From: Kocuria rosea
GTDB taxonomy: Bacteria; Actinomycetota; Actinomycetes; Actinomycetales; Micrococcaceae
Assembly (NCBI RefSeq): GCF_006094695.1
Contig: NZ_CP035103.1
Span: 3,162,001-3,226,000 of the forward strand
Direction of reading: 5' to 3'
Length of the DNA: 64,000 bases
The translations under genes were made by a program, and so were the position numbers. Positions 1 through 64,000 of the stretch are shown here, one piece after another. Below the pieces are notes generated by a model that saw only the letters and a list, made by a program, of their open reading frames with translations, was not told where the DNA came from and made no database searches. How positions within the stretch are numbered: position 1 is the first letter of the stretch; each line of letters begins with the position of its first letter.

Positions 1-254
1 ACGACCGTCAGCTGCAGGTGCTCCAGGGTCAGGGCCCACAGCGATGCGGGGCTCAGGGTCACGGCCTCCGTCTCGGTGAGCTCCGCCGTGGTCAGCCAGA
101 GCACGAGCAGGCCCAGCGCCGCGAGGATCGCCACGGGCTGCAGGAGCAGGCCCTTCCAGGTGCGCTGGTCCGGGTCGGCCGCGGCCGGGCGTGACACGGG
201 GTCGTCGGCGGGCTCCGGCTCCGCGGCGGCGGGGCGCTCGGTCTGTGCGCTCAT
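1..254 (-). CDS. Glycine betaine/choline-type ABC transporter permease, N-terminal part (cut by window edge)
   Basis: Only the first 84 residues are present; the gene runs off the left edge. The ATG at 252-254 overlaps the TGA of the upstream ATPase gene (ATGA), so the two are probably translationally coupled. A polar, Pro/Glu-rich N-terminus of about 35 residues is followed by a hydrophobic segment (LLLQPVAILAALGLLVLWL), as expected for the first membrane span of an integral membrane protein. The position, third after one permease and the ATPase, matches OpuC/ProU-type osmoprotectant operons, which often carry two permease genes. The permease assignment rests on context plus the membrane span, because no EAA loop is in the window. 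The substrate-binding protein would be expected further left. Confidence 0.7.
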   Translation of the reverse strand, partial: MSAQTERPAAAEPEPADDPVSRPAAADPDQRTWKGLLLQPVAILAALGLLVLWLTTAELTETEAVTLSPASLWALTLEHLQLTV

Positions 255-1492
255 CGGTCCCCGCCTCCCGGGCTCGCGCTGACCGCGGGCATCTCACCCG
301 TGTTGTGGCCGAGGGGCGCGTCCTCCGCGGCCACGGCCCGGCGGGCCTCGGTGATCGCGGCCATGACGGTCTCGACGTAGATGACGCCCTCGAACCGGTC
401 CCGCGGCCCCACCACGAGCGCCGCCCCCGTGCTGGAGACGAGCATGGTGTCCAGCGCGTCGTTGAGCGTGGAACTCGTGCCGACCAGGGGCAGGCGGTCG
501 TTGCGCTCCCCGGGGACGGTCCCGAAGCGCTCGAGCTGCCGGCGGGAGGGCCAGGACAGCGGCCGGCCGCGCTCGTCGACGACGACGACGTCCCGGGTGC
601 CCGCCTCGTCGATCCGCCCGAGCACCGCCCGGACGTCCTCGCCGGGACGGGTGGTCACCGCGGGGACGAGGTCGACCTCCCGGACCCGGGTGAGGGTGAG
701 CTGCTTGAGCCCCGCGCCCGAGCCGATGAAGTCCTCCACGAAATCGTCGGCCGGTTCCGCCAGGACGCGCTCCGGGGCGTCGTACTGGACGATCCGGGCG
801 CCCTCGTCGAAGACCGCGATCCAGTCGCCGAGCTTGACCGCCTCGTCGAAGTCGTGGGTCACGCACACGATGGTCTTCTGCAGCTCGTGCTGGATGTTGA
901 TGAGCTCGTCCTGGAGCCGCTGGCGGGTGATGGGGTCCACGGCCCCGAACGGCTCGTCCATGAGCAGCACGGGCGGGTCCGCGGCCAGGGCGCGGGCCAC
1001 CCCGACGCGCTGCTGCTGACCCCCGGAGAGCTCTCTCGGGTACCGGTCGCGGTAGACGGCCGGGTCGAGGGAGACGAGCTCGAGCAGCTCGTCCACGCGG
1101 GCGGCGATGCGCTGCTTGTCCCAGCCGAGCATCTTCGGGACCATGCCGATGTTGGTGGCCACGCTCATGTGCGGGAACAGCCCGCCGGCCTGGATCACGT
1201 AGCCGATGCCGCGGCGCAGCTCGTCGCCGTTCATCGAGGTCACGTCCTGGCCGTCGATGACGATCCGGCCCTCGGTGGGTTCGATGAGCCGGTTGATCAT
1301 CTTCAGCGTGGTGGTCTTGCCGCAGCCGGAGGGGCCCACGAGCATGACGATGCTGCCCGCGGGGATCTCGAGCGTCAGGCCGTCGACCGCGGCCTTGGCC
1401 TGCCCGGGGTAGCGCTTGGAGACGTTCTCCAGTAGGATCCGGGCCCCGGTGACGGAGGAGTCTGTGCGGGGGGTGGTCATGGAGTCAGACAC
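251..1492 (-). CDS. Glycine betaine/carnitine/choline ABC transporter ATP-binding protein
   Basis: A 413-residue ATPase that would energise osmoprotectant uptake. Walker A is at about residues 53-60 (GPSGCGKT), the signature LSGGQQQRVGVAR at 156-167 and Walker B LLMDEPFGAVDP at 176-187, with the switch histidine in VTHDFDEA. Residues of about 275-385 form a tail with two CBS-like repeats (DVVVVDERGRPLS, AALVVGPRDRFEGVIYV), the arrangement known in OpuA/OpuCA/ProV, where CBS domains sense ionic strength. The GTG at 1492 has GAGG five bases upstream and overlaps the preceding permease by 8 bases; an ATG at 1480 is the alternative start. It sits between two permease genes. The substrate is inferred from family resemblance only. 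Confidence 0.9.
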   Translation of the reverse strand: MSDSMTTPRTDSSVTGARILLENVSKRYPGQAKAAVDGLTLEIPAGSIVMLVGPSGCGKTTTLKMINRLIEPTEGRIVIDGQDVTSMNGDELRRGIGYVIQAGGLFPHMSVATNIGMVPKMLGWDKQRIAARVDELLELVSLDPAVYRDRYPRELSGGQQQRVGVARALAADPPVLLMDEPFGAVDPITRQRLQDELINIQHELQKTIVCVTHDFDEAVKLGDWIAVFDEGARIVQYDAPERVLAEPADDFVEDFIGSGAGLKQLTLTRVREVDLVPAVTTRPGEDVRAVLGRIDEAGTRDVVVVDERGRPLSWPSRRQLERFGTVPGERNDRLPLVGTSSTLNDALDTMLVSSTGAALVVGPRDRFEGVIYVETVMAAITEARRAVAAEDAPLGHNTGEMPAVSASPGGGDR

Positions 1493-2126
1493 GGATACCT
1501 CGCGATGTGGTGAGCCGGCCGAGCAGCACGAGCAGCCCGTCCAGGATGAGTGCGACGACGATGACGGCCACGACGCCGGTGACGACCGACGCGAAGGAGT
1601 TGGCGCCCCCGAGCCGCGACAGGCCCGAGAAGATGAAGCCGCCCAGGCCGGGGCCGAGCACGTAGGCGGCGATGGCGGCCACGCCCATCACCATCTGCGC
1701 CGAGACCCGCATGCCGGCCTGGATGACCGGCCACGCCATCGGCAGCTCCACGCGCAGGAAGGTCGCCGCCCTGCTCATGCCGAGCCCGCGCGCCGCCTCA
1801 ACGGTGGCCTGCGGGACCCCGGCGAGCCCCACGAGCGCGTTGCGCAGGACGGGGAGGACGGCGAAGAAGGTGACGACGACGACGGCGGGGGCCACCCCGA
1901 ACCCCAGCGGGGCGATCAGCAGGCCGATGAGCGCGAAGGACGGGATGGTCAGCCCCACGGCCGAGACGTTGTTGGCCACGGTCGTGAGCCGGGGCGAGCG
2001 GTAGCACAGCGCCGCGAGGGCCACCGCCAGGACCGTGGCCAGGACCAGGCACTGGACCACCAGGGAGAAGTGCTGCCAGCTGGCGAAGAGGATCTGTTCC
2101 CACCGGTCGGAGACGTACTCGATCAC
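1485..2126 (-). CDS. Glycine betaine/choline-type ABC transporter permease
   Basis: A 213-residue membrane protein, the usual length for OpuCB/OpuCD-type permeases. It has about five to six hydrophobic spans (for example VVQCLVLATVLAVALAALCY near the N-terminus) and a recognisable EAA loop (EAARGLGMSRAATFLRVELP) that would contact the ATPase. I chose the GTG at 2126 because GAAGG lies about six bases upstream; an ATG 60 bases further up would add a non-family-like leader. It is the first gene of the transporter operon and overlaps the ATPase start. The divergent flavoprotein gene begins 150 bases away, so the region between holds both promoters. Confidence 0.85.
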   Translation of the reverse strand: MIEYVSDRWEQILFASWQHFSLVVQCLVLATVLAVALAALCYRSPRLTTVANNVSAVGLTIPSFALIGLLIAPLGFGVAPAVVVVTFFAVLPVLRNALVGLAGVPQATVEAARGLGMSRAATFLRVELPMAWPVIQAGMRVSAQMVMGVAAIAAYVLGPGLGGFIFSGLSRLGGANSFASVVTGVVAVIVVALILDGLLVLLGRLTTSRGIRV

Positions 2127-2275
2127 GGCACACCCTTCGGTCGTCGTCGATGACGTGGTCACCCGGCCTGGCAAGAAGGCTAGCACTCCGTTCTCATGGA
2201 GATGGCCCGGATCACACCTGCCCGAGCGCCGTCGGGGCTGTTGTCGGGCGGCGCGCCCGTTGGCAGACTCGGGGC

Positions 2276-3700
2276 ATGACAGAGCCCCGGGACAGGTACG
2301 ACGTGGTGGTGATCGGCGGTGGTCCGGTCGGCGAGAACGCGGCCGACCGCGTGGTGCGGGGCGGGCTGAGCGCCGCGCTCGTCGAGGCGGAGCTCGTGGG
2401 CGGGGAGTGCTCCTACTGGGCGTGCACGCCCTCGAAGGCGCTGCTGCGCCCGGGCGCGGCCCTCGAGGCCGCCCGCGGAGTGGCCGGGGCGGCCGAGGCC
2501 GTCACCGGCCCGCCGGACGCGGCGGCGGTGCTGCGCCGCCGGGACGGGTTCGCGGCGCACTGGGACGACACCGGCCAGGCGGAGTGGCTGGCCGGGGCCG
2601 GCGTGGACCTGGTCCGGGGCCGGGGCGCGCTGGCCGGGCCCCGGCGGGTCCGGGTCACCGCCGAGGACGGCGGCGTCCGGGTGCTCGAGGCCCGGCACGC
2701 CGTGGTGCTGGCCACGGGCTCGCGGCCGGTCGTGCCCCCGGTCCCGGGTCTCGGGGACGTGCCGTTCTGGGGCACGCGCGACGCCACCGCCGCCCAGGAG
2801 GTCCCCGGGTCCCTGGCGGTGCTCGGCGGGGGCGTGGCCGGCACGGAGCTCGCGCAGGCCTTCGCCCGCCTGGGCTCCCGGGTCACGGTGGTCGCCCGCA
2901 GCCGGCTGCTGAGCGTCTTCCCGTCCACCGCCGCGCGGCTGGTCGCCGAGGCCCTCGACGCCGAGGGCGTCACGGTCGTCGAGGGGCGGGCCACGGAGCG
3001 GGTCCGGTCCGCCGGCGGCGGTGTCGAGCTCGACCTCGAGGGCGGCGGGACCGTGTCCGCGGAGCAGCTGCTGGTGAGCACGGGGCGGCGGCCCGCGCTC
3101 GCGGACCTGGGCCTCGAGGAGCTCGGCCTGGACCCCTCCGCGCTGCGGGTCGACGGCTCGGGCCTCGTGGCGGGTGCGGAGGGCGGCTGGCTCTACGCCG
3201 CCGGGGACGCGGCGGGCGGGCCCCTGCTGACCCACCAGGGGAAGTACCAGGCGCGCGCCGTCGCGGACGCGGTCGTGGCGCGCGCGGCCGGCCGGCTGGG
3301 AGCGTCCGCGCCCCCGTGGTCCCCGTACGCGTCCACGGCCGACGGGTGCGCCGTCCCGCAGGTGGTCTTCACCGACCCCGCGGTGGCCTCCGTGGGCCGC
3401 TCCGCCGAGCAGGCCCGCACGGACGGCCTCGAGGTGGACGTCGTGGAGCACGCCATCGACGTGGCCGGAGCGCTCCTGCACCGCGACGACTACCGGGGCT
3501 GGGCCCAGCTCGTGGTCGACCGCCGGCGCCGGACCCTCGTGGGCGCGACCTTCGCCGGCCCGGACGTGACGGAGCTGCTGCACGCGGCGACCGTCGCCGT
3601 GGTCGGCGAGGTGCCGCTGGAGCGGCTCTGGCACGCGGTGCCCGTCTTCCCCACCATCAGCGAGGTCTGGCTGCGGCTGCTCGAGGAGTACGGGCTCTGA
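2276..3700 (+). CDS. FAD/NAD(P)-dependent pyridine nucleotide-disulfide oxidoreductase (dihydrolipoamide dehydrogenase/mercuric reductase family)
   Basis: A 474-residue class I flavoprotein disulfide reductase. An N-terminal FAD-binding Rossmann motif (VVVIGGGPVGENAADR) is followed by the redox-active disulfide in GGECSYWACTPSK, a second nucleotide-binding motif (LAVLGGGVAGTELAQAFARLG) and an FAD-ribityl motif (LYAAGDAAGG). The C-terminal dimerisation domain carries HAVPVFPTISE, where the usual H-x-x-x-x-E catalytic dyad is spaced normally. The true partner substrate is unknown. It is not clustered with 2-oxoacid dehydrogenase or mer genes, so lipoamide, mercury or another electron acceptor cannot be chosen from sequence. 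The start codon is ATG 2276, just downstream of a CAGACT hexamer. The stop codon lies inside a hairpin shared with the convergent HAD gene. Confidence 0.88.
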   Translation: MTEPRDRYDVVVIGGGPVGENAADRVVRGGLSAALVEAELVGGECSYWACTPSKALLRPGAALEAARGVAGAAEAVTGPPDAAAVLRRRDGFAAHWDDTGQAEWLAGAGVDLVRGRGALAGPRRVRVTAEDGGVRVLEARHAVVLATGSRPVVPPVPGLGDVPFWGTRDATAAQEVPGSLAVLGGGVAGTELAQAFARLGSRVTVVARSRLLSVFPSTAARLVAEALDAEGVTVVEGRATERVRSAGGGVELDLEGGGTVSAEQLLVSTGRRPALADLGLEELGLDPSALRVDGSGLVAGAEGGWLYAAGDAAGGPLLTHQGKYQARAVADAVVARAAGRLGASAPPWSPYASTADGCAVPQVVFTDPAVASVGRSAEQARTDGLEVDVVEHAIDVAGALLHRDDYRGWAQLVVDRRRRTLVGATFAGPDVTELLHAATVAVVGEVPLERLWHAVPVFPTISEVWLRLLEEYGL

Positions 3701-3717
3701 GCCGCCGGGCTCAGAGC
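3694..3717. terminator. Bidirectional hairpin terminator spanning both stop codons
   Basis: A perfect 10-bp stem (GCTCTGAGCC / GGCTCAGAGC) with a 4-base loop. It contains the TGA of the oxidoreductase (3698-3700) and the TGA of the convergent HAD gene (3711-3713). There is no T-tract on either side, which is common for actinobacterial terminators. Confidence 0.7.
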
Positions 3718-4712
3718 AGGGAGCGCAGGATCCGGGCGACGCCGTCCTCGTAGACCGTGTGCGTCACCTCGTGGCACGCGGCCGCGACCTCGTCCGGGGA
3801 CTGGCCCATGGCCACGCCGCGGGCGGCCCAGTCGAGCATCTCGATGTCGTTGCGGCCGTCGCCGACGGCGACCGTGTGGGACGGGTCCACGCCGAGCCGG
3901 CGGCGGATCTGCTCCAGGGCGCTGGCCTTGGAGACGCCGTTGGCGGCGATGTCGAGCCAGGCGCTCCAGCCCACGGAGTACGTGACGCCGCGCAGCCCGG
4001 CCTCGTCGATCGCCCGGGCGAACTCCTCCGGGGTGTGCTCCGTGCTGTACACCACCATGCGCACGGCCTTCATCCGCGCCAGCTGGTGCAGGTCCACGCC
4101 GATCGCCTCGATGCCGAAGGACGCGTCCTGGAAGCGCTCCGTGGAGTAGAAGGACCCGTCCTCGGTCTCGAGGGCGAACTTCGCGGTGGGCAGACGCTGC
4201 TCGAGGGCCTCGAGGGCCTGGCCGGGGTCGAAGGAGACGCACTCGAGCACCCGGTGGTACGCCGGCAGCTCCGGGTCCAGCTCGAGCGTCATGCCGCCGT
4301 TGGAGCACACGGCGTAGCCGCGCTCCTGGCCGATGAGCTCCACCACGGGCAGGGTCGCCCCCTTGGAGCGCCCGGTGGAGATGACCACGTGGTGGCCGGC
4401 CGCCAGCACGGCCTGGGCCGCCTCGCGCACCGGCCGGGACATGTGGCCGTCGTGGTCGACGAGCGTGCCGTCGACGTCGAGGGCCACCAGGTACTGGACG
4501 CCCGCCTCCTTCTTCCACCCGTTCGAGCGGGGAGGCTGGACCTTGAGGGGGATCCGGACGTCGGCGGCGGAGCGCGCGGGCGCGGTGGTGCCGCCGGCCG
4601 TGTCGCTGAGGTCCTCCGAGTGCTCGACCTTCAGCGGGACGGTGGAGTTGATGCCGACGAGTTCGTGCTGGTCCTCGGTGCCAGCGGTCTTTTCTTTTGT
4701 CATGCGGGACAT
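3711..4712 (-). CDS. Cof-type HAD-superfamily phosphatase with N-terminal extension
   Basis: A 333-residue protein with a HAD core. Motif I is ALDVDGTLVD near residue 78, motif II is STGRSK, and a late motif reads VGDGRNDIEMLDWA, typical of Cof-type sugar- or nucleotide-phosphatases that use Mg2+ and an aspartyl-phosphate intermediate. The first 70 or so residues, rich in Glu, Asp, Thr and Ala, are not part of the HAD fold and look disordered; the family normally starts near motif I. The alternatives are an ATG nine bases downstream or a much shorter protein, but the reading frame of the extension has codon usage like the rest. The substrate is unknown. Confidence 0.85.
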   Translation of the reverse strand: MSRMTKEKTAGTEDQHELVGINSTVPLKVEHSEDLSDTAGGTTAPARSAADVRIPLKVQPPRSNGWKKEAGVQYLVALDVDGTLVDHDGHMSRPVREAAQAVLAAGHHVVISTGRSKGATLPVVELIGQERGYAVCSNGGMTLELDPELPAYHRVLECVSFDPGQALEALEQRLPTAKFALETEDGSFYSTERFQDASFGIEAIGVDLHQLARMKAVRMVVYSTEHTPEEFARAIDEAGLRGVTYSVGWSAWLDIAANGVSKASALEQIRRRLGVDPSHTVAVGDGRNDIEMLDWAARGVAMGQSPDEVAAACHEVTHTVYEDGVARILRSLL

Positions 4713-4786
4713 GGTGCCACATCACACCGACAGGATGGCCGAGATGTCGATGTGAGATGAACGGGAGCCGAACGCCTCCCGGCGGC

Positions 4787-6091
4787 TCAGCGCCGGACGG
4801 GGATGGTCTCCTGGCCGCGCAGGTAGGGCCGCAGCGCCTCGGGGACGCGCACCGACCCGTCGGCCTGCTGGTGGGTCTCGAGGATGGCGGCCAGCCAGCG
4901 GGTGGTCGCCAGCGTCCCGTTGAGGGTGGCCACCGTGCGGGTGCCGCCCTTGCGGACCTTGCCGGCGGCGTCCGTGGTCTCGGGCAGCCGCTCCCGGATG
5001 TTGAGCCGCCGCGCCTGGTAGGTGGTGCAGTTCGACGTGGAGGTCAGTTCCCGGTACTTGCCCTGGGTGGGGACCCAGGCCTCGCAGTCGAACTTGCGGG
5101 CCGCGGAGGTGCCGAGGTCCCCGGCGGCGGTGTCGATCACCCGGTAGGCGAGCTCGCACTTGGCGAGCATCTCCTCCTCCCACGCGAGCAGCCGCGCGTG
5201 CTCCGCCTCCGCGTCCTCCGGGGAGCAGTAGACGAACATCTCGAGCTTGTTGAACTGGTGCACGCGGATGATGCCCCGGGTGTCCCTGCCCCCGGAGCCG
5301 GCCTCGCGGCGGTAGCAGGAGGACCAGCCGGCGTAGCGCAGCGGGCCGTCGGAGAGGTCGAGGATCTCGTCGGCGTGGTAGCCCGCCAGGGGGACCTCGG
5401 AGGTGCCCACGAGGTACAGCTCGTCCTTGCCCACGTGGTAGATCTCGTCGGAGTGGGCGACGTCGAAGCCCGTGCCGCTCATGATCTCGGGGCGCACGAG
5501 GTTCGGGGTGGTCATGGGGACGAAGCCGTTGTCCAGCGCCTGGTCCTGGCCCATGAGCAGCAGGGCGGTCTCGAGCCGGGCGACGTCGCGCTTGAGGAAG
5601 TAGAACCGGGCGCCGGAGACCTTGGACCCCCGCTCCATGTCGATGCCGTCCACGAGCTCGCCGATCTCCAGGTGGTCCCTGGGCTCGACGCCCTCCGCGG
5701 CGAAGTCGCGGGGCTCCCCGACGGTCCGGAGCAGGACGAAGTCGTCCTCCCCGCCCGTGGGGACGCCGTCGAGGACGAGGTTGTCGACGACCGCGACGAG
5801 CTCGTCCTGACCGGCACGGGCGGCCTCCGCGGCCGCCTGCGCCTCCTTGACCCGGGCGGCCAGCTCCTTGACCTCGGCGAGCAGCGCCTGCTTCTGCTCG
5901 CCCTGGGCCCGGGCCACCTGCTTGCCGAAGGCGTTCTGCTCGGCCCGCAGGGACTCGTACTCGGTGATCAGCCGGCGGCGCTCGACGTCCGCCTCCAGGA
6001 TCCGGTCGATCAGGGTGTCGTCCGCCCCGCGGGCACGCTGCGAGGCGCGGAAGACGTCGGGGTTCTCACGGAGCTGGTTGATGTCGATCAC
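4787..6091 (-). CDS. serS: Serine--tRNA ligase
   Basis: Cytoplasmic enzyme that charges tRNA-Ser (and tRNA-Sec where present). The 434-residue length is normal. The N-terminal region forms the long antiparallel coiled-coil arm (about residues 30-100, rich in Glu, Ala, Arg and Lys). Class II motif 2 is seen in [15 protein letters not shown] and FNKLEMFVY, and motif 3 in [20 protein letters not shown]. The GTG at 6091 gives the canonical N-terminus [21 protein letters not shown] hexamer ends 6 bases before this GTG and no Shine-Dalgarno sequence is visible, so the mRNA may be leaderless. It is divergent from the lipid kinase gene. Confidence 0.97.
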
Positions 6092-6097
6092 CCTGAC

Positions 6098-6103
6098 AGG
6101 GTA
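6098..6103 (-). promoter_or_regulatory. Candidate -10 element of serS (leaderless)
   Basis: On the minus strand the hexamer TACCCT is followed by GTCAGG and then the GTG start, which would put the transcription start on or beside the start codon. Confidence 0.45.
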
Positions 6104-6157
6104 CCCAAGTCCTCCGGACGCGACGGGGGTTAGGGTGGAGGCCCGTCGCGATCCGCC

Positions 6158-6181
6158 CGGCGCCGCGGGCCCGCGGCGCCG
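6158..6181. repeat. Perfect 24-bp palindrome between serS and the lipid kinase
   Basis: A fully self-complementary GC-only stretch centred between 6169 and 6170, downstream of a TAGGGT hexamer (6131-6136) that could be the -10 of the lipid kinase. GGCGCC recurs five times between 6159 and 6229. It could act as a leader hairpin or a protein-binding site; its role is unknown. Confidence 0.5.
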
Positions 6182-6251
6182 TGCCGCGGCGCCACCGCCC
6201 CACCGCACGGCGCCACCGGTCCCCGGCGCCGCAGAACCGAGGAGTCCTTCC

Positions 6252-7193
6252 GTGACCGCCACTCCCGTGGCCCCCAAACGGGTCGCCGTCGTCATCAACC
6301 CCATCAAGGCCGACGCGGACGTCGCCCGCGACGCCGTGATCATCGGGTGCCGCAAGGGCGGGTTCCCCGACCCCGTGTTCTACGAGACCGCGGAGGACGA
6401 CCCGGGCTCCTCGATGACCCGCGAGGCGCTCGAGCAGGGCGCCGACCTCGTCATCGCCGCCGGCGGCGACGGCACCGTCCGGGCCGTGGCGGAGGCGCTG
6501 GTCGGCCACGACACCCCGCTGGGCCTCATCCCGCTGGGCACCGGCAACCTCCTGGCCCGCAACCTGGGCGCCGACCTGGGCGATCCCCACCGCAACGTGG
6601 ACATCGCGCTCTTCGGCGCGGAGCGGGCCATCGACATGGCCACGTTCCGCGTGGAGCTCGAGGACGGGACCGTGGGGGACCACGCGTTCTGCGTCATGGG
6701 CGGGGCGGGCTTCGACGCCCAGATCATGACGGACACCCGGGACGAGCTGAAGAAGCTGGTCGGCTGGGCGGCCTACGGGGAGGCCGGGGTCCGGCACCTG
6801 ATCGCGCCCCCGCGGTGGGCCCGCTTCCGGATCGACGACGGCGAGTGGCAGAGCCGCCGCGTCCGCTCCGTGATGGCCGCCAACTGCGGGATCCTCACCG
6901 CGGGCCTGATCCTGGTGCCGCAGGCCAAGATCAACGACGGCCTGCTGGACCTCGTGGTGATGTCCCCGCGCAGCACGCTGGAGTGGGCGCTGATGGCCGC
7001 CAAGGTCGTGTTCCGGCAGCGGCGCGACCTGCCCGTGATCGAGTTCTTCGCCGCGAAGAAGGTGCGCGTGGAGTTCCACGAGCCCATCGAGTCCCAGATG
7101 GACGGGGACGGCACCGGGCTGATCAACGGGTTCGAGTCCGAGATCCTCCCGGGCGCGCTCTCCGTGCGGGTTCCGCCCTCCCAGGGCGACTGA
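6252..7193 (+). CDS. Diacylglycerol kinase-family lipid kinase
   Basis: A 313-residue protein of the DAGK catalytic family, predicted to phosphorylate a lipid such as diacylglycerol or a related polyprenyl or sphingoid lipid at the membrane face with ATP. The nucleotide-binding GGDGT motif ([17 protein letters not shown]) and the [12 protein letters not shown] motif are intact. The C-terminal half has the second domain of the YegS/DgkB fold ([22 protein letters not shown]). The GTG at 6252 follows a GAGGAG-like site (CCGAGGAGTCC) and gives the N-terminus [17 protein letters not shown]. It is divergent from serS and convergent with the next small gene. Confidence 0.9.
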
Positions 7194-7224
7194 CCCGCAC
7201 GGGCGCCCGGGCCCCGCGGGTCAG
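7190..7224. terminator. Bidirectional hairpin terminator between convergent genes
   Basis: Perfect 9-bp arms (CTGACCCGC / GCGGGTCAG) with a 17-base loop that itself contains GGGCGCCC. The stop codons of the lipid kinase and of the convergent small gene both fall in the arms. Confidence 0.65.
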
Positions 7225-7547
7225 TCGGCGGGATCGGGCCGGCGGCTCAGGCCCGCCACGAACGCGGCCACGAGGGCGAGCACGGCCAGTCCCACGGCCA
7301 CGAGCGGGCCCTGCCCGCGGTCCGTGACCGAGGCGACCGGCTCCGGGACGACCCGGGAGGCCGGCACGAGGTCGAGGGCGTCGGCGGTCCGGGGGTCCCC
7401 GACGACGGGGCTCGGGCCGATCTCGACGCGGACCACCTGACTCGGCTCGGGCGGCGCGGCCGCCGCGGCCGGCGGAGCGGCGAGCGCGCAGGCCAGGAGG
7501 GCCGGGGCGGCGGCGAGGGCGAGGCGGCGGACGGCGGGAGCAGGCAT
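7221..7547 (-). CDS. Small secreted/membrane-anchored hypothetical protein
   Basis: A 108-residue protein with no recognised family. It begins with a cleavable-looking signal peptide (MPAPAVRRLALAAAPALLAC..., Ala-rich to about residue 32). The middle is a short Pro/Val/Asp-rich segment, and the protein ends with a hydrophobic span (LVAVGLAVLALVAAFVAGL) followed by RRPDPAD. That is a signal-peptide plus C-terminal anchor layout without an LPxTG sortase motif. The ATG at 7547 has GGAGG seven bases upstream. The upstream region contains an AT-rich patch near 7643-7670 that may be its promoter. Confidence 0.7.
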   Translation of the reverse strand: MPAPAVRRLALAAAPALLACALAAPPAAAAAPPEPSQVVRVEIGPSPVVGDPRTADALDLVPASRVVPEPVASVTDRGQGPLVAVGLAVLALVAAFVAGLSRRPDPAD

Positions 7548-7691
7548 GGTGGCACCTCCGGTCGGGCTCGGTCCCGACCCGGGGGGTCGATCGACACCGG
7601 CTGAAGATCGCGGGCACGGACGCGCCCGCACTCCCCATGGTGCATGTATTCGCAATTGCTAACAAGCGGGGGTGCGGTGCGCGTCCTCGCG

Positions 7692-8693
7692 TTACGCGCC
7701 GCCCGGTGCGCCCTGCACGGGCGGGTTCTCCGGGGTCCGGCGGTCGCGGTCCTGGAGGGCGGCGACCCAGGCGGCCGCCTCGCGGAAGGCGTCGTCGGAG
7801 TGGTGCGGGGCCACGGTCGCCACCTTGTGGTCGGCCCGCGGATAGGAGCCGAGGAAGCGCGTGCTGGGACAGACGCGGCGCAAACCCTCGACGGCGTCCG
7901 CCACCCGGGCGTCGAGGATGTGACCGTCGACGTCCACGCTGAAGAAGTACTCCCCGAGGAAGTTGCCCGTGGGCCGCGACTCGATCCGCGAGAGGTTGAC
8001 CCCCCGGGTCGCGAACTGCTCGAGGATCTCCATGAGGGCCCCGGCGCGGTCCTCCCACAGGGGAATGACGAGCGTGGTGCGGTCCGCGCCCGTGCGCGGC
8101 GGCAGGGGCACCCCGGGCCGGGCCACGAGCACGAACCGGGTGACGGCGGCCCTGTTGTCCCCGATGTCCTGCGCCAGCACCTCGAGCTCGGGGTGCTGCT
8201 CGACGACCACGGGCGAGCAGACCGCGGCGTCGAAGCCCGCCCGGGACGCCGGCCCCTCGCGCCCCGCCCCGCCGGGGAGCAGCGCGAGCGCCGCGGCGGC
8301 CGTGGAGGACGCCGGGACGTAGTCCACGCCCGGCAGCCGCTCGTCCATCCAGCCCCGCACCTGGGCCCAGGCGTGGGAGTGCGTGGAGACCGAGCGGACG
8401 TCGGCGAGCGCCGTGCCCGGCGGGGCCACGAGGACGAAGCTGATGGGCACCAGCGCCTCACGGACGATGCGCAGCTCGCTGCCGGTGGCCACCGCGTCGA
8501 GGGTCGCGGTCACGCCGCCCTCCACGGAGTTCTCGATGGGCACCATGGCGGCGTCGACCTCGCCGGAGCGGACGGCCGCGAGCGCCACGGGCACGGAGGA
8601 CACGGGGAGGCGCTCCGCCTCACGGGCGCCCGCCACGCTCAGCAGCGCGGCCTCGGTGAAGGTGCCGGCGGGGCCCAGGTAGGCGTACCTCAA
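7692..8693 (-). CDS. pheA: Prephenate dehydratase
   Basis: Converts prephenate to phenylpyruvate in phenylalanine synthesis. The 333-residue protein starts RYAYLGPAGTFTEAAL, the conserved PheA N-terminus. The catalytic region includes MVPIENSVEGGV and DNRAAVTRFVLVA (the TRF motif). A C-terminal ACT domain (about residues 195-275) carries the GVNLSRIESRP motif that binds phenylalanine for feedback control. The best start is a TTG at 8693 that overlaps the TGA of the rhodanese gene (TTGA), suggesting coupled translation; no other start preserves the conserved N-terminus. The last 45 or so residues are a poorly conserved tail. Confidence 0.93.
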   Translation of the reverse strand: MRYAYLGPAGTFTEAALLSVAGAREAERLPVSSVPVALAAVRSGEVDAAMVPIENSVEGGVTATLDAVATGSELRIVREALVPISFVLVAPPGTALADVRSVSTHSHAWAQVRGWMDERLPGVDYVPASSTAAAALALLPGGAGREGPASRAGFDAAVCSPVVVEQHPELEVLAQDIGDNRAAVTRFVLVARPGVPLPPRTGADRTTLVIPLWEDRAGALMEILEQFATRGVNLSRIESRPTGNFLGEYFFSVDVDGHILDARVADAVEGLRRVCPSTRFLGSYPRADHKVATVAPHHSDDAFREAAAWVAALQDRDRRTPENPPVQGAPGGA

Positions 8694-9025
8694 CGGACGT
8701 TCGGGGTCTCGCCCGTCTCGGACACCATGGGCTTCTCGGCGTCCATCCACGCCCCCATGCCGCCCAGGACGTTGATGGGGTCGAAGCCGTACTGCTGGAG
8801 GTACGCCGTGGCCTTGAGGGACCGGCCGCCGGAGCGGCAGATCACGTACACGTCCTCGTCCACCGGCACCTCGCCGTAGCGCTCCGGGAGCTGCCGGAGC
8901 GGGATGTGCTGGGCACCGGCGATGTGCCCGGCCTCCCACTCCTCGTCCTCGCGCACGTCCAGGACGCGTGCGCCCTCGGGGATCTCCTCCACCGAGGCGC
9001 TCGGCAGGCTGTCCAGGTTGTCCAT
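8690..9025 (-). CDS. Rhodanese-like sulfurtransferase domain protein
   Basis: A 111-residue single-domain rhodanese (GlpE/PspE size). The active-site loop CRSGGRS follows VYVI, with Cys as the presumed persulfide carrier, and the N-terminal part has the ARVLDVREDEEWEAGHIAGA motif of the fold. The physiological sulfur donor or acceptor is unknown. It lies immediately upstream of, and overlaps, pheA by four bases. A TAGGCT hexamer on the minus strand at 9069-9064 is a plausible -10 for the two-gene transcript. Confidence 0.88.
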   Translation of the reverse strand: MDNLDSLPSASVEEIPEGARVLDVREDEEWEAGHIAGAQHIPLRQLPERYGEVPVDEDVYVICRSGGRSLKATAYLQQYGFDPINVLGGMGAWMDAEKPMVSETGETPNVR

Positions 9026-9132
9026 GGTCCGGGTCCTCTCGTCGGGAACGGGCTGTCCCGGACCAGCCTAGTCCGCGGGCGCGGGGGCCGGTGCGCCCAC
9101 CCCGCGGGCGGACGGGGGCTTCCAGGCGGCAC

Positions 9133-9163
9133 ACAGGGACGAAACAATCCCTGTATAAATTGT
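9133..9163. promoter_or_regulatory. Nested inverted repeats over a candidate promoter for the amino-acid permease
   Basis: ACAGGG (9133-9138) pairs with CCCTGT (9149-9154), and ACAAT (9144-9148) pairs with ATTGT (9159-9163). The hexamer TATAAA at 9154-9159 lies within them and is the best -10 in this otherwise GC-rich gap. The arrangement suggests an operator overlapping the promoter, perhaps for the PucR regulator encoded downstream. Confidence 0.45.
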
Positions 9164-9243
9164 GCCCTCGCCGCCGGGAGTGCCGTGCGGCGGGTACGAC
9201 CAGGCACCTCGTCCGGGTGTCCTCGACAGAAGGAAGAACTCCC

Positions 9244-10713
9244 ATGAGCACCAGCGAACCCCGCAGCGCGGGGCCCGACGCCCCGGACCGCGAGGACCAC
9301 GGCTTCAAGAAGGTCCTCGGCCGCCTCGACGCGATCGCCCTCGGCTTCGGCGCGATGATCGGCTTCGGCTGGGTCATCCTCACCGGCGACTGGCTGGCCG
9401 AAGCCGGGACCATGGGCACCGTGCTGGCCCTCGTCACCGGCGGGCTCATCATGGCCGTCGTCGGACTCGTCTACGGCGAGCTCGTCGCCGCCATGCCGTA
9501 CGCGGGCGGGGAGCACAACTACCTCCTGCGCGGCATGGGCGCCCGGTGGGCCTTCGTCGGGTCCTGGGCCATCACCGGCGGCTACATCACCATCGTGGCC
9601 TTCGAGGCCGTGGCGGTCCCCCGCACCCTGCAGTACATCTTCCCGGGCCTGAGCCAGATCCCGCTGTGGACCGTGGCAGGCTTCGAGGTGAACCTGACCT
9701 GGGCGCTGGTGGGGTCGCTGACCGCCGTCATCATCACCGCGATCAACATCCGCGGCGTGAAGCACGCCTCCATGGTGCAGATCTTCGTGATCCTCTTCCT
9801 GCTGATCGTGGGACTCATGATGATCTTCGGGGCGTTCACCCGCGGCTCGGTCGACACCATGGAGCCGTTCTTCACGAGCGGCACGGCCGGCTTCTTCCTC
9901 GTGCTCGTCACCGTCCCGTTCCTGTTCGTCGGCTTCGACGTCATCCCCCAGGTCTCCGAGGAGATGCACCTGCCGGCCAAGCAGCTGGGCGGGACCATCA
10001 TCGTCTCCGTCCTGCTCGCCGCGGCCTGGTACGTCATGGTCGTGCTCACCACGTCCTCGGCGATGTCCGGCGCGGACATCGCCGGCGCGGACATCGCGGT
10101 CGCGGACGCCATGGGAGCCATGTTCTCCAGCACGGCCGTGGCCAACCTGCTCATCGCCGGCGGCCTCGCCGGCATCCTGACGTCCTGGAACTCGCTCCTC
10201 ATGGGGGCGTCCCGCCTGCTCTGGGCGCTCGGCAACTCCCGGATGGTGCCGCAGTGGTTCGGCCGCCTCCACCCGAAGTACGGCACCCCGGCCAACGCCC
10301 TGCTCTTCGTGGGCGCCCTCTCCTTCGTGGCCCCGTTCTTCGGCGCCGAGATGCTGGGCTGGCTCGTGGACTCCGGCTCCCCGTCCATCGTGATCGCCTA
10401 CGCCCTGGTCTCCGTGGTCTTCGTGATCCTGCGCCGGAGCGAGCCCGGCATGGAACGCCCCTTCCGGATCGGCGGCCACGGCCACGGCGGAACGGCGATC
10501 GGCGTGCTCTCGGTCGTGCTGTGCCTCGCCCTGATCAGCCTGTACCTGCCCGGGATGCCCGCCTTCCTCAGCGCGCCCGCCTGGACCATCTTCGGGCTGT
10601 GGTGGCTGCTCGGGCTCGTGTTCCTGCTGCGCATCCCCACCGGGATCCGGCCGGGCGCCGACGCCGAGCACCGGCTCGTCGCCGAGGTCGAGCGCCGCAG
10701 GCAGCGGAGCTGA
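9244..10713 (+). CDS. APC-family amino acid permease (probable GABA transporter)
   Basis: A 489-residue secondary transporter with about twelve hydrophobic spans. The first helix has the APC-type unwound GFGAMIGFGWVI segment. The ATG at 9244 follows AAGGAAG. Downstream on the same strand come a PucR regulator, a succinate-semialdehyde dehydrogenase and a 4-aminobutyrate aminotransferase, so the natural inference is uptake of GABA or a related amine or amino acid. Substrate cannot be read from sequence; ethanolamine or polyamine transport by this family is the main alternative. Confidence 0.85.
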   Translation: MSTSEPRSAGPDAPDREDHGFKKVLGRLDAIALGFGAMIGFGWVILTGDWLAEAGTMGTVLALVTGGLIMAVVGLVYGELVAAMPYAGGEHNYLLRGMGARWAFVGSWAITGGYITIVAFEAVAVPRTLQYIFPGLSQIPLWTVAGFEVNLTWALVGSLTAVIITAINIRGVKHASMVQIFVILFLLIVGLMMIFGAFTRGSVDTMEPFFTSGTAGFFLVLVTVPFLFVGFDVIPQVSEEMHLPAKQLGGTIIVSVLLAAAWYVMVVLTTSSAMSGADIAGADIAVADAMGAMFSSTAVANLLIAGGLAGILTSWNSLLMGASRLLWALGNSRMVPQWFGRLHPKYGTPANALLFVGALSFVAPFFGAEMLGWLVDSGSPSIVIAYALVSVVFVILRRSEPGMERPFRIGGHGHGGTAIGVLSVVLCLALISLYLPGMPAFLSAPAWTIFGLWWLLGLVFLLRIPTGIRPGADAEHRLVAEVERRRQRS

Positions 10714-10781
10714 GACGGCCGCCGGGCGGTCCCCGGCGCGCCGGGAAGGACAGCGAGGACTGCGGAAGAGGAGGACTGCCC

Positions 10782-12323
10782 ATGGTCACGGTCGCCCAGG
10801 TGCTCGGCCTGCCCGGGCTCGGGCTGGAGCCCGTCGTCGAGGCGGCCACCGACCTGCCGGTGAGCTGGGTGGTGACCAGCGAGCTCGCCGACCCCACCCC
10901 GTACCTCGAAGGCGGAGAGGTCCTCCTCCTGACGGGCCTCCACACCTCCGCCCGGGCGCACTCCTGGACGGAGTACGTCCGCCGGCTCACGGACCGGGGC
11001 GTGGTGGCGCTGGGCCTGGGCGTGGGCGGACAGCTGTCCTACCTCCGCGTGCCCGACGCACTCGCCGCGGCGTGCCGGGACGCCGGGCTGACCCTGTTCC
11101 GGGTCCCCGAGCGCACGCCCTTCCTGGGCATCATCCGCGCCGCGGCCGAGATGCGCGCGGCGGAGGCGCGCACCGCCCTCGAGGCGATGCTCTCCGAGCA
11201 GCGGCGCCTGACCCGGGCCGCGGTGGGGCGGAACGGCCCGGCCCGGGTGGTGCGCACGCTGGTGTCGGTGCTCGGCGGCGGGTGGGCCGGCGTCTGCGCG
11301 GCGGACGCCCGGATCGTGGAGCGCTCCGGCCCCGGGCTGCCCGAGCTGCCCGCGGGCCGGACGCTCCCCGAGCTCCTCGACCGGCTGCGCCCGGCCGGGC
11401 TGCGCGGGTCCCTGAGCGAGTCCGGCCCGGCCGGCGCGGTGGTCGTCCACCCCCTCGGGGTGGACGGCGCCCCCCAGAGCTACCTCGTGGTGGTCCTGCC
11501 CGGCCCGGCCGACCCCGTCCGGACCGGCGTCATCGCCACCGCCGTGGCCCTGCTCTCGCTGCACGCGGAGCGCGCGGCGGAGCAGGCGCTGTTCCGCCGC
11601 CGGGTCCGCGCGGGGGCCCTCGCCCTCCTGCTCAACGGCGAGGTGCGCTCGGCGGACGCACTGCTGGGGGTGGCGGACGACACGACGTGGTCGACGGCGC
11701 CCCGGGTGCGGGTGGCCCGCCTGCGCGGCGGCGCCGAGGAGCTGCGGGACGGCGTGCGGCGCCTCGAGGCGCAGGCCGCCCACGGCGCGAGACCGGTGCT
11801 CGTCGGGGCGCCGGCCACGGAGCCCGGCGGCGAGCAGACCGTCGCGGTGCTGCTGGAGGACCTCCCGGAGCGGCTCGCCGAGGTGCGTGCCGCCGCCGAG
11901 GCCTCCGGGCTGCGGGCCGGCATCGGCGGCCCGGCGGCCGTGCACGAGACGGACGCGAGCGACCGGGAGGCCCGCGAGGCGCTGGAGCGCACCACGGACC
12001 GCCAGCGCGTCGGCACGTGGGACGACCTCGTGGCGGGCGGCGTCGCCGGGCTCCTCCCGCCCGAGACCGCCCGGGCCTGGGCGCGGCAGCTGCTGGGCCC
12101 CCTCGACGGGGCCGGGCGGCTGTCCCTGCTGCGCACGTTCCTCGCCCACAACGGCAACCGGAGCGGGACGGCCGAGGCCCTGGGGATCCACCGCAACACC
12201 CTGCAGCAGCGGCTGCAGGAAATCGAGGAGGCGCTCGGCCGGTCCGTGGACGACCCGCAGCTGCGCGCGGAGCTGTGGATCGCCCTGCGGCTGTCCGACC
12301 GGCCCGACCGGTCGACGCCGTAG
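10782..12323 (+). CDS. PucR-family transcriptional regulator
   Basis: A 513-residue regulator. The N-terminal 125 or so residues form a PucR domain (starting VTVAQVLGLPGLGLEPV, with YLEGGEVLLLTGL). The middle is a long Ala/Arg/Glu-rich GGDEF-like region without an intact catalytic motif. The C-terminus is a PucR-type helix-turn-helix (FLAHNGNRSGTAEALGIHRN, then LQQRLQEIEEALGR). GGAGG lies seven to eight bases before the ATG. It sits between the permease and gabD. Family members usually activate catabolic genes in response to a nitrogenous ligand, so control of this cluster is likely but inferred. Confidence 0.9.
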   Translation: MVTVAQVLGLPGLGLEPVVEAATDLPVSWVVTSELADPTPYLEGGEVLLLTGLHTSARAHSWTEYVRRLTDRGVVALGLGVGGQLSYLRVPDALAAACRDAGLTLFRVPERTPFLGIIRAAAEMRAAEARTALEAMLSEQRRLTRAAVGRNGPARVVRTLVSVLGGGWAGVCAADARIVERSGPGLPELPAGRTLPELLDRLRPAGLRGSLSESGPAGAVVVHPLGVDGAPQSYLVVVLPGPADPVRTGVIATAVALLSLHAERAAEQALFRRRVRAGALALLLNGEVRSADALLGVADDTTWSTAPRVRVARLRGGAEELRDGVRRLEAQAAHGARPVLVGAPATEPGGEQTVAVLLEDLPERLAEVRAAAEASGLRAGIGGPAAVHETDASDREAREALERTTDRQRVGTWDDLVAGGVAGLLPPETARAWARQLLGPLDGAGRLSLLRTFLAHNGNRSGTAEALGIHRNTLQQRLQEIEEALGRSVDDPQLRAELWIALRLSDRPDRSTP

Positions 12324-12340
12324 CCCGCCGTCGTTCCTCT

Positions 12341-12353
12341 GTGCACTGTGCAC
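12341..12353. promoter_or_regulatory. Double GTGCAC site upstream of gabD (possible operator)
   Basis: GTGCACTGTGCAC is two copies of the 6-bp palindrome GTGCAC separated by one base, forming a near-perfect inverted repeat centred at 12347. It is in the 296-base gap between the PucR gene and gabD, upstream of a TAGCCT hexamer near 12399. The rest of the gap shows no further gene. Confidence 0.4.
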
Positions 12354-12619
12354 GACGACGTCACGAAGATTCAGCATCCTGCTGGGTCGCCCCGGCGCTA
12401 GCCTGGAGCAGTCGGGGGACCGTGGCGGCCCCTCGGCGCCGGCTCCGCCCCGGCTCGGCGTCACCCGGTGACGACGTCCCCGCGGGGGAGCCCGTCCGGA
12501 GTCCTACGATGGACGGGCGGGCCCAGTGCTGTCGCCCGCCCGTCCGACGAACCCCCTGACGCAGCGCAGCGCCACCGGTGCCCGGTGGCCCGGCGCGCGT
12601 CGAGAAGAGAGGCTGATAC

Positions 12620-14158
12620 ATGAGCACCACGGACAAGGCCCCCGCGGCCACCGGCATGAAGGACCGCATCGAGGCGGTCCTCGCCAAGACCCCCACGGGA
12701 CTGCTGATCAACGGTCAGTGGCGCGACGCCTCGGACGGGGGGACCTTCGAGGTGGAGAACCCGGCCACCGGCGAGGTCATCGCGACCATGGCCTCGGCCA
12801 CCCGCGAGGACTCCCAGGCCGCGATGGACGCCGCCGCCGACGCCCAGGAGTCCTGGGCCCGCACCCCCGCCCGGGAGCGCTCGGAGATCCTGCGGCGCGC
12901 GTTCGACCTCGTGCAGGAGCGCGCCGAGGACCTTGCGCTGCTGATGACCCTGGAGATGGGCAAGCCGCTGGCCGAGGCCGCCGGGGAGGTCAAGTACGGC
13001 GGGGAGTTCCTGCGCTGGTTCGCCGAGGAGGCCGTGCGCGACTACGGCCGCTACCTCGACACCCCCGAGGGCAACCTGCGCATGCTGGTCACCCACAAGC
13101 CCGTGGGCCCGTGCCTGCTGATCACCCCGTGGAACTTCCCGCTGGCGATGGCCACCCGCAAGGTCGCCCCGGCCGTGGCCGCCGGCTGCACCATGGTGCT
13201 CAAGCCCGCCCGGCTGACCCCGCTCACCTCCCAGTACTTCGCCCAGCTCATGCTGGACGCGGGCCTGCCGGCCGGGGTGCTCAACGTCGTCTCCTCCAAG
13301 TCCGCCGCGGCGGTCTCCGAGCCGATCATGGCCGACCCGCGCCTGCGCAAGGTCTCCTTCACCGGCTCCACCCCGGTGGGCAAGCAGCTGATGAAGCTGG
13401 CCACGGACAACGTGCTGCGCACCTCCATGGAGCTCGGCGGCAACGGGCCGCTGATCGTCTTCGAGGACGCCGACATCGACAAGGCCGTGGCCGGCGCCAT
13501 GGCCGCGAAGATGCGCAACATGGGCGAGGCCTGCACGGCCGCCAACCGGCTGCTGGTGCACGAGGACGTGGTGGACGAGTTCGTCGAGAAGATGGCCGCG
13601 AAGATGGCCGCGCTCACCGTGGGCAACGGCGTGGACGACGGCGTGAGCGTGGGCCCGATGGTCGAGGCCAAGGCCCGCGACTCCGTCGAGGAGTTCGTGA
13701 CCGACGCCGTGGAGCGCGGGGCGAAGGTCGTCGTCGGCGGGGCGCGTGTGGACGGGCCCGGCTACTTCTTCCAGCCCACCCTGCTGCGCGACGTCCCCGT
13801 CGACGCCCGCGCGGTGACCGAGGAGATCTTCGGCCCCGTGGCCCCGGTCGTCACCTTCAAGGACGAGGACGAGGCCGTGGCCCTGGCCAACTCCACCGAG
13901 TACGGCCTGGCCTCCTACGTGTTCACCGAGAACATCTCCCGCGGCCTGCGCATCGGCGACCGCATCGAGTTCGGCCTCATGGGCCTCAACGTCGGGGTGA
14001 TCTCCAACGCGGCCGCCCCGTTCGGCGGCGTCAAGCAGTCCGGCCTGGGCCGCGAGGGCGGGGCCGAGGGCCTCCACGAGTACACCACCACCCAGTACAT
14101 CGGCGTGGAGAACCCCTGGGCCAACGTCCCGAACCCCGGCACCGGCACCCCCGCCTGA
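12620..14158 (+). CDS. gabD: Succinate-semialdehyde dehydrogenase (NAD(P)+)
   Basis: A 512-residue aldehyde dehydrogenase predicted to oxidise succinic semialdehyde to succinate, the second step of GABA breakdown. Family motifs are intact: the cofactor loop PWNFPLAMATRKVAPAVAAG, the Rossmann FTGSTPVGK, the general-base glutamate in MELGGNGPLIV and the catalytic cysteine in NMGEACTAANRL. The ATG follows AGAGAGGCTGATAC. A strong hairpin follows the stop. Placement directly before gabT supports the substrate; family resemblance alone would not separate it from other semialdehyde dehydrogenases. Confidence 0.92.
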   Translation: MSTTDKAPAATGMKDRIEAVLAKTPTGLLINGQWRDASDGGTFEVENPATGEVIATMASATREDSQAAMDAAADAQESWARTPARERSEILRRAFDLVQERAEDLALLMTLEMGKPLAEAAGEVKYGGEFLRWFAEEAVRDYGRYLDTPEGNLRMLVTHKPVGPCLLITPWNFPLAMATRKVAPAVAAGCTMVLKPARLTPLTSQYFAQLMLDAGLPAGVLNVVSSKSAAAVSEPIMADPRLRKVSFTGSTPVGKQLMKLATDNVLRTSMELGGNGPLIVFEDADIDKAVAGAMAAKMRNMGEACTAANRLLVHEDVVDEFVEKMAAKMAALTVGNGVDDGVSVGPMVEAKARDSVEEFVTDAVERGAKVVVGGARVDGPGYFFQPTLLRDVPVDARAVTEEIFGPVAPVVTFKDEDEAVALANSTEYGLASYVFTENISRGLRIGDRIEFGLMGLNVGVISNAAAPFGGVKQSGLGREGGAEGLHEYTTTQYIGVENPWANVPNPGTGTPA

Positions 14159-14177
14159 GGTCCTGACCCGCGTTCCC

Positions 14178-14228
14178 GCACCGGGACGGCGGTCGTCGCA
14201 GGCAGCTGCGGCGGCCGCCGTCCCGTGC
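14178..14228. terminator. Hairpin after gabD
   Basis: Arms GGGACGGCGG (14183-14192) and CCGCCGTCCC (14215-14224) pair perfectly and extend to 14178/14228 with one bulged base. No T-tract follows. It could terminate or attenuate before gabT. Confidence 0.6.
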
Positions 14229-14260
14229 CGGGGCACTCCCGCCCGGCGCCCCCGACCGTT

Positions 14261-14316
14261 CCGTCCCGTCCTCACCGTCCCGTCCTCACCGTCCCGTCCT
14301 CACCGTCCCGTCCCCA
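14261..14316 (+). repeat. Four tandem copies of a 14-bp repeat upstream of gabT
   Basis: CCGTCCCGTCCTCA is repeated at 14261, 14275 and 14289 without change, and at 14303 with one substitution. The array ends just before the AAGGAG ribosome-binding site of gabT, in the untranslated gap between gabD and gabT. Confidence 0.9.
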
Positions 14317-14334
14317 CCGAAAGGAGATCTCGTC

Positions 14335-15678
14335 GTGACCGAGATCCAGTACCGGCTCGAGCAGGTCCGTCGCCTCGACGGCGCCCTCCCGGGCCCCAAG
14401 TCCCGCGAGCTGTCCGAGCGGCGCGCCGCGGCCGTCGCCTCCGGAGTCGCCTCCTCCGTGCCCGCCTACGCCGCGGACGTGGACGGCGGGATCGTGCTCG
14501 ACGTCGACGGCAACCAGCTCGTCGACCTCGGGTCCGGCATCGCCGTGACCAGCGTGGGCGCCTCCGCCCCCGCCGTGGTCGCCAAGGTGCAGGAGGCCGT
14601 GGCGCACTTCACCCACACCTGCTTCATGGTCACCCCGTACGAGGGCTACGTGGCCGTCGCGGAGAAGCTCGCCGAGCTCTCCCCCGGCGACCACCAGAAG
14701 AAGGCGGCGCTGTTCAACTCGGGCTCCGAGGCCGTCGAGAACGCCGTGAAGATCTCCCGCGTGCACACCGGCCGCCAGGCCGTGGTCGTGTTCGACCACG
14801 CCTACCACGGGCGCACGAACATGACCCTCGCGATGACCGCCAAGGTGATGCCCTACAAGCAGGGCTTCGGCCCGTTCGCCGGCGAGGTCTACCGCGTGCC
14901 CGTGTCCTACCCGTTCCGGGACCCGGAGGGCATGACCGGCGCCGAGGCCGCCCGCCGCGCGCTGCTCCAGGTGGAGAAGCAGGTCGGCGCCGAGAACGTG
15001 GCCGCCGTCGTGATCGAGCCCATCCAGGGCGAGGGCGGGTTCATCGTGCCGGCCGACGGCTTCCTGCCCGCGCTGTCCGAGTGGTGCACCGACAACGGCG
15101 CCGTGTTCGTCGTCGACGAGGTCCAGTCCGGCATCGCGCGCACCGGCGAGTGGTTCGCCGTGGACCACGAGGGCGTCGTCCCCGACCTGATCACCGTGGC
15201 CAAGGGCGTGGCCGGCGGCATGCCGCTGTCCGGCGTGGTCGGCCGCGCCGAGATCATGGACTCCGTCCACGCGGGCGGCCTCGGCGGCACCTACGGCGGC
15301 AACCCCGTGGCCTGCGCCGCCGCCCTCGGCGCGCTGCAGACCATCGAGGAGTGGGACCTCGTGGCCCGCGCCCGCCGGATCGAGGAGATCATCCGGGAGG
15401 AGCTGGCCCCGGTGGCCGAGGAGACCGGCACCGTGGGCGAGATCCGCGGCCGCGGGGCGATGATGGCCCTGGAGTTCGTCCGGCCCGGCGGCACGGAGCC
15501 CGACGCCGACGCCGCCAAGGCGATCGCCGCGGAGTGCCTCGCGCAGGGCGTCATCATCCTGACCTGCGGGACCTTCGGCAACATCGTGCGCCTGCTGCCC
15601 CCGCTCGTCATCGGTGAGGAGCTGCTGCGCGACGGCCTGCAGGTGCTCGCCCAGGCCGTCCGCAACGCGGCGGCCTAG
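14335..15678 (+). CDS. gabT: 4-aminobutyrate aminotransferase
   Basis: A 447-residue class III PLP-dependent aminotransferase, predicted to move the amino group of GABA to 2-oxoglutarate, giving succinic semialdehyde and glutamate. The PLP lysine is in DLITVAKGVAGGMPLSGV, the PLP-phosphate site in NSGSEAVENAVK and the cofactor-binding Asp in VFVVDEVQSG. The GTG start at 14335 has AAGGAG about eight bases upstream. It completes the permease-PucR-gabD-gabT cluster. Length and motifs match GabT, though 5-aminovalerate or other omega-amino acids could also be substrates. Confidence 0.93.
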   Translation: MTEIQYRLEQVRRLDGALPGPKSRELSERRAAAVASGVASSVPAYAADVDGGIVLDVDGNQLVDLGSGIAVTSVGASAPAVVAKVQEAVAHFTHTCFMVTPYEGYVAVAEKLAELSPGDHQKKAALFNSGSEAVENAVKISRVHTGRQAVVVFDHAYHGRTNMTLAMTAKVMPYKQGFGPFAGEVYRVPVSYPFRDPEGMTGAEAARRALLQVEKQVGAENVAAVVIEPIQGEGGFIVPADGFLPALSEWCTDNGAVFVVDEVQSGIARTGEWFAVDHEGVVPDLITVAKGVAGGMPLSGVVGRAEIMDSVHAGGLGGTYGGNPVACAAALGALQTIEEWDLVARARRIEEIIREELAPVAEETGTVGEIRGRGAMMALEFVRPGGTEPDADAAKAIAAECLAQGVIILTCGTFGNIVRLLPPLVIGEELLRDGLQVLAQAVRNAAA

Positions 15679-15713
15679 GCCAGCTCGAGGAGTCTCGTTC
15701 AGCATCCCCCTCA

Positions 15714-15810
15714 CGCCGAGGGGTCTCGTTCGCACGGTCAGTCAGTCACATTCCGTCCGGACGAGCCCCCTCGGCGCGGCGGGCGGCCGGTCGCGACCCC
15801 TCGCCCCGCG
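15714..15810. repeat. Intergenic repeat cluster 1 (three copies of the GAGGGGTC-type element)
   Basis: CGCCGAGGGGTCTCGTTCG (15714-15732) and CGGACGAGCCCCCTCGGCG (15758-15776) form a 17/19-match inverted repeat around a 25-base loop. A third copy, CGCGACCCCTCGCCCCGCG, follows at 15792-15810. A partial GTCTCGTTC copy lies at about 15692-15700. The cluster occupies the gap between gabT and the convergent nuclease-like gene. Confidence 0.75.
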
Positions 15811-15828
15811 CACCCCGGCTCGGCCCCG

Positions 15829-16782
15829 TCACCGGCGGTGCGCGACCCCCATGGCCTCCCACACCAGGGCGACCGCCACCGGCACCCGGCCCCGCGTCGT
15901 CGTCGTGTGCCGGTGCAGGTCGTGAGCGCAGATCCGGAGCTCCCGCCACCCCGCCGACTCCGTGGCCCGCAACCGCCTGATGTCCAGCACTCGCTGCTCC
16001 GCCCGGTCGTGGTGGGCACCCTCGTACTGCAGGCTGAGCCGGTGGCTCTCCAGGGCGAGGTCGGGCTGCGCCAGCAGCGTCCCGTCGGGCCCCAGCAGGG
16101 GATGGTCGAGCACCAGGCCCCGGATCCCGTGGTCCTCGAGCAGCAGCCGCAGCCGTGTCTCGCCGGGCGAGTCCGACCCCACCCGCATCCGCTCGACCGC
16201 GGCGCGGGCCGTGCGGATGCCACGCCGCCCGGCGTGCGCCCGCACCCCGGTCTCGAGCTCGTCCGGCCGGCACACCGCGGCCACGGCCCGGCGGATCCCG
16301 TGGCGGTGGGCGTCGACCAGTCCGTCGGCGAGCACCACTGCCTCCGTCACCGTGAGCTCGGCGCAGATGTCCAGGAACGTGCGCACCGGTGACGTGACGG
16401 CCACCCCGTGGACGCGGACCACCTCGTGCGGGCCGAGGCGTCCCCTCCGGCAGACGACGCCGGGCCGCCTCAGGGCCCTCGAGTCGTCGGCGCGCGTGAG
16501 CCACAGCTCCGAGGACCGCTGCCAGGGGTCAGGAACCCGCATCCGGTGGAGCAGCGCCGCGGAGCGGTGGCTGATCACCGTCCCCGGATACCGGCGGGTC
16601 AGTGCCCGTGCCGCTTCCAGCAGCGGAGCGGGACAGCCGGCGGGGACCCGCACTCCCCTGCCGACGGGACTGGTGAGGTCGGCGTCCCGGAGCCGGTGCT
16701 CCGCGACGCCCAGGGCGAGGGCCTCCTGACGTGAGAAGCCGATGCCACGGAGTTCGGGCGGCAGGGGCCCGGGGTGTCTCAC
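15829..16782 (-). CDS. AbiEi-antitoxin-like/DUF559-like protein (putative nuclease fold)
   Basis: A 317-residue protein of uncertain function. The N-terminal part (GFSRQEALALGVAEHRLRDA, then SPVGRGVRVPAG) resembles the winged-helix region of AbiEi-type antitoxin-like proteins. The C-terminal 110 residues (LDHPLLGPDGTLLAQPDLA, HRLSLQYEGAHHDR) resemble the Vsr/DUF559 restriction-endonuclease-like fold, with Asp in QPDLA and Glu in QYEG as candidate metal ligands. No AbiEii toxin partner is next to it. Such genes are common as singletons in actinobacteria and their role is not established. Short GAGGGGTC-type repeats lie on both sides. Confidence 0.65.
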   Translation of the reverse strand: MRHPGPLPPELRGIGFSRQEALALGVAEHRLRDADLTSPVGRGVRVPAGCPAPLLEAARALTRRYPGTVISHRSAALLHRMRVPDPWQRSSELWLTRADDSRALRRPGVVCRRGRLGPHEVVRVHGVAVTSPVRTFLDICAELTVTEAVVLADGLVDAHRHGIRRAVAAVCRPDELETGVRAHAGRRGIRTARAAVERMRVGSDSPGETRLRLLLEDHGIRGLVLDHPLLGPDGTLLAQPDLALESHRLSLQYEGAHHDRAEQRVLDIRRLRATESAGWRELRICAHDLHRHTTTTRGRVPVAVALVWEAMGVAHRR

Positions 16783-16950
16783 GCCGAGAGCATGACCGCC
16801 GTGGACGGGCGGAGGAGGGCGCGAGCATACGGAGTGGCGCAGTCCTGCTCTCCCGGACCGTCATCGTGCCCCGGTGGAGTGCGGTTGCGCCGCCCGGCAT
16901 TCTTCGGCCCCTCCAGGGCGAGGGGGCGGGTCCTGCACGTCGCCATCACC

Positions 16951-17039
16951 GAGGGGTCGCTGCCGGACCCTCCGCGACGCTGTTTCCCACCGAACGCGAC
17001 CCCTCGCGCCCCGGGAGTGCCGAACGCGACCCCTCGCGC
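16951..17039. repeat. Intergenic repeat cluster 2 (three copies, two in direct 20-bp repeat)
   Basis: GAGGGGTCGC at 16951-16960 is followed in opposite orientation by two identical copies of CCGAACGCGACCCCTCGCGC (16990-17009 and 17020-17039), spaced 30 bases start to start. They fill much of the 268-base gap between the nuclease-like gene and the lipoprotein gene; no gene is seen in that gap. Confidence 0.85.
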
Positions 17040-17050
17040 ACGGTGGGAGG

Positions 17051-17479
17051 TCAGCCGGAGCAGCGCTCCTGCAGGCCTTTGACCTCCTGGACCACGCTGA
17101 TGAAGGAGCGCTCGCCCTGCCGGAAGCCGGCGACGGCCTCACGGACCGAGGTGAGCTGCCCGGACAGCTCGTCCGGGGCGGTGGCCGCGAGCTCGTCGAC
17201 GTCGGTGAACAGCCCGGCGGGATCGTCCCGCAGCTGCTGCGGCGCGGTGCGCACGGTCTCGAGCACGCGGGCGCACGTCTCCTGGACGGTGGCCGGCGAG
17301 GCCCCGCCGGAGGCCGTGGGGGCGCTCGCGGCGGCGGACGCCGTCGCATCCGGCCCGGTGCCGGCCGCACTGTCCCCGTCGGAGGAGGAGGACGAGCAGC
17401 CGGCGAGGGCCAGGAGCAGGACGGACGCCGTCGCCGCCGCGCGGATCGCCGCGGGACGGGGCGCACAGGCGGTGGGCAC
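17051..17479 (-). CDS. Hypothetical lipoprotein
   Basis: A 142-residue secreted lipoprotein. A positively charged start and hydrophobic stretch end in a lipobox (LLLALAGC, Cys near residue 28), followed by a Ser/Asp/Ala-rich linker of about 35 residues and a helical domain with two further cysteines (ETCARVL and QERCSG) that could form a disulfide. Not recognised beyond this. It is divergent from the amidase gene, with a TAGGCT hexamer (minus strand, 17551-17546) as candidate -10. Confidence 0.8.
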
Positions 17480-17545
17480 GGGGGTCTCCTGCGGGTCGGG
17501 GAAGATCGGGAACCGGGGCGCGCGGGCACGCCCCGGACAGCCGCC

Positions 17546-17558
17546 AGCCTACTAGCCT
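17546..17558. promoter_or_regulatory. Back-to-back divergent -10 hexamers
   Basis: TAGGCT on the minus strand (17551-17546) and TAGCCT on the plus strand (17553-17558) are separated by one base, placing opposing promoters for the lipoprotein and amidase genes almost on top of each other. Confidence 0.4.
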
Positions 17559-17618
17559 GGGCTCAGCGCCCTGCGGATCCCCGGAGGAGACCGCGCGACC
17601 GTCGGACAGGAGCCTGCC

Positions 17619-19130
17619 GTGACCTCGATCGGAGACCTCAGCGCCGTGCAGCTGCGGGACGCGCTCGCGCGCGGCGAGCTGGGCGCGGTGGAGACCGCCG
17701 AGCACTTCCTGGCCAGGATCGAGGCGCGCAATCCGGCGCTGGGGGCGTTCGTCCACGTCGCGGCGGACCTCGCCCTCGACCGGGCGCGCGCGCTCGACGC
17801 CCTGCCCGCCGGGGCCGCGCGCGGGGCGCTGCACGGCGTGCCGCTCGCGGTGAAGGACCTGCACGACGTCGCCGGGATGCCCACCGCCTACGGTTCCGCC
17901 GCCGTGGCCGGGCGGCGCGGCGGCGCGCCCGTGGCGGAGGCCGACGACGACCTCGCGGCCGTGCTCGGCGCGGCCGGGGCGGTGTGCCTGGGCAAGACCC
18001 AGGTGCCCGAGTTCGGCCTCAACTGCTACTCCGAAAACCTCGTGGCCCCGCCCGCCCGGAACCCGCACGACCCGTCGACGGGGGCCGGCGGCTCCTCGGG
18101 CGGCCAGGCGGCGGCCGTGGCGGCGGGGCTGCTCCCGGTGGCGCCGGGATCCGACGGCGGAGGGTCGGTGCGCATCCCGGCGGCGGTGTGCGGGCTGGTC
18201 GGGCTCAAGCCCAACCGCGGCCGGGTGCCCACCGCGGACGCGCAGTCGGACGCCGCCCAGCTCGTGGTGAACGGCCCTCTCGCCCGCACGGCCGAGGACG
18301 CGGCGCTGCTGCTCGACGTCCTGTGCGCCCCCGCGCCCGGCCCGGCGCACGGCAACGTGGTGCGCCGGGCAGTCCGCGCCGCCCCGCAGGGGTCCTTCCT
18401 AAACGGTGTGCGCGCGGCCCGGCGGGGCGACCTCCCGTGGGGGGACCGGCCGCTGCGGATCGGGGTGAGCACCGCCTCCCCGTTCGACGCCGTCCAGGAC
18501 ATCGAGGTCTCCCCGGAGGCCCGCGCCGCCCTCGACGCGGGCGTCGCCCTGCTGCGGGCCGCCGGTCACGAGGTCGAGGAGGCCGAGCTGTCCTACGACC
18601 CCGAGTACCCGGGGGCCTTCTTCGACGTGTGGACCACCTCGATGGGCACCGCCCCGCTGGACGACGAGCAGGCGGGGAGGCTCACCGGCCTCGCGGGGGC
18701 CTTCCGCGCCCGCGCCCTGCGCCGGTCGGCGGTCGAGCTGGCGCAGGCCGTGGGCGTCCTGCGCCGGATCGAGCAGGACGTGGTCCGGGCCTACGGCGCC
18801 TGGGACGTGGTCCTGACGCCCGCGCTCGCCATGACACCGCGGCCGCTGGGCTGGTACTGGGAGGGCTACGACCTCGCGGACCCCGCGGGCGCGGACCAGG
18901 ACTACCGGCGCCAGTGCGGGTACACGCCGTGGACCTCGGTCGTGAACGTCGTGGGCCTGCCCGCCGTGACCGTCCCGACGCTGTGGACCCGCGCGGCGAG
19001 CCACGACGACGGGCCGGTCGTGCCCATGGGCGTCCAGCTCATCGGCCACCCGAGCGCGGAGGCGCAGCTGCTCGCCGTCGTCGCCCAGCTCGAGGACCAG
19101 GGCCGCCCCGGCCCCCGCGCCACCGCCTAG
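17619..19130 (+). CDS. Amidase signature-family hydrolase
   Basis: A 503-residue amidase with the Ser-cisSer-Lys catalytic triad: Lys in PLAVKDLHD, cis-Ser in [14 protein letters not shown] and nucleophile Ser in [19 protein letters not shown]. The family hydrolyses amides of varied structure; the substrate is unknown. It is not GatA of the tRNA amidotransferase on context, because gatB and gatC are absent. The GTG at 17619 has ACAGGAG about six bases upstream. Its TAG stop shares the palindrome CTAG with the stop of the convergent small gene. Confidence 0.9.
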
Positions 19131-19318
19131 GAGTGGCCCAGGGCCTCCTCCTCCGAGTCGGGGTCGTCCGGATCGGTGGCCGCCTGGGGGTCCTCCTCCG
19201 GCTCGAAGCCGGTCGCGTTCTCGTCGGTGGTCAGCCCGATGCCCTGCTCGTTGTCCGGGACGGTGCCCTCCGGGCCCTTGCCCGAGCCCTCGGTCGTCCC
19301 GCCGGGTGCGTCGCTCAT
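19127..19318 (-). CDS. Small acidic hypothetical protein
   Basis: A 63-residue, strongly acidic, probably disordered protein rich in Glu, Asp, Pro, Gly and Thr, ending in a run of acidic residues ([15 protein letters not shown]). There is no hydrophobic segment. The ATG at 19318 has GAGGAGG about nine bases upstream. Support comes from the ribosome-binding site, from stop-codon sharing with the amidase gene and from filling an otherwise empty 360-base gap; the function is unknown. Confidence 0.6.
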
Positions 19319-19479
19319 GGTGTCCCTGCCTCCTCGTTCGGTCCTGCCCTGTCTGGTGCCCTCATCCTGTCCCACCGGCCACGATTCCTCCACCCCCGCG
19401 CGGGCCTCCCGCGCGGCACGGAGCACGAAACCTGGCGACCCGATCGCGTGCCAGCCTCCGCGGGCCCGCCGCCCGGCGG

Positions 19480-19485
19480 TAGGTT
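19480..19485 (+). promoter_or_regulatory. Candidate -10 element of pgm (leaderless)
   Basis: TAGGTT is followed by seven bases and then the ATG of pgm, with no Shine-Dalgarno sequence, so transcription probably starts at or next to the start codon. Confidence 0.5.
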
Positions 19486-19492
19486 GGGCGCC

Positions 19493-21127
19493 ATGACCAA
19501 TCGTGCGGGCACCGTCGCCCAACCCAGTGACCTCGTCGACCTCGGCAAGCTCCTCGACGCCTACACCGACGTCGTGCCCGACCCCTCGGACCCGGACCAG
19601 CGCGTGGCGTTCGGCACGTCCGGGCACCGCGGCTCGTCCCTCAAGGCCTCGTTCAACGAGCAGCACATTGCGGCGATCACGCAGGCCATCGTGGAGTACC
19701 GCGCCGGCCAGCGGATCACGGGCCCGCTGTTCATGGGCAAGGACACCCACGCCCTGTCCGGGCCCGCGCAGGACACCGCGCTCGAGGTGCTGGCCGCCAA
19801 CGAGGTCACCGTCCTGCTGGACTCCCGGGACGGCTACGTGCCCACCCCGGCGCTGTCCCACGCGATCCTGACCCACAACGCGGGCCGGGCGGAGGCGGTG
19901 GCCGACGGCATCGTCATCACCCCCTCGCACAACCCGCCCGGTGACGGCGGCTTCAAGTACAACCCGCCCAACGGCGGCCCCGCGGACTCCGACGCCACCG
20001 AGTGGATCGCCCAGCGGGCCAACCACTTCCTCGAGAACGGCATGTCCGGGGTCCGCCGGGTCTCCCTGGAGCGGGCGCGGGCGGCGGAGACCACGGGCGC
20101 CTACGACTTCCTCGAGGAGTACGTGCGGACGCTGCCGGAGGTCGTCGACCTCGACGTGGTCCGGGACTCCGGCCTGCACATCGGCGCGGACCCCATGGGC
20201 TCGGCCTCCGTGGCCTACTGGGGCGAGATCGCCCAGCGCTTCGGGCTGAACATGACCGTGGTGAACCCGCAGGTGGACCCGCAGTGGGCGTTCATGACCC
20301 TCGACTGGGACGAGAAGATCCGGATGGACTGCTCCTCCCCGAACGCCATGGCCTCCCTCATCGGCAACCGGGACAAGTACGACATCGCCACCGGCAACGA
20401 CGCCGACACCGACCGCCACGGCATCGTGACCCCGGACGCGGGGCTGATGAACCCGAACCACTACCTGGCGGTGGCGATCGACTACCTCTTCCGCGAGCGC
20501 ACCGGCTGGTCCCCGGACGCCGGGGTCGGCAAGACCCTGGTGTCCTCCTCGATCATCGACCGGGTGGCGGCCTCGCTGGGCCGCGAGCTCGTGGAGGTGC
20601 CGGTGGGCTTCAAGTGGTTCGTGCCCGGCCTGATGGACGGCTCGATCGGCTTCGGCGGCGAGGAGTCCGCGGGCGCGTCCTTCCTGCGCCGGGACGGCTC
20701 CGTGTGGTCCACCGACAAGGACGGGATCATCCTGGCCCTGCTGGCCTCGGAGATCACGGCCCGCACCGGCAAGACCCCGTCCCAGCGCTACACGGAGCTC
20801 ACCGAGGAGTTCGGCGCCCCGATCTACCAGCGCATCGACGCCCCGGCGAGCCGGGAGCAGAAGGCCGCCCTGAAGAAGCTCTCCCCGGCCCAGGTCGAGG
20901 CGGACACCCTGGCCGGCGAGCAGATCACGGCGAAGCTCACGAACGCCCCCGGCAATGGCGCGGCGATCGGCGGGCTGAAGGTCACCACGAAGAACGCGTG
21001 GTTCGCGGCCCGGCCGTCCGGCACGGAGGACGTCTACAAGATCTACGCGGAGTCGTTCCTCGGCGAGGAGCACCTGCAGCAGGTCCAGCGGGAGGCCAAG
21101 GCGCTGGTGGACGGCGTCATCTCCTGA
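19493..21127 (+). CDS. pgm: Phosphoglucomutase (alpha-D-glucose phosphate-specific)
   Basis: Interconverts glucose 1-phosphate and glucose 6-phosphate. The 544-residue length and motifs match the bacterial Pgm group: an N-terminal [10 protein letters not shown] segment, the phosphoserine loop in [16 protein letters not shown], the metal-binding loop [12 protein letters not shown], the sugar-specificity loop [12 protein letters not shown], and the C-terminal phosphate-binding [16 protein letters not shown]. The ATG at 19493 follows TAGGTT by seven bases. Its last 11 bases overlap the convergent DtxR-type regulator gene. Confidence 0.96.
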
Positions 21128-21815
21128 CGGGCCCCGGAGGCGGTCCGGGCCGGTCCCGGGGCCGGACCCAGACCGCCTCCGCGGCGAGGACGTCCACCTC
21201 GACGACGTCCCCGTCCAGCACCACGGGCACCGCGCGAAACCGGTGCTCGCCGAGCACGAGCTCGGTGCCCGGCCGGATGCCGGCGGTTCCGAGCCGGCGC
21301 AGCACGGCCGGATCCGCGTCCGAGACCCGGGCCACCACCACGGGACTGCCCGGGGCGACGTCGGCGAGGAGCACGGCCGGGGCGGACGGCACGGTGCCGT
21401 CCCGCCGCGGGATCGGGTCGCCGTGCGGGTCCCGCTCCGGATGGCCCAGGAGGGCGTCCAGCCGGGCGACGAACTTCTCGCTCACCGCGTGCTCGAGGAC
21501 CTCGGCCTCCTCGTGCACCTCGTCCCAGGAGTAGCCCAGGTGGCCGGTGAGGAACGCCTCGAGGATCCGGTGGCGCCGCACCATCTGGACGGCGACGTCC
21601 CGGCCGCGGTCGGTGAGGACGATCCCGCCGTGGGCGGGCCGGCTCAGCAGCCCCTGCGCGGTGAGCTTCTTGACGGCCTCCGAGACGGTGGACGGGGACA
21701 GGCCCAGCCGCTGGGCCAGCCCGGTGGTGGTCACGGCGTCCGAGGACCACTCCTGGGCCAGCCAGACCGTCTTCAGGCAGTCCTGGACGGACCGGTTCAC
21801 TTCTTCCGCGCGCAC
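21117..21815 (-). CDS. DtxR/MntR-family metal-dependent transcriptional regulator
   Basis: A 232-residue repressor with an N-terminal winged helix ([23 protein letters not shown]), a dimerisation and metal-binding region ([32 protein letters not shown] read in two parts, with several His and Glu ligands) and a C-terminal SH3/FeoA-like domain (about 150-220). The family uses Fe2+ or Mn2+ as corepressor to control metal uptake; which metal is not clear here. The GTG start lies six bases after a TAGCCT hexamer, consistent with a leaderless transcript. No metal transporter is adjacent. Confidence 0.9.
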
Positions 21816-21821
21816 TCCCCC

Positions 21822-21827
21822 AGGCTA
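21822..21827 (-). promoter_or_regulatory. Candidate -10 element of the DtxR-type regulator (leaderless)
   Basis: TAGCCT on the minus strand is followed by six bases and the GTG start. The G-rich hexamer between them is too close to the start to act as a normal ribosome-binding site. Confidence 0.45.
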
Positions 21828-22041
21828 GCGACCCGCAGACGGCGCCGCCCGGCGCCGACCCCGGGCGGGCGGACCGGGGCGCATTGTGCACCCTGCGAGC
21901 CCCCGGCACGAGGAGAACCCGCCCGGACGCCCCGTGTTGCGAAGTGTGACGGATCCCGGGACCTTCCGGGGGCAGGAGCCTAGCCTGGCAGGAGTGCCCG
22001 AGCGGCGACGACGCCGCCCCGACCCGACGGAAGGAACCCCC

Positions 22042-22575
22042 ATGTCGCTCCACCTGCTCGAGATCGTTCCCGCCTCCGCGTCCAAGGACGCCGTGACCCA
22101 GCTCATCGCCACGGTCTCCGAGGCCGTCTCCGCGGCGGGCGCCGAGTTCATCGAGTCCCAGGTCACGGCAGACCACGGACGGGTGTTCGTGATCGTGGAG
22201 GCCGACAGCGCCGAGGGCCTCGCCCAGACCGTGCGCACCGCCGCCGGGGACGCCGCCGCGGAGGTCACCGGCCCCGACGCCGTCCGCCTCGTGGGCGCCG
22301 AGCTCGACGACATCAAGAAGCTCAAGGGCGACGCGCAGTACCTGGTGGAGTGGGACATCCCCGCCGAGATCACCATGGAGCAGTACCTGGCGCGCAAGAA
22401 GGCCAACTCCCCGAAGTACGCCGAGGTCCCCGAGGTCTCCTTCCTGCGCACCTACGTGCGCGAGGACACCGCCAAGTGCCTGTGCTTCTACAACGCCCCC
22501 GACGAGGCGGCCGTGGAGCGGGCCCGCCAGGCCGTGGGCACCCCGTTCGACCGGCTGTTCAAGCTCAACGTCTGA
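22042..22575 (+). CDS. DUF4242 protein, SCO4226-like putative nickel-binding protein
   Basis: A 177-residue protein. The C-terminal half (from about residue 100, YLVEWDIPAEITMEQYLARK, then LRTYVREDTAKCLCFYNAPD) matches the DUF4242 pattern, whose characterised member SCO4226 of Streptomyces binds nickel. The N-terminal half (HLLEIVPASASKDAVTQLIA, VFVIVEADSAEGLAQTV) looks like a second, diverged ferredoxin-like copy. The ATG follows GGAAGG. A TAGCCT hexamer about 55 bases upstream is a candidate -10. It lies first in a row ending in an ABC importer, separated from the next gene by a hairpin. Nickel binding is by analogy only. Confidence 0.75.
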   Translation: MSLHLLEIVPASASKDAVTQLIATVSEAVSAAGAEFIESQVTADHGRVFVIVEADSAEGLAQTVRTAAGDAAAEVTGPDAVRLVGAELDDIKKLKGDAQYLVEWDIPAEITMEQYLARKKANSPKYAEVPEVSFLRTYVREDTAKCLCFYNAPDEAAVERARQAVGTPFDRLFKLNV

Positions 22576-22596
22576 CGGGCCGCAGCACACGACGAC

Positions 22597-22627
22597 ACGG
22601 CGGTCCCCGCGAGCCGGGGGCCGCCGT
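22597..22627 (+). terminator. Hairpin after the DUF4242 gene
   Basis: A 13-bp stem (22597-22609 with 22615-22627, one T-G wobble) around a 5-base loop. There is no T-tract. It may terminate or attenuate before the flavoprotein gene. Confidence 0.65.
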
Positions 22628-22700
22628 GGTGCTTCGACGCCCGGGCCCGCCCGCCGAGCGGACGAGCCCCGCCCCGCACTCCCCGGCAGAACGGAAGACC

Positions 22701-23792
22701 ATGACCCAGTCCACGCGCTCCCCGTCCACGGCCGGCGGGCCGGACCCCGAGAGCCGGCCCCTGCTCGCGCCGCTCGTCGACTACCCCGAGCACGAGTTCG
22801 TCCGCCGCACCGCCGCGGCGCGGGCCCGCGACGTCGACACGGCCGCCGCCTCCCCGCTGGGGACCCTGCGCGAGCTGGGCGCCCGGGGGCTCCTGGACCT
22901 CGGCCTGACCGGGTCGCTGGCCCCGCAGGCGGCCGTCGTGTTCGACCTCGCCACCGAGTGCACCGCCACGGCGTTCTCCCTGTGGGCCCACCGGGCGACC
23001 GTCGAGTACCTCGCCGCCACCGGGACGGAGATCCCCGCGGACGTGCGCTCCGGGGCCGTGCCCGGCTGCTCGGCGATGGCGCCGGCCTTCAAGGACGCCG
23101 CCGGCATCGGCGAGATCCCCGTGACGCTGACCGCCGGCGCGGCGGGACCGGTCCTCGACGGCACCGTGCCGTGGGCCTCCAACCTGTACCCCGAGGGCGT
23201 CGTGGTCCTGCCCGCCGTCCGGGAGGACGGCACCCGCGTGGTGGTCCGGACCCGGGTCTCGGCACCGGGGGTGACGGTGCGCCTGCTCGAGAACCTGATG
23301 GCGCTCAACGCGACGGCCTCGGGCGTTCTCGTCCTCGAGGGCGTGGCCGTCGACCCCGCCGAGGACCTGCTGAGCGAGGACGTCCCGTCCTTCCTCGCCG
23401 CCGTCCGCGGCCCGTTCCTGCTGCTGCAGACCGCCTTCTGCCTCGGCCTCTCGGCCGCCGCGCTGACCGCCGCGCACGAGGCCCTGCAGGGCGTCGCCGA
23501 GGTGTTCCGGGAGGAGCTCGAGGAGGCGACCGCCGAGTACCGCCGCCTGCGCGCCGACCTCCTGCGTCTGGCGGAGGCGCCCCGGGAGACCGCCCCCCGG
23601 GAGCTGTTCTCCCTCAGGCTGGACGCCGCGCTGCTCACGGGCCGGGCGACCCGGATCGAGGGGAAGGTCGTGGGCGGGCGCGGCTACGCCATGTCCTCCC
23701 CCACCGCCCGCCGGGCCCGCGAGGCCGCGTTCCTGCCCGTGCAGTCCCCCACGGAAGGTCACCTGCGGTGGGTGCTGCAGAACCTGGCCTGA
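22701..23792 (+). CDS. Acyl-CoA dehydrogenase-family flavoprotein
   Basis: A 363-residue protein with the acyl-CoA-dehydrogenase layout: a helical N-terminal domain, a central beta region (LDGTVPWASNLYPEGVVVLPA, with ASNLY at the flavin-substrate cleft) and a helical C-terminal domain ending KVVGGRGYAMSSPTARRAREA. It is shorter and more diverged than true beta-oxidation enzymes, and no thioesterase, hydratase or electron-transfer flavoprotein gene is nearby. Because it overlaps the ATPase gene of a sulfonate/nitrate-type ABC importer, a DszC/SfnC-like role as a flavin-dependent enzyme acting on an imported small compound is plausible but inferred. Confidence 0.75.
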   Translation: MTQSTRSPSTAGGPDPESRPLLAPLVDYPEHEFVRRTAAARARDVDTAAASPLGTLRELGARGLLDLGLTGSLAPQAAVVFDLATECTATAFSLWAHRATVEYLAATGTEIPADVRSGAVPGCSAMAPAFKDAAGIGEIPVTLTAGAAGPVLDGTVPWASNLYPEGVVVLPAVREDGTRVVVRTRVSAPGVTVRLLENLMALNATASGVLVLEGVAVDPAEDLLSEDVPSFLAAVRGPFLLLQTAFCLGLSAAALTAAHEALQGVAEVFREELEEATAEYRRLRADLLRLAEAPRETAPRELFSLRLDAALLTGRATRIEGKVVGGRGYAMSSPTARRAREAAFLPVQSPTEGHLRWVLQNLA

Positions 23793-24520
23793 GCCCGGCC
23801 GCGCCGGCGCTCACCGTCCGCGGGCTGCGCAAGAGCTACCCGGGGGCCTCCGCGCCCGCCCTCGACGGGGTGGACCTGACCCTGCGCAGCGGCGAGACGT
23901 TCGCGGTGCTGGGCCCCAGCGGGTCCGGGAAGTCCACGCTGCTGCGGGCGATCGCGGGGCTCGAGCCCCTGGACGGGGGCAGCATCGAGTTCGGCTGCGC
24001 CGATGAGCGCTTCGCCGTCGTCTTCCAGGACCCCGGGCTGTTCCCCTGGCTGTCGGTGCGCCAGAACATCGCCCTCGGCGGGCGATACCGGCGCAACCGG
24101 GACCGCTTCGAGGACGCCCGCGTGGACGACCTGCTCGAGATCCTCGGCCTGGTCCCGCTCGCGCACACCCCCGTCCAGGAGCTCTCCGGCGGGCAGGCCC
24201 AGCGGGTGTCGGTGGGCCGCGCGCTCGCGGTGCGCCCCGACGTGCTGCTGCTCGACGAGCCGTTCAGCGCCCTGGACCCGGCGACCCGCAAGGACCTCCA
24301 GCTGTGGCTGCGCGGGCTCGCGACCGAGCTGGACCTGACGGTCTTCCTCGTGACCCACGACGTCGACGAGGCGATCACCCTCGGCGACCGGATCGGCTTC
24401 TTCGCCGGTCCGCGCGGCTTCCGCCGGCAGTGGGTCCCGGCGCAGGACGGCACGACGGCCGAGCAGATCCTCGCCCACTACCGCGGGGCCGACGACGGCT
24501 CCGGGAACTGGGTCATATGA
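23768..24520 (+). CDS. Nitrate/sulfonate/taurine-type ABC transporter ATP-binding protein
   Basis: A 250-residue ATPase. Walker A is GPSGSGKST, the Q-loop VFQDPGLFPWLSVRQN is typical of the SsuB/TauB/NrtD group, the signature is LSGGQAQRVSVGRAL and Walker B is LLLDEPFSALDP. The best start is GTG 23768, which overlaps the flavoprotein gene by 25 bases and has GAAGG about ten bases upstream; a CTG at 23789 is the alternative. Its stop overlaps the ATG of the binding-protein gene. All three transporter parts follow in order. Confidence 0.9.
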   Translation: MGAAEPGLSPAAPALTVRGLRKSYPGASAPALDGVDLTLRSGETFAVLGPSGSGKSTLLRAIAGLEPLDGGSIEFGCADERFAVVFQDPGLFPWLSVRQNIALGGRYRRNRDRFEDARVDDLLEILGLVPLAHTPVQELSGGQAQRVSVGRALAVRPDVLLLDEPFSALDPATRKDLQLWLRGLATELDLTVFLVTHDVDEAITLGDRIGFFAGPRGFRRQWVPAQDGTTAEQILAHYRGADDGSGNWVI

Positions 24521-25698
24521 GCGCCGGCGGGCCGAGCCGGCGGGTCCTGCTGCGGGCCGGGGCGGGGGCCGCGGCCCTCACCGGGCTCGGCTGGGGCGCG
24601 GGCTCCCTCTACGCGGACAGCCAGCAGGAGGCGCGCGGCGCGGCCGACCCGGAGCGCCCGGTGCGGATCGGGTACCTCCCGATCACGGACGCCTCCCCCC
24701 TGCTGGTCGCCCACGCCAACGGGTACTACGAGGACGCCGCCGTCCCGGTGGCCGACCCCGTGCTCTTCCGCAGCTGGTCCTCGCTGTCCGAGGCGTTCGT
24801 GGCGGGCAAGGTGGACGCGATCCACCTGCTGATGCCCATGGCCCTGTACATGCGCTACGGGCTGCGGGCCGACGTGCGGATCACCGCGTGGAACCACACC
24901 AACGGCTCCGCCCTGACGGTCCGCCCGGACGTGGCGGAGATCGCCGACCTGGCCGGGGAGTCCGTGGCGATCCCGGCGTGGTGGTCCGTGCACAACGTGG
25001 TGGTCCAGAAGCTGCTGCGGGCCGCAGGCCTGACCCCGGTGATGCGCGAGAACCCGTCCCGGGAGCGGCGCACGGTGGCCCTGCTGCCCATGGCGCCCTC
25101 GGACATGCTCCCCGCGCTGAACAACGGCGTGATCGGCGGGTACGTGGTGGCCGACCCGTTCAACGCCGCCGCGGAGGCGCGGCAGGTGGGGCACATCCAC
25201 CGGTTCCTCGGCGACGTGTGGCGGGACCACGCGTGCTGCGTGACCATGATGCGCGGCGAGCTCCTCCGCGACCGTCCCGCGCACGCCGCGGGGTTCATGG
25301 ACGCCCTCGTCCGGGCCCAGGCCTGGGCCCGGCAGAACCGCCCCGAGACCGCGGCGCTGCTGGCCGCCGGCTACCTCCCCCAGCCCCGGCCCGTGATCGA
25401 GCAGGCCCTGACCTACTCCGCCGCCGCGCACGGGGACGCCCTGCACCACCCGGACTGGCACGGCGAGCGCCTGGACTTCCGGCCCTACCCGTACGCGAGC
25501 TTCACCGAGGAGCTGGTCCGCGCCATGCAGGACACCGTCGTCGACGCCCCGGCGGGGTTCCTCGACGGACTGGACCCGGCGCTCGTGCACCGCGAGCTCG
25601 TCGACGACACGCTCGTGACCCGCAGCATCGAGAAGGCCGGCGGCCTCGCCGCCTTCGGCATGACCGGCACCACCCGGACCGAGGAGATCAGCGCATGA
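24517..25698 (+). CDS. ABC transporter substrate-binding protein (NrtA/SsuA-like), Tat-type signal
   Basis: A 393-residue periplasmic-type binding protein. The N-terminus SRRVLLRAGAGAAALTGLGW is a twin-arginine signal followed by a hydrophobic region, implying folded export or a cofactor. The body resembles the NMT1/NrtA-like type 2 periplasmic fold (IGYLPITDASPLLVAHANGYY, EAFVAGKVDAIHLLMPMALY, VADPFNAAAEARQVG). The ATG overlaps the ATPase stop and the last bases overlap the permease start. The ligand cannot be named; the family takes nitrate, cyanate, sulfonates, taurine or thiamine precursors. Confidence 0.87.
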   Translation: MSAGGPSRRVLLRAGAGAAALTGLGWGAGSLYADSQQEARGAADPERPVRIGYLPITDASPLLVAHANGYYEDAAVPVADPVLFRSWSSLSEAFVAGKVDAIHLLMPMALYMRYGLRADVRITAWNHTNGSALTVRPDVAEIADLAGESVAIPAWWSVHNVVVQKLLRAAGLTPVMRENPSRERRTVALLPMAPSDMLPALNNGVIGGYVVADPFNAAAEARQVGHIHRFLGDVWRDHACCVTMMRGELLRDRPAHAAGFMDALVRAQAWARQNRPETAALLAAGYLPQPRPVIEQALTYSAAAHGDALHHPDWHGERLDFRPYPYASFTEELVRAMQDTVVDAPAGFLDGLDPALVHRELVDDTLVTRSIEKAGGLAAFGMTGTTRTEEISA

Positions 25699-26579
25699 GC
25701 GCGCCGCACCCCGCCCCGCACGACACCCCGGCGTCCCCCACCGACCTCGACGACGCCGCCCGCGGCGCTCCGGCCGGGACCGGCCCGGCGGGCCCCGCCC
25801 CGGCGCGGACGCCCCGGCGCACCGGGTCCCGCTGGACCGGCCCGGCCTGGGGGGCCTTCGGGGTGCTGGTCACGATCGCCGTGTGGTGGGCGTTCACGCA
25901 CGCCGCGGCCGGGGCGAACACCATGATCGCCTCCTTCCAGCCCGAGCGCATGCCCGGTGCGGTGGCCTCGCTGGCCGAGCGGGGGGTGGTGGTCCAGGAC
26001 GGCCTGACCAGCCTGTGGCGCCTGCTGTGCGGGCTGGCCGTGGCCACGGGCCTGGGCGTGCCGCTGGGCCTGCTCATCGGCTCCTACCGCCGCTTCCGGT
26101 GGACCAGCGCCCCGGTGGTGCAGTTCCTGCGCATGGTCTCCCCGCTGTCCTGGGCGCCGGTGGCCGTGGCGCTGCTGGGGGTGGGCAACGCCCCCGTCGT
26201 CTTCCTCGTGGCCGCCGCCGCGGTCTGGCCGATCACCATGAACACGGCCGCCGGCGTCAAGGCCCTGGACCCGCTGCACCTGCGGGTCGCCGAGACGCTC
26301 GGGGCCACCCCGGTCGAGCGGCTGCGCACCGTGGTGCTGCCCAGCATCCGGCCGTTCGTCATGACCGGGGTGCGGCTGGCCCTGGGGATCTCGTGGGTGG
26401 TCATCGTGCCGGCCGAGATGCTCGGGGTCAGCAGCGGCCTGGGCTACGAGATCCTCAACGCCCGGGACCGGCTGGCCTACGACGAGATGCTCGTGGTGAT
26501 CCTCGTCATCGGCCTGCTGGGCATGGCGCTGGACCAGCTCGCCCAGTGGCTGCTGCGCGAGCCGGGACCGCGCCGCTGA
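25695..26579 (+). CDS. ABC transporter permease (SsuC/NrtB-like)
   Basis: A 294-residue permease with a Pro/Ala-rich cytoplasmic N-terminus of about 45 residues, then six hydrophobic spans. The EAA loop reads RVAETLGATPVERLRTVVLP, as in the BPD_transp_1 family. ATGA overlap with the binding protein and co-orientation show that it is the membrane part of the same importer. The gene ends at a hairpin shared with the convergent CDGSH gene. Confidence 0.9.
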   Translation: MSAPHPAPHDTPASPTDLDDAARGAPAGTGPAGPAPARTPRRTGSRWTGPAWGAFGVLVTIAVWWAFTHAAAGANTMIASFQPERMPGAVASLAERGVVVQDGLTSLWRLLCGLAVATGLGVPLGLLIGSYRRFRWTSAPVVQFLRMVSPLSWAPVAVALLGVGNAPVVFLVAAAAVWPITMNTAAGVKALDPLHLRVAETLGATPVERLRTVVLPSIRPFVMTGVRLALGISWVVIVPAEMLGVSSGLGYEILNARDRLAYDEMLVVILVIGLLGMALDQLAQWLLREPGPRR

Positions 26580-26607
26580 GCCTCAGCGGGCCCGGAACCG
26601 GGCCCGC
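26575..26607. terminator. Paired hairpins at the convergent permease/CDGSH gene ends
   Basis: GCTGAG/CTCAGC (26575-26587) contains both stop codons. It abuts a perfect 10-bp stem GCGGGCCCGG/CCGGGCCCGC (26586-26607) with an AA loop that lies inside the CDGSH coding region. The two hairpins share two bases and cannot form fully at once. Confidence 0.6.
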
Positions 26608-26894
26608 TTGTGCGAGCCGTCGCAGAACGGCTTGATGGACGACGCCCCGCAGCGGCACAGCGCCACGGTGGCGCGCCCGGGGTCGATGGGCCGGTCGTCG
26701 CCGTCCAGCAGCTCGTAGCCCCCGCGCACCAGCAGCGGGCCGTCGGGGCACACGGTGATCGTCGCCGCCGCGCCGGACCCGGCAGCAGCGGCCGGTCCGG
26801 GGTCGGGCACCGGCGCAGACTCGGGCACGGGCTCGGCGGCCGGGGCGGGGCCCGGGACCGCCCGGACGTCCTCGGGGCGGTGCGCCGCGCTCAC
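26583..26894 (-). CDS. CDGSH iron-sulfur domain protein
   Basis: A 103-residue protein. The C-terminal part has a complete CDGSH cluster motif, CRCGASSIKPFCDGSH, whose three cysteines and histidine bind a [2Fe-2S] cluster. The N-terminal 45 residues are a Pro/Ala/Glu-rich linker. The GTG start at 26894 overlaps the TGA of the upstream iron-enzyme gene (GTGA), so the two are probably coupled, and a role in passing iron or electrons to or from that enzyme is a reasonable inference. Confidence 0.88.
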   Translation of the reverse strand: MSAAHRPEDVRAVPGPAPAAEPVPESAPVPDPGPAAAAGSGAAATITVCPDGPLLVRGGYELLDGDDRPIDPGRATVALCRCGASSIKPFCDGSHKRARFRAR

Positions 26895-27952
26895 CGGACG
26901 AGCTCCGCGGCGCCGCGCCGGGACGGCTCCGCCGCGGCCGGGCGCAGCGCGGACTCCCCCGCCTCCCACCGCGCGAGCGCGTGGCGGGCGGCGAGCGCGT
27001 CCAGGTGCAGGACGCAGCGCGCGCCGAAGAAGACGTCCGCCGCGACGGCGGGCTCGTCGACCACGAGGCCGCCGGCCATGTCCCGGGCCGCGATCTGCTC
27101 GTGGGCGGCGTCGGCCTCGACGTGCTCGTCGTAGAACGCCGCCGCGGCGGGCAGTCCCAGGCGGTGGAAGCCGCGCGCCAGGAACTTGGAGGGCACCGAC
27201 GACGTCATCTCGTACATCGCCAGGTGCCCCACCACCGCGCCGCGCAGCCGGCGGTGCAGACCGAACATCGTGACGGTGTTGACCCCGGCGAGCCACTCGG
27301 CGGGCACCCGGTCCACGGCGCTGCCGTAGGAGTCGTCGAGGCCGGCCTCGCGCATCCCGGCCGCGAACAGGGCCGAGTGCATGCGCGCGGCGTCGCCGCC
27401 GCCGTACTCGTCGACCTGGATCTCGATCAGTCCGGCCTTCGCCCGGCCGCTCAGCCGGGGGATGCCCCAGGTGTGCGGGTCGCCCTCCATGAGCTGGTAG
27501 ACGGACTTCAGCTGCAGGAACTCCCGGGCCTGCTCGGCGTCCGCCCGGCCGGAGAGGTGGCGCGCGAGGCTCGGCCCGTCGTCGTCGGCGGCGATGGCGA
27601 ACAGGGCGTCGGCGACCGCCTGCGGCGTGCCGGGCACGGTGTCGGCGGGCAGCTCCGCGCGCAGCTCGACCTCGAGCGCGCCGGAGAGGACCTCCCGCGC
27701 GCGCAGCAGCTCGGGGTCGCTCTCCCAGCGGTCGTCGACCCCGTCGACGCCCTGGTAGTGCAGGGCGTGCAGGACGAACAGGCTGAGCTGGACGTCGTCG
27801 TCGGCGAGCACGCCGTCCGCGCGGGACACGGCGGCGCGGGCGGCCGCCGGCAGCGCCCCGGCCCGGGCCTCGGCCCCGGGGGTGCCGGGCTCCTCCCGGA
27901 GCACCGCGAGGAGGTCCTCGCCGAGCGGCCCTCGTGGCTGTGGCTGACGCAT
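26891..27952 (-). CDS. Iron-containing redox enzyme family protein (haem-oxygenase-like fold)
   Basis: A 353-residue all-helical protein of the iron-containing redox enzyme family. Candidate iron ligands include Glu and His in QVDEYGGGDAARMHS, VGHLAMYEMTSS and FYDEHVEADAAHEQ, the last resembling the ExxH-type pattern of di-iron haem-oxygenase-like oxidases. The ATG at 27952 has AGGAG seven bases upstream, which favours it over ATGs further up. The reaction is unknown. The TGA overlaps the CDGSH gene start. It is divergent from the NCS2 permease gene. Confidence 0.82.
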   Translation of the reverse strand: MRQPQPRGPLGEDLLAVLREEPGTPGAEARAGALPAAARAAVSRADGVLADDDVQLSLFVLHALHYQGVDGVDDRWESDPELLRAREVLSGALEVELRAELPADTVPGTPQAVADALFAIAADDDGPSLARHLSGRADAEQAREFLQLKSVYQLMEGDPHTWGIPRLSGRAKAGLIEIQVDEYGGGDAARMHSALFAAGMREAGLDDSYGSAVDRVPAEWLAGVNTVTMFGLHRRLRGAVVGHLAMYEMTSSVPSKFLARGFHRLGLPAAAAFYDEHVEADAAHEQIAARDMAGGLVVDEPAVAADVFFGARCVLHLDALAARHALARWEAGESALRPAAAEPSRRGAAELVR

Positions 27953-28080
27953 GTGTCGACTCCTGTCCGGACGCGGGGGGTGATCGCCCACCATCATAGT
28001 TTCCATCACCGTGCTGATCATATGGACGGCCTCCGACAGCGCCGGGTCCGGCCCCCCGCTCCGCCCGGCGGAGCACCGAG

Positions 28081-28086
28081 TACAGT
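28081..28086 (+). promoter_or_regulatory. Candidate -10 of the NCS2 permease gene
   Basis: TACAGT lies 48 bases before the ATG at 28135 in the divergent gap 27953-28134. The -35 region is not convincing. An AT-rich patch at 27995-28024 may hold the opposing promoter. Confidence 0.35.
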
Positions 28087-28134
28087 GGTGGAGGCCCGGA
28101 TCCGGGCTCCCACCCCGCCGTCGAGGAGACCCGC

Positions 28135-29493
28135 ATGAGTTCCCCCGTGCCCGGACGCACCATCGCCACCCGCCTCGGCCTGGGCTGGCGCCTCCACGGC
28201 GACGGCCGCACCGTCACTGCCGGGGAGGTCGTCAGGCCGCGCGAGCGGCTCACCTGGCCCCGGACGGTCACCATCGGCGCGCAGCACGTGGTCGCCATGT
28301 TCGGCGCCACGTTCCTGGTGCCGCTGATCACGGGCTTCCCGCCGTCCACCACGCTGTTCTTCTCCGGCGTGGGCACGATCCTGTTCCTGGTGGTCACCGC
28401 CGGCCGGGTCCCCTCCTACCTCGGCTCGTCCTTCGCCTTCATCGCCCCCATCACCGCCTCGATGAACCAGTACGGTCCCGGCGGCGCGCTGGGCGGGGTC
28501 CTCATGGCCGGCGCGGCGCTGTTCCTCATCGGCCTGGTGGTGCAGTTCGCGGGCACCGCCTGGCTCCAGAAGCTCATGCCGCCGCTGGTCACGGGCACCA
28601 TCGTGGCGCTCATCGGGTTCAACCTGGCGCCGTCCGCGAAGGACAACTTCATGGAGGCCCCCGTCACCGCACTGGTGACGCTGTCCTCCATCATCCTCGT
28701 CTCGGTGCTCTTCCGCGGCCTGCCCGGGCGCCTGTCGATCCTGCTGGGCGTGGCCATCGGGTACGTCACCGCGGTGCTGCGCGACGAGGTGGACTTCAGC
28801 CGGATCGACACCGCCTGGCAGCAGCAGGGCCTCTTCGGGCTGCCCCCGTTCCAGACCCCCGAGTTCCACCTGCCCCTGATGGGCCTGTTCGTCCCCGTCA
28901 TCCTCGTGCTGGTCGCCGAGAACATCGGGCACGTGAAGTCCGTGGCGCTCATGACCGGCGACGACCTCGACCCGTACATGGGGCGGGCGATCATGTCCGA
29001 CGGGCTCGCCACCATGATCGCCGGCTCGGGCGGCGGCTCGGGCACCACGACCTACGCCGAGAACATCGGCGTCATGGCGGCCACGCGCGTCTACTCGACG
29101 GCGGCCTACTGGGTCGCCGCCGTGGTGGCGATCCTGCTGAGCGTCTTCCCGGTCTTCGGCGCCGCGGTGGCCACGGTCCCCGCAGGGGTCCTGGGCGGCG
29201 CCGCCACGGTGCTGTACGGGATGATCGGCATGCTCGGCGTGCGGATCTGGGTGCAGAACCGCGTGGACTTCTCGAACCCGGTCAACCTCACCACCGCCGC
29301 GGTGGCCATGATCATCGGGATCGCCGACTACACGTGGGAGGCCTCCGGGCTGCAGTTCGCGGGCATCGCCCTCGGCACGGCGGCCACGCTCGTGGTCTAC
29401 CACCTCATGTCGTTCCTGGCCCGCGTGCGGGGGACGGTGGGCAGCGACCCGCTCGCCCCCGACACCACGCGGCTGCCCTCCCCCCTGGGCTGA
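28135..29493 (+). CDS. NCS2-family uracil/xanthine permease
   Basis: A 452-residue transporter of the nucleobase-cation symporter 2 family with about twelve to fourteen hydrophobic spans. The family signature is visible in LVAENIGHVKSVALMTG and in the GSGGGSGTTTYAENIGVMA segment, whose Glu residues contact the base in UraA-type carriers. The UraA-like length and these motifs suggest uracil uptake, but xanthine or other purines remain possible. No pyrimidine or purine genes adjoin it. Confidence 0.88.
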   Translation: MSSPVPGRTIATRLGLGWRLHGDGRTVTAGEVVRPRERLTWPRTVTIGAQHVVAMFGATFLVPLITGFPPSTTLFFSGVGTILFLVVTAGRVPSYLGSSFAFIAPITASMNQYGPGGALGGVLMAGAALFLIGLVVQFAGTAWLQKLMPPLVTGTIVALIGFNLAPSAKDNFMEAPVTALVTLSSIILVSVLFRGLPGRLSILLGVAIGYVTAVLRDEVDFSRIDTAWQQQGLFGLPPFQTPEFHLPLMGLFVPVILVLVAENIGHVKSVALMTGDDLDPYMGRAIMSDGLATMIAGSGGGSGTTTYAENIGVMAATRVYSTAAYWVAAVVAILLSVFPVFGAAVATVPAGVLGGAATVLYGMIGMLGVRIWVQNRVDFSNPVNLTTAAVAMIIGIADYTWEASGLQFAGIALGTAATLVVYHLMSFLARVRGTVGSDPLAPDTTRLPSPLG

Positions 29494-29642
29494 GCTGCGC
29501 CGGACACCCCTCTACTCGTCGGTAGACGAAATGTGCCGGTGAGGGGCCGCCTTTCTTGGTGACCCAGGTCTCCTTTCCCCTAGCGTGGAGTGCGGGAGGG
29601 CCGAGCAGCCGGCCGCGCACCACGAGCTGCAGGGGAGAGACC

Positions 29643-30044
29643 ATGCACCACAAACCGTCCGTTCTCGTCCAGGTCGACCTCGACGGCCGGCACATCCGGC
29701 TCGTCGTCAGCGGGTGCGTCACCGAGCTCAACCACCGGGCCCTGTGCCCCCTCGTCCGCCGTGCCCGCACCCTCGCCCCGGACATCGCCGTGGTCCTGGA
29801 CCTCACCACCGCCCACCACGTCGAACCGGTCGCCGTGGACCTGCTGCGCTGGGCCGCGGAGCACGAGGACGCGGTGCGCGGCACGCCCGCCGTCGACTTC
29901 GTCCTCCCCGCCGAGCTCCCCGGCCACGGCACCGTGACCCGGCTCGCCGGGTGGGCGAACGCCCGGCGCCGCCCCGGGGCCCCCGAGCCCGCGCGCCGGG
30001 GGGCACGGAGCGGAGCCGCCCCGCGGTCCCGCCTCGCGGGCTGA
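29643..30044 (+). CDS. STAS-like hypothetical protein
   Basis: A 133-residue protein. The first 90 residues have the alternating strand-helix pattern of STAS/anti-sigma-factor-antagonist domains (IRLVVSGCVTELNHRALCPL, then IAVVLDLTTAHHVEPVAVDL), although the usual phosphorylatable Ser/Thr is not clear. The tail is Arg/Pro/Ala-rich and probably disordered. GGGGAG precedes the ATG, and TAGCGT at 29581-29586 is a candidate -10. It is the first gene of the stress/dormancy-like region. Family assignment is tentative. Confidence 0.6.
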   Translation: MHHKPSVLVQVDLDGRHIRLVVSGCVTELNHRALCPLVRRARTLAPDIAVVLDLTTAHHVEPVAVDLLRWAAEHEDAVRGTPAVDFVLPAELPGHGTVTRLAGWANARRRPGAPEPARRGARSGAAPRSRLAG

Positions 30045-30081
30045 ACCGGCCCGTACCGTCCCACCAGAGGGAGGACACCCC

Positions 30082-30507
30082 GTGAGCACGATCAGCCGCG
30101 CCCTGATGGCGCACCCCGCCGCCCCCGAGCTCGCGCGCGAGGAGCGGGCGGCGGAGGTCCGGTGCATCGAGGCGTGCCTCGAGGCCGCCCAGATCTGCCG
30201 GATCGGCGCCGACGCCTGCGTGGAGGAGGACGCCGTCGCGGACCTCCGCGACTGCCTGCGCGCCGAGCAGGACTGCGCGGTGATCGGCTCGGCAACCGCC
30301 CAGGTGCTGGCCCGCCTCGGCTTCCCGGAGCCCGGGGACGGCCGGGCCGTGCTGGTGCCGCTGCTCGAGGCGTGCGGGGCCGCGGCCCGGGCGTGCCGGG
30401 ACGCGTGCCGGCGGCACGCCGAGGTCTACGAGCACTGCGCCCTCGTGGCCGAGGCGTGCGAGCGGTGCGACGAGGCCTGCGCGGACCTGCTGAGCCGGAG
30501 GAGCTGA
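30082..30507 (+). CDS. Cysteine-rich four-helix-bundle copper-binding protein (Csp/DUF326-like)
   Basis: A 141-residue, all-helical protein with 13 cysteines placed in CxxxC and similar spacings (RCIEACLEAAQICRIGADAC near residues 27-46, and EHCALVAEACERCDEAC near the end). This matches the Csp3-type copper-storage proteins, where Cys residues line the core of a four-helix bundle and bind many Cu(I) ions. No signal peptide is seen, so it is probably cytosolic, as Csp3 is. The GTG start follows GGGAGG. The PEP synthase gene begins two bases after its stop. Confidence 0.85.
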   Translation: MSTISRALMAHPAAPELAREERAAEVRCIEACLEAAQICRIGADACVEEDAVADLRDCLRAEQDCAVIGSATAQVLARLGFPEPGDGRAVLVPLLEACGAAARACRDACRRHAEVYEHCALVAEACERCDEACADLLSRRS

Positions 30508-30508
30508 C

Positions 30509-32926
30509 GTGGCCGCCCCCGAGGTCCACTGGTTCGAGGAGCTCGGGATCGCGGACGTCCCCCGGGTGGGCGGCAAGAACGCCTCCCTCGGGGAGATGGT
30601 CCGGGAGCTGGCCTCGCGGGGGGTGCGCGTGCCGGGGGGCTTCGCGACCACCGCGGACGCGTACCGGTCCTACGTGGAGGCCAACGGGATCGGGCCCGCC
30701 CTCCGGGACCGGCTCGAGGACCACCGCGCGGGCCGTGCCACGCTGCGGGAGACCGGCGCCGCCGTGCGCGAGCTGTTCCTGCGCGGCGAGTTCCCCGCGG
30801 GGACGGCACGGCAGATCCGGCAGTTCTACCGGGAGCTCTCCGCGCGCACGGGCCGCGCCGGGCTGTCCGTGGCCGTGCGCAGCAGCGCGACCGCCGAGGA
30901 CCTCCCGGACGCGAGCTTCGCCGGCCAGCAGGAGACGTTCCTCAACGTGGTCGGCGAGGACGAGCTGCTGGAGGCGTGCCGGCGGTGCTACGCGTCCCTG
31001 TTCACGGACCGGGCCATCACCTACCGGGAGCTCAAGGGGTTCGACCACCTCGCCGTCGCCCTGTCCGTCGGCGTGCAGGAGATGGTCCGGGCGGACCTCG
31101 GCTGCTCCGGGGTGATGTTCTCGATCGACACCGAGAGCGGCTTCCCGCGCGTGGCCGTGATCAGCGCGACGTGGGGCCTGGGCGAGACGGTCGTGCAGGG
31201 CACCGTGGACCCGGACAAGTACCTCGTGTTCAAGCCCCTCCTCGACGTGGCGGAGGCCCCGATCGTGGAGCGGACCCGGGGGGCCAAGCTGCACAAGCTC
31301 GTCCACGACGACGACGCCCCTGCCGGGGCCGCCGCCACCCGGCTCGTGCAGACCTCCCCCGCGGAGCGGCAGGCGTGGGTGCTCGGCGACGACGACGTCC
31401 TGCGGCTCGGCCGCTGGGCCGTGCTCGTCGAGGACCACTACGGCCGCCCCATGGACTTGGAGTGGGCGAAGGACGGGCTGACGGGAGAGCTGTTCCTCCT
31501 GCAGGCCAGGCCGGAGACCGTCCAGGCCGGTCGCAGCGGGACCCGCTTCACGATCCACCACCTCCGGGGCGAGGGGCGCGTGCTCGCGGTGGGCGCCGCG
31601 GTCGGGGACGCCGTGGCCACCGGCCCGGCCTGCGTGGTCCGCACCGCGGCGGACATCGAGTCCTTCCGGGACGGGTCGGTGCTCGTCACCGAGATGACGG
31701 ACCCGGACTGGGTCCCGGTGATGAAGCGCGCCGCCGCGATCGTCACCGACCACGGCGGGACCACCAGCCACGCGGCGATCGTCAGCCGGGAGCTGGGCCT
31801 GCCCGCCGTCGTCGGCACCGGGGACGCCTCGCGGACCATCCCGGAGGGCCAGGAGCTGACGGTCTCCTGCGCGGCGGGCGACCGGGGCACGGTCTACGAG
31901 GGCACCCTCCCGTTCGACGTCGAGGAGGTCGACCTCGGGGAGCTGCCGGAGTCGCGCACCGCGATCATGGTCAACGTGGCGAGCCCCGCCGCGGCCTTCC
32001 GCTGGTGGCGGCTGCCGGCCGACGGGGTGGGTCTGGCCCGGATGGAGTTCGTCGTCAACAACATCGTCGAGGTCCATCCCATGGCCCTCGTTCACCCGGA
32101 GCGGGTCCGGGACGAGGCGGACCGCCGGCGGATCGCGGAGCTGACGGCGGGCTTCCCGGACGGCCAGGAGTACTTCGTGCAGACGCTGGCGCTGGGCCTC
32201 GCCAAGCTCGCCGCCCCGTACCACCCCCGGCCGGTGATCGTGCGGCTCAGCGACTTCAAGTCCAACGAGTACGCCCACCTCGTGGGCGGGGCGGCCTTCG
32301 AGGAGCCCGAGGAGAACCCGATGCTCGGCTTCCGGGGGGCCTCCCGCTACTACGACCCCCGGTACCGGGAGGGCTTCGCCCTCGAGTGCCGGGCGCTGCG
32401 GCGGGTGCGCGAGCGCATCGGCTTCGACAACGTGGTGGTCATGGTTCCCTTCTGCCGCACCGTGGGCGAGGCGGACCGGGTCCTGGCCACGATGGCCGAG
32501 CACGGCCTCGAGCGCGGGCGGCACGGCCTGAAGGTGTACATGATGTGCGAGATCCCCTCCAACGTGGTCCTGGCAGAGCAGTTCGCCACGCGGTTCGACG
32601 GCTTCTCCATCGGCTCCAACGACCTCACGCAGCTCGTCCTGGGGGTGGACCGGGACGCGGAGGCCCTGCGGGCGCTGTTCGACGAGCGGGACGAGGCCGT
32701 GACCCGGATGATCAGCGAGGCGATCCGCAAGGCCCACGCCGCGGGCATCCCCATCGGCATCTGCGGCCAGGGGCCCAGCAACCACCCCGACTTCGCCGAG
32801 TTCCTGGTGCGGGAGGGGATCGACTCGATCTCCCTGAACCCGGACAGCTTCCTGCGCACCGCGCGGCGGATCGCCGAGACCGAGCGGCGCCTCGCGGCCG
32901 GGCCCGGGGGCACAATGGACGCATGA
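30509..32926 (+). CDS. ppsA: Phosphoenolpyruvate synthase
   Basis: Makes PEP from pyruvate and ATP, giving PEP, AMP and phosphate, the first gluconeogenic step. The 805-residue protein has the N-terminal ATP-grasp domain (VGGKNASLGEMVREL, VRSSATAEDLPDASFAGQQE), the swivelling phosphohistidine domain with catalytic His in DHGGTTSHAAIVSRELG, and the C-terminal PEP/pyruvate barrel (IGSNDLTQLVLGVDRD, GICGQGPSNHPDFAEFLV). The GTG start has GGAGGAG about six bases upstream. Its TGA overlaps the ATG of the metal ATPase gene, an unusual coupling. Confidence 0.95.
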   Translation: MAAPEVHWFEELGIADVPRVGGKNASLGEMVRELASRGVRVPGGFATTADAYRSYVEANGIGPALRDRLEDHRAGRATLRETGAAVRELFLRGEFPAGTARQIRQFYRELSARTGRAGLSVAVRSSATAEDLPDASFAGQQETFLNVVGEDELLEACRRCYASLFTDRAITYRELKGFDHLAVALSVGVQEMVRADLGCSGVMFSIDTESGFPRVAVISATWGLGETVVQGTVDPDKYLVFKPLLDVAEAPIVERTRGAKLHKLVHDDDAPAGAAATRLVQTSPAERQAWVLGDDDVLRLGRWAVLVEDHYGRPMDLEWAKDGLTGELFLLQARPETVQAGRSGTRFTIHHLRGEGRVLAVGAAVGDAVATGPACVVRTAADIESFRDGSVLVTEMTDPDWVPVMKRAAAIVTDHGGTTSHAAIVSRELGLPAVVGTGDASRTIPEGQELTVSCAAGDRGTVYEGTLPFDVEEVDLGELPESRTAIMVNVASPAAAFRWWRLPADGVGLARMEFVVNNIVEVHPMALVHPERVRDEADRRRIAELTAGFPDGQEYFVQTLALGLAKLAAPYHPRPVIVRLSDFKSNEYAHLVGGAAFEEPEENPMLGFRGASRYYDPRYREGFALECRALRRVRERIGFDNVVVMVPFCRTVGEADRVLATMAEHGLERGRHGLKVYMMCEIPSNVVLAEQFATRFDGFSIGSNDLTQLVLGVDRDAEALRALFDERDEAVTRMISEAIRKAHAAGIPIGICGQGPSNHPDFAEFLVREGIDSISLNPDSFLRTARRIAETERRLAAGPGGTMDA

Positions 32927-34812
32927 GCCTCTCGGTGGGCGCACGCCCCGACCTGGACGTCGAGCCCGGCCGCGCGGGACGGCTGCTCGAGTTCCCGCGG
33001 CGCTATCCGCTCGTGGCCGTGACCCTGGCCGTGGGCGCCGTGGTCGTGGGACTGCTGGTCGCCGGGCAGCCGGGGCCGGCGCAGTGGCTGGGCTCCGGGT
33101 GGGCCCTGGTCGTGGCCGCCCGGGTGGCGTGGGGCATGGTCGCGGACGTCGTCGCCGGGCACTGGGGCGTGGACCTGCTGGCCGTCACGGCGATCAGCTC
33201 GACCGTGGCGGTCGGCGAGTACCTGGCGTCCCTCGTGGTGGTCCTCATGCTCACCGGTGGCCAGGCCCTCGAGGACTACGCGGCGAACCGGGCCCGCAAG
33301 GAGCTCAACGCGCTGCTCGAGCGGGCTCCGGTGCTGGCCCACCGGCGGCACCCGGACGGGTCCGTCGAGGACGTCCCGGTCGAGGAGGTCCGCCCCGGGG
33401 ACGAGCTGCTGGTCCGCCCCGCCGAGGTCGTCCCCGTGGACGGGTGCCTGGTCGGCGCGGAGGCCGACTTCGACGAGTCCTCCATCACCGGGGAGAGCCT
33501 GCCCGTGACCCGCCGCGCCGGGGAGCCGGTGCTCTCGGGCGTCCTCAACGAGCAGCAGGCCGTGGTGCTGCGGGCCACCGCCACCGCGGCGGACAGCCAG
33601 TACTCCCAGATCGTGGCGATGGTGCGGGAGGCCGCGGAGTCCCGAGCGCCGGTGGTGCGCCTGGCCGACCGCTACGCCGTGCCCTTCACCGCGTTCGCCC
33701 TCCTCGTGGCCGGGCTGGCGTGGTGGTACCACGGGGACCCGGTGGTCTTCGCGGAGGTGCTCGTGGTGGCCACCCCCTGCCCGCTGCTGATCGCCGCCCC
33801 CGTGGCGTTCCTGGGCGGGATGAGCCGGGCGGCGCGCAACGGCGTCATCATCAAGAACGCCGGGACCCTCGAGCGGCTCGCCGCGGTGCGCACCGTGGCC
33901 TTCGACAAGACCGGGACGATCACCTACGGCCGCCCCGAGCTGCTGGCCGTCCACGCCCGCCCCCCGTTCCCGGAGGAGGAGCTGCTGCGCCTGACGGCGT
34001 CCGCCGAGCAGTACTCCTCCCACGTGCTCTCCGCCTCGGTGCGGGACGCCGCGCTCGCCCGGGGGCTCGCGCCGGCCCCGGCCGAGGAGGCCCACGAGGA
34101 GGCCACCCACGGGGTCACCGCCACCGTGGAGGGACGCCGGGTGGTGGTCGGCAAGCGCGCCCACGTGGCCCGCTCCGCCCCGGACGTGGTCGAGCAGGCG
34201 CTCGGGCCGGGCGAGCTGGCCGTCTACGTGGCCGTGGACGGCCGCTTCGCCGGCACCCTGGTGATGAGCGACCAGGTGCGCGAGGACGCGGCGGCCACGA
34301 TGGCCGAGCTGACCGCGCTCGGGGTCCGGGAGATCCTCGTGCTCAGCGGTGACGCCCGCGCCACCGTGGAGCACGTCGCCGCGGCGCTGGGCATCACCCG
34401 GGTGCTGCCCGAGTGCCTGCCCGAGGACAAGGTCCGCACCGTCCGCAGCGCCCCGCACCGTCCGGTGCTCATGGTCGGCGACGGCGTCAACGACGCCCCC
34501 GTGCTCGCCGCCGCCGACGTCGGCGTCGCGATGGGCGCCCGGGGCGCGACCGCCGCCAGCGAGTCCGCCGACGTGGTGATCCTCACCGAGGACCTCGCCA
34601 GGACCGCGACGGCGGTGCGGATCGGCCGGCGCACCATGCAGGTGGCCCTGCAGAGCATCTGGCTGGGCATCGCCCTGTCCGTGGTGCTCATGCTCGTGGC
34701 CGCCACCGGGGCGATCCCCGCGATCTTCGGCGCCCTCAGCCAGGAGGTCGTGGACCTCCTGGCCATCCTCAACGCCCTGCGCGCCCTCCGCGGGCCCCGC
34801 GGCGAACGGTGA
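32923..34812 (+). CDS. P1B-type heavy-metal-translocating ATPase
   Basis: A 629-residue membrane pump. Residues 1-30 carry no N-terminal HMA or Cys-rich metal-binding domain. The actuator motif ITGESLPV is near 188, the membrane metal-site motif TPCP at about 284-287 replaces the usual CPC or CPH, the phosphorylation site is DKTGTI at about 328, and the hinge is GDGVNDAPVLAAADVGVAMG. TPC-type motifs are reported in less-studied P1B subgroups linked to Ni2+, Fe2+ or Co2+ transport, so copper or zinc should not be assumed. Its ATG overlaps the ppsA stop, and a Cys-rich copper-binding protein gene lies just upstream. Confidence 0.88.
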   Translation: MSLSVGARPDLDVEPGRAGRLLEFPRRYPLVAVTLAVGAVVVGLLVAGQPGPAQWLGSGWALVVAARVAWGMVADVVAGHWGVDLLAVTAISSTVAVGEYLASLVVVLMLTGGQALEDYAANRARKELNALLERAPVLAHRRHPDGSVEDVPVEEVRPGDELLVRPAEVVPVDGCLVGAEADFDESSITGESLPVTRRAGEPVLSGVLNEQQAVVLRATATAADSQYSQIVAMVREAAESRAPVVRLADRYAVPFTAFALLVAGLAWWYHGDPVVFAEVLVVATPCPLLIAAPVAFLGGMSRAARNGVIIKNAGTLERLAAVRTVAFDKTGTITYGRPELLAVHARPPFPEEELLRLTASAEQYSSHVLSASVRDAALARGLAPAPAEEAHEEATHGVTATVEGRRVVVGKRAHVARSAPDVVEQALGPGELAVYVAVDGRFAGTLVMSDQVREDAAATMAELTALGVREILVLSGDARATVEHVAAALGITRVLPECLPEDKVRTVRSAPHRPVLMVGDGVNDAPVLAAADVGVAMGARGATAASESADVVILTEDLARTATAVRIGRRTMQVALQSIWLGIALSVVLMLVAATGAIPAIFGALSQEVVDLLAILNALRALRGPRGER

Positions 34813-34821
34813 CCGGCCGGC

Positions 34822-35250
34822 TCAGTGCCGGACGACGAGCACCGGGCAGTGGGCGTAGGAGACGCACGCGTGGGAGACCGACCCCAGGGAGGAGCCGAGC
34901 AGCCCGCCGCGGCCGCGCCGGCCGAGCACGAGCAGCTGCGCGGTCTCGCTCTCCGCGATGAGCCGGCCTGCCGGGCGGCCGTGCGTCACCGTGGTGGTCA
35001 GACGGCCGGGGACGTCCTCCCCGAAGACGGCCGCGACCGTGCGCGCGAGGATCCGCTCGTGGTTGGCGCGCAGCGCCTCCTCGTCGACGAGGAGCTCGGC
35101 GTCCAGCACGGTGGGGTCCCCCGCGCACGCGATCGCCTCGAGCGGGGCGTCGAGGGCCTCCGCGAGCCTCGACGCGAGCCGCAGGGCCTCCATCGAGGAC
35201 TCCGAGCCGTCGATCCCCACGAGGATCCGCTGGTCCGTCGGTGCGTTCAT
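34822..35250 (-). CDS. Universal stress protein UspA-family (copy 1)
   Basis: A 142-residue single Usp domain. It begins ILVGIDGSESSMEALR and ends with the ATP-binding pattern LGRRGRGGLLGSSLGSVS followed by CPVLVVRH, so it belongs to the nucleotide-binding type. First of three tandem paralogues on the minus strand, separated from each other by GC-rich gaps of about 80 bases. AAGGAGG lies upstream of the ATG. Such proteins act in energy-limited or hypoxic survival in actinobacteria; a specific role is not known. Confidence 0.9.
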   Translation of the reverse strand: MNAPTDQRILVGIDGSESSMEALRLASRLAEALDAPLEAIACAGDPTVLDAELLVDEEALRANHERILARTVAAVFGEDVPGRLTTTVTHGRPAGRLIAESETAQLLVLGRRGRGGLLGSSLGSVSHACVSYAHCPVLVVRH

Positions 35251-35335
35251 GACCGAACCTCCTTGTCCGGGCCGGCTGCCGGGAGCCGGCCTGTCGGTGC
35301 CGCGTGGCCCGCGCCGGGTGGCCGGCGCCGGCCGG

Positions 35336-35764
35336 TCAGTGCCGGACGACCAGCACCGGGCAGTGGGCGTGGTCGATGCACGCGTTGGAGACGGAGCCCA
35401 GGGCCGAGCCCCGCAGGCCTCCGTGGCCGCGGCGCCCGAGCACCAGCATCAGGGCGTTCTCGCTCTCCTCGACCAGGCGGGCCGCGGCCCGTCCGTGGAG
35501 CAGCTCGGCACGCACGTGCTCCGGGGGGTCCGCGCCGAACACGTCGGCGACCGTCGAGCGGAGCAGCTCCACGCTGCCGGCCGGCGGCCGGTCCGGGTCG
35601 ACGGTCTCCCAGCCCTCGTAGAGGGGCGGCCCCTCCCAGAACATGAGGGCGGTCAGCGGGACGCCCAGGGCGCGGGCGATCCTGTCCCCCGCCCGGAGGG
35701 CCTCCTTCGAGGAGTCCGATCCGTCGATGCCGACGAGGATCCGCTGCTGGGACGGTGTCTCCAT
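35336..35764 (-). CDS. Universal stress protein UspA-family (copy 2)
   Basis: A 142-residue single Usp domain (ILVGIDGSDSSKEALR ... LGRRGHGGLRGSALGSVS ... CPVLVVRH). The ATP-binding G-x2-G-x9-G-[ST] pattern is intact. It is close to its two neighbours in length and motif, indicating local duplication, but has diverged in the central 70 residues. The ATG has AAGGAG about seven bases upstream. Confidence 0.9.
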   Translation of the reverse strand: METPSQQRILVGIDGSDSSKEALRAGDRIARALGVPLTALMFWEGPPLYEGWETVDPDRPPAGSVELLRSTVADVFGADPPEHVRAELLHGRAAARLVEESENALMLVLGRRGHGGLRGSALGSVSNACIDHAHCPVLVVRH

Positions 35765-35840
35765 GGCCGAGCTCCTTCGTTCCGGCGCCCGCGGTCCGTG
35801 CCCGGGGCGCGCTCCGTCCGCCAGGAACCTGGCGGACCGC

Positions 35841-36272
35841 TCAGTGCCGCACCACGAGGACGGGGCACTTGGCGTGGGAGACGAGGGCCGAGGAGACGGA
35901 GCCGAGGATCATCCCCAGCACCCCGCCCGTTCCCCGCCGGCCCACCACGAGCATCCGGGCCTCCTCGCTCTCCTCGATGAGCCGGGCGGCGGGCTGGCCG
36001 CGCAGGAGCCGGGTGGTCAGGTTCGCCGGGCGCTGCTCCCCGAACACCTCCTCGAGGGTGCTCTCGAACAGCTGCTCGCTGCCGCGGCGGAACTCCTCGG
36101 GGTCCACCACGCGGTAGCTCTCGTAGAGCAGCGGGTCCTCCCAGCACATGATGGCCTCGAGCGGTGCGCCCAGGGCCTCGGCGAGCCGCACTCCCTCCCG
36201 GAGCGCGGCCTTGGACGACCCGGACCCGTCGACTCCCACGACGATCCGGCCTCCGGACGACGGCTCGCCCAT
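35841..36272 (-). CDS. Universal stress protein UspA-family (copy 3)
   Basis: A 143-residue single Usp domain (IVVGVDGSGSSKAALR ... VGRRGTGGVLGMILGSVSSALVS ... CPVLVVRH). The ATG at 36272 is preferred because AAGGGGG lies about seven bases before it; an ATG 48 bases upstream would add a non-conserved Gly/Pro-rich leader. It is the first gene of the three-copy tandem in transcription order, so the promoter of the group may lie in 36273-36430. Confidence 0.9.
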   Translation of the reverse strand: MGEPSSGGRIVVGVDGSGSSKAALREGVRLAEALGAPLEAIMCWEDPLLYESYRVVDPEEFRRGSEQLFESTLEEVFGEQRPANLTTRLLRGQPAARLIEESEEARMLVVGRRGTGGVLGMILGSVSSALVSHAKCPVLVVRH

Positions 36273-36430
36273 GGTGTTCCCCCTTGTTCCCGGCGGGCCG
36301 GCCGGTCCGCCTGTCTCCACGATAGGACCCGGTGAGGTGCGTCACAACGGATCCCCGGTCCCGGGGCCCGCATGACGGCCGGCGGGCGGCACCGCCCCGC
36401 CTGCCGTCGCACGGGCGACGCGCGGCGTCC

Positions 36431-36847
36431 TCAGCCGCGGGTGACCTGGATCTTCCGGGTCGCGGGCGGCTCGACGTGCCCGGCGACGGGCACGCGCACC
36501 TCCAGCACGCCGTCGCGGTACGCGGCGCTGATGTCCTCGTCCCGGCACCCGGCGGGCAGCGGCAGGGCGCGGGAGAACGAGCCGTAGCGGAACTCCGAGC
36601 GGTAACCGCCCTTGTCCTTGTGCTCGGTCCGCTCCCTGCGCTCGGCCCGCAGGTGGAGCACGTCGTCGGCCACCGTGAGCTCCACGTCCTGCTCGGGGTC
36701 GATGCCGGGCAGCTCCGCCCGGATCACCACGGTGTGGCCGTCCCGGTACTCCTCCACACGGGGCCAGGAGGCCTCGACGTCCCCCTCCAGGAGGCGTCGG
36801 AGGGGCTCGAGCATCTCCAGCCCCTCCCTGCGCATCAATCCGGCCAT
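36431..36847 (-). CDS. Hsp20/alpha-crystallin small heat shock protein
   Basis: A 138-residue small chaperone. The alpha-crystallin domain spans about residues 30-125 (VVIRAELPGIDPEQDVELTV, YGSFSRALPLPAG, YRDGVLEVRVPV), followed by a short tail (RKIQVTRG). The ATG has AAGGAG seven bases upstream. A TACGCT hexamer on the minus strand (36947-36942) is a candidate -10. Context with universal stress proteins recalls mycobacterial hspX/acr surroundings. It holds unfolded proteins during stress without ATP. Confidence 0.93.
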   Translation of the reverse strand: MAGLMRREGLEMLEPLRRLLEGDVEASWPRVEEYRDGHTVVIRAELPGIDPEQDVELTVADDVLHLRAERRERTEHKDKGGYRSEFRYGSFSRALPLPAGCRDEDISAAYRDGVLEVRVPVAGHVEPPATRKIQVTRG

Positions 36848-37122
36848 GACCTGACTCCTTCCCGTGGCACCGGTGCCGCGGCCGTCCGGGACGTCGTCCC
36901 GGACGGCCGGCGGGACCGGTGCGGTCCGCCTCGACCCTTCAAGCGTAGACACCGCCGACCGGGCGCGTAAGGGCCGCGGGGTCCGGGACGCATGATGACG
37001 GGGGCCCGCTCCACCGGCCCCCGGGGACACTGGATTCGCAGGTGCGACAGGGCGATAATCGGGGCATCCCCACGGGTTCTGTCGCCGTCCGGCGGCCACC
37101 CCGGGGACCGGGAGAGAGCGGG

Positions 37123-37650
37123 GTGTCCGCGGTGGACAACAACGTGATGAAGATCGTCTACACGTTCTTCCTGGGGGCCCTGCTGGCCCTGTTCGTGGGC
37201 CTGGGGATCCAGACGTTCTATCCGGGGCCGGAGATGCCGGAGCCGACCGCGGGGATGGAGTTCGTGCCCGAGGGGGGCGCTCCGACCGAGGAGCAGCGCG
37301 CGGAGATGGAGGAGAACGACCGGCAGTGGCGGCAGTGGCAGGAGGAGCAGCAGAGCTACAGCCGCGACGTGGCGGTCGTGGCCCTGGGCGCCTCCGTGGT
37401 GCTGCTCGGTCTCAGCCTCGTGCTGGAGAAGCGCAACAGGGTGCTGACCAACGGGGTGATGCTGGGCGGGCTGTTCACCCTGATCTACGCCATCGGCCGC
37501 AGCTTCGCCTCCAGCGAGACCACCATGACGTTCGTCGCCGTGAGCGTGGGCCTGGCGGTGGTGCTGGTCCTCGGCCACCGGCGCTTCTTCCAGGACCGTC
37601 CCCCGGCGGGCGCGCCCGAGGAGGCGCACCGGGAGCAGAGCGGCGTCTGA
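37123..37650 (+). CDS. Four-span membrane protein of unknown function (paralogue A)
   Basis: A 175-residue protein with one N-terminal span (IVYTFFLGALLALFVGLG), a hydrophilic Glu/Gln-rich loop of about 60 residues beginning PGPEMPEP, and three further spans separated by short loops. It is clearly paralogous to the product at 40621-41199 (shared VYTFFLG, LLALFVGLG, PGPE, SRDV, VLLGGL/MLGGLF, RRF). The GTG at 37123 has GGAGAG upstream; a second in-frame GTG lies nine bases on. Not recognised as a named family. It is divergent from hsp20. Confidence 0.7.
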   Translation: MSAVDNNVMKIVYTFFLGALLALFVGLGIQTFYPGPEMPEPTAGMEFVPEGGAPTEEQRAEMEENDRQWRQWQEEQQSYSRDVAVVALGASVVLLGLSLVLEKRNRVLTNGVMLGGLFTLIYAIGRSFASSETTMTFVAVSVGLAVVLVLGHRRFFQDRPPAGAPEEAHREQSGV

Positions 37651-37670
37651 GCCGCTCCGCCGGGACGCCT

Positions 37671-38996
37671 CTAGAAGCCCGTCGGCTCGGTCTCCAGCTC
37701 GGGCTCCTCGGGCGGGGCCTCGTGGTGCAGGGGCCGCAGGGCGGCGGTCGTCCCGAACCACAGCAGCGCGTCGTAGCGCTCCCCCATGCGGGTGGGGACG
37801 TAGTTGCCGGCCTCGCGCCACGGGTGGTACACCACCCCGACGGCCCGGTGGCCGAACCTCCCGGAGAGCCAGGGCCCGGAGCGGTCGCGGCCGAAGACGA
37901 GCACCGCGTCCTCCTCCAGCGCCCGGTGCAGGAGGTCCTCGTGGCTGCCGGCACGAGCCTGCGGGACGGCGAGCACCTCCTCGGCCGCGCCCCACGCCTC
38001 CGCCGCGACCACCGTGCCGGTCCAGGAGGCGAGGCCGACCAGCACCACCTCGTGCGCGGGGTGGCGCTCGCGCAGCAGCTGACCCACGTTGACCAGCCCG
38101 GCGTCGAACATGTCGGTGGCCCGGGCGTCCCCCACGTGGGAGTTGTGCTCCCACACCAGGCCCTTGGCGCCGGGCCCGTGGTGGCGGGAGAGCAGGTCCG
38201 CGGTGTCCGCCATGTGCTCGTCCCGCACGTTCCAGGACTGCCGGTCGCCGCGCACCATGGTCCGGTAGTAGCGCTCGGCGTCGACCGTCACCATGGCGTT
38301 GAGGACGGCGTCGAACGCGGCGGGGTCCCCGGCCGTCCGGTCCATGGTGCGCCGGCGCACCTCGGCGAGGAGGGCGACGACGTCGGCCTCGCAGCTCTCG
38401 GGCACGATCCGCGTCCGCCACGCGTAGCGGTGCGGGTCCTCGTGGAAGGGGACGAAGCACTGCCACGCCTGCAGCGCGGCGGGCAGCGCCTCGGGGGCGC
38501 TCGTCCCGAGCCAGCCGATGATCTCCCGCAGCGAGTCCCACAGCGAGTAGACGTCCAGGCCGTAGAAGCCGACCTGCTCGTGGCCGGCCCGGCGGGCGTT
38601 CTCCTCCCGGAGCCAGTCGAGGAACTCGGCGACCTCCTCGTTCGCCCACATCCACGTGGGCCAGCGCTCGAAGCCCGCGAGGACGCCGTGGGCGTCGAGG
38701 TCCTGGTCCGCCTCGCCGCGCACCCACCGGTCGATCCGCCAGCAGTCCGGCCAGTCCCCCTCGACCCCGATCCAGGTGAAGCCGTGCTCCTCGATGAGCC
38801 GGCGGCTGAGCAGGGCCCGCCACCGGTAGTACTCGTGCGTGCCGTGGGACGCCTCCCCCACGCACACGAACCGGACGCCGGCGCAGCGCTCCACGAGCGG
38901 GTCGAGGTCCTGCGCCGTCTCCAGCGGCCGGGCGAGGGAGCGGATCTCCGCGAGGACCCCGGCCTCCCGGGAGGGGCCGCGCCCGAGCGGGCTCAC
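37671..38996 (-). CDS. Erythromycin esterase-family protein
   Basis: A 441-residue protein of the EreA/EreB-like superfamily. Key positions are seen in FVCVGEASHGTHEYYRW (His) and LVWEHNSHVGDARATD (Glu, His). Only some members hydrolyse macrolides; in Mycobacterium tuberculosis the related domain of Rv2030c is part of the dormancy regulon and its substrate is unknown, so antibiotic inactivation should not be assumed. The GTG start overlaps the TGA of the upstream phosphoribosyltransferase-hydrolase gene (GTGA). Together the two genes cover the domain pair that is fused in Rv2030c. Confidence 0.85.
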   Translation of the reverse strand: MSPLGRGPSREAGVLAEIRSLARPLETAQDLDPLVERCAGVRFVCVGEASHGTHEYYRWRALLSRRLIEEHGFTWIGVEGDWPDCWRIDRWVRGEADQDLDAHGVLAGFERWPTWMWANEEVAEFLDWLREENARRAGHEQVGFYGLDVYSLWDSLREIIGWLGTSAPEALPAALQAWQCFVPFHEDPHRYAWRTRIVPESCEADVVALLAEVRRRTMDRTAGDPAAFDAVLNAMVTVDAERYYRTMVRGDRQSWNVRDEHMADTADLLSRHHGPGAKGLVWEHNSHVGDARATDMFDAGLVNVGQLLRERHPAHEVVLVGLASWTGTVVAAEAWGAAEEVLAVPQARAGSHEDLLHRALEEDAVLVFGRDRSGPWLSGRFGHRAVGVVYHPWREAGNYVPTRMGERYDALLWFGTTAALRPLHHEAPPEEPELETEPTGF

Positions 38997-40348
38997 CGGG
39001 ACGTCCCGTCGCCGTGCTCCCCGGCCGGGGAGAGGTGGCGCAGGAACCAGTCCCGGGCCAGCGCGGCGGCCTCGGCGAGCGTGCCGGGCTCCTCGAAGAG
39101 GTGCGTGGCGCCCTCCACCACGGCCAACCGGGTGGGGCAGCGCATCGACTCCTGCGCCCACCGGTTGAGGCCGAGCACCTCGGAGTCCTCGCTGCCGACG
39201 ATCAGCAGGGTGGGTGCCTGCACCGAGCGCAGCCGCTCGTCCGCGAGGTCCGGCCGGCCGCCGCGGGAGACCACGGCCGCGATGGACGCGCCGGGCTCGG
39301 CCGCGGCCCACAGGGCGGCGCCGGCGCCGGTGCTCGCCCCGAAGTACCCGACCGGGGACGCCGCGGAACCGGGCTGCTCGCGCAGCCACGCCGTGGCCAG
39401 GAGCAGCCGCTCGGCGAGCAGGCCGATGTCGAAGACGTTGCCGCGGTCCGTCTCCTCCCCGGGGGTGAGCAGGTCGAGCAGCAGGGTGCCGAGCCCCGCC
39501 TGCTGCAGGACGGAGGCCACGTACTGGTTCCGCGGGCTGCGCCGGCTGCTGCCACTGCCGTGGGCGAAGACCACCACCCCGGCGCCGGGCGCCGGCAGGT
39601 GCAGGTGCGCCTCGAGCTGCTCCCTCCCGGCCGGGATGCGCACGTCGGCGTCGACCGGATAGCCGTGCGCGGCCGGCCCCGCCCGGGGCGGCGCGGGCAG
39701 CTCCGGCTGGTGGCGGCGCCTGGCGGCGTCCAGCAGGGCCACCACCTCGTCGTCCTCGGTGGCGGAGAAGTCCCGGTAGTGGTAGCCGACGGCCGTGAAG
39801 TACGGCGGGGTCGCGAGGCAGATCACCTCGTCCGCCTCCACCACCCGGCCCAGGGCCTCCTGCGGGGCCACCGGGACGGCCAGCACCACGCGCGCGGCGC
39901 CCAGCTGGCGGGCGATCCGGCAGGCCACGCGGGCCGTGGAGCCGGTGGCGATGCCGTCGTCGACGACCAGGGCGGTCCGCCCGGTGAGATCGACCCGCTC
40001 CCGGCCCTCCCGGAAGCGCGCCGTCCGCGCCTCGAGCACGGCCCGCTCCCGCGCCTCGATCTGCTCGAGCTGCGCGTCCGTCACCCCGAAGTACTGGAGG
40101 GTCCGCTCGTCGAGCACGCGGGCGCCCTCCTCCCCGATGGCGCCCATGGCCAGCTCGGGCTGGGAGGGGACCCCCAGTTTCCGCACCACGATGACGTCCA
40201 GCGGCGCGTCCAGGATGCGGGCCACCTCGTGGGCCACGGGCACCCCGCCGCGGGGCAGTCCCAGCACCACCACGTCCTGCCCGCGCAGGGACCTCAGCCG
40301 CTTCCCCAGCTGCCGCCCGGCCTCGACCCTGTTCTCGAAGACCACCAT
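38993..40348 (-). CDS. Phosphoribosyltransferase domain fused to alpha/beta hydrolase (dienelactone hydrolase-like)
   Basis: A 451-residue two-domain protein. Residues of about 1-215 are a type I phosphoribosyltransferase with the PRPP-binding loop TALVVDDGIATGSTAR. Residues of about 230-445 are an alpha/beta hydrolase: oxyanion region VVFAHGSGSSR, nucleophile elbow GYFGASTGAGAALWA, and histidine in VEGATHLFEEPG. This fusion occurs in actinobacteria, often near erythromycin-esterase, Usp and Hsp20 genes. Neither substrate is known. The ATG 40348 is chosen because it starts the domain directly (MVVFENRVEAG). A TACGCT hexamer about 105 bases upstream is a candidate -10. Confidence 0.85.
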   Translation of the reverse strand: MVVFENRVEAGRQLGKRLRSLRGQDVVVLGLPRGGVPVAHEVARILDAPLDVIVVRKLGVPSQPELAMGAIGEEGARVLDERTLQYFGVTDAQLEQIEARERAVLEARTARFREGRERVDLTGRTALVVDDGIATGSTARVACRIARQLGAARVVLAVPVAPQEALGRVVEADEVICLATPPYFTAVGYHYRDFSATEDDEVVALLDAARRRHQPELPAPPRAGPAAHGYPVDADVRIPAGREQLEAHLHLPAPGAGVVVFAHGSGSSRRSPRNQYVASVLQQAGLGTLLLDLLTPGEETDRGNVFDIGLLAERLLLATAWLREQPGSAASPVGYFGASTGAGAALWAAAEPGASIAAVVSRGGRPDLADERLRSVQAPTLLIVGSEDSEVLGLNRWAQESMRCPTRLAVVEGATHLFEEPGTLAEAAALARDWFLRHLSPAGEHGDGTSR

Positions 40349-40620
40349 GGTCCCCACCGCCTCTCCGGCGGGCGCGCGGCCCACCGCCCTCCGGTGCTCG
40401 CCCGGCTCCGTTCGCGCCCCCCGGGTCCCGTGGGCCGCCGCGGAGGACTCCAGCGTAGGCAGGCGGGGAACACGGTGGAAGGCCCGCGGGCCAGGTGACG
40501 GACGTGGACAACGGAGCAGGCCCGCCCCACAATGTGAGCACGCCCCGGCGGCCGGCCGGCCGCGGACCCGGGCGCCCTGGACGGACGTCCCGCACCGGCG
40601 GGGGAGACGGAGCACGCCGC

Positions 40621-41199
40621 ATGAAGGACCGCACGCAGGACAGCGCCGAGGACCGCACGGACGGCAGGGTCATGCGGACGGTCTACACGTTCTTCCTGGG
40701 GCTGCTGCTGGCCCTGTTCGTGGGTCTCGGCGTCGCCACGGTCCACCCCGGCCCGGAGGAGCCCGCGCCGCCCCCGGCGGTCGCGATGGCGCGGGAGACC
40801 CGCGAGCTCGCCCCGGAGGAGCAGCAGCAGTGGGCGGCCTACGAGCGCGAACGGGGGGCGTGGGAGGTCGAGCACATGCGGCACAGCCGCGACGTCGGCG
40901 TGATCGCCCTGGTCGCGTCCGTCGTGCTGCTGGGGGCGAGCCTGGCGGTGGAGCGGCGCCGACCGGTGCTCGCCCACGGCGTGCTGCTCGGCGGTCTGTT
41001 CACGCTGCTGCACAGCGTGGTCCGCAGCCTGGTCTCGCAGGACACCGTCGCCTCGTTCGCCGTGGTCACCGTGGCGCTGGCCGTGGTGCTGTACCTCGGC
41101 TACCGCCGGTTCGTGGACCGCCCCACCCCGGCCGGTGACCGGTGGGGTCCTCCCCGGCCGGTGGTCAGCGACAACGGGAAGCACCCGTCCCGCCGCTGA
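40621..41199 (+). CDS. Four-span membrane protein of unknown function (paralogue B)
   Basis: A 192-residue paralogue of the product at 37123-37650: N-terminal span TVYTFFLGLLLALFVGLG, hydrophilic loop starting HPGPEEPAPP and ending HMRHSRDVGVIALVASVVLLG, then two more spans and a charged tail. The ATG at 40621 has GGGGGAGACGG upstream; an in-frame GTG at 40495 would add an Arg/Gly/Pro-rich leader and is less likely. It is divergent from the phosphoribosyltransferase-hydrolase gene. Function unknown. Confidence 0.7.
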   Translation: MKDRTQDSAEDRTDGRVMRTVYTFFLGLLLALFVGLGVATVHPGPEEPAPPPAVAMARETRELAPEEQQQWAAYERERGAWEVEHMRHSRDVGVIALVASVVLLGASLAVERRRPVLAHGVLLGGLFTLLHSVVRSLVSQDTVASFAVVTVALAVVLYLGYRRFVDRPTPAGDRWGPPRPVVSDNGKHPSRR

Positions 41200-41223
41200 G
41201 CGCGCCGGGCCGGTGCCGGCCGG

Positions 41224-42270
41224 TCAGCGGGGCAGCGGCAGCTTCTCGTCGAGCACGGCCCGGACGGCCGCGACGTCGACGTCCGTGACGGAGGCGTGCT
41301 CCCAGGCCGGCCGGTTGTCCTTGTCCACGAGGACCGCCCGCACGCCCTCGGCGAAGTCGGGGCGGGCGATCGTGTCCGCGGCGAGGCGCAGCTCCCGCTC
41401 GAGGCAGGAGCGCACGCTGTCGTCGGCCGCGCCGCGCTCCAGCAGCTCGAAGGTGCGCACCAGCGAGGAGGGGCTCATCCCCGCGAGGTCCTCCGGCGCG
41501 GCGGCGACGATCTGCTCGAGGGTCGGGGCGCCGTAGCGCTCCTCGATCTCCTCCCACCGCGCCACCACGGAGGACGGCTCGGGCTCGCGCGCGAAGCGGG
41601 AGAGGGCGTCCTCCGGGCCCTCCTCCACCACGGCCCCGGCGAGGGCCTCGAAGTCCTCGTCCGCCACGAGGACGTCGGCCAGCCCGAGGGCGACGGCGTC
41701 CGCGCCGCCGAGCCGCTGCCCGCCGAGGGCGAGCCAGCGGCCCACGGCCAGGCCCGGTTCGCCGCGGTGGTCCGGCCGGGAGACGCGCGGCAGGAACCAG
41801 GAGGCGCCGATGTCGGTGAAGAAGCCGATCTTCGTCTCGGGCATCGCCATGACCGTGGAGGGACCTACCACGCGGTGGGAACCGTGCACGGAGATGCCCA
41901 TGCCGCCGCCCATGCAGATCCCGTTCATGAGCGCCACGTAGGGCTTGGGGTAGTCCGCGATCAGGCAGTCGAGGGCGTACTCGACGGCGAACACCCCCGT
42001 GGCCTCCTCCGTCCGCCCGGCGAGCACGGCGTCGCGGACCTCCCGGATGTCGCCGCCGGCGCACCACGCCCGCGGGGAGGCCGAGGTGACGAGCACGTGG
42101 CGCACGGCGTCGTCGTCCCGCCACGCGTCGAGCGCGGTCTTGAGGTCCCGGTACATCTGTGCGGTGAGGGCGTTGAGCTGACGGGGCCGGTTGAGCACGA
42201 TGTGCCCGGTGCCGTTGCGGACCTCGGTCAGGACGTGCTGCGCGGTGCCGGTCGTGGCAGTGTCGGTCAT
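41224..42270 (-). CDS. Enoyl-CoA hydratase/isomerase-family protein, 3-hydroxyisobutyryl-CoA hydrolase-like
   Basis: A 348-residue crotonase-fold protein. The oxyanion-hole and active-site segments are WCAGGDIREV and LMNGICMGGGMGISVHGSHR. The stretch MAMPETKIGFFTDIGASWFL is characteristic of 3-hydroxyisobutyryl-CoA hydrolases of valine breakdown, and the longer C-terminus also fits that subgroup rather than enoyl-CoA hydratases (about 260 residues). The ATG at 42270 gives MTDTATTGTAQHVL. No other valine-degradation genes are adjacent, so the pathway is inferred. Confidence 0.85.
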   Translation of the reverse strand: MTDTATTGTAQHVLTEVRNGTGHIVLNRPRQLNALTAQMYRDLKTALDAWRDDDAVRHVLVTSASPRAWCAGGDIREVRDAVLAGRTEEATGVFAVEYALDCLIADYPKPYVALMNGICMGGGMGISVHGSHRVVGPSTVMAMPETKIGFFTDIGASWFLPRVSRPDHRGEPGLAVGRWLALGGQRLGGADAVALGLADVLVADEDFEALAGAVVEEGPEDALSRFAREPEPSSVVARWEEIEERYGAPTLEQIVAAAPEDLAGMSPSSLVRTFELLERGAADDSVRSCLERELRLAADTIARPDFAEGVRAVLVDKDNRPAWEHASVTDVDVAAVRAVLDEKLPLPR

Positions 42271-42310
42271 GGCTCCCACCCTGCCACGGGTCGCGCCGCC
42301 GTGCCACGGC

Positions 42311-43135
42311 TCACACGCCGGAGGGCGGCCACTGTCCACGCTGCGCCAGGAGGGAGGCGAGCAGGTCGGCCCGGTCGGTGACGATCCCGTCGACCCCGAG
42401 CTCGAGCAGCTCCGCCATTTCGGCCGTCTCGTTGACGGTCCACACGTGCACGTCGATGCCGTGCCGGTGGGCGAAGTCCAGGAAGCGGGGGGTCACGAGC
42501 TGGACCTCGGCCCCGCCCCGCACCCGGTACCGGCGGGGGATCTGCACGGTGTCGAACGGCTCGATCCACCGGGCGGCCGCCCGCCGCGCGAGACGCCAGG
42601 TGGGCCCGCCCAGCCACGAGCACACGAGCAGCAGGCGCATCCCCTCCTTGCCGGAGGACGTGGGCACGGTCCGGCCGTCCAGCTCGCGGATCCGCCGCAG
42701 CGTGCGGCGCCGGCGGCTCTCGGAGAAGGAGGTCACCCGCACCCGGTCCACGGCGCCGAGCTCGTGGAGCAGCGCCGGCAGGGCCGCCACGGACGCCTCG
42801 TCCTTGACGTCCACGTTGAACTTCAGCTCGGGGAGCTCCGTCAGCAGGTCGGCGAAGCGGGGGATGCGCCCGACGCCGGCGACGCGCTCGGCCCTGATCT
42901 GCGCCCAGGTCAGGGCGGAGACCTTCCCGCTGCCGCCGGTGACGCGGTCGAGGGTCTCGTCGTGGAAGGACAGGACCACCCCGTCGGCCGTCGTGTTGAC
43001 GTCCGTCTCGATCCACTCGTAGCCGAGGTCCCGGGCCGCCCGGAAGGCGTCGAGGGTGTTCTCGGCACCGTCCCGGCAGAAACCGCGGTGGGCCAGGGCT
43101 GCGGGGGCGTCGCGCCGGCGCGCTGGAGGGGTCAC
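42311..43135 (-). CDS. Glycerophosphodiester phosphodiesterase
   Basis: A 274-residue GDPD-family enzyme, predicted to split glycerophosphodiesters into an alcohol and glycerol 3-phosphate. The catalytic and metal residues sit in ALAHRGFCRDGAENTLDAF, WIETDVNTTADGVVLSFHDE and FNVDVKDEA; the C-terminal barrel motif is VHVWTVNETAEM ... GVDGIVTDRADL. There is no signal peptide, so it is probably cytoplasmic. The GTG start at 43135 lies close to an AT-rich TAACAAT patch and has a poly-G stretch rather than a clear ribosome-binding site. Confidence 0.92.
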   Translation of the reverse strand: MTPPARRRDAPAALAHRGFCRDGAENTLDAFRAARDLGYEWIETDVNTTADGVVLSFHDETLDRVTGGSGKVSALTWAQIRAERVAGVGRIPRFADLLTELPELKFNVDVKDEASVAALPALLHELGAVDRVRVTSFSESRRRRTLRRIRELDGRTVPTSSGKEGMRLLLVCSWLGGPTWRLARRAAARWIEPFDTVQIPRRYRVRGGAEVQLVTPRFLDFAHRHGIDVHVWTVNETAEMAELLELGVDGIVTDRADLLASLLAQRGQWPPSGV

Positions 43136-43145
43136 CCCCCTATTG

Positions 43146-44024
43146 TTACCCCGTGGTAGCGGATTGTCCCGCCCATGACGCGCCAGGTCGGCCGCCGCGC
43201 AGCAGGGCCTCGATCACCTGGGCCACCCCGTCTTCCTCGAACGGCGGGGCCGTGCGGCCCACGGCCCGCGCGACCGCGGGGTGCCCGCTCGCCATGGCGT
43301 AGCCGTGGGCGGCCCACGTGAGCATCTCGAGGTCGTTGGGCATGTCGCCGAAGGCCATCACCTCGTGCGGGCGGATGCCGCGCTCGGCCGCGTACTGCTC
43401 GAGGGTGCGCGCCTTGGTGAGCCCCTTCTGCCCCATCTCCACGAGCGGGGCCGCCGCCACGGAGTGCGTCACGGACAGCCTGCCGGCCACGAGCTCGGCG
43501 AGCGCCCGGAAGTACTCCTGCGGCTCGGCGGTGTCCAGCTTGGCCAGGAACTTCACCAGCCCCTGGTCCTCCGGCAGCCGGTCCCGCAGCGCCCCGACCA
43601 GGGGGGCGCCGACCTCCATCCGGTCGGTCCTGGCCCACCCGTGGTCCGTGAAGACCCCCTCGAGGGTCTCCGCCGCGAACAGCGTGCCGGGGTGCCGGGC
43701 CGCGACCTCGTCCATGACCGCGAAGGCGTCCCGGGCCGGGAACAGGCTCGACTCCACGACCAGGTCGGCGCTGAGGTCGTAGACCACCGCCCCGTTCGAG
43801 CAGATGACCACGCCCTCGTGGCCGAGCTGCTCGCGCAGCGGGTCGAGCCAGCGCATGGGCCGGCCCGTCACGAACACCACGTGGATGCCGCTGTCCTGGG
43901 CGGCGCGGATCGCGTCGACGGTGCGCGGGCGGAAGCGGAAGTCGTGCCCCAGGACGGTGCCGTCGAGGTCGCTGGCGATCATCCGGATCGGCGCCGTCCC
44001 GGGGACCTCCGGATCAGGGCTCAC
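43146..44024 (-). CDS. Cof-type HAD-superfamily phosphatase
   Basis: A 292-residue protein with HAD motif I in MIASDLDGTVLGHDF, motif II in VVFVTGRPMRW, a lysine in MGQKGLTKARTLEQYA and motif III in VMAFGDMPNDLEMLTWA. It belongs to the same broad group as the HAD gene at 3711-4712 but lacks the long N-terminal extension. The GTG at 44024 follows AGGTGG by about nine bases. The upstream PEBP gene stops 14 bases before this start. The substrate (a sugar or flavin phosphate in related proteins) is unknown. Confidence 0.88.
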   Translation of the reverse strand: MSPDPEVPGTAPIRMIASDLDGTVLGHDFRFRPRTVDAIRAAQDSGIHVVFVTGRPMRWLDPLREQLGHEGVVICSNGAVVYDLSADLVVESSLFPARDAFAVMDEVAARHPGTLFAAETLEGVFTDHGWARTDRMEVGAPLVGALRDRLPEDQGLVKFLAKLDTAEPQEYFRALAELVAGRLSVTHSVAAAPLVEMGQKGLTKARTLEQYAAERGIRPHEVMAFGDMPNDLEMLTWAAHGYAMASGHPAVARAVGRTAPPFEEDGVAQVIEALLRGGRPGASWAGQSATTG

Positions 44025-44038
44025 GGGTGTACTGCCAC

Positions 44039-44557
44039 CTAGGCCTCGTGCGTCCCGGTGAGGCAGGCGCGGGCGATCCCGGAGCTGAAGAGCTGGAAGT
44101 TGACGACGGCGGGGCTGGCGCTCTCGTCGACCTCGATCTGCTCCTCGCCCACGGCGGTCACGCACACGATGTAGCGGTGCGGCCCGTGGCCGGGGGGCGG
44201 GGCGGCGCCCACGTACTCGTCGGTGCCACCGTCGTTGCGGTGCTTGACCGCCCCGGCCGGAGGGTCGGACGCCGCGCCGCGCGCGAGGGAGGTGACGTCG
44301 GCGGGGATGTTGGACAGGCACCAGTGCCAGAAGCCGCTGGGAGTCGGGGCGTCCGGGTCGAAGACCGTGACCACGTAGCTCTTCGTGCCCTCCGGGGCCC
44401 CGGACCAGCTCAGCTGCGGGGACACGTCCTGGCCACCGGCGCCCATGATGCCCGAGAGCTGGGCCGGGGCGAGCGGGCCGCCGTCGGAGATGTCCTCGGA
44501 GGTGAGGGTGAAGCTCGGCAGGTCGGGCAGGTCGGCGTACGGATCGCGCTCGGGCAC
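44039..44557 (-). CDS. YbhB/YbcL-family Raf kinase inhibitor-like (PEBP) protein
   Basis: A 172-residue phosphatidylethanolamine-binding-like protein. The ligand-pocket motifs are [31 protein letters not shown] (read in pieces: FDPDAP, GFWHW) and [14 protein letters not shown]. Bacterial members are cytosolic and of unknown role. The GTG start has GAAGGAG five bases upstream. It lies between the PfkB kinase and HAD genes on the same strand. Confidence 0.9.
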
Positions 44558-44604
44558 GGGCTCTCCTTCGGGACGGGACCGGGTGGGGGTCGGGGCGGGA
44601 CGGG

Positions 44605-45534
44605 TCAGGGCGCGGGCAGCTCGTCCTTGCGGGGCAGGTCCGCGCCGGCGCGGGAGACCGTGACGCCGGCCGCCGCGGCGGCGTAGCGCAGCAGCTCGCC
44701 GACCTGCTGCTCGTCCAGGTTGTCGATCCGCTCGCGGGCCGGCGCGCCCGTGTAGCCGTGGTCGGTGAGCCAGCCGAGCAGCGCGGCCATGAAGGAGTCC
44801 CCGGCCCCCACGGTGTCCACGACCGTGGTGCGGGCGGCGGGCACCTCCACCCCGCGCGGCCCGGTGGCGCGGGTGCGGGCCCAGGGCCCCAGGGGCCCGC
44901 GGGTGACGACGACGAGCTCCGCGCCGGCCTTGAGCCAGGCGCCCGCGCTCTCCTCGACGCTGCGGTGGGGGTACAGCCACAGGAGGTCCTCGTCCGAGGC
45001 CTTCACGACGTCGGCGAGGGCCACGAGCTGCTCGGCCCGGGCCCGGGCGTCCGAGGAGTCCGGGATGATGGACGGCCGGCAGTTGGGGTCGTAGGAGATC
45101 AGGGCCGAGCGGTGGGCCTGCTCCACGGCGTGCAGGACCTTCGAGGCGCCGGGCTCGAGCATCGCCCCGATCGACCCGACGTGCAGCAGGGAGGTGTCCC
45201 GGAGCAGCTCGGCCAGCTGCTCGTCCGAGAGGTCCAGGGACCAGTCGAGCTGGAAGTCGTAGGTCGCGGCGCCGTCCTCCCCGATGACGGCCTCGGCCAC
45301 GGAGGTGGGCCGCGTGTCGGCGTCGAAGGGCAGGAGCACGCCGTTGTCCCGCAGGTGCGCCTCGACCTGCGTGCCGTACTCGTCCTCGCCGTAGCGGCCG
45401 AGGAACTGGACCTCGTGGCCGAGCCGGGCCAGGCCCACGGCCACGTTCATGGGGCTTCCCCCGGCGTGCGCGCGGGGCTCCTGGCCGCGCTTCGAGACCA
45501 CGTCCACGAGCGCCTCACCGATGACCGTCAGCAT
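44605..45534 (-). CDS. PfkB-family carbohydrate kinase (fructokinase-like)
   Basis: A 309-residue ribokinase-fold kinase. It has the N-terminal sugar-binding motif [17 protein letters not shown] and the C-terminal ATP/anion-hole motif [19 protein letters not shown] with the catalytic Asp. [10 protein letters not shown] is typical of fructokinase-like members, suggesting ATP-dependent phosphorylation of fructose or a related sugar; the exact sugar is not determined. An extended -10 (TGCTACCGT, minus strand) ends six bases before the ATG, so the transcript may be leaderless, with GAGAG as the only ribosome-binding candidate. Confidence 0.88.
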
Positions 45535-45540
45535 GCTCTC

Positions 45541-45546
45541 ACGGTA
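45541..45546 (-). promoter_or_regulatory. Candidate extended -10 of the PfkB kinase gene (leaderless)
   Basis: TACCGT preceded by TGC on the minus strand forms an extended -10 that ends six bases before the ATG. Confidence 0.45.
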
Positions 45547-45627
45547 GCACCCGCCGGCCCCGCCGCCCCCGGCACCGGACCGGCCCGCCGGGCCCGTAAC
45601 GGGAGCCCTTCCCGCCCCCGGTGCCCC

Positions 45628-45633
45628 TAGAAT
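45628..45633 (+). promoter_or_regulatory. Candidate -10 of the gapB-type gene
   Basis: TAGAAT in the 210-base divergent gap between the PfkB kinase and the dehydrogenase gene. It would give a leader of about 100 bases. No strong -35 is seen. Confidence 0.35.
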
Positions 45634-45744
45634 GGAGGGCGGCGTCCTGCGCGAACCGCAGCGGCGCGCACCCGACCGCGCAACGAGGCGCGGCACGTCA
45701 CGGCCGGACACGATGACGTCCCCGGCCGAGGAAGAGAGTCATTC

Positions 45745-47202
45745 TTGAGCACTCCTGAAAGCTGGGCCGACCGCGAGTCGCTCGCCGAGGGCATCGTCCC
45801 CCTGGTCGGACGCCTGCACCGTGAGAACAAGGTCGTGCCGACGGTCTACGGCCGCTCCCTGGTGCACAAGTCCGTCACCCAGATCATCAAGGCGCACCGC
45901 TTCGCCCGCCGGATCGACGGCGAGGAGCTGCCCCTCGAGGACACGACCCGCCTGCTCGAGGCCATGTCCGGGCTGAACCTCGGCACCTGCGCGGTGGACC
46001 TCGGCAAGCTCAACCGGCTCGCCCAGGAGTCGGACCAGGACCTCGAGTCGTTCCTGCGCGAGGAGCTCGCCCCCGTGGTGGACCGCAGGGCCCAGAACTC
46101 CCCGGAGTCCCAGGACGTGGTGCTCTACGGGTTCGGCCGCATCGGCCGCCTGCTCGCCCGCATCCTCATCAACCGCAACGACGGCACCGGCCTGAACCTG
46201 CGCGCCGTCGTGGTGCGCAAGAAGCCGGGCAACGACCTGGTCAAGCGCGCCTCCCTCCTGCGCCGCGACTCGGTGCACGGGAAGTTCGACGGGACCATCC
46301 ACGTCGACGAGGAGAACGACGTCATCACGGCCAACGGGGTGGCCATCAAGTTCATCTACGCGAACGACCCCACCGAGATCGACTACACCGCCTACGGGAT
46401 CGACAACGCGATCGTCGTGGACAACACGGGCGTGTGGCGCGACGAGGCCGGGCTCTCGAAGCACCTGCAGGCCAAGGGCGTGGCCAAGGTGCTGCTCACC
46501 GCACCGGGCAAGGGCGACCTGAAGAACATCGTGTGCGGGGTCAACGACGACGTCATCACCCCGGAGGACACCATCCTGTCCGCCGCGTCCTGCACCACCA
46601 ACGCGATCACCCCGGTCGTGAAGGTCCTGCACGACAAGTACGGCATCGCGCAGGGCCACGTGGAGACGGTCCACTCCTACACCAACGACCAGAACCTCAT
46701 CGACAACTGGCACAAGGGCGACCGCCGGGGCCGCTCCGCCGCCCTCAACATGGTCATCACCGAGACCGGCGCCGCGAAGGCCGTGGCCAAGGCCCTGCCG
46801 GAGATGGCCGGCAAGCTGACGGGCAACGCGATCCGCGTCCCCACCCCGGACGTGTCCATGGCCATCCTCAACCTGCAGCTCGAGCAGGCCCCGGAGTCCG
46901 AGGACGCGGTCAACCAGTACCTGAAGGACATCTCGCTGAACTCGTCCCTGCGCAAGCAGATCGACTACACCGACTCCCCCGAGATCGTGTCCACCGACTT
47001 CGTGGGCTCCCGCCGCGCGGGCGTCGTCGACGGTCTCGCGACGATCGTCAACGGCAGCTCGCTGGTGCTCTACGTCTGGTACGACAACGAGTTCGGCTAC
47101 TCCTGCCAGGTCGTGCGGGTGCTCGCCCGGATGGCCGACATCGCGATGCCGCAGTTCCCGGCCGAGCGGGTCGCGGTCGGCACGGCGTCGATCCCCGGCT
47201 GA
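45745..47202 (+). CDS. Glyceraldehyde-3-phosphate dehydrogenase, long (GapB-like) form
   Basis: A 485-residue GAPDH with a 125-residue helical N-terminal extension before the Rossmann domain (VVLYGFGRIGRLLARILINR). The catalytic cysteine is in SAASCTTNAITPVVKVL and the C-terminal motif is VLYVWYDNEFGYSCQVVR. This long form is the GapB type of Corynebacterium glutamicum, which works in the gluconeogenic direction. The likely start is TTG 45745 with AGGAAGAGAG upstream; no ATG preserves the extension. A gene for PEP synthase at 30.5 kb adds to the gluconeogenic content of the window. It is convergent with the aminopeptidase gene across a repeat hairpin. Confidence 0.92.
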   Translation: MSTPESWADRESLAEGIVPLVGRLHRENKVVPTVYGRSLVHKSVTQIIKAHRFARRIDGEELPLEDTTRLLEAMSGLNLGTCAVDLGKLNRLAQESDQDLESFLREELAPVVDRRAQNSPESQDVVLYGFGRIGRLLARILINRNDGTGLNLRAVVVRKKPGNDLVKRASLLRRDSVHGKFDGTIHVDEENDVITANGVAIKFIYANDPTEIDYTAYGIDNAIVVDNTGVWRDEAGLSKHLQAKGVAKVLLTAPGKGDLKNIVCGVNDDVITPEDTILSAASCTTNAITPVVKVLHDKYGIAQGHVETVHSYTNDQNLIDNWHKGDRRGRSAALNMVITETGAAKAVAKALPEMAGKLTGNAIRVPTPDVSMAILNLQLEQAPESEDAVNQYLKDISLNSSLRKQIDYTDSPEIVSTDFVGSRRAGVVDGLATIVNGSSLVLYVWYDNEFGYSCQVVRVLARMADIAMPQFPAERVAVGTASIPG

Positions 47203-47230
47203 GCCGCCCCTCACCGGCAGCGGACCGTCC

Positions 47231-47294
47231 GCGCCGAGGGGTCGCCACCGAACGGAACGACCGACTCGCACCGTTCAGTGGCGACCCCCCGCGC
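47231..47294. terminator. Repeat cluster 3: hairpin of two GAGGGGTC-type elements between convergent genes
   Basis: GGGGTCGCCACCGAACGG (47238-47255) and CCGTTCAGTGGCGACCCC (47271-47288) pair with 17/18 matches around a 15-base loop. The arms carry the same core (GAGGGGTC / GACCCC) as the repeat clusters at 15.7 and 17.0 kb. Placed between the stops of the GAPDH and aminopeptidase genes, it probably also serves as a two-way terminator. Confidence 0.7.
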
Positions 47295-47338
47295 AGCAGG
47301 TCGAGCAGACGGCGCCCCTCGAACGGCGGCGCGGCGGG

Positions 47339-48658
47339 TCAGGCGGTGTAGAAGGCCCCCGCGACCGCCCCGAGGGCGGCGACGTCGTCCACGTGGCACA
47401 GCTCCCGGGCCGAGTGCATCGACAGCAGGCCGATGCCGACGTCGATCGTGCGCACCCCCAGCCGGGCCGCGGTGATGGGCCCGATGGTGGACCCGCACGG
47501 CACCCGGTTGTTGGAGACGAACTCCTGGTAGCCCACACCGGCGCGCGCGCAGGCCTCGGCCCAGATCCCGGCGCCCACGGCGTCCGTGGCGTAGTGCTGG
47601 TCCGCATTGATCTTCAGCAGCGGCCCCGCCCCCGGCACCGGCTGGTTCACGGGGTCGTGGTGGCCCTGGTAGTTGGGGTGCACCAGGTGCCCGGCGTCGG
47701 CGGACAGGCACACGGACCCGGCCAGGGAGCGCCGGTGCTCGGCGGCGGAGCGGCCCAGGCCCTCACCGATGCGCACCAGCACGTCCTCGAGGAACGGTCC
47801 CGCGGCGCCGGAGCGGGTGCGGGAGCCGATCTCCTCGTGGTCGAACGCGGCGAGCACCGCGATGTGCCGGCCCTGCTCGACCGCCTCGGCCTCGCGGGCG
47901 AGCGCGCTCAGCCCGGCGTGCACGGAGGACAGGTTGTCCAGCCGCCCGGAGGCGAACAGCGTACCGCCCTGCCCGAACACGGCGGGGGGCTGGGCGTCCG
48001 CCAGCACCACGTCGTAGCCGACGATGCGGGCCGGGTCCACGGGCCCGCCGTCCGCGTGCTCGGCCAGCAGCGCGAGGACGTCCGCGTCCTCCGGCTGCCC
48101 CACTCCCCAGATCGGCTGCACGTGCTGCTGGCGGTCGAGCTGCAGGCCCTTGTTGGCCTCGCGGTCCAGGTGGATGGCGAGCTGCGGGATGCGGGCCACG
48201 GGGCCGGTGGCGGTCAGGTGCTCCACCGGGGCGCCGTCCGTCCCGCGGACCACGAGCCGGCCCGCCAGGCGCAGCTCGCGGTCCAGCCACGAGTTCAGCA
48301 GCGCCCCGCCGTAGGTCTCGACCCCGGCCTGGTGCCAGGTGTGGGCCGTGGTGGTGGGCCTCGGCTTGAGCTTGAAGCCCGGCGAGTCGGTGTGCGCACC
48401 GAGGATCCGGAACCCCGCCGCGGGGGGGACCTCCGCCGGGGTGGCCCACGCGATGACAGCCCCGTCGCGGAGCACGTAGCGCCGCCCGCGGACGCCGGTC
48501 CGGGCCCAGTCCTCCGTCTCGTCGAGGCGGACGAAGCCCGCCTCCTCCAGCCGGGCGGCGGCGGCGTGCGCGGCGTGGAAGGAGCTCGGCGACTCCATCA
48601 CGTAGCGGCCGAGGTCCTCGACGGCGGACCGGGGGTCGACTGCGGTGCGGGGTTCCAT
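47339..48658 (-). CDS. M18-family aminopeptidase
   Basis: A 439-residue metalloaminopeptidase of the aspartyl-aminopeptidase family. Zinc-ligand regions are visible in ILGAHTDSPGFKLKPRP (His, Asp), VLAAFDHEEIGS (catalytic and ligand Glu pair) and a late His in LLSMHSARELCHV. The length is normal. The family removes N-terminal acidic or neutral residues from peptides in the cytoplasm. The ATG at 48658 gives MEPRTAVDPRSAVEDLGRYV. It follows the CPBP protease gene on the same strand after a 9-base gap. Confidence 0.92.
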   Translation of the reverse strand: MEPRTAVDPRSAVEDLGRYVMESPSSFHAAHAAAARLEEAGFVRLDETEDWARTGVRGRRYVLRDGAVIAWATPAEVPPAAGFRILGAHTDSPGFKLKPRPTTTAHTWHQAGVETYGGALLNSWLDRELRLAGRLVVRGTDGAPVEHLTATGPVARIPQLAIHLDREANKGLQLDRQQHVQPIWGVGQPEDADVLALLAEHADGGPVDPARIVGYDVVLADAQPPAVFGQGGTLFASGRLDNLSSVHAGLSALAREAEAVEQGRHIAVLAAFDHEEIGSRTRSGAAGPFLEDVLVRIGEGLGRSAAEHRRSLAGSVCLSADAGHLVHPNYQGHHDPVNQPVPGAGPLLKINADQHYATDAVGAGIWAEACARAGVGYQEFVSNNRVPCGSTIGPITAARLGVRTIDVGIGLLSMHSARELCHVDDVAALGAVAGAFYTA

Positions 48659-48667
48659 GCCGTCAGT

Positions 48668-49771
48668 CTACGAAAGGTGCTGGGGCGCGCGTCCGGGCGC
48701 CTGTCCCGCCCAGTGACCGGGACAGGCGGGCGGGCCGGGGCACACCCAGGCTCCGGGCCCACGGCCCTCCCCACCGGGTCCGGGGCCGGCCGCGAGGAGG
48801 AGGGCCGGCCGCGGCGGGTGCACGGTCCGGGTCACCTCCACGCCGCGCCGGCGCGCGCCGCGGACCACGAGCCACGCGAAGAGCAGCTGCAGGCCCGCCG
48901 AGAGGGCGAGGGCCACCCAGGACGACTCCTCGGCGTCCGGGTCGGCCAGGCCGAGCGCGCCGAAGAGCGTGGCGATGACGTTGTTGACCACGTGCAGGGC
49001 GATCGCCGCCTCGAGCCCGCCGGTGCGCCAGGTCAGCCAGCCGGCGACGACCGCCATGACCGCGACCGCCAGCAGCCCCCAGGCGTCGTACAGGTGCCCG
49101 AACGTGAACAGGGGCACCGGCAGCAGGATCGCGAACACGGGCCGGCGCAGCCACCGTCCCACGGTCTGCAGCAGGTAGCCCCGGAAGACGAGCTCCTCCG
49201 CCGCGCACTGCAGCGGGACCACCAGCACGATCATGGCGATCAGCCACCAGAAGCCCTCCACCGGCTGCGGGGCGGTCAGCGAGCCGAGCAGCGCGTACTC
49301 CACGAGGAGGGCGGCCGCCTGGCCCACCGCGTAGACGGCAAGGGCCACGAGGAGGCACCGGCCGAGGAGGCCCCAGCGCAGCCGTCCCGTCACGGACAGC
49401 AGCAGCCCGAGGGGGCGGGGGCCCGTGATGGCCCGGGCCGCGAGGAGCGCCGGGATCATGAGGACCAGGGAGAAGAACAGCATGAAGAAGATCGCCGGGT
49501 CCATCATGTCCAGCTCCGTGCCCCCGAGGAAGACCTCGTCCAGGGCCTCCTCGCCGCGCACGGCCACGAGCCCCACGGCCCACACGATGCCGAACACGAT
49601 GGCCAGCACCCCGTAGAAGGCGCCGAAGAGCAGCAGCTCCACGAGCGGCTTCCACCACCGGTGGTCGGGGTCGGCGTGGCCGAGCCGGTGGTACGGCAGG
49701 AGCCGGGGCCCGGGGCCCGAGGGGTCGTCGTCGAGGGATCCCTGCCTCCAGGGGGCGGCGCGCGTGGTCAT
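48668..49771 (-). CDS. CPBP-family intramembrane metalloprotease
   Basis: A membrane protein of about 367 residues with eight or so spans. The CPBP/Abi motifs are intact: AAEELVFRGYLL (EExxxR), FTFGHLYD (FxxxH) and ALHVVNNVIATL (HxxxN), which together form the active site of Rce1-like proteases. The N-terminal 35 residues are cytoplasmic, and the tail after about residue 320 is Gly/Pro-rich and probably disordered. The ATG at 49771 has GGGAGG almost touching it; a GTG nine bases upstream (49780) is the alternative. The substrate is unknown. Confidence 0.87.
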   Translation of the reverse strand: MTTRAAPWRQGSLDDDPSGPGPRLLPYHRLGHADPDHRWWKPLVELLLFGAFYGVLAIVFGIVWAVGLVAVRGEEALDEVFLGGTELDMMDPAIFFMLFFSLVLMIPALLAARAITGPRPLGLLLSVTGRLRWGLLGRCLLVALAVYAVGQAAALLVEYALLGSLTAPQPVEGFWWLIAMIVLVVPLQCAAEELVFRGYLLQTVGRWLRRPVFAILLPVPLFTFGHLYDAWGLLAVAVMAVVAGWLTWRTGGLEAAIALHVVNNVIATLFGALGLADPDAEESSWVALALSAGLQLLFAWLVVRGARRRGVEVTRTVHPPRPALLLAAGPGPGGEGRGPGAWVCPGPPACPGHWAGQAPGRAPQHLS

Positions 49772-49847
49772 GCCTCCCACGGTATCCGCAGCCGGTCCCT
49801 TCCGGACACGCGACAGTTCGGGGGCGCCCCGTCGTGGCGCCCGCCGG

Positions 49848-50909
49848 TCAGGGCAGGTCGCTGCGGTAGCGCAGGCCCATCTGCCGGCGCGCGTCGTCGA
49901 GCAGCTCCAGCACCAGCACGGTGTCCGCGAGCGGCATGCGCGGGCTCTCGGTCAGGCCGGCCTGGAGGCACCGGGTCACCTCCCGCAGCTCGTGGGCGAA
50001 GCCGTGCCCGGCGGCCCGGAAGCGCTCGGTCCGCGGCGCGGCTCCCCCGGACCGGACCACGAGCTCACCGGGGTGGTAGAGGGGCGCCCCGGTGCGCAGC
50101 CAGCCGTCCGTCCCGCTGATGGTCACCGTGCCCGGGCAGTCCGTCTCGATGGACGTGGTGAGGTGGGCGTGCGCGCCGTCCGCCCAGGTGAGGGTCAGGC
50201 CGTTGTGCAGGTCCACGCCGTCCTCGTGGAGGACGCCGTGGGCCGTGAGGCCGGCCGGTGCGCCGAGCGCCGCGAGCGCCCAGGTGAGCGGGTACACGGC
50301 GAGGTCCAGCAGGGCCCCTCCGCCCGCCGCGGGATCCCAGAGCCGGGACCCGGGGTCGTACGGCACCGGGGCGCCGAGGTCCGCCTGGAGCCAGCGGACC
50401 CGGCCGATCTCGCCGGAACGGACGATGTCGAGGGCGCGCCCGAAGCTCGGCAGGAAGCGCGTCCACACCGCCTCCATGAGGAACAGCCCGCGCGCCCGGG
50501 CGAGCTCCCGCAGCTCCCCCGCCTCCCGGGCGTTCATGGTCAGCGGCTTCTCGCAGAGCACGTGCTTGCCGGCCTCGAGGGCCGCGCGGGCCACGGCGTG
50601 GTGCTGGGCGTGGGGCGTGGCGACGTAGACGACCTCCACGGCGGGGTCCGCGACGAGGCGCTCCCAGCCGGTGGTGCCATCGTGGTCGTGGTGGCTCCGG
50701 GCCGCGCCGAAGCGCTCGGCGAACGCCTCGGCGGAGGACCGGGAGCGGGAGCTGACGGCCGAGAGCACGGCGTCGTCGAGCAGCGCCAGGTCCTCGACCA
50801 CGCGGCCGGCGATCGACCCGGTGGCGACGACGCCCCAGTGCACGGGACGGCCGGTCGCCGTCGCGGGGTCGTCGCCCGTCACCGGGGCGGGGAGGGCTGG
50901 AGGGGGCAT
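49848..50909 (-). CDS. Gfo/Idh/MocA-family oxidoreductase
   Basis: A 353-residue NAD(P)-dependent oxidoreductase. The Rossmann motif is WGVVATGSIAGRVVEDLALL, the conserved family motif is HVLCEKPLTMNAREAGEL and the catalytic-domain segment is FLMEAVWTRFLPSF. The family acts on sugars, inositols and their derivatives. Immediately downstream, in transcription order, of the LacI regulator gene of the beta-glucoside operon (73-base gap), it may belong to the same sugar pathway. The substrate is unknown. Confidence 0.9.
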   Translation of the reverse strand: MPPPALPAPVTGDDPATATGRPVHWGVVATGSIAGRVVEDLALLDDAVLSAVSSRSRSSAEAFAERFGAARSHHDHDGTTGWERLVADPAVEVVYVATPHAQHHAVARAALEAGKHVLCEKPLTMNAREAGELRELARARGLFLMEAVWTRFLPSFGRALDIVRSGEIGRVRWLQADLGAPVPYDPGSRLWDPAAGGGALLDLAVYPLTWALAALGAPAGLTAHGVLHEDGVDLHNGLTLTWADGAHAHLTTSIETDCPGTVTISGTDGWLRTGAPLYHPGELVVRSGGAAPRTERFRAAGHGFAHELREVTRCLQAGLTESPRMPLADTVLVLELLDDARRQMGLRYRSDLP

Positions 50910-50982
50910 GGTGGCCTTTCGGGGAGGATCCGGGGACGCCGACGACGGCGCCGGGGCGTCGCCCGGCTCGGGGCGGGAAGGA

Positions 50983-52001
50983 CTAGACGGAGTCCCGGAG
51001 CACGAGCGAGGTCGACATGATGGTCACCCGGTCCGTCGGCCGGCCCTCGATCATGTCGACGAGGGTCTCGGCCATCTTCCGGCCGAGCTCGACGATCGGG
51101 TGGTTCACCGTGGTCAGCGCGGGGGTCACCGACGTCGCGAAGGAGTCGTCGTCGAAGCCCACCACGGCGATGTCCTCCGGGATGCGCAGGCCGCGGCCCT
51201 GGATCACGGTGTACGCCCCGGCCGCCATCTGGTCGTTCGCGGCGAACACGGCGTCGACCGGCCGGCCGCGGTCCAGCAGCCGCTGCATGGCCCGGGCCCC
51301 CGAGGCGAGCGTGAAGTCGCCCACCTCCACCAGCTGCTCGTCCAGCCCGGCCTCCCGCACCGCGGTCCGCCAGCCCGCCAGCCGGTCGATGCCCGGGGGC
51401 ATGTCCTGCGGCCCGGCGATGGTCGCGATGCTCCGCCGCCCGCTCGCGGTGAGCAGCCGGGTGGCGCTGCAGGCGGCAGCCTCGTTCTCGACCTCCACGT
51501 AGTAGGCGTCCTCGGCGCCGACGAGCGGGCGACCCGCGAACACCATGGGCAGCGACCCCGAGAGGTGGGTCCACGAGTGGTCGCCGCTGTGGTGCGAGAC
51601 CACCAGGGCACCGTCCACGTTGCCGCCGAGCAGGAAGCTGCGGGTCTTCTCGGGCTTCGCCTCGGACGCGATGACCATGTTCAGGGTGAAGTCGGTGTCC
51701 GTCAGGTACATCGCGATGCCCTGGACCACGGTCGTGAAGAACGGGTCCGCGAACACCTTGGACGTGGACTCGGGATGATCAGGGCGACCGAGTTGGCCCG
51801 TCGCTTCGCCAGCGAACGCGCCGCCCGGTTCGGGGTGTAGTCGAGGGCCTCGATGGCCTTCCGCACCGACTGCGCCAGCTCGGGGTCGACGCTGGGCGAG
51901 TCGTTCACCACCCGGGACACGGTCGCCCGCGAGACCCCGGCCAGCGCGGCCACCATCTCGAGCGTCGGCACGGGCCGGGGGCCGCCTGCGCGCTGCGTCA
52001 T
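50983..52001 (-). pseudogene. LacI-family regulator of the beta-glucoside operon (CebR-like), interrupted by a 1-base frameshift
   Basis: The ATG at 52001 (GGAG six bases upstream) opens a LacI helix-turn-helix (PTLEMVAALAGVSRATVSRV, hinge YTPNRAARSLAKRRANSVAL). After LIIP the frame shifts. The ligand-binding domain continues in another frame from ESTSKVFADPFFTTVVQGIA to LRDSV at 50983 (257 residues beginning at an internal ATG 51756). One extra G in the GGG run at 51772-51774 (plus strand) would restore a full-length LacI protein of about 339 residues. Both halves are otherwise intact, so this is either a very recent mutation or a sequencing or assembly error. The operators upstream of the binding-protein gene are its likely targets. 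Confidence 0.8.
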
Positions 52002-52039
52002 GATCATCTCCGGTGCTCTCGGCGGGTGGGCTGGCATCA

Positions 52040-52045
52040 ATGCTA
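52040..52045 (-). promoter_or_regulatory. Candidate -10 of the LacI regulator gene inside the GH1 stop
   Basis: TAGCAT on the minus strand starts with the TAG stop codon of the beta-glucosidase gene and lies about 38 bases before the regulator ATG, so the regulator may have its own promoter. Confidence 0.35.
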
Positions 52046-53497
52046 GGCGCCCGTGGACGGGGCCACCGGCGTGCGGTCCGCGGCGGCGGCGATGACCCCG
52101 GCGTAGGCGCGACCGCTGTCCTTGACCGTGCGCTCGAACGTCCCGTAGTCCACCCGGACCACGCCGAAGCGCTTGCCGTAGCCCCACGACCACTCGAAGT
52201 TGTCCAGCAGCGACCACACGAAGTAGCCGCGGACGTCCGCGCCCTGGTCGATGGCCTCCCCCACGGCCGCGATGTGGCCGAGGACGAACTCGGTGCGCTC
52301 CGTGTCGTGGACGGCGCCGTCGTCGCTGACGACGTCGTCGTAGGCGGCGCCGTTCTCGGTGACGTACAGGGGCGGGAGCGCGGGGTACTCCTCGCCCAGG
52401 CGCACCAGGAGCTTCCGCAGCCCGTCCGGGTTCACCTCCCAGTCCATCGCCGTGCGCGGCAGGCCGCGGCTCGGGAACGCGATGTCCTCGGAGCCGATCC
52501 AGCATGAGGACGTGGGGCGGCTGGCGCCGCCGGAGTGGCCGTCGCCGCCGGAGGACTCCGGGTGCCCGCTGATGAGGTCGTCGTGGTAGTGGTTCACGCC
52601 GAGGAAGTCGAGGGGCGCCCCGATGGTCGCGAGGTCACCGTCCCGGACGAGATCGCGGAGGCCGAACCGGTCCAGGTCCGCGAGGGTGTCCTCGGGGTAC
52701 GCGCCGCGCAGGATGGGGTCCAGGAAGAGGCGGTTCTGCAGGGAGTCGAACCGCCGGGCGGCGTCGAGGTCCACCGGGTCCGAGGGGTCTCGGGGGATCG
52801 AGTTGCTGAGGTTGAGGGTGATGCCCAGGTGCTCGGCACCGCGGGACCGCAGGTGCTCGACCGCGAGGCCGTGGGCCAGGTGCTGGTGGTGCACGGCGGC
52901 GACGGCGGCCCGGGGGTCCTGCCGGCCGGGCGCGTGGACCCCGGCCGCGTAGCCGAGCAGCGACGAGCAGAAGGGCTCGTTGAACGTGGTCCAGTGCCGC
53001 ACCCGGTCGCCGAGCACCGAGTGCACGTCGTCGGCGTACTCGAGGAAACGGTGCGCGGTGTCCCGGTGGGCCCACCCGCCCTTCTCCTCGAGCGCCTGCG
53101 GCAGGTCCCAGTGGTACAGGGTCAGCCAGGGCAGGATGCCGGCCTCGAGCAGCTCGTCGACCAGGCGGGAGTAGAAGTCCAGGCCCTCGGGGTTCGGGGC
53201 CCGGTCACCGGGACGCACCCGCGCCCAGCTCGTGGAGAAGCGGTAGGAGCCGAGCCCGAGCTCCTTCATGATCCGCACGTCCTCGGGCATCCGGTGGTAG
53301 TGCTGCACGGCGTCCTCCAGGGTGTCGCCGTTGGCCACGGCGCCCGGCAGACGGGCGAAGGCGTCCCAGACGGAGTCCTCCTTGCCGCCCTCGTGCCCGG
53401 CGCCCTCCACCTGGGCCGCGGCGGTGGCCGAGCCCCAGAGGAAGCCCTCGGGCCAGCTGCGGTGGTGCACGGCTGCGTCTTCTGCGTTGTTCGGCAT
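52043..53497 (-). CDS. GH1-family beta-glucosidase
   Basis: A 484-residue glycoside hydrolase family 1 enzyme. The N-terminal signature FLWGSATAAAQVEGA is present, the acid/base Glu is in WTTFNEPFCSS and the nucleophile Glu in PLYVTENGAAYDD. There is no signal peptide, so it acts inside the cell on imported beta-glucosides such as cellobiose. The ATG overlaps the TAA of the upstream permease gene (TAATG), placing it in the same transcript as the binding protein and permeases. Beta-galactosidase or 6-phospho activity is possible in GH1, but an ABC (not PTS) partner argues for unphosphorylated substrate. Confidence 0.93.
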   Translation of the reverse strand: MPNNAEDAAVHHRSWPEGFLWGSATAAAQVEGAGHEGGKEDSVWDAFARLPGAVANGDTLEDAVQHYHRMPEDVRIMKELGLGSYRFSTSWARVRPGDRAPNPEGLDFYSRLVDELLEAGILPWLTLYHWDLPQALEEKGGWAHRDTAHRFLEYADDVHSVLGDRVRHWTTFNEPFCSSLLGYAAGVHAPGRQDPRAAVAAVHHQHLAHGLAVEHLRSRGAEHLGITLNLSNSIPRDPSDPVDLDAARRFDSLQNRLFLDPILRGAYPEDTLADLDRFGLRDLVRDGDLATIGAPLDFLGVNHYHDDLISGHPESSGGDGHSGGASRPTSSCWIGSEDIAFPSRGLPRTAMDWEVNPDGLRKLLVRLGEEYPALPPLYVTENGAAYDDVVSDDGAVHDTERTEFVLGHIAAVGEAIDQGADVRGYFVWSLLDNFEWSWGYGKRFGVVRVDYGTFERTVKDSGRAYAGVIAAAADRTPVAPSTGA

Positions 53498-54393
53498 TAG
53501 CCCTTCACTGCTCCTTGCATGATTCCGGAAATGAGTTGTCTGCCCGCGACGGCGAAGAGCGCCAGGAGGGGAAGCGTGGCCATGACGGCGCCGGCGAGGA
53601 CGATCGAGTAGTCCACGTAGCGGGCCGACTGCAGCTGGCTCAGCGCCGTCTGCAGGGTGGGGTTGCTCGCGTCGAGGACGAGCAGCGGCCACAGGAAGTC
53701 GGTCCACGCCGTCATGAAGGTGAACAGGCCGAGGATGGCCATGGCCGGGCGGGCCGCGGGGAGCGCGACGTGCCAGAAGGTGGAGATCATCGACGCCCCG
53801 TCCATCCGGGCCGACTCGATGAGCTCGTCGGGGATGACGTCCACGAGGTACTGGCGCATGAAGAACACGCCGAACGCCGTGACGAGGGTGGGCACGACGA
53901 CCGCCCCGATCTCGCCGGTCCAGCCGAGCTCGCGCATGAGCATGAACAGCGGGATGATGCCGAGCTGCGTGGGGATGGCCATGGTCGCGACGACCGCGAC
54001 CATGAGGCCGTCGCGCCCCTTGAACCGCAGCTTGGCGAACGCGTACCCGGCGAGGGTGGAGAACGTGACCACCGAGACGGTGATGATCCCCGAGATGAGC
54101 ACGCTGTTGCCGAGGGCCAGCCAGAAGGGGATGGTGTCGAAGACCTCGCCCACGTTCGTCCAGAAGTTGCCGCCCGGCAGCAGCGGCGGCCAGGTGCGCC
54201 CGAGGGCCTCGTTGGAGCGGCTGCCGATGATCACCGACCACCACAGCGGATAGGCGCTGGCCAGGAAGAACGCGGACAGCAGGCCGTAGGTGAGGAAGCC
54301 GGGGCGGTGCCCGTCCCCGAAGATCCGCCGGCGCACGGGCACCGCCCGCGGCCGCCGCGTCCTGGTCCTCGTGGGTGCGCCGGTGACGGTCAT
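53497..54393 (-). CDS. Carbohydrate ABC transporter permease (MalG/CebG-like)
   Basis: A 298-residue permease with six spans. The EAA loop is ELIESARMDGASMISTFWHVALP, typical of the MalG group. The ATG at 54393 has GGAGG about five bases upstream and overlaps the stop of the other permease gene (ATGA). It is followed by the GH1 gene with TAATG overlap. The N-terminal 35 residues are Arg/Thr/Pro-rich and cytoplasmic. Confidence 0.92.
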   Translation of the reverse strand: MTVTGAPTRTRTRRPRAVPVRRRIFGDGHRPGFLTYGLLSAFFLASAYPLWWSVIIGSRSNEALGRTWPPLLPGGNFWTNVGEVFDTIPFWLALGNSVLISGIITVSVVTFSTLAGYAFAKLRFKGRDGLMVAVVATMAIPTQLGIIPLFMLMRELGWTGEIGAVVVPTLVTAFGVFFMRQYLVDVIPDELIESARMDGASMISTFWHVALPAARPAMAILGLFTFMTAWTDFLWPLLVLDASNPTLQTALSQLQSARYVDYSIVLAGAVMATLPLLALFAVAGRQLISGIMQGAVKG

Positions 54394-55511
54394 CGTGTCC
54401 TCCTCGTGGTCGTCGGTGCTGCGGCCGCCCGTGGCGCGCCGGTGCCGGTGTTCGCCGCCGCGTCGGGGACGACGGCGTCCACCGCACGCGGCCTCCGCCG
54501 CCGACCGGCCCCGCGCCCGGTCCTGCGCGGCGGCCTCCCCCCGTCGGACGCCGTCGCGATGCGGCGCGAGACCAGGTAGTTGACCAGGCCGAAGAGCAGG
54601 ATGAGGAGGAAGAGCAGCCAAGCGATGGTCGCGGCCTTGCCGAAGTTCTGCCGCTGGAAGGCCATCTCCCAGAGGTAGAGGACCGTGGTCTGGAACTGGC
54701 GCTGCGTGCCGCCCGCGGCCACGGGGTCGAAGAGCCTCGGCTCCGTGAAGATCTGGAGGCCGCCGATGGTGGTCGTGATGACCACGAACACCATCGTGGG
54801 ACGGATGCTCGGCAGGGTGATGCTGAAGAACCGGCGGAGAGGGCCCGCGCCGTCGATCGCGCCGGCGTCGTACAGGTCACGGGGCACCGCCTGCATCGCC
54901 GCGAGCAGGATCAGCGCGTTGTAGCCGGTCCAGCGCCAGTTGACCATGGCGGCGATGGCGATGTGGCTGGGCAGCGTCTCGTTCTTCCACAGGATCGGGT
55001 CGACCCCGAAGCTGCCGAGGATGTTGTTGATGAGCCCGTACTGCTCGCCGAACATGTTCGTGAAGATCATGGCCACGGCCACCGGGGTGACCACGTAGGG
55101 CAGCAGCACGCTCATCTGCCACAGCGTCCTGGCGCGCAGGTTCTGGTCCAGGACCGCCGCGATCAGTACCGCGGCCGCCAGCTGCGGGATGCTCGAGAGC
55201 AGGAAGATGCTCACCGTGTTGAACAGCGAGTTCCAGAAGAACCGGTCCCGCAGCACCTCGGTGAAGTTGCCCAGCCCCACGAACTCGCCCCGGCCGGTGA
55301 GCAGGTGCCAGTCGAAGAGCGAGACGAAGAACGTGTACCCGAGCGGGAAGAGCCCCACCACTCCGAAGAGGACGAAGAAGGGCGCGATGTACAGGTAGGG
55401 GGAGGCTTTCAGGTCCAGGACGATGAGCCGCTGTCTGCGGGTCGGCCTGGGCGGACTCGGCGCCGGCGCGGCGGGCGCCGCGGCGGCGGGGCGGTGGGCT
55501 GTCGTGGTCAT
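54390..55511 (-). CDS. Carbohydrate ABC transporter permease (MalF/CebF-like)
   Basis: A 373-residue permease with six to seven spans between about residues 40 and 320. It has a Pro/Ala-rich N-terminus and an unusual C-terminal tail of about 50 residues rich in Arg, Ala and Pro that is not part of the family fold. The EAA-loop region is DLYDAGAIDGAGPLRRFFSI. It partners the MalG-like permease and the lipoprotein binding protein. The upstream gap to the binding-protein gene is 64 bases. Confidence 0.9.
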   Translation of the reverse strand: MTTTAHRPAAAAPAAPAPSPPRPTRRQRLIVLDLKASPYLYIAPFFVLFGVVGLFPLGYTFFVSLFDWHLLTGRGEFVGLGNFTEVLRDRFFWNSLFNTVSIFLLSSIPQLAAAVLIAAVLDQNLRARTLWQMSVLLPYVVTPVAVAMIFTNMFGEQYGLINNILGSFGVDPILWKNETLPSHIAIAAMVNWRWTGYNALILLAAMQAVPRDLYDAGAIDGAGPLRRFFSITLPSIRPTMVFVVITTTIGGLQIFTEPRLFDPVAAGGTQRQFQTTVLYLWEMAFQRQNFGKAATIAWLLFLLILLFGLVNYLVSRRIATASDGGRPPRRTGRGAGRRRRPRAVDAVVPDAAANTGTGAPRAAAAPTTTRRTR

Positions 55512-55575
55512 GAGGGTCTCGCGCTTCCGTGAGGGGGCCTCCGGCGGATTCCGGAGGCCCCGTGGCCGGGTCCTG

Positions 55576-56892
55576 CTAGTTGTTGACGACCAGGTCGTCG
55601 AGAAGCGCGAGGGCCTCGTCCCAGGCCTCGTCGGCCGTGGCGGTCCCGGCGTCGAGGCGCTTCAGCGGCGGCAGGAAGACGTTCTCCTGGATCACGGAGT
55701 CGTGCGGGCCCTTGAACTGGGCGACGACCCCCTCGGCGCGGGACGCGAGGATCACCCCGGTGGGTGCGTCGTTGAACACGGGGTTCGGTTCGGCGTCCTC
55801 GACCAGCTTCTCCTGGGCCTCGATGGTGCTGGGGAAGTTGTTCGCCTTGGCCGACTGCTTGACCTGCTGCTCGGGCGCGGTGAGCCAGGCCGCGAGCTTC
55901 GCCGCCTCCTCCGGGTGCTCGGAGGTCTCCGGGACGGAGAGGAACGCGCCGCCCCAGTTGGAGGCGCCGCCCGGGAAGACGTCGGCGAAGTCCCACCCGC
56001 TGCCCTCGCCGCCGCCGGCGGACTCGAGCTGGCCCTCGATGGTGCCGAGCATCCAGCCGGGGCAGACGAAGGTCGCGAAGGAGCCGTCCACGAAGGCCTG
56101 GCCGTTGCCCCAGTCGAACTGGGTCTGGTTGGCGGAGAGGCCGTCCAGCGTGCCCGCGGCGAGCAGGTCGAAGCGCTCGCGCAGCTGCTCGTTGCCCTCC
56201 ACGTTCAGCTCGCCGTCGGCGGTGTAGTAGCCCTCGTCGAGCTGGTTGACCATCGAGTTCCACACGAAGCCGGACTGGTCGTACCAGGCCTTGCCCGTGG
56301 TCTCCTGGTACTCGCGGCCGAGCTCGAAGTAGGTCTCCCAGGTGGCGTCGTCGCCGCCGAAGAGCTCCGCGACCTCCTCGCGGTCGCTGGGCAGACCGGC
56401 CTCCTCGAAGAGCTTTCCGTTGTAGCAGAGGCCCTGGGGGCCGATGTCGGTGCCGTACCCGATGACGCGGCCCTCCGGGTCGGTCCCCTGCTCGAACTTC
56501 CACGGCACCCAGTTGTCCTTGATGTCGGCCGCGCCGTGCTCGTTGAGGTCCACGAATTGGTCGGAGACCTCCATGATCGAGCCGAGCCAGCCCTCCTCGA
56601 TGGCGGTGACGTCGCTGAGCCCGGACCCGGCGGCGATCTTGGTGAAGGCGTCCGTGCGCGCGTTCGAGCCGCGGTCGATGTTCGTGGCCTTGATGGTCAC
56701 GCCCGGGTTCAGCTCCTCGTACTCGCCGTAGAGGTCGTCGTAGCCGAAGGTCCCGAAGGTGGTGACGGTGAGTTCGACGGGGTTGTCGGCGCTGGCCGGC
56801 TCGCCTCCGCCCCCGCCGCACCCCGTGGCGACGGCTGCCAGTGCCGCCGCACCCGCCAGGGCTGTCGTTCGCTTGAGTCGCGTGTGTCCCAC
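55576..56892 (-). CDS. Carbohydrate ABC transporter substrate-binding lipoprotein (CebE-like)
   Basis: A 438-residue lipoprotein. Signal peptide and lipobox are GAAALAAVATGC, followed by a Gly-rich linker, then a family 1 extracellular solute-binding fold (LTVTTFGTFGYDDLYGEYEE, GYGTDIGPQGLCYNGKLFEE, VPETSEHPEEAAKLAAWLT). The GTG at 56892 is preferred because AAGGAG lies five bases upstream; the GTG at 56898 almost touches that site. It is the first gene of the operon, directly after the operator-flanked promoter. The ligand is probably cellobiose or another beta-glucoside, from the GH1 gene downstream. Confidence 0.9.
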   Translation of the reverse strand: MGHTRLKRTTALAGAAALAAVATGCGGGGGEPASADNPVELTVTTFGTFGYDDLYGEYEELNPGVTIKATNIDRGSNARTDAFTKIAAGSGLSDVTAIEEGWLGSIMEVSDQFVDLNEHGAADIKDNWVPWKFEQGTDPEGRVIGYGTDIGPQGLCYNGKLFEEAGLPSDREEVAELFGGDDATWETYFELGREYQETTGKAWYDQSGFVWNSMVNQLDEGYYTADGELNVEGNEQLRERFDLLAAGTLDGLSANQTQFDWGNGQAFVDGSFATFVCPGWMLGTIEGQLESAGGGEGSGWDFADVFPGGASNWGGAFLSVPETSEHPEEAAKLAAWLTAPEQQVKQSAKANNFPSTIEAQEKLVEDAEPNPVFNDAPTGVILASRAEGVVAQFKGPHDSVIQENVFLPPLKRLDAGTATADEAWDEALALLDDLVVNN

Positions 56893-56932
56893 GGTCACTC
56901 CTTGTGTGAAGGGCTGGAGAGGAGCTGCTCTT

Positions 56933-56948
56933 GAGAGAGCGCTCTCTC
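56933..56948. promoter_or_regulatory. LacI-type operator O1 (perfect 16-bp palindrome)
   Basis: GAGAGAGCGCTCTCTC, with the central CG of LacI-family operators, lies at about +6 to +21 relative to the predicted start of the operon, where bound repressor would block transcription. Confidence 0.85.
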
Positions 56949-56960
56949 CGCTGTGCCTCG

Positions 56961-56989
56961 ACTGTATGTGCCGTGGCTCACACCGTCAA
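56961..56989 (-). promoter_or_regulatory. Promoter of the beta-glucoside operon
   Basis: On the minus strand, TTGACG (56989-56984) is followed by a 17-base spacer and TACAGT (56966-56961), a good match to sigma-70-type consensus. It sits between two operator palindromes. Confidence 0.8.
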
Positions 56990-57002
56990 GAGAGCGCTCT
57001 CT
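56989..57002. promoter_or_regulatory. LacI-type operator O2 (perfect 14-bp palindrome)
   Basis: AGAGAGCGCTCTCT shares the core of O1 and touches the -35 hexamer. The two operator centres are 55 bp apart, close to five helical turns, so cooperative binding or a small loop is possible. Confidence 0.85.
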
Positions 57003-57065
57003 CAGATCTCGGAGAAGTCGCTCCGCGTCGTGCGGCGAGGACGGGACGGGCCCGTCCGCGACGCG

Positions 57066-57800
57066 TCAGCGGGCGTAGCGGTCCACGAAGGCGGCGAGGA
57101 TCCTCTCGGGCTCGGTCACGGGCGGCCCCGTGCGGATCCGGTCCTTGACGTCCTCGGCCTCGGCCGGCGGGAAGTACCCGTGCTCCTTGTACGCCTCGAT
57201 CCGGCGGAGCAGGGCGGGGGCGTCGAGCTCGGGATGGAACTGGGTCGCGTAGAGGTTCTGCTTGATCCGGAACATCTGGACGGGGCAGTCCGCGCCGGTC
57301 GCGAGCAGGACGGCTGCGGGCGCCAGGGTGCGCGTGCCCTCCTTGTGCCCCACGAACCCGTGGAACGCCGGCGGGAACTCCCGGAGCAGCGGGTCCCGCA
57401 GCCCCTCCTCGGTCAGGGTGACCTCGATGACGCCGATCTCCTCGCCGCGGGTGCGGTCCACGATCCCACCCTGGTGCGTGCCCAGGGTGCCGACGCCGTA
57501 GCAGGCGCCGAGGAACGGGAAGTCCCGGGCGACCACCTCGTCGAGCAGGTCCCGCATCTCGGACTCGGCCCGCCGCTGCACCTCCGACTTCAGCTGCGGC
57601 GGGTCGGAGGAGTTGAACGGGGACCCGCCGATGACGACCCCGGAGTAGCGCTCGAGGTCGATCGGCGGCATGGGCCCCGCCTCCAGCCGGACCCGGTGGA
57701 GGTGGCTCTCCTGCAGGCCGCTGAAGCGGCAGATGGTCTCGTACTCCTCGTCCGCGACGTCGTCCTCGGCGCGGGTGGCGAGCAGCAGGAAGGGCTTCAT
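57066..57800 (-). CDS. Class I glutamine amidotransferase-domain protein (GMP synthase-like)
   Basis: A 244-residue stand-alone class I amidotransferase domain. The nucleophile Cys is in PFLGACYGVGTLGTHQGG and the His-Glu pair in LYATQFHPELDAP. It resembles the GMP-synthase glutaminase domain but has no synthase partner nearby; such proteins act in gamma-glutamyl hydrolysis or unknown amidation. The ATG at 57800 gives MKPFLLLATRAEDDVAD. It follows fdhD on the same strand after 40 bases. Confidence 0.88.
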   Translation of the reverse strand: MKPFLLLATRAEDDVADEEYETICRFSGLQESHLHRVRLEAGPMPPIDLERYSGVVIGGSPFNSSDPPQLKSEVQRRAESEMRDLLDEVVARDFPFLGACYGVGTLGTHQGGIVDRTRGEEIGVIEVTLTEEGLRDPLLREFPPAFHGFVGHKEGTRTLAPAAVLLATGADCPVQMFRIKQNLYATQFHPELDAPALLRRIEAYKEHGYFPPAEAEDVKDRIRTGPPVTEPERILAAFVDRYAR

Positions 57801-57840
57801 GACCCCATCGTAGCCAGCGGCGGGGCGCTCCCCCGCCCGC

Positions 57841-58698
57841 TCAGGGGACCAGGCGCTCCCGGTGCGCATAGGCGTTGAAGGAGGTGCCGCGGCTGAAGCC
57901 GAGCAGGGTGACCCCCGTCTGCTCCGCGAGGTCCACGGCGAGTGCCGAGGGCGCCGAGACGGCCGCGAGCGCCGGGACGCCGGCCATGTACGCCTTCTGC
58001 ACCAGCTCGAACGAGGCGCGGCCCGAGACCTGGAGCACGGTGGAGCCCAGAGGCAGGAGATTCTCGCGCAGGGCCCAGCCCACCACCTTGTCCACGGCGT
58101 TGTGCCGCCCCACGTCCTCGCGCACGCACAGCAGCTCGGGCTCGCCGGCACCGTCGCCGTCGGGGCCGTCCGGGAAGCGGAAGAGCCCCGCGGCGTGGAC
58201 GCCGCCGGTCGTGGCGAACAGCTTCTGCCCGGTGCGCAGCCGGTCCGGCAGGGCGAGCAGCGCGGGCACGGGGAGCCCGGTCCGGTCCGCGGCGGGGTCG
58301 AACGAGGAGACCTTGGTGACGGCCTCGATGGACGCCGTGCCGCAGACCCCGCACGACGACGACGTGTAGACGTGCCGCTCCATGGAGGTGTCCGGCAGGG
58401 CGACCCCCGGCGCGAGCCGCACCTCCACCACGTTGTAGGTCCGCTGCCCGTCCGGGCCGACGCCGCTGCGGTAGTCCATCTGCACGATCTCGGCCGGCGC
58501 GCGCACCACGCCCTCGGAGACGAGGAACCCGGCCACGAGGTCGAAGTCGTGACCCGGGGTGCGCATCGTGACGGTGAACGGCCTGCCGTCGAGCCGGATC
58601 TCCAGGGGCTCCTCACCGGCCAGGGTGTCCGCGCGTCCGGTCCCGCCGCCGTCGGCGGTGTACCGGTGCACGCGGCGCCGCTGGGAAGCTCGGGTCAT
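57841..58698 (-). CDS. fdhD: Formate dehydrogenase accessory sulfurtransferase FdhD
   Basis: Transfers sulfur from a cysteine desulfurase to the molybdenum cofactor of formate dehydrogenase. The 285-residue protein has the essential cysteine pair in SSSCGVCGTAS, plus the conserved FATTGGVHAAGLF and VREDVGRHNAVDKVVGWAL segments. The ATG at 58698 has GGAGG six bases upstream. No formate dehydrogenase or molybdopterin gene is in the window, so its client is elsewhere in the genome. Confidence 0.95.
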   Translation of the reverse strand: MTRASQRRRVHRYTADGGGTGRADTLAGEEPLEIRLDGRPFTVTMRTPGHDFDLVAGFLVSEGVVRAPAEIVQMDYRSGVGPDGQRTYNVVEVRLAPGVALPDTSMERHVYTSSSCGVCGTASIEAVTKVSSFDPAADRTGLPVPALLALPDRLRTGQKLFATTGGVHAAGLFRFPDGPDGDGAGEPELLCVREDVGRHNAVDKVVGWALRENLLPLGSTVLQVSGRASFELVQKAYMAGVPALAAVSAPSALAVDLAEQTGVTLLGFSRGTSFNAYAHRERLVP

Positions 58699-59095
58699 GG
58701 CGGTCCTCCGGTCCCGGCTCCACCGGGTGGGAGCCCTCCCCCGGCATCCTATGGGCGCGGCCCGCGGGGGCCGAAGCGGCGGCATTACCGAGCAGTAACG
58801 TCGGGCGAAGTGGGGACAGGCACGTTCTGTTCTTATTCATAGACTTTTGTCTAGAGTTGACGTGTCAAGGGAATTCGGCGGCAGGGCTGCCGGCGGATCC
58901 CCCGGGCGATCCACTGCGGTTCCACGGGCCGGCGCGCCGAGGCGCGGCCGTCGCAGCGGGCACCCCGTCCCCCGTGATCCGGGGGGACCGGGTGCACGCC
59001 GCCTCCGCGGACACCCCACCGGATGCCCGGCACCACACGCGCACCGATCCCGCGCGGCCTCTCCTCTCACCCCTCTCTCGCTCGAAGGCGGAACC
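58699..59095. other. 397-base divergent intergenic region with an AT-rich, inverted-repeat-bearing patch
   Basis: No gene is seen. The part nearest fdhD holds TAGGAT (minus strand, near 58745) as a possible -10. At 58830-58868 an AT-rich patch contains TAGACttttGTCTA (58840-58853) and TTGACgtGTCAA (58857-58868), two adjacent inverted repeats. The remaining 225 bases are GC-rich and would be an untranslated leader for the secreted-protein operon if transcription starts in the AT-rich patch. Confidence 0.5.
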
Positions 59096-59686
59096 ATGAA
59101 CACTGCAGCGCAGACCCCCCTGTCCGAGTCCACCGCGAAGGCCGGCCGGAACCGGCGCGCCGGCAAGGCCGTCCTGGCCGGCGCCGTGGCCGTCGGCCTC
59201 CTCGCCGCCGGCGGCGGGACCTTCGCCAAGTGGTCCGAGGAGCAGGCCATTGCTTCCGCCGACAGCATCACGGCCGGTGAGCTCTCGATGAAGAACACCA
59301 CGGTGTCCTGGACGGATGGCGCCGGGAAGGGCATCAACCCGGCCGTCTACAAGATCGTCCCCGGCGACACCGTCCAGCTCCACGCCTCCACCACGGTGAT
59401 CGCGGTGGGCGCCAACCTGAAGGGGTCCCTCGAGCTGCAGCTCCCCGCACAGCTGCAGCAGGAGATCGACGCGCTCGAGAAGGCCGGCTACGTGTCCTAC
59501 GACGTGACGCTGGCCAGCGACGAGAAGTCGGCCCAGAACTCGTTCCCGGTCACCAAGGACGACAACGGGGACACCGTGACGGCCGTCGCCACGTTCACCT
59601 GGAAGGCGGACATGACCACCGGCAGCGACGGCGAGAACGTGTCCAAGTCGCTGAGCGGCACCAAGCTCGTCCTCGCCCAGCAGTGA
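59096..59686 (+). CDS. TasA/CalY-like secreted protein with SipW-type signal (first gene)
   Basis: A 196-residue secreted protein. After a charged N-terminus of about 24 residues and a hydrophobic segment (AVLAGAVAVGLLAAGG), the cleavage region reads GTFAKWSEEQA, the SipW-dependent type known for TasA/CalY biofilm fibre proteins, which lack a normal AxA site. The mature part is beta-rich with the TasA-like start ADSITAGELSMKN. GAAGGCGG precedes the ATG. A 12-bp hairpin follows the gene. Fibre formation is inferred from signal type and operon, since mature sequences in this group diverge. Confidence 0.82.
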   Translation: MNTAAQTPLSESTAKAGRNRRAGKAVLAGAVAVGLLAAGGGTFAKWSEEQAIASADSITAGELSMKNTTVSWTDGAGKGINPAVYKIVPGDTVQLHASTTVIAVGANLKGSLELQLPAQLQQEIDALEKAGYVSYDVTLASDEKSAQNSFPVTKDDNGDTVTAVATFTWKADMTTGSDGENVSKSLSGTKLVLAQQ

Positions 59687-59710
59687 CGACCCGGGGCCGA
59701 CCGGCCCCAC

Positions 59711-59748
59711 GGCACCCCGGTGTAGCGACGATGTCGCACCGGGGTGCC
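59711..59748 (+). terminator. Strong hairpin between the first and second TasA-like genes
   Basis: GGCACCCCGGTG (59711-59722) pairs perfectly with CACCGGGGTGCC (59737-59748), and CGAC/GTCG extends the stem inside the loop. No T-tract follows. It could stabilise the upstream mRNA or partly terminate transcription. Confidence 0.75.
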
Positions 59749-59787
59749 CCGCCCCCGTCTCGCTCCGTCTCACCCCCAGAGGCCCCC

Positions 59788-60375
59788 ATGACGCGCACTC
59801 CCCGCTTCCGCCCCTCGACCGCCGGCCGCGCCCTCGCCGCCGCCGCGGCCGCGCTCCTGGCGCTGACCCTGCTGGGCAACAGCCTCGGAACGGCCGCCCG
59901 GTGGTCCGACACGGCACCGCTCGAGACGCAGGCCGTCAGCACCGGCACCCTCGACGTGGCGCTGGAGCCCGCGCGGGCGACCCTCCACCGCACCGACGTC
60001 GATCCCACGACCGGTGCCCTCCGGCGCGGAACCACCGACCTCACCGGAGCGGCGGACGCCCTGTCCGCGCTGGCCCCCGGCGACACGGTCGTCGTCACGA
60101 CCCGCGCGGTCCTCGACGTCGAGGGCGCGAACCTCGCCGCGACCCTCACGGTCGATCCCGGCGTGCCGGCCGGCGGCGCGGTCGTCCCCCGCGTCGAGCT
60201 CGTGCCGGTCTCCGGCGCGCCGCCGCAGCCCGGGCCGTCCTCCTGGACGGTGACCTCGGCCCACGACGGCGCGGTCTACGACGTCACCGTCTCCTACGAG
60301 GTGTCCCCGGACCCCGCCGCCCAGGGCACGACCGTCACGCCGGGCCCGCTCACGGTCGCCCTCACCCAGCACTGA
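59788..60375 (+). CDS. SipW-type-signal secreted protein (second gene)
   Basis: A 195-residue secreted protein. The hydrophobic signal (ALAAAAAALLALTLLGNSLG) ends in GTAARWSDTA, the same G-T-x-A-[KR]-W-S pattern as its neighbours. The mature region begins VSTGTLDVALEPA, like the TasA-type strand, and stays beta-rich (TVVVTTRAVLDVEGANLAAT). There are no cysteines. It is co-directional with the first and third genes; the next ATG is 23 bases after its stop. Probably an accessory or second subunit of the same surface structure. Confidence 0.78.
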   Translation: MTRTPRFRPSTAGRALAAAAAALLALTLLGNSLGTAARWSDTAPLETQAVSTGTLDVALEPARATLHRTDVDPTTGALRRGTTDLTGAADALSALAPGDTVVVTTRAVLDVEGANLAATLTVDPGVPAGGAVVPRVELVPVSGAPPQPGPSSWTVTSAHDGAVYDVTVSYEVSPDPAAQGTTVTPGPLTVALTQH

Positions 60376-60397
60376 CCCCCCTCCCCCAGGAGCTCCC

Positions 60398-61378
60398 ATG
60401 AGCCAGTACCGCACTCCCACGGCCTACGTGCTCGGCGTCCTCGTCCTGCTCGCCGTCATCGTGCTCACGACCCCGAACGGCGGGACCCACGCCCGCTGGT
60501 CCGCCACCGCCCTCGCCGAGGTGCCCACCATGACCACGGGCCGGATCGGCTTCGAGATCGCCGCGGTCGAGGGCGCCGGAGGCGCCGCGACCCTGACCAG
60601 CACGTCCGGCTTCGACGTCCGGTACCGGCCGGTGCAGGTCTCCCTGGTGGACTCCGCCGGGCGGTCCGTGGCCGCGCCGGCGGGCATGCGCTTCGCGTAC
60701 CGCACCGGCGCGGCCTGCGACGACGGCGCGGCGCCGGCCGAGTGGACCGCCACCGCACCCGGAGGATCCGCCCCGGCCCGCGTCGACGGCGGGACGCGGG
60801 CGTCCCTGGAGCACGACCGGCCTGCCGGGCTGTGCCTGACCGTCTCGACCGAGGCCGTTCCGGTCGCCGCGCTGCGTGCGCTGAACGAGCAGGAACTGCG
60901 GGTCGTGACGCAGGTGGAGGCCGCCTCGCTCGAGGAGGGTGCCTGGCCCGCGACCCGCCCGTGGACAGTGCCGCTCGTCCTGAAGATGCCGGCCGAGGAG
61001 CAGCCGACGACCGCTCCTCCCCGCCCGGCGGCGGGACAGTGCAGCGTTGACGGGCCAGCCGCGCTGCTCCGGTGGACCTGGTCCGGTGGCGCCGATGCTC
61101 CGGCCGTCACCGCATGGGAGATCTGGATGCGCCCGCTGGGCACCACGGCGGCGCCCACTCGGGTGAAGACCGTCTCGGGCGGAGCGGCACGGACGGTTCA
61201 CGTGGCCGTCTCCGAGCTGCCGGCCTCATCGGACAACCGGCCCAGCCAGGACTACGAGACCCTCGTGCGGGCAGTGTTCGCCACGGGGCCCGCGTCCCAC
61301 GCGGACAGCGCCTACGCGTGGAAGCTCAAGACGCCCGGCGGAAGCGGCAAGATGAACTGTGAAGGACTCCCGTCATGA
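60398..61378 (+). CDS. SipW-type-signal secreted protein, larger (third gene)
   Basis: A 326-residue secreted protein. A short N-terminus leads into VLGVLVLLAVIVLTTPN and then GGTHARWSATA, again the G-T-x-A-[KR]-W-S motif. The mature region starts VPTMTTGRIGFEIAAVEG. It has cysteines near the middle (TGAACDD, AGLCLTV) and the end (GQCSVD, MNCEGLPS), and a C-terminal fibronectin-like half (LRWTWSGGADAPAVTAWEIW). It may be a tip, anchor or assembly subunit. The stop overlaps the signal peptidase ATG (ATGA). Confidence 0.75.
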   Translation: MSQYRTPTAYVLGVLVLLAVIVLTTPNGGTHARWSATALAEVPTMTTGRIGFEIAAVEGAGGAATLTSTSGFDVRYRPVQVSLVDSAGRSVAAPAGMRFAYRTGAACDDGAAPAEWTATAPGGSAPARVDGGTRASLEHDRPAGLCLTVSTEAVPVAALRALNEQELRVVTQVEAASLEEGAWPATRPWTVPLVLKMPAEEQPTTAPPRPAAGQCSVDGPAALLRWTWSGGADAPAVTAWEIWMRPLGTTAAPTRVKTVSGGAARTVHVAVSELPASSDNRPSQDYETLVRAVFATGPASHADSAYAWKLKTPGGSGKMNCEGLPS

Positions 61379-62055
61379 CCACCGTGCTCCGCAAGACCCT
61401 CCACCCGCTGCTCGTGCTCGCCCTGGCCGCGGTGGCCGCGCTGCTGCTCGCCGTCGTCGTCCTCCCGCTCGCGCTCGGCTGGGTGCCCCTGACGGTGCTC
61501 TCCGGCTCGATGGAGCCGACCGTCCCGACCGGCAGCCAGGTCGTGGTCGCCCCGCTCGAGGGCGAGGACGACGCCGCGGGACTGAGCACCGGGGACGTCG
61601 TGACGTTCATGCCCCGTCCGGACGACCCGACCCTCGTGACCCACCGGATCGTGGGCGTCGCGGTGGACGGAGAGGGGCGGCGCAGCTTCACGACGCAGGG
61701 CGACGCCAACGCCGCCCCGGACGCGGAGCCGGTCACCGCCACCCAGCTGCGCGGCCTGGTGAAGTACCACGTGCCCTGGGCCGGCTACGCCGCCACCCTC
61801 CTGGACGCGGAGCAGAAGCGCAGCGGGATCGTGCTGGTCGCCGCGGCGCTGTTCGGCTACGCGCTGTGGCAGCTCGTGGGCGCCGTCCGGGACCGCGCCC
61901 GACCCACGGACGAGAGCGCGGAGGCGGACAGGGACGCGGAGCGGGACCACGGCGCCGGCGGCGTGGCGGAGCAGTTCCCGGCCGGGGAGCAGACGTCCCC
62001 GGCGGAGGCCCCGACGGAGGCGCTGCCGCTGGTGCCCGCCGCCGCCGGCCGCTGA
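61375..62055 (+). CDS. Signal peptidase I, SipW/ER type
   Basis: A 226-residue membrane protease. The first span (VLALAAVAALLLAVVVLPLAL) leads to the catalytic serine in VLSGSMEPTVPTGS. The second catalytic position is histidine in TLVTHRIVGVAVDG, the Ser-His arrangement of SipW and eukaryotic signal peptidases rather than the Ser-Lys dyad of LepB. The GDANAAPDAEPV region contributes the conserved Asp. A second span (IVLVAAALFGYALWQLVG) precedes an acidic cytoplasmic tail. It overlaps the third secreted-protein gene and is the expected processor of all three. Confidence 0.9.
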   Translation: MTTVLRKTLHPLLVLALAAVAALLLAVVVLPLALGWVPLTVLSGSMEPTVPTGSQVVVAPLEGEDDAAGLSTGDVVTFMPRPDDPTLVTHRIVGVAVDGEGRRSFTTQGDANAAPDAEPVTATQLRGLVKYHVPWAGYAATLLDAEQKRSGIVLVAAALFGYALWQLVGAVRDRARPTDESAEADRDAERDHGAGGVAEQFPAGEQTSPAEAPTEALPLVPAAAGR

Positions 62056-62065
62056 GCGGCGCAGC

Positions 62066-62115
62066 GCTCGCCCGGGGGCCGGGGCGGCCTGCCGGACCGT
62101 CGACGCCGGGCGAGC
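62066..62115 (+). terminator. Hairpin after the signal peptidase gene
   Basis: GCTCGCCCGG (62066-62075) pairs perfectly with CCGGGCGAGC (62106-62115) around a GC-rich 30-base loop. It is a likely end of the TasA/SipW-like operon. Confidence 0.5.
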
Positions 62116-62156
62116 CGCCGTTGCCGGTCCCCGGCGGCGGGGCCATGATGGGGACC

Positions 62157-62909
62157 ATGACCGAGACCCCGCTCACGCACGTCGACGAGAACTGGCAGCG
62201 CGCCCTGGTGGTGGTGGCGCACCCGGACGACATGGAGTTCGGCGCCGCCGCGGCCGTGGCCCGCTGGACCGGACAGGGCAAGGACGTGGTGTACTGCCTC
62301 GTCACCAGCGGCGAGGCCGGCATCGACGGCCTCGAGCCGCAGCAGTGCGGTCCGCTGCGGGAGGCGGAGCAGCGGGAGTCCTGCCGGGTCGTGGGCGTGG
62401 AGCAGGTGGAGTTCCTGCACCTGCCGGACGGGGTGCTCGAGTACGGGGTGGCGCTGCGGCGCCGGATCGCGGAGGTGGTCCGCCGGCACCGCCCGGACGT
62501 GGTCATCACCAACAACTTCCGCGACACCTGGGACGGCGCCACCAACCTGAACCAGGCCGACCACATCGCCACGGGCCGGGCCACCCTGGACGCCGTGCGG
62601 GACGCCGGCAACCGGTGGGTCTTCCCGGAGCAGGTCGAGGCGGGCCTGCAGCCGTGGCCCGACGTGCTGGCGGTATGGGCGGCGGCCTCGCCCGACTCCC
62701 GGCACGCGGCGGACGTCACGGAGACCTTCGACGCCGGCGTGGAGTCCCTGCGCGCGCACGGCGCCTACCTCGAGGGCCTGGGCTGGACCGACTTCGACCC
62801 GGACGCCTTCCTGCGGGGCAACGCCGCCGCCGTGGGCGAGCGGCTCGGGGTGCCGCTCGCGAGCTCCTTCGAGGTGCTCCCCCTGCGGTGGGGCGGCACG
62901 GAGGACTGA
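62157..62909 (+). CDS. PIG-L family deacetylase (LmbE-like)
   Basis: A 250-residue zinc-dependent deacetylase of the LmbE/MshB group. The metal-binding motif AHPDDMEFG is near residue 22, with a further His in NQADHIATGRATLDAV. The family removes acetyl groups from N-acetylglucosaminyl compounds, including mycothiol precursors. At 250 residues it is shorter than MshB (about 300), so it may be a different member. The ATG at 62157 is chosen; two ATGs lie 9 and 12 bases upstream. It is convergent with the MFS gene. Confidence 0.85.
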   Translation: MTETPLTHVDENWQRALVVVAHPDDMEFGAAAAVARWTGQGKDVVYCLVTSGEAGIDGLEPQQCGPLREAEQRESCRVVGVEQVEFLHLPDGVLEYGVALRRRIAEVVRRHRPDVVITNNFRDTWDGATNLNQADHIATGRATLDAVRDAGNRWVFPEQVEAGLQPWPDVLAVWAAASPDSRHAADVTETFDAGVESLRAHGAYLEGLGWTDFDPDAFLRGNAAAVGERLGVPLASSFEVLPLRWGGTED

Positions 62910-62938
62910 GCCCGGCTCCGCCGGCGCGGAGCGCTCAG
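62906..62938. terminator. Bidirectional hairpin spanning both stop codons
   Basis: CTGAGC plus GCTCCGC (62906-62921, three bulged bases) pairs with GCGGAGC plus GCTCAG (62926-62938). It includes the stop codons of the deacetylase and of the convergent MFS gene. Confidence 0.65.
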
Positions 62939-64000
62939 GCCGGCTCGGGCTCCCGGAGGACCAGGAGCACCAGCAGCACGGCGAGGACCACGAGGGCCGC
63001 CACGAAGCCGACGGCCCCGGCCCAGCCGGTGACCGTGTAGAAGACCCCGCCGGCCGTGCCCAGCACGGACGAGCCCGCGTAGTAGAAGAGCGTGTAGAGG
63101 GACGAGGCCTGCGCCTTGCCGGTGCGGGAGCGAACCGGGACCCACCCGGACGCCACGGCGTGCGCGGCGAAGAAGCCCGCGGTGAACAGCAGCAGCCCCA
63201 CGACGATCACGGGGATCGACGGGACCAGCGTGGCCAGCAGCCCGGCGAGCATCACGGTCCCGCTGCTCGCGAGGACCACCCGGCGCCCGTGGGCCGCCGC
63301 GATCCGGCCGGCCGTCCCGGAGGACCAGGTGCCCGAGAGGTAGGCGAGGAACAGGAGGCTCACCACGGTCTGGGACACCCCGAACGGCTCCTCGCCGAGG
63401 TGGAAGCCCAGGTAGTTGTAGATCGCCACGAACCCGCCCATGAGCAGAAAGCCCTGCAGGTAGAGCACCAGCAGACCGCGGTCCGCCAGATTCGCCCCCA
63501 GCCGCCCGAGCAGCCCGGCCGGCCCGGTGAGCCGGACGGTCTGGCGCACGAACCCGCGCTGGCGCGGGGCGATGAGGACGAAGACCACGGCGGCGAGCGC
63601 GGCGAGCACGCTCACGGTGATCGTGCCGGTCCGCCAGCCGAACGCGTCGCCCACGGGTGCGGCGATGATGCGCCCGGCGAGGCCGCCCAGGCTGGTGCCC
63701 GCCACGTAGGTGCCGGCGGCCACGGCGGCGTGCCGGCGGTCGAGCTCCTCCGCGAGGTAGGCCATGGCCACGGCGGGGATCCCGCCCAGGGCGATGCCCT
63801 CCGCGAAGCGCAGCGCCACCACGGCCTCGAAGCTCGGCGCCAGGGGCATGACGAGCCCCAGGACCGTGGCGGAGACGACGGCCATGACCATGGTCCGCAG
63901 CCGGCCCCACCGGTCGGAGACCACGGACCACGGCAGGACGCCCACGGCGAGGCCGAAGGTCGCGGCGGAGACGCCCAGGGAGGCCCGCGCGGCGTCGATC
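62935..64000 (-). CDS. MFS transporter, C-terminal part (start beyond window)
   Basis: The reading frame stays open to the right edge (IDAARASLGVSAATFGLAVG precedes the in-frame GTG at 63945), so at least 355 residues are present and the N-terminus is missing. About eleven hydrophobic spans are seen. The MFS loop motif after the second span is SDRWGRLRTMV, and the central loop is RQRGFVRQTVRLTG. It resembles the YnfM/CynX-like drug or sugar efflux group; the substrate is unknown. Confidence 0.85.
   Translation of the reverse strand, partial: IDAARASLGVSAATFGLAVGVLPWSVVSDRWGRLRTMVMAVVSATVLGLVMPLAPSFEAVVALRFAEGIALGGIPAVAMAYLAEELDRRHAAVAAGTYVAGTSLGGLAGRIIAAPVGDAFGWRTGTITVSVLAALAAVVFVLIAPRQRGFVRQTVRLTGPAGLLGRLGANLADRGLLVLYLQGFLLMGGFVAIYNYLGFHLGEEPFGVSQTVVSLLFLAYLSGTWSSGTAGRIAAAHGRRVVLASSGTVMLAGLLATLVPSIPVIVVGLLLFTAGFFAAHAVASGWVPVRSRTGKAQASSLYTLFYYAGSSVLGTAGGVFYTVTGWAGAVGFVAALVVLAVLLVLLVLREPEPA

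Follow-up and report, generated by a model that had tools for sequence, protein, structure and literature searches.

The closest described systems to the locus that we report here are the SipW-dependent fibre operons of Bacillus. In B. subtilis, tapA overlaps sipW, TapA has one disulfide, and a "proline box" consisting of F29, P62, F200 and Q232 lies between TasA protomers (PMC10151520). TapA is a minor component in Bacillus (PMC10151520, PMC9674648). B. cereus possesses two camelysin-like subunits and a two-domain helper, CapP, which steers polymerisation without a sortase (PMC13082335); the locus order there is tasA-capP-calY with sipW, and CapP corresponds to BC1280 (PMC10151520). NCBIfam holds two relevant models, TIGR04089 ('exp_by_SipW_III', SipW-exported protein, subfamily III) and TIGR04088 (SipW-cognate signal domain). 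The name and description of TIGR04089 are silent on fibres, joints and allele exchange, and among the literature matches listed (title and start of abstract) there was no paper on TIGR04089 proteins or on an actinobacterial TasA system.

We analyzed a 64,000-nucleotide stretch of Kocuria rosea DNA, the window, in which four consecutive genes resemble these systems. The locus has a dedicated ER-type peptidase, as does tapA-sipW-tasA of B. subtilis. Its protomer shares with TasA an aromatic residue at mature position +2, a PGD box and a late glutamine, and its cysteine-bearing partner, like TapA (compared by features and not by sequence), is encoded by a gene that overlaps the peptidase gene. 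It departs from the B. subtilis operon in gene order, in having two TIGR04089-type protomers, in its actinobacterial host and in a protomer that varies between close relatives; unlike TapA, the partner ends in a fibronectin-III domain and matches no family. By description, the two protomer-type subunits and the two-domain partner also recall B. cereus tasA-capP-calY, whereas CapP carries DUF4047 and the Kocuria partner fibronectin III. The locus belongs to a known kind of system, SipW/TasA, as a new lineage variant, and we assign a probability of roughly two in three to the reading that its four genes constitute a SipW/TasA-type fibre operon of Kocuria.

Operon layout, export signal and peptidase

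Positions 59096-62055 of the window (plus strand) hold three open reading frames of 196, 195 and 326 amino acids, encoding proteins 1 to 3, and a fourth of 226 amino acids, which overlaps the third by four bases. In each of the first three products a hydrophobic stretch is followed by the motif G-T-x-A-[KR]-W-S, in the form of GTFAKWS in protein 1 (59216..59236, +), GTAARWS in protein 2 (59887..59907, +) and GTHARWS in protein 3 (60482..60502, +). The pattern occurs three times in the six frames of the whole window, against approximately 0.03 expected, and all three occurrences are those of proteins 1-3, which bears out the proposal of the initial annotation that three exported proteins carry a common motif after their hydrophobic signal. 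The same annotation regarded the motif as novel-looking, a claim that we rejected, as TIGR04088 and TIGR04089 already model SipW-dependent signals. Protein 1 (59096..59686, +), the main protomer candidate, scores 99.6 bits against TIGR04089 (cut-off 60) and is a member of it; protein 2 (59788..60375, +), the second protomer candidate, matches over nearly its full length with 47.1 bits, a sub-threshold relative; and protein 3 falls outside the family. Since protein 1 passes this model and protein 2 matches it below the cut-off, GTxA[KR]WS is best regarded as a local form of an already curated SipW-dependent signal. TIGR04088 scores 14.4 bits at residues 28-48 of protein 1, below its cut-off of 19, and is passed with 24.0 bits by an upstream partner from another genus. 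The signal of protein 1 spans residues 1-44, with a predicted mature start at K45-W46; the starts predicted for mature proteins 2 and 3 are R38-W39 and R33-W34, respectively. Mature TasA begins with AFND (8aur) and likewise has an aromatic residue at +2, as in the K-W-S of protein 1.

The fourth gene (61375..62055, +) encodes a product that scores 85.7 bits against the ER/archaeal-type peptidase model TIGR02228 (cut-off 51.85). It has a Ser-His pair, S45 (61507-61509, +) and H90 (61642-61644, +), rather than Ser-Lys, together with hydrophobic stretches, as in S26B peptidases, so that its earlier assignment as an ER/SipW-type peptidase holds. Among solved structures, SEC11C and SEC11A are its best relatives, and it reaches 89.3 bits against the Bacillus SipW equivalog model NF046067, where the cut-off is 190. 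The product is, by its sequence, a relative of Bacillus SipW and not its equivalog. Peptidase-substrate fusions, missed in the initial annotation, occur in relatives and elsewhere in the Kocuria genome.

Among sampled genomes (one per species), TIGR04089 matches were present in 79 of 197 Micrococcaceae (76 above the cut-off) and in 7 of 396 genomes across the phylum (2 above the cut-off, including the Kocuria genome studied). We examined 79 loci: the window and, for each of the 78 other genomes, the surroundings of a single match. A peptidase was found at 77 of them, and in 75 a protomer match (E <1e-10) and a SipW-type peptidase are encoded within 3.5 kb on one strand. Of the remaining four, L042, L089 and L129 match the family only weakly, and L128 is truncated by a contig end. 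This pairing supports the TasA/SipW-like export operon proposed from the window, for which a lack of co-conservation of motif and peptidase had been named as the refuting observation. In a scripted search, an exported protein with this type of motif was located directly upstream of 65 of 74 unfused peptidases; these partners have two cysteines in 56 cases, four in 3 (including protein 3 of the window) and none in 6. The strong protomer matches are free of cysteine in 81 of 83 cases, as is protein 1. Where an organism is named, the relatives of protein 1 come from Kocuria, except for one labelled Streptomyces sp.; Arthrobacter, Cryobacterium, Micrococcus and others appear in a wider search.

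A G+C-rich hairpin is located between genes 1 and 2 (59711..59748, +), a candidate attenuator or transcript-end stabiliser. None of 200 shuffles of the stretch that contains it folded as well as the native sequence (z -3.5). All seven Kocuria loci have a comparable hairpin at this place, with z from -2.2 to -6.5; at three loci, 2 of 200 shuffles equalled the native fold, and the hairpin of L071 is quite different in sequence. The hairpin would set the level of protein 1 above that of proteins 2-4, and hence make it the abundant product.

Candidate protomers and their joint residues

The protein 1 family has five invariant mature columns, W46, P89 and Q195 among them, which correspond to F29, G42, P62, G63 and Q232 of TasA; three of the five fall within the protomer-joining proline box. 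W46, P89 and Q195 are invariant in all 97 sequences, and position 169, paired by eye with TasA F200, is F or W in 72 of the 97. The register of these residues derives from a profile comparison of the protein 1 family with TasA, in which 32 columns were aligned with a probability of 45%, and from the VIA structure alignment; a check on 83 sequences shares genomes with the set of 97. Protein 2 keeps the W, the G, the PGD and the late Q. The initial annotation had held that the mature proteins differ from TasA, which stands for protein 3, a protein without known family, and is not supported for proteins 1 and 2 with respect to the joint residues. Its suggested search with TasA/CalY models did not place protein 1 in the Pfam camelysin family (PF12389; 14.7 bits over residues 20-67, gathering cut-off 22.5), and direct sequence comparison of proteins 1 and 3 with solved structures gave no credible match (best E 0.047 and 1.1, respectively).

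The AF2 model of protein 1 has pLDDT values of 89-96 per ten residues over positions 61-170, and in the monomer the N-terminal segment shows no order. In a Foldseek comparison with 350,542 PDB chains, the Pyrobaculum bundling pilus (7ueg) and the TasA fibre (8aur) ranked first, with weak scores (E-values of 0.013 and 0.014, probabilities of 0.63 and 0.66, TM-scores of 0.24-0.27 and an rmsd of ~14). The adhesin 4je0, which is unrelated, ranked third with a printed E equal to that of the top matches, a glycosidase ranked fourth with a probability of 0.96, above that of 7ueg and 8aur, and no match reached an E of 0.001. VIA placed TasA at rank 26 with Z 5.3, and its top rows had Z 6.5 with an rmsd of 8.9, values too low to stand out; the alignment starts at residue 50, within the low-confidence part of the model. 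The structure prediction called for in the initial annotation thus brought a TasA fibre and an archaeal bundling pilus to the top, at weak scores, and the fold of the model weakly resembles that of TasA-kind fibre subunits. The cannulae of Pyrodictium (7uii, 9h8b), which we take to be kin to TasA, belong, with the Pyrobaculum pilus, to the model's best matches by structure; both systems differ from the Kocuria locus in being archaeal and remote, and their scores are weak.

These observations bear on a fairly unlikely alternative, in which SipW-type cleavage by the operon serves the export of soluble or wall-bound proteins and no fibre is built, the W, PGD and Q residues having no role beyond peptidase recognition and monomer folding. 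P89 and Q195 are far from the cleavage site, yet they are invariant and match the inter-protomer box of TasA, which argues against such a role. Each structural match to TasA is weak by itself, as this alternative would have it, but both first-ranked PDB chains are fibre subunits of the TasA kind, and the disorder of the N-terminal segment in the monomer model also speaks for assembly. On the side of simple export are the name of TIGR04089, which speaks of export and not of fibres, and the literature matches listed, which held no fibre data on these proteins. We favor the fibre reading, in which proteins 1 and 2 are probably the protomers of a TasA/SipW-type fibre. Cleavage by the gene 4 peptidase would fall immediately ahead of the conserved [KR]-W-S in all three pre-proteins and leave every mature chain with a short initial strand that has an aromatic residue at +2. 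Proteins 1 and 2 would adopt a jelly-roll fold and polymerise by donor-strand assembly in the manner of TasA, each protomer lending its N-terminal strand to its neighbour; W46, P89 and Q195 would make up the joint.

Divergence of the mature protomer between close relatives

In the six other Kocuria genomes that have protein 3, the operon is located between the same neighbours (the fdhD side and the PIG-L/MFS side), and two of these loci, L066 and L068, were compared with the window in detail. Relative to L066, identity is 93-97% in the flanking proteins and 93% in the peptidase core, but only 39% in the amino acids of the mature part of protein 1 (59228..59683, +). Relative to L068, the mature protein 1 is 84% identical and the end of protein 3, its fibronectin-III domain (residues 205-326; 61010..61375, +), only 30%. 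At the DNA level, L066 is least similar in windows starting at 59251-59551, where identity is 49-63%; much of gene 3 is at 65-75% and the peptidase tail at 64-67%. L068 is least similar in windows starting at 60901-61276 (51-61%), the remainder of gene 3 being at 69-78% and the peptidase tail at 69-73%. Across 21 pairs, the Spearman correlation with flank identity is 0.86 for the peptidase core, 0.30 for mature protein 1 and 0.34 for the protein 3 end. The flank tree groups the window with L066 and L068 (support 100/99), and the trees of P4, P2 and the first domain of protein 3 hold this group with low or middling support. The group is rejected by mature protein 1 (AU p 2e-6) and by the protein 3 end (3e-6), in trees of seven rows with the tested groups chosen after the identities had been seen. 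The protein 1 and protein 3 end trees also conflict with each other over the window and L068.

Beyond Kocuria, 18 locus pairs have peptidases at least 85% identical. Their signals are all 81-100% identical, and in seven pairs the mature protomers are below 65%. By DNA, the mature protomer is at 48-58% in five pairs, at least 20 points below the peptidase, and spread over 68-99% in the other 13; the pair L054/L103 was left out as evidence, with its peptidase misaligned (13%). In L106/L120, only 7 of 132 windows are below 70% identity and all of them lie in the mature protomer, a single island of ~0.5 kb in 10 kb at a median of 96%; the residues retained across the swap include the W, two Gly, the PGD and the late Q. 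The best evidence of exchange comes from this pair and the two Kocuria cases. The mature protomer thus appears to be swapped like a cassette between some close relatives, with signal and joint residues kept. A search for silent donor copies of protein 1 in its own genome gave none (the next match after protein 1 has E 0.07), and a TIGR04089-family search there adds only protein 2.

An unlikely explanation of the mature protomer divergence as a whole is that a secreted protein under weak constraint drifted fast in the ordinary way, in place of cassette exchange or diversifying selection. Considering that the spread over the 18 pairs is graded, and of a kind that drift could yield, drift explains part of the variability; proteins 2 and 3, too, diverge more than the flanking genes. 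A lipoprotein (55576-56898) tried as a secreted-protein control had relatives of only 49-50% identity, in 3 of 6 genomes, and provided no usable orthologues; nor did the second TasA-like protein, tried for the same purpose. Drift does not readily account for the single island of L106/L120, for the contradiction of the flank tree by protein 1 and the protein 3 end with the post hoc groups noted above, or for the disagreement of these two segments with each other.

Exchange of exposed parts on a fixed signal, joint and peptidase is what diversifying selection on a surface structure would be expected to produce. A more tentative reading, which we hold at somewhat less than even odds, is that of a Micrococcaceae fibre 'serotype' locus, in which the TasA-like protomer, and in Kocuria also the fibronectin-III end of the partner, would be a swappable cassette on a fixed assembly chassis, with phage, predators or kin recognition as the driver. 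The exposed body would be replaced through recombination within the downstream DNA and the near-identical signal sequence, while the donor-strand start, the proline box and the peptidase stay fixed, and strains would display different fibres. A variable protomer or allele exchange of TasA-like subunits was not described among the literature matches listed (title and start of abstract, with subscription journals thinly covered).

The partner protein and the meaning of the locus

Protein 3 (60398..61378, +), in the position of TapA, has 326 residues, four cysteines and an end with the fibronectin type III (Fn3) fold, in agreement with its first description as large, with cysteines and a fibronectin-like end. 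It matched no NCBIfam or Pfam family. A homologue search returned 29 proteins, with all named organisms being Kocuria, and the protein is present in 7 of 27 Kocuria genomes. Its mature start is donor-like (W34, TTGRIG), with W34 and G48 present. A PG[DEASTQN] box was looked for after this start and was absent, as was the late Q strand in the first domain (sequence read by eye); with such a start and neither of these elements, protein 3 would give a strand and accept none. Kinship of the first domain with the two-cysteine proteins of other genera was not borne out (probability 1.6%, though the Cys pair is in register), nor was a relation of the fibronectin-III end to fused peptidase passengers (13%). 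Because the first domain is poorly modeled (mean pLDDT 66.6) and its kinship probability so low, the case for a TapA-like role draws on gene position, the donor-like start and the missing acceptor residues. Protein 3 may be a candidate donor-only initiator or anchor in the place of TapA, and would start or anchor the fibre, as TapA or CapP in Bacillus, and present its fibronectin-III domain.

That protein 3 is itself the functional product, an adhesin with proteins 1 and 2 as carriers or stalk, would fit its size, the largest of the three, its own variable fibronectin-III part and the four-base overlap with the peptidase gene, but is improbable, as the constant partner of the peptidase across Micrococcaceae is the protomer and TapA is the minor component in Bacillus (PMC10151520, PMC9674648). 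In the fibre reading, recombination between strains would exchange the exposed parts of protein 1 and the end of protein 3, with signal, joints and peptidase kept. A family named in databases only for its alternate signal peptide would then become a testable fibre system in a large and common actinobacterial group. Our analysis also suggests that surface loci for biofilm-type fibres can be hypervariable, and where near-identical genomes have swapped alleles, one can ask what it is that recognises the fibres.

Tail of the peptidase and a gene near the operon

The cytoplasmic tail of the SipW-type signal peptidase (window 61900-62055) is far more variable than the core of the enzyme. In the two loci in which the tail was matched its identity was 51 and 57%, and the DNA identity over this segment drops to 64-73%. 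The gene at 55576-56898 on the reverse strand, near the operon, was assigned by its sequence and probably encodes an ABC-type substrate-binding lipoprotein. No close orthologue of it was found in six related Kocuria genomes, three of which hold matches of 49-50%.

Another TasA-like system encoded elsewhere on the contig

The genome that holds the window encodes a second TasA-like system, located on the reverse strand of the same 3.95-Mb contig near 3834084. It comprises an exported protein of 186 aa, which carries the F, the PGD box and the late Q, a SipW-type peptidase of 218 aa, and an additional exported protein whose length is at least 450 aa. Among six other Kocuria genomes the 186-aa protein gave a single partial match (31%).

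Peptidases joined to passengers

A second peptidase in operons of the Micrococcaceae is frequently joined to a passenger, examples among others being L045:8327-9469, L046:8708-9832 and L049:1905-3050 (fetched loci, with coordinates within each). In 18 of the 22 long peptidases flagged in this family, the peptidase is followed by a third hydrophobic stretch and by a [TA]xAx[FW] site; L048, among the remaining four, is a profile-match artefact. Part of the fused passengers show a weak fibronectin-like resemblance and cysteines.

The window's own genome encodes a 479-aa fusion (L003:1378-2814, forward strand; contig position near 1918911). Its SipW-type peptidase scored 54.1 with TIGR02228 against a cut-off of 51.85, and its ice-binding-like domain matches PF11999 with an E of 3e-25. 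Beyond the peptidase are a third hydrophobic stretch and a SipW-like site, STAAFTA. This protein is possibly a self-processing peptidase-substrate polyprotein.
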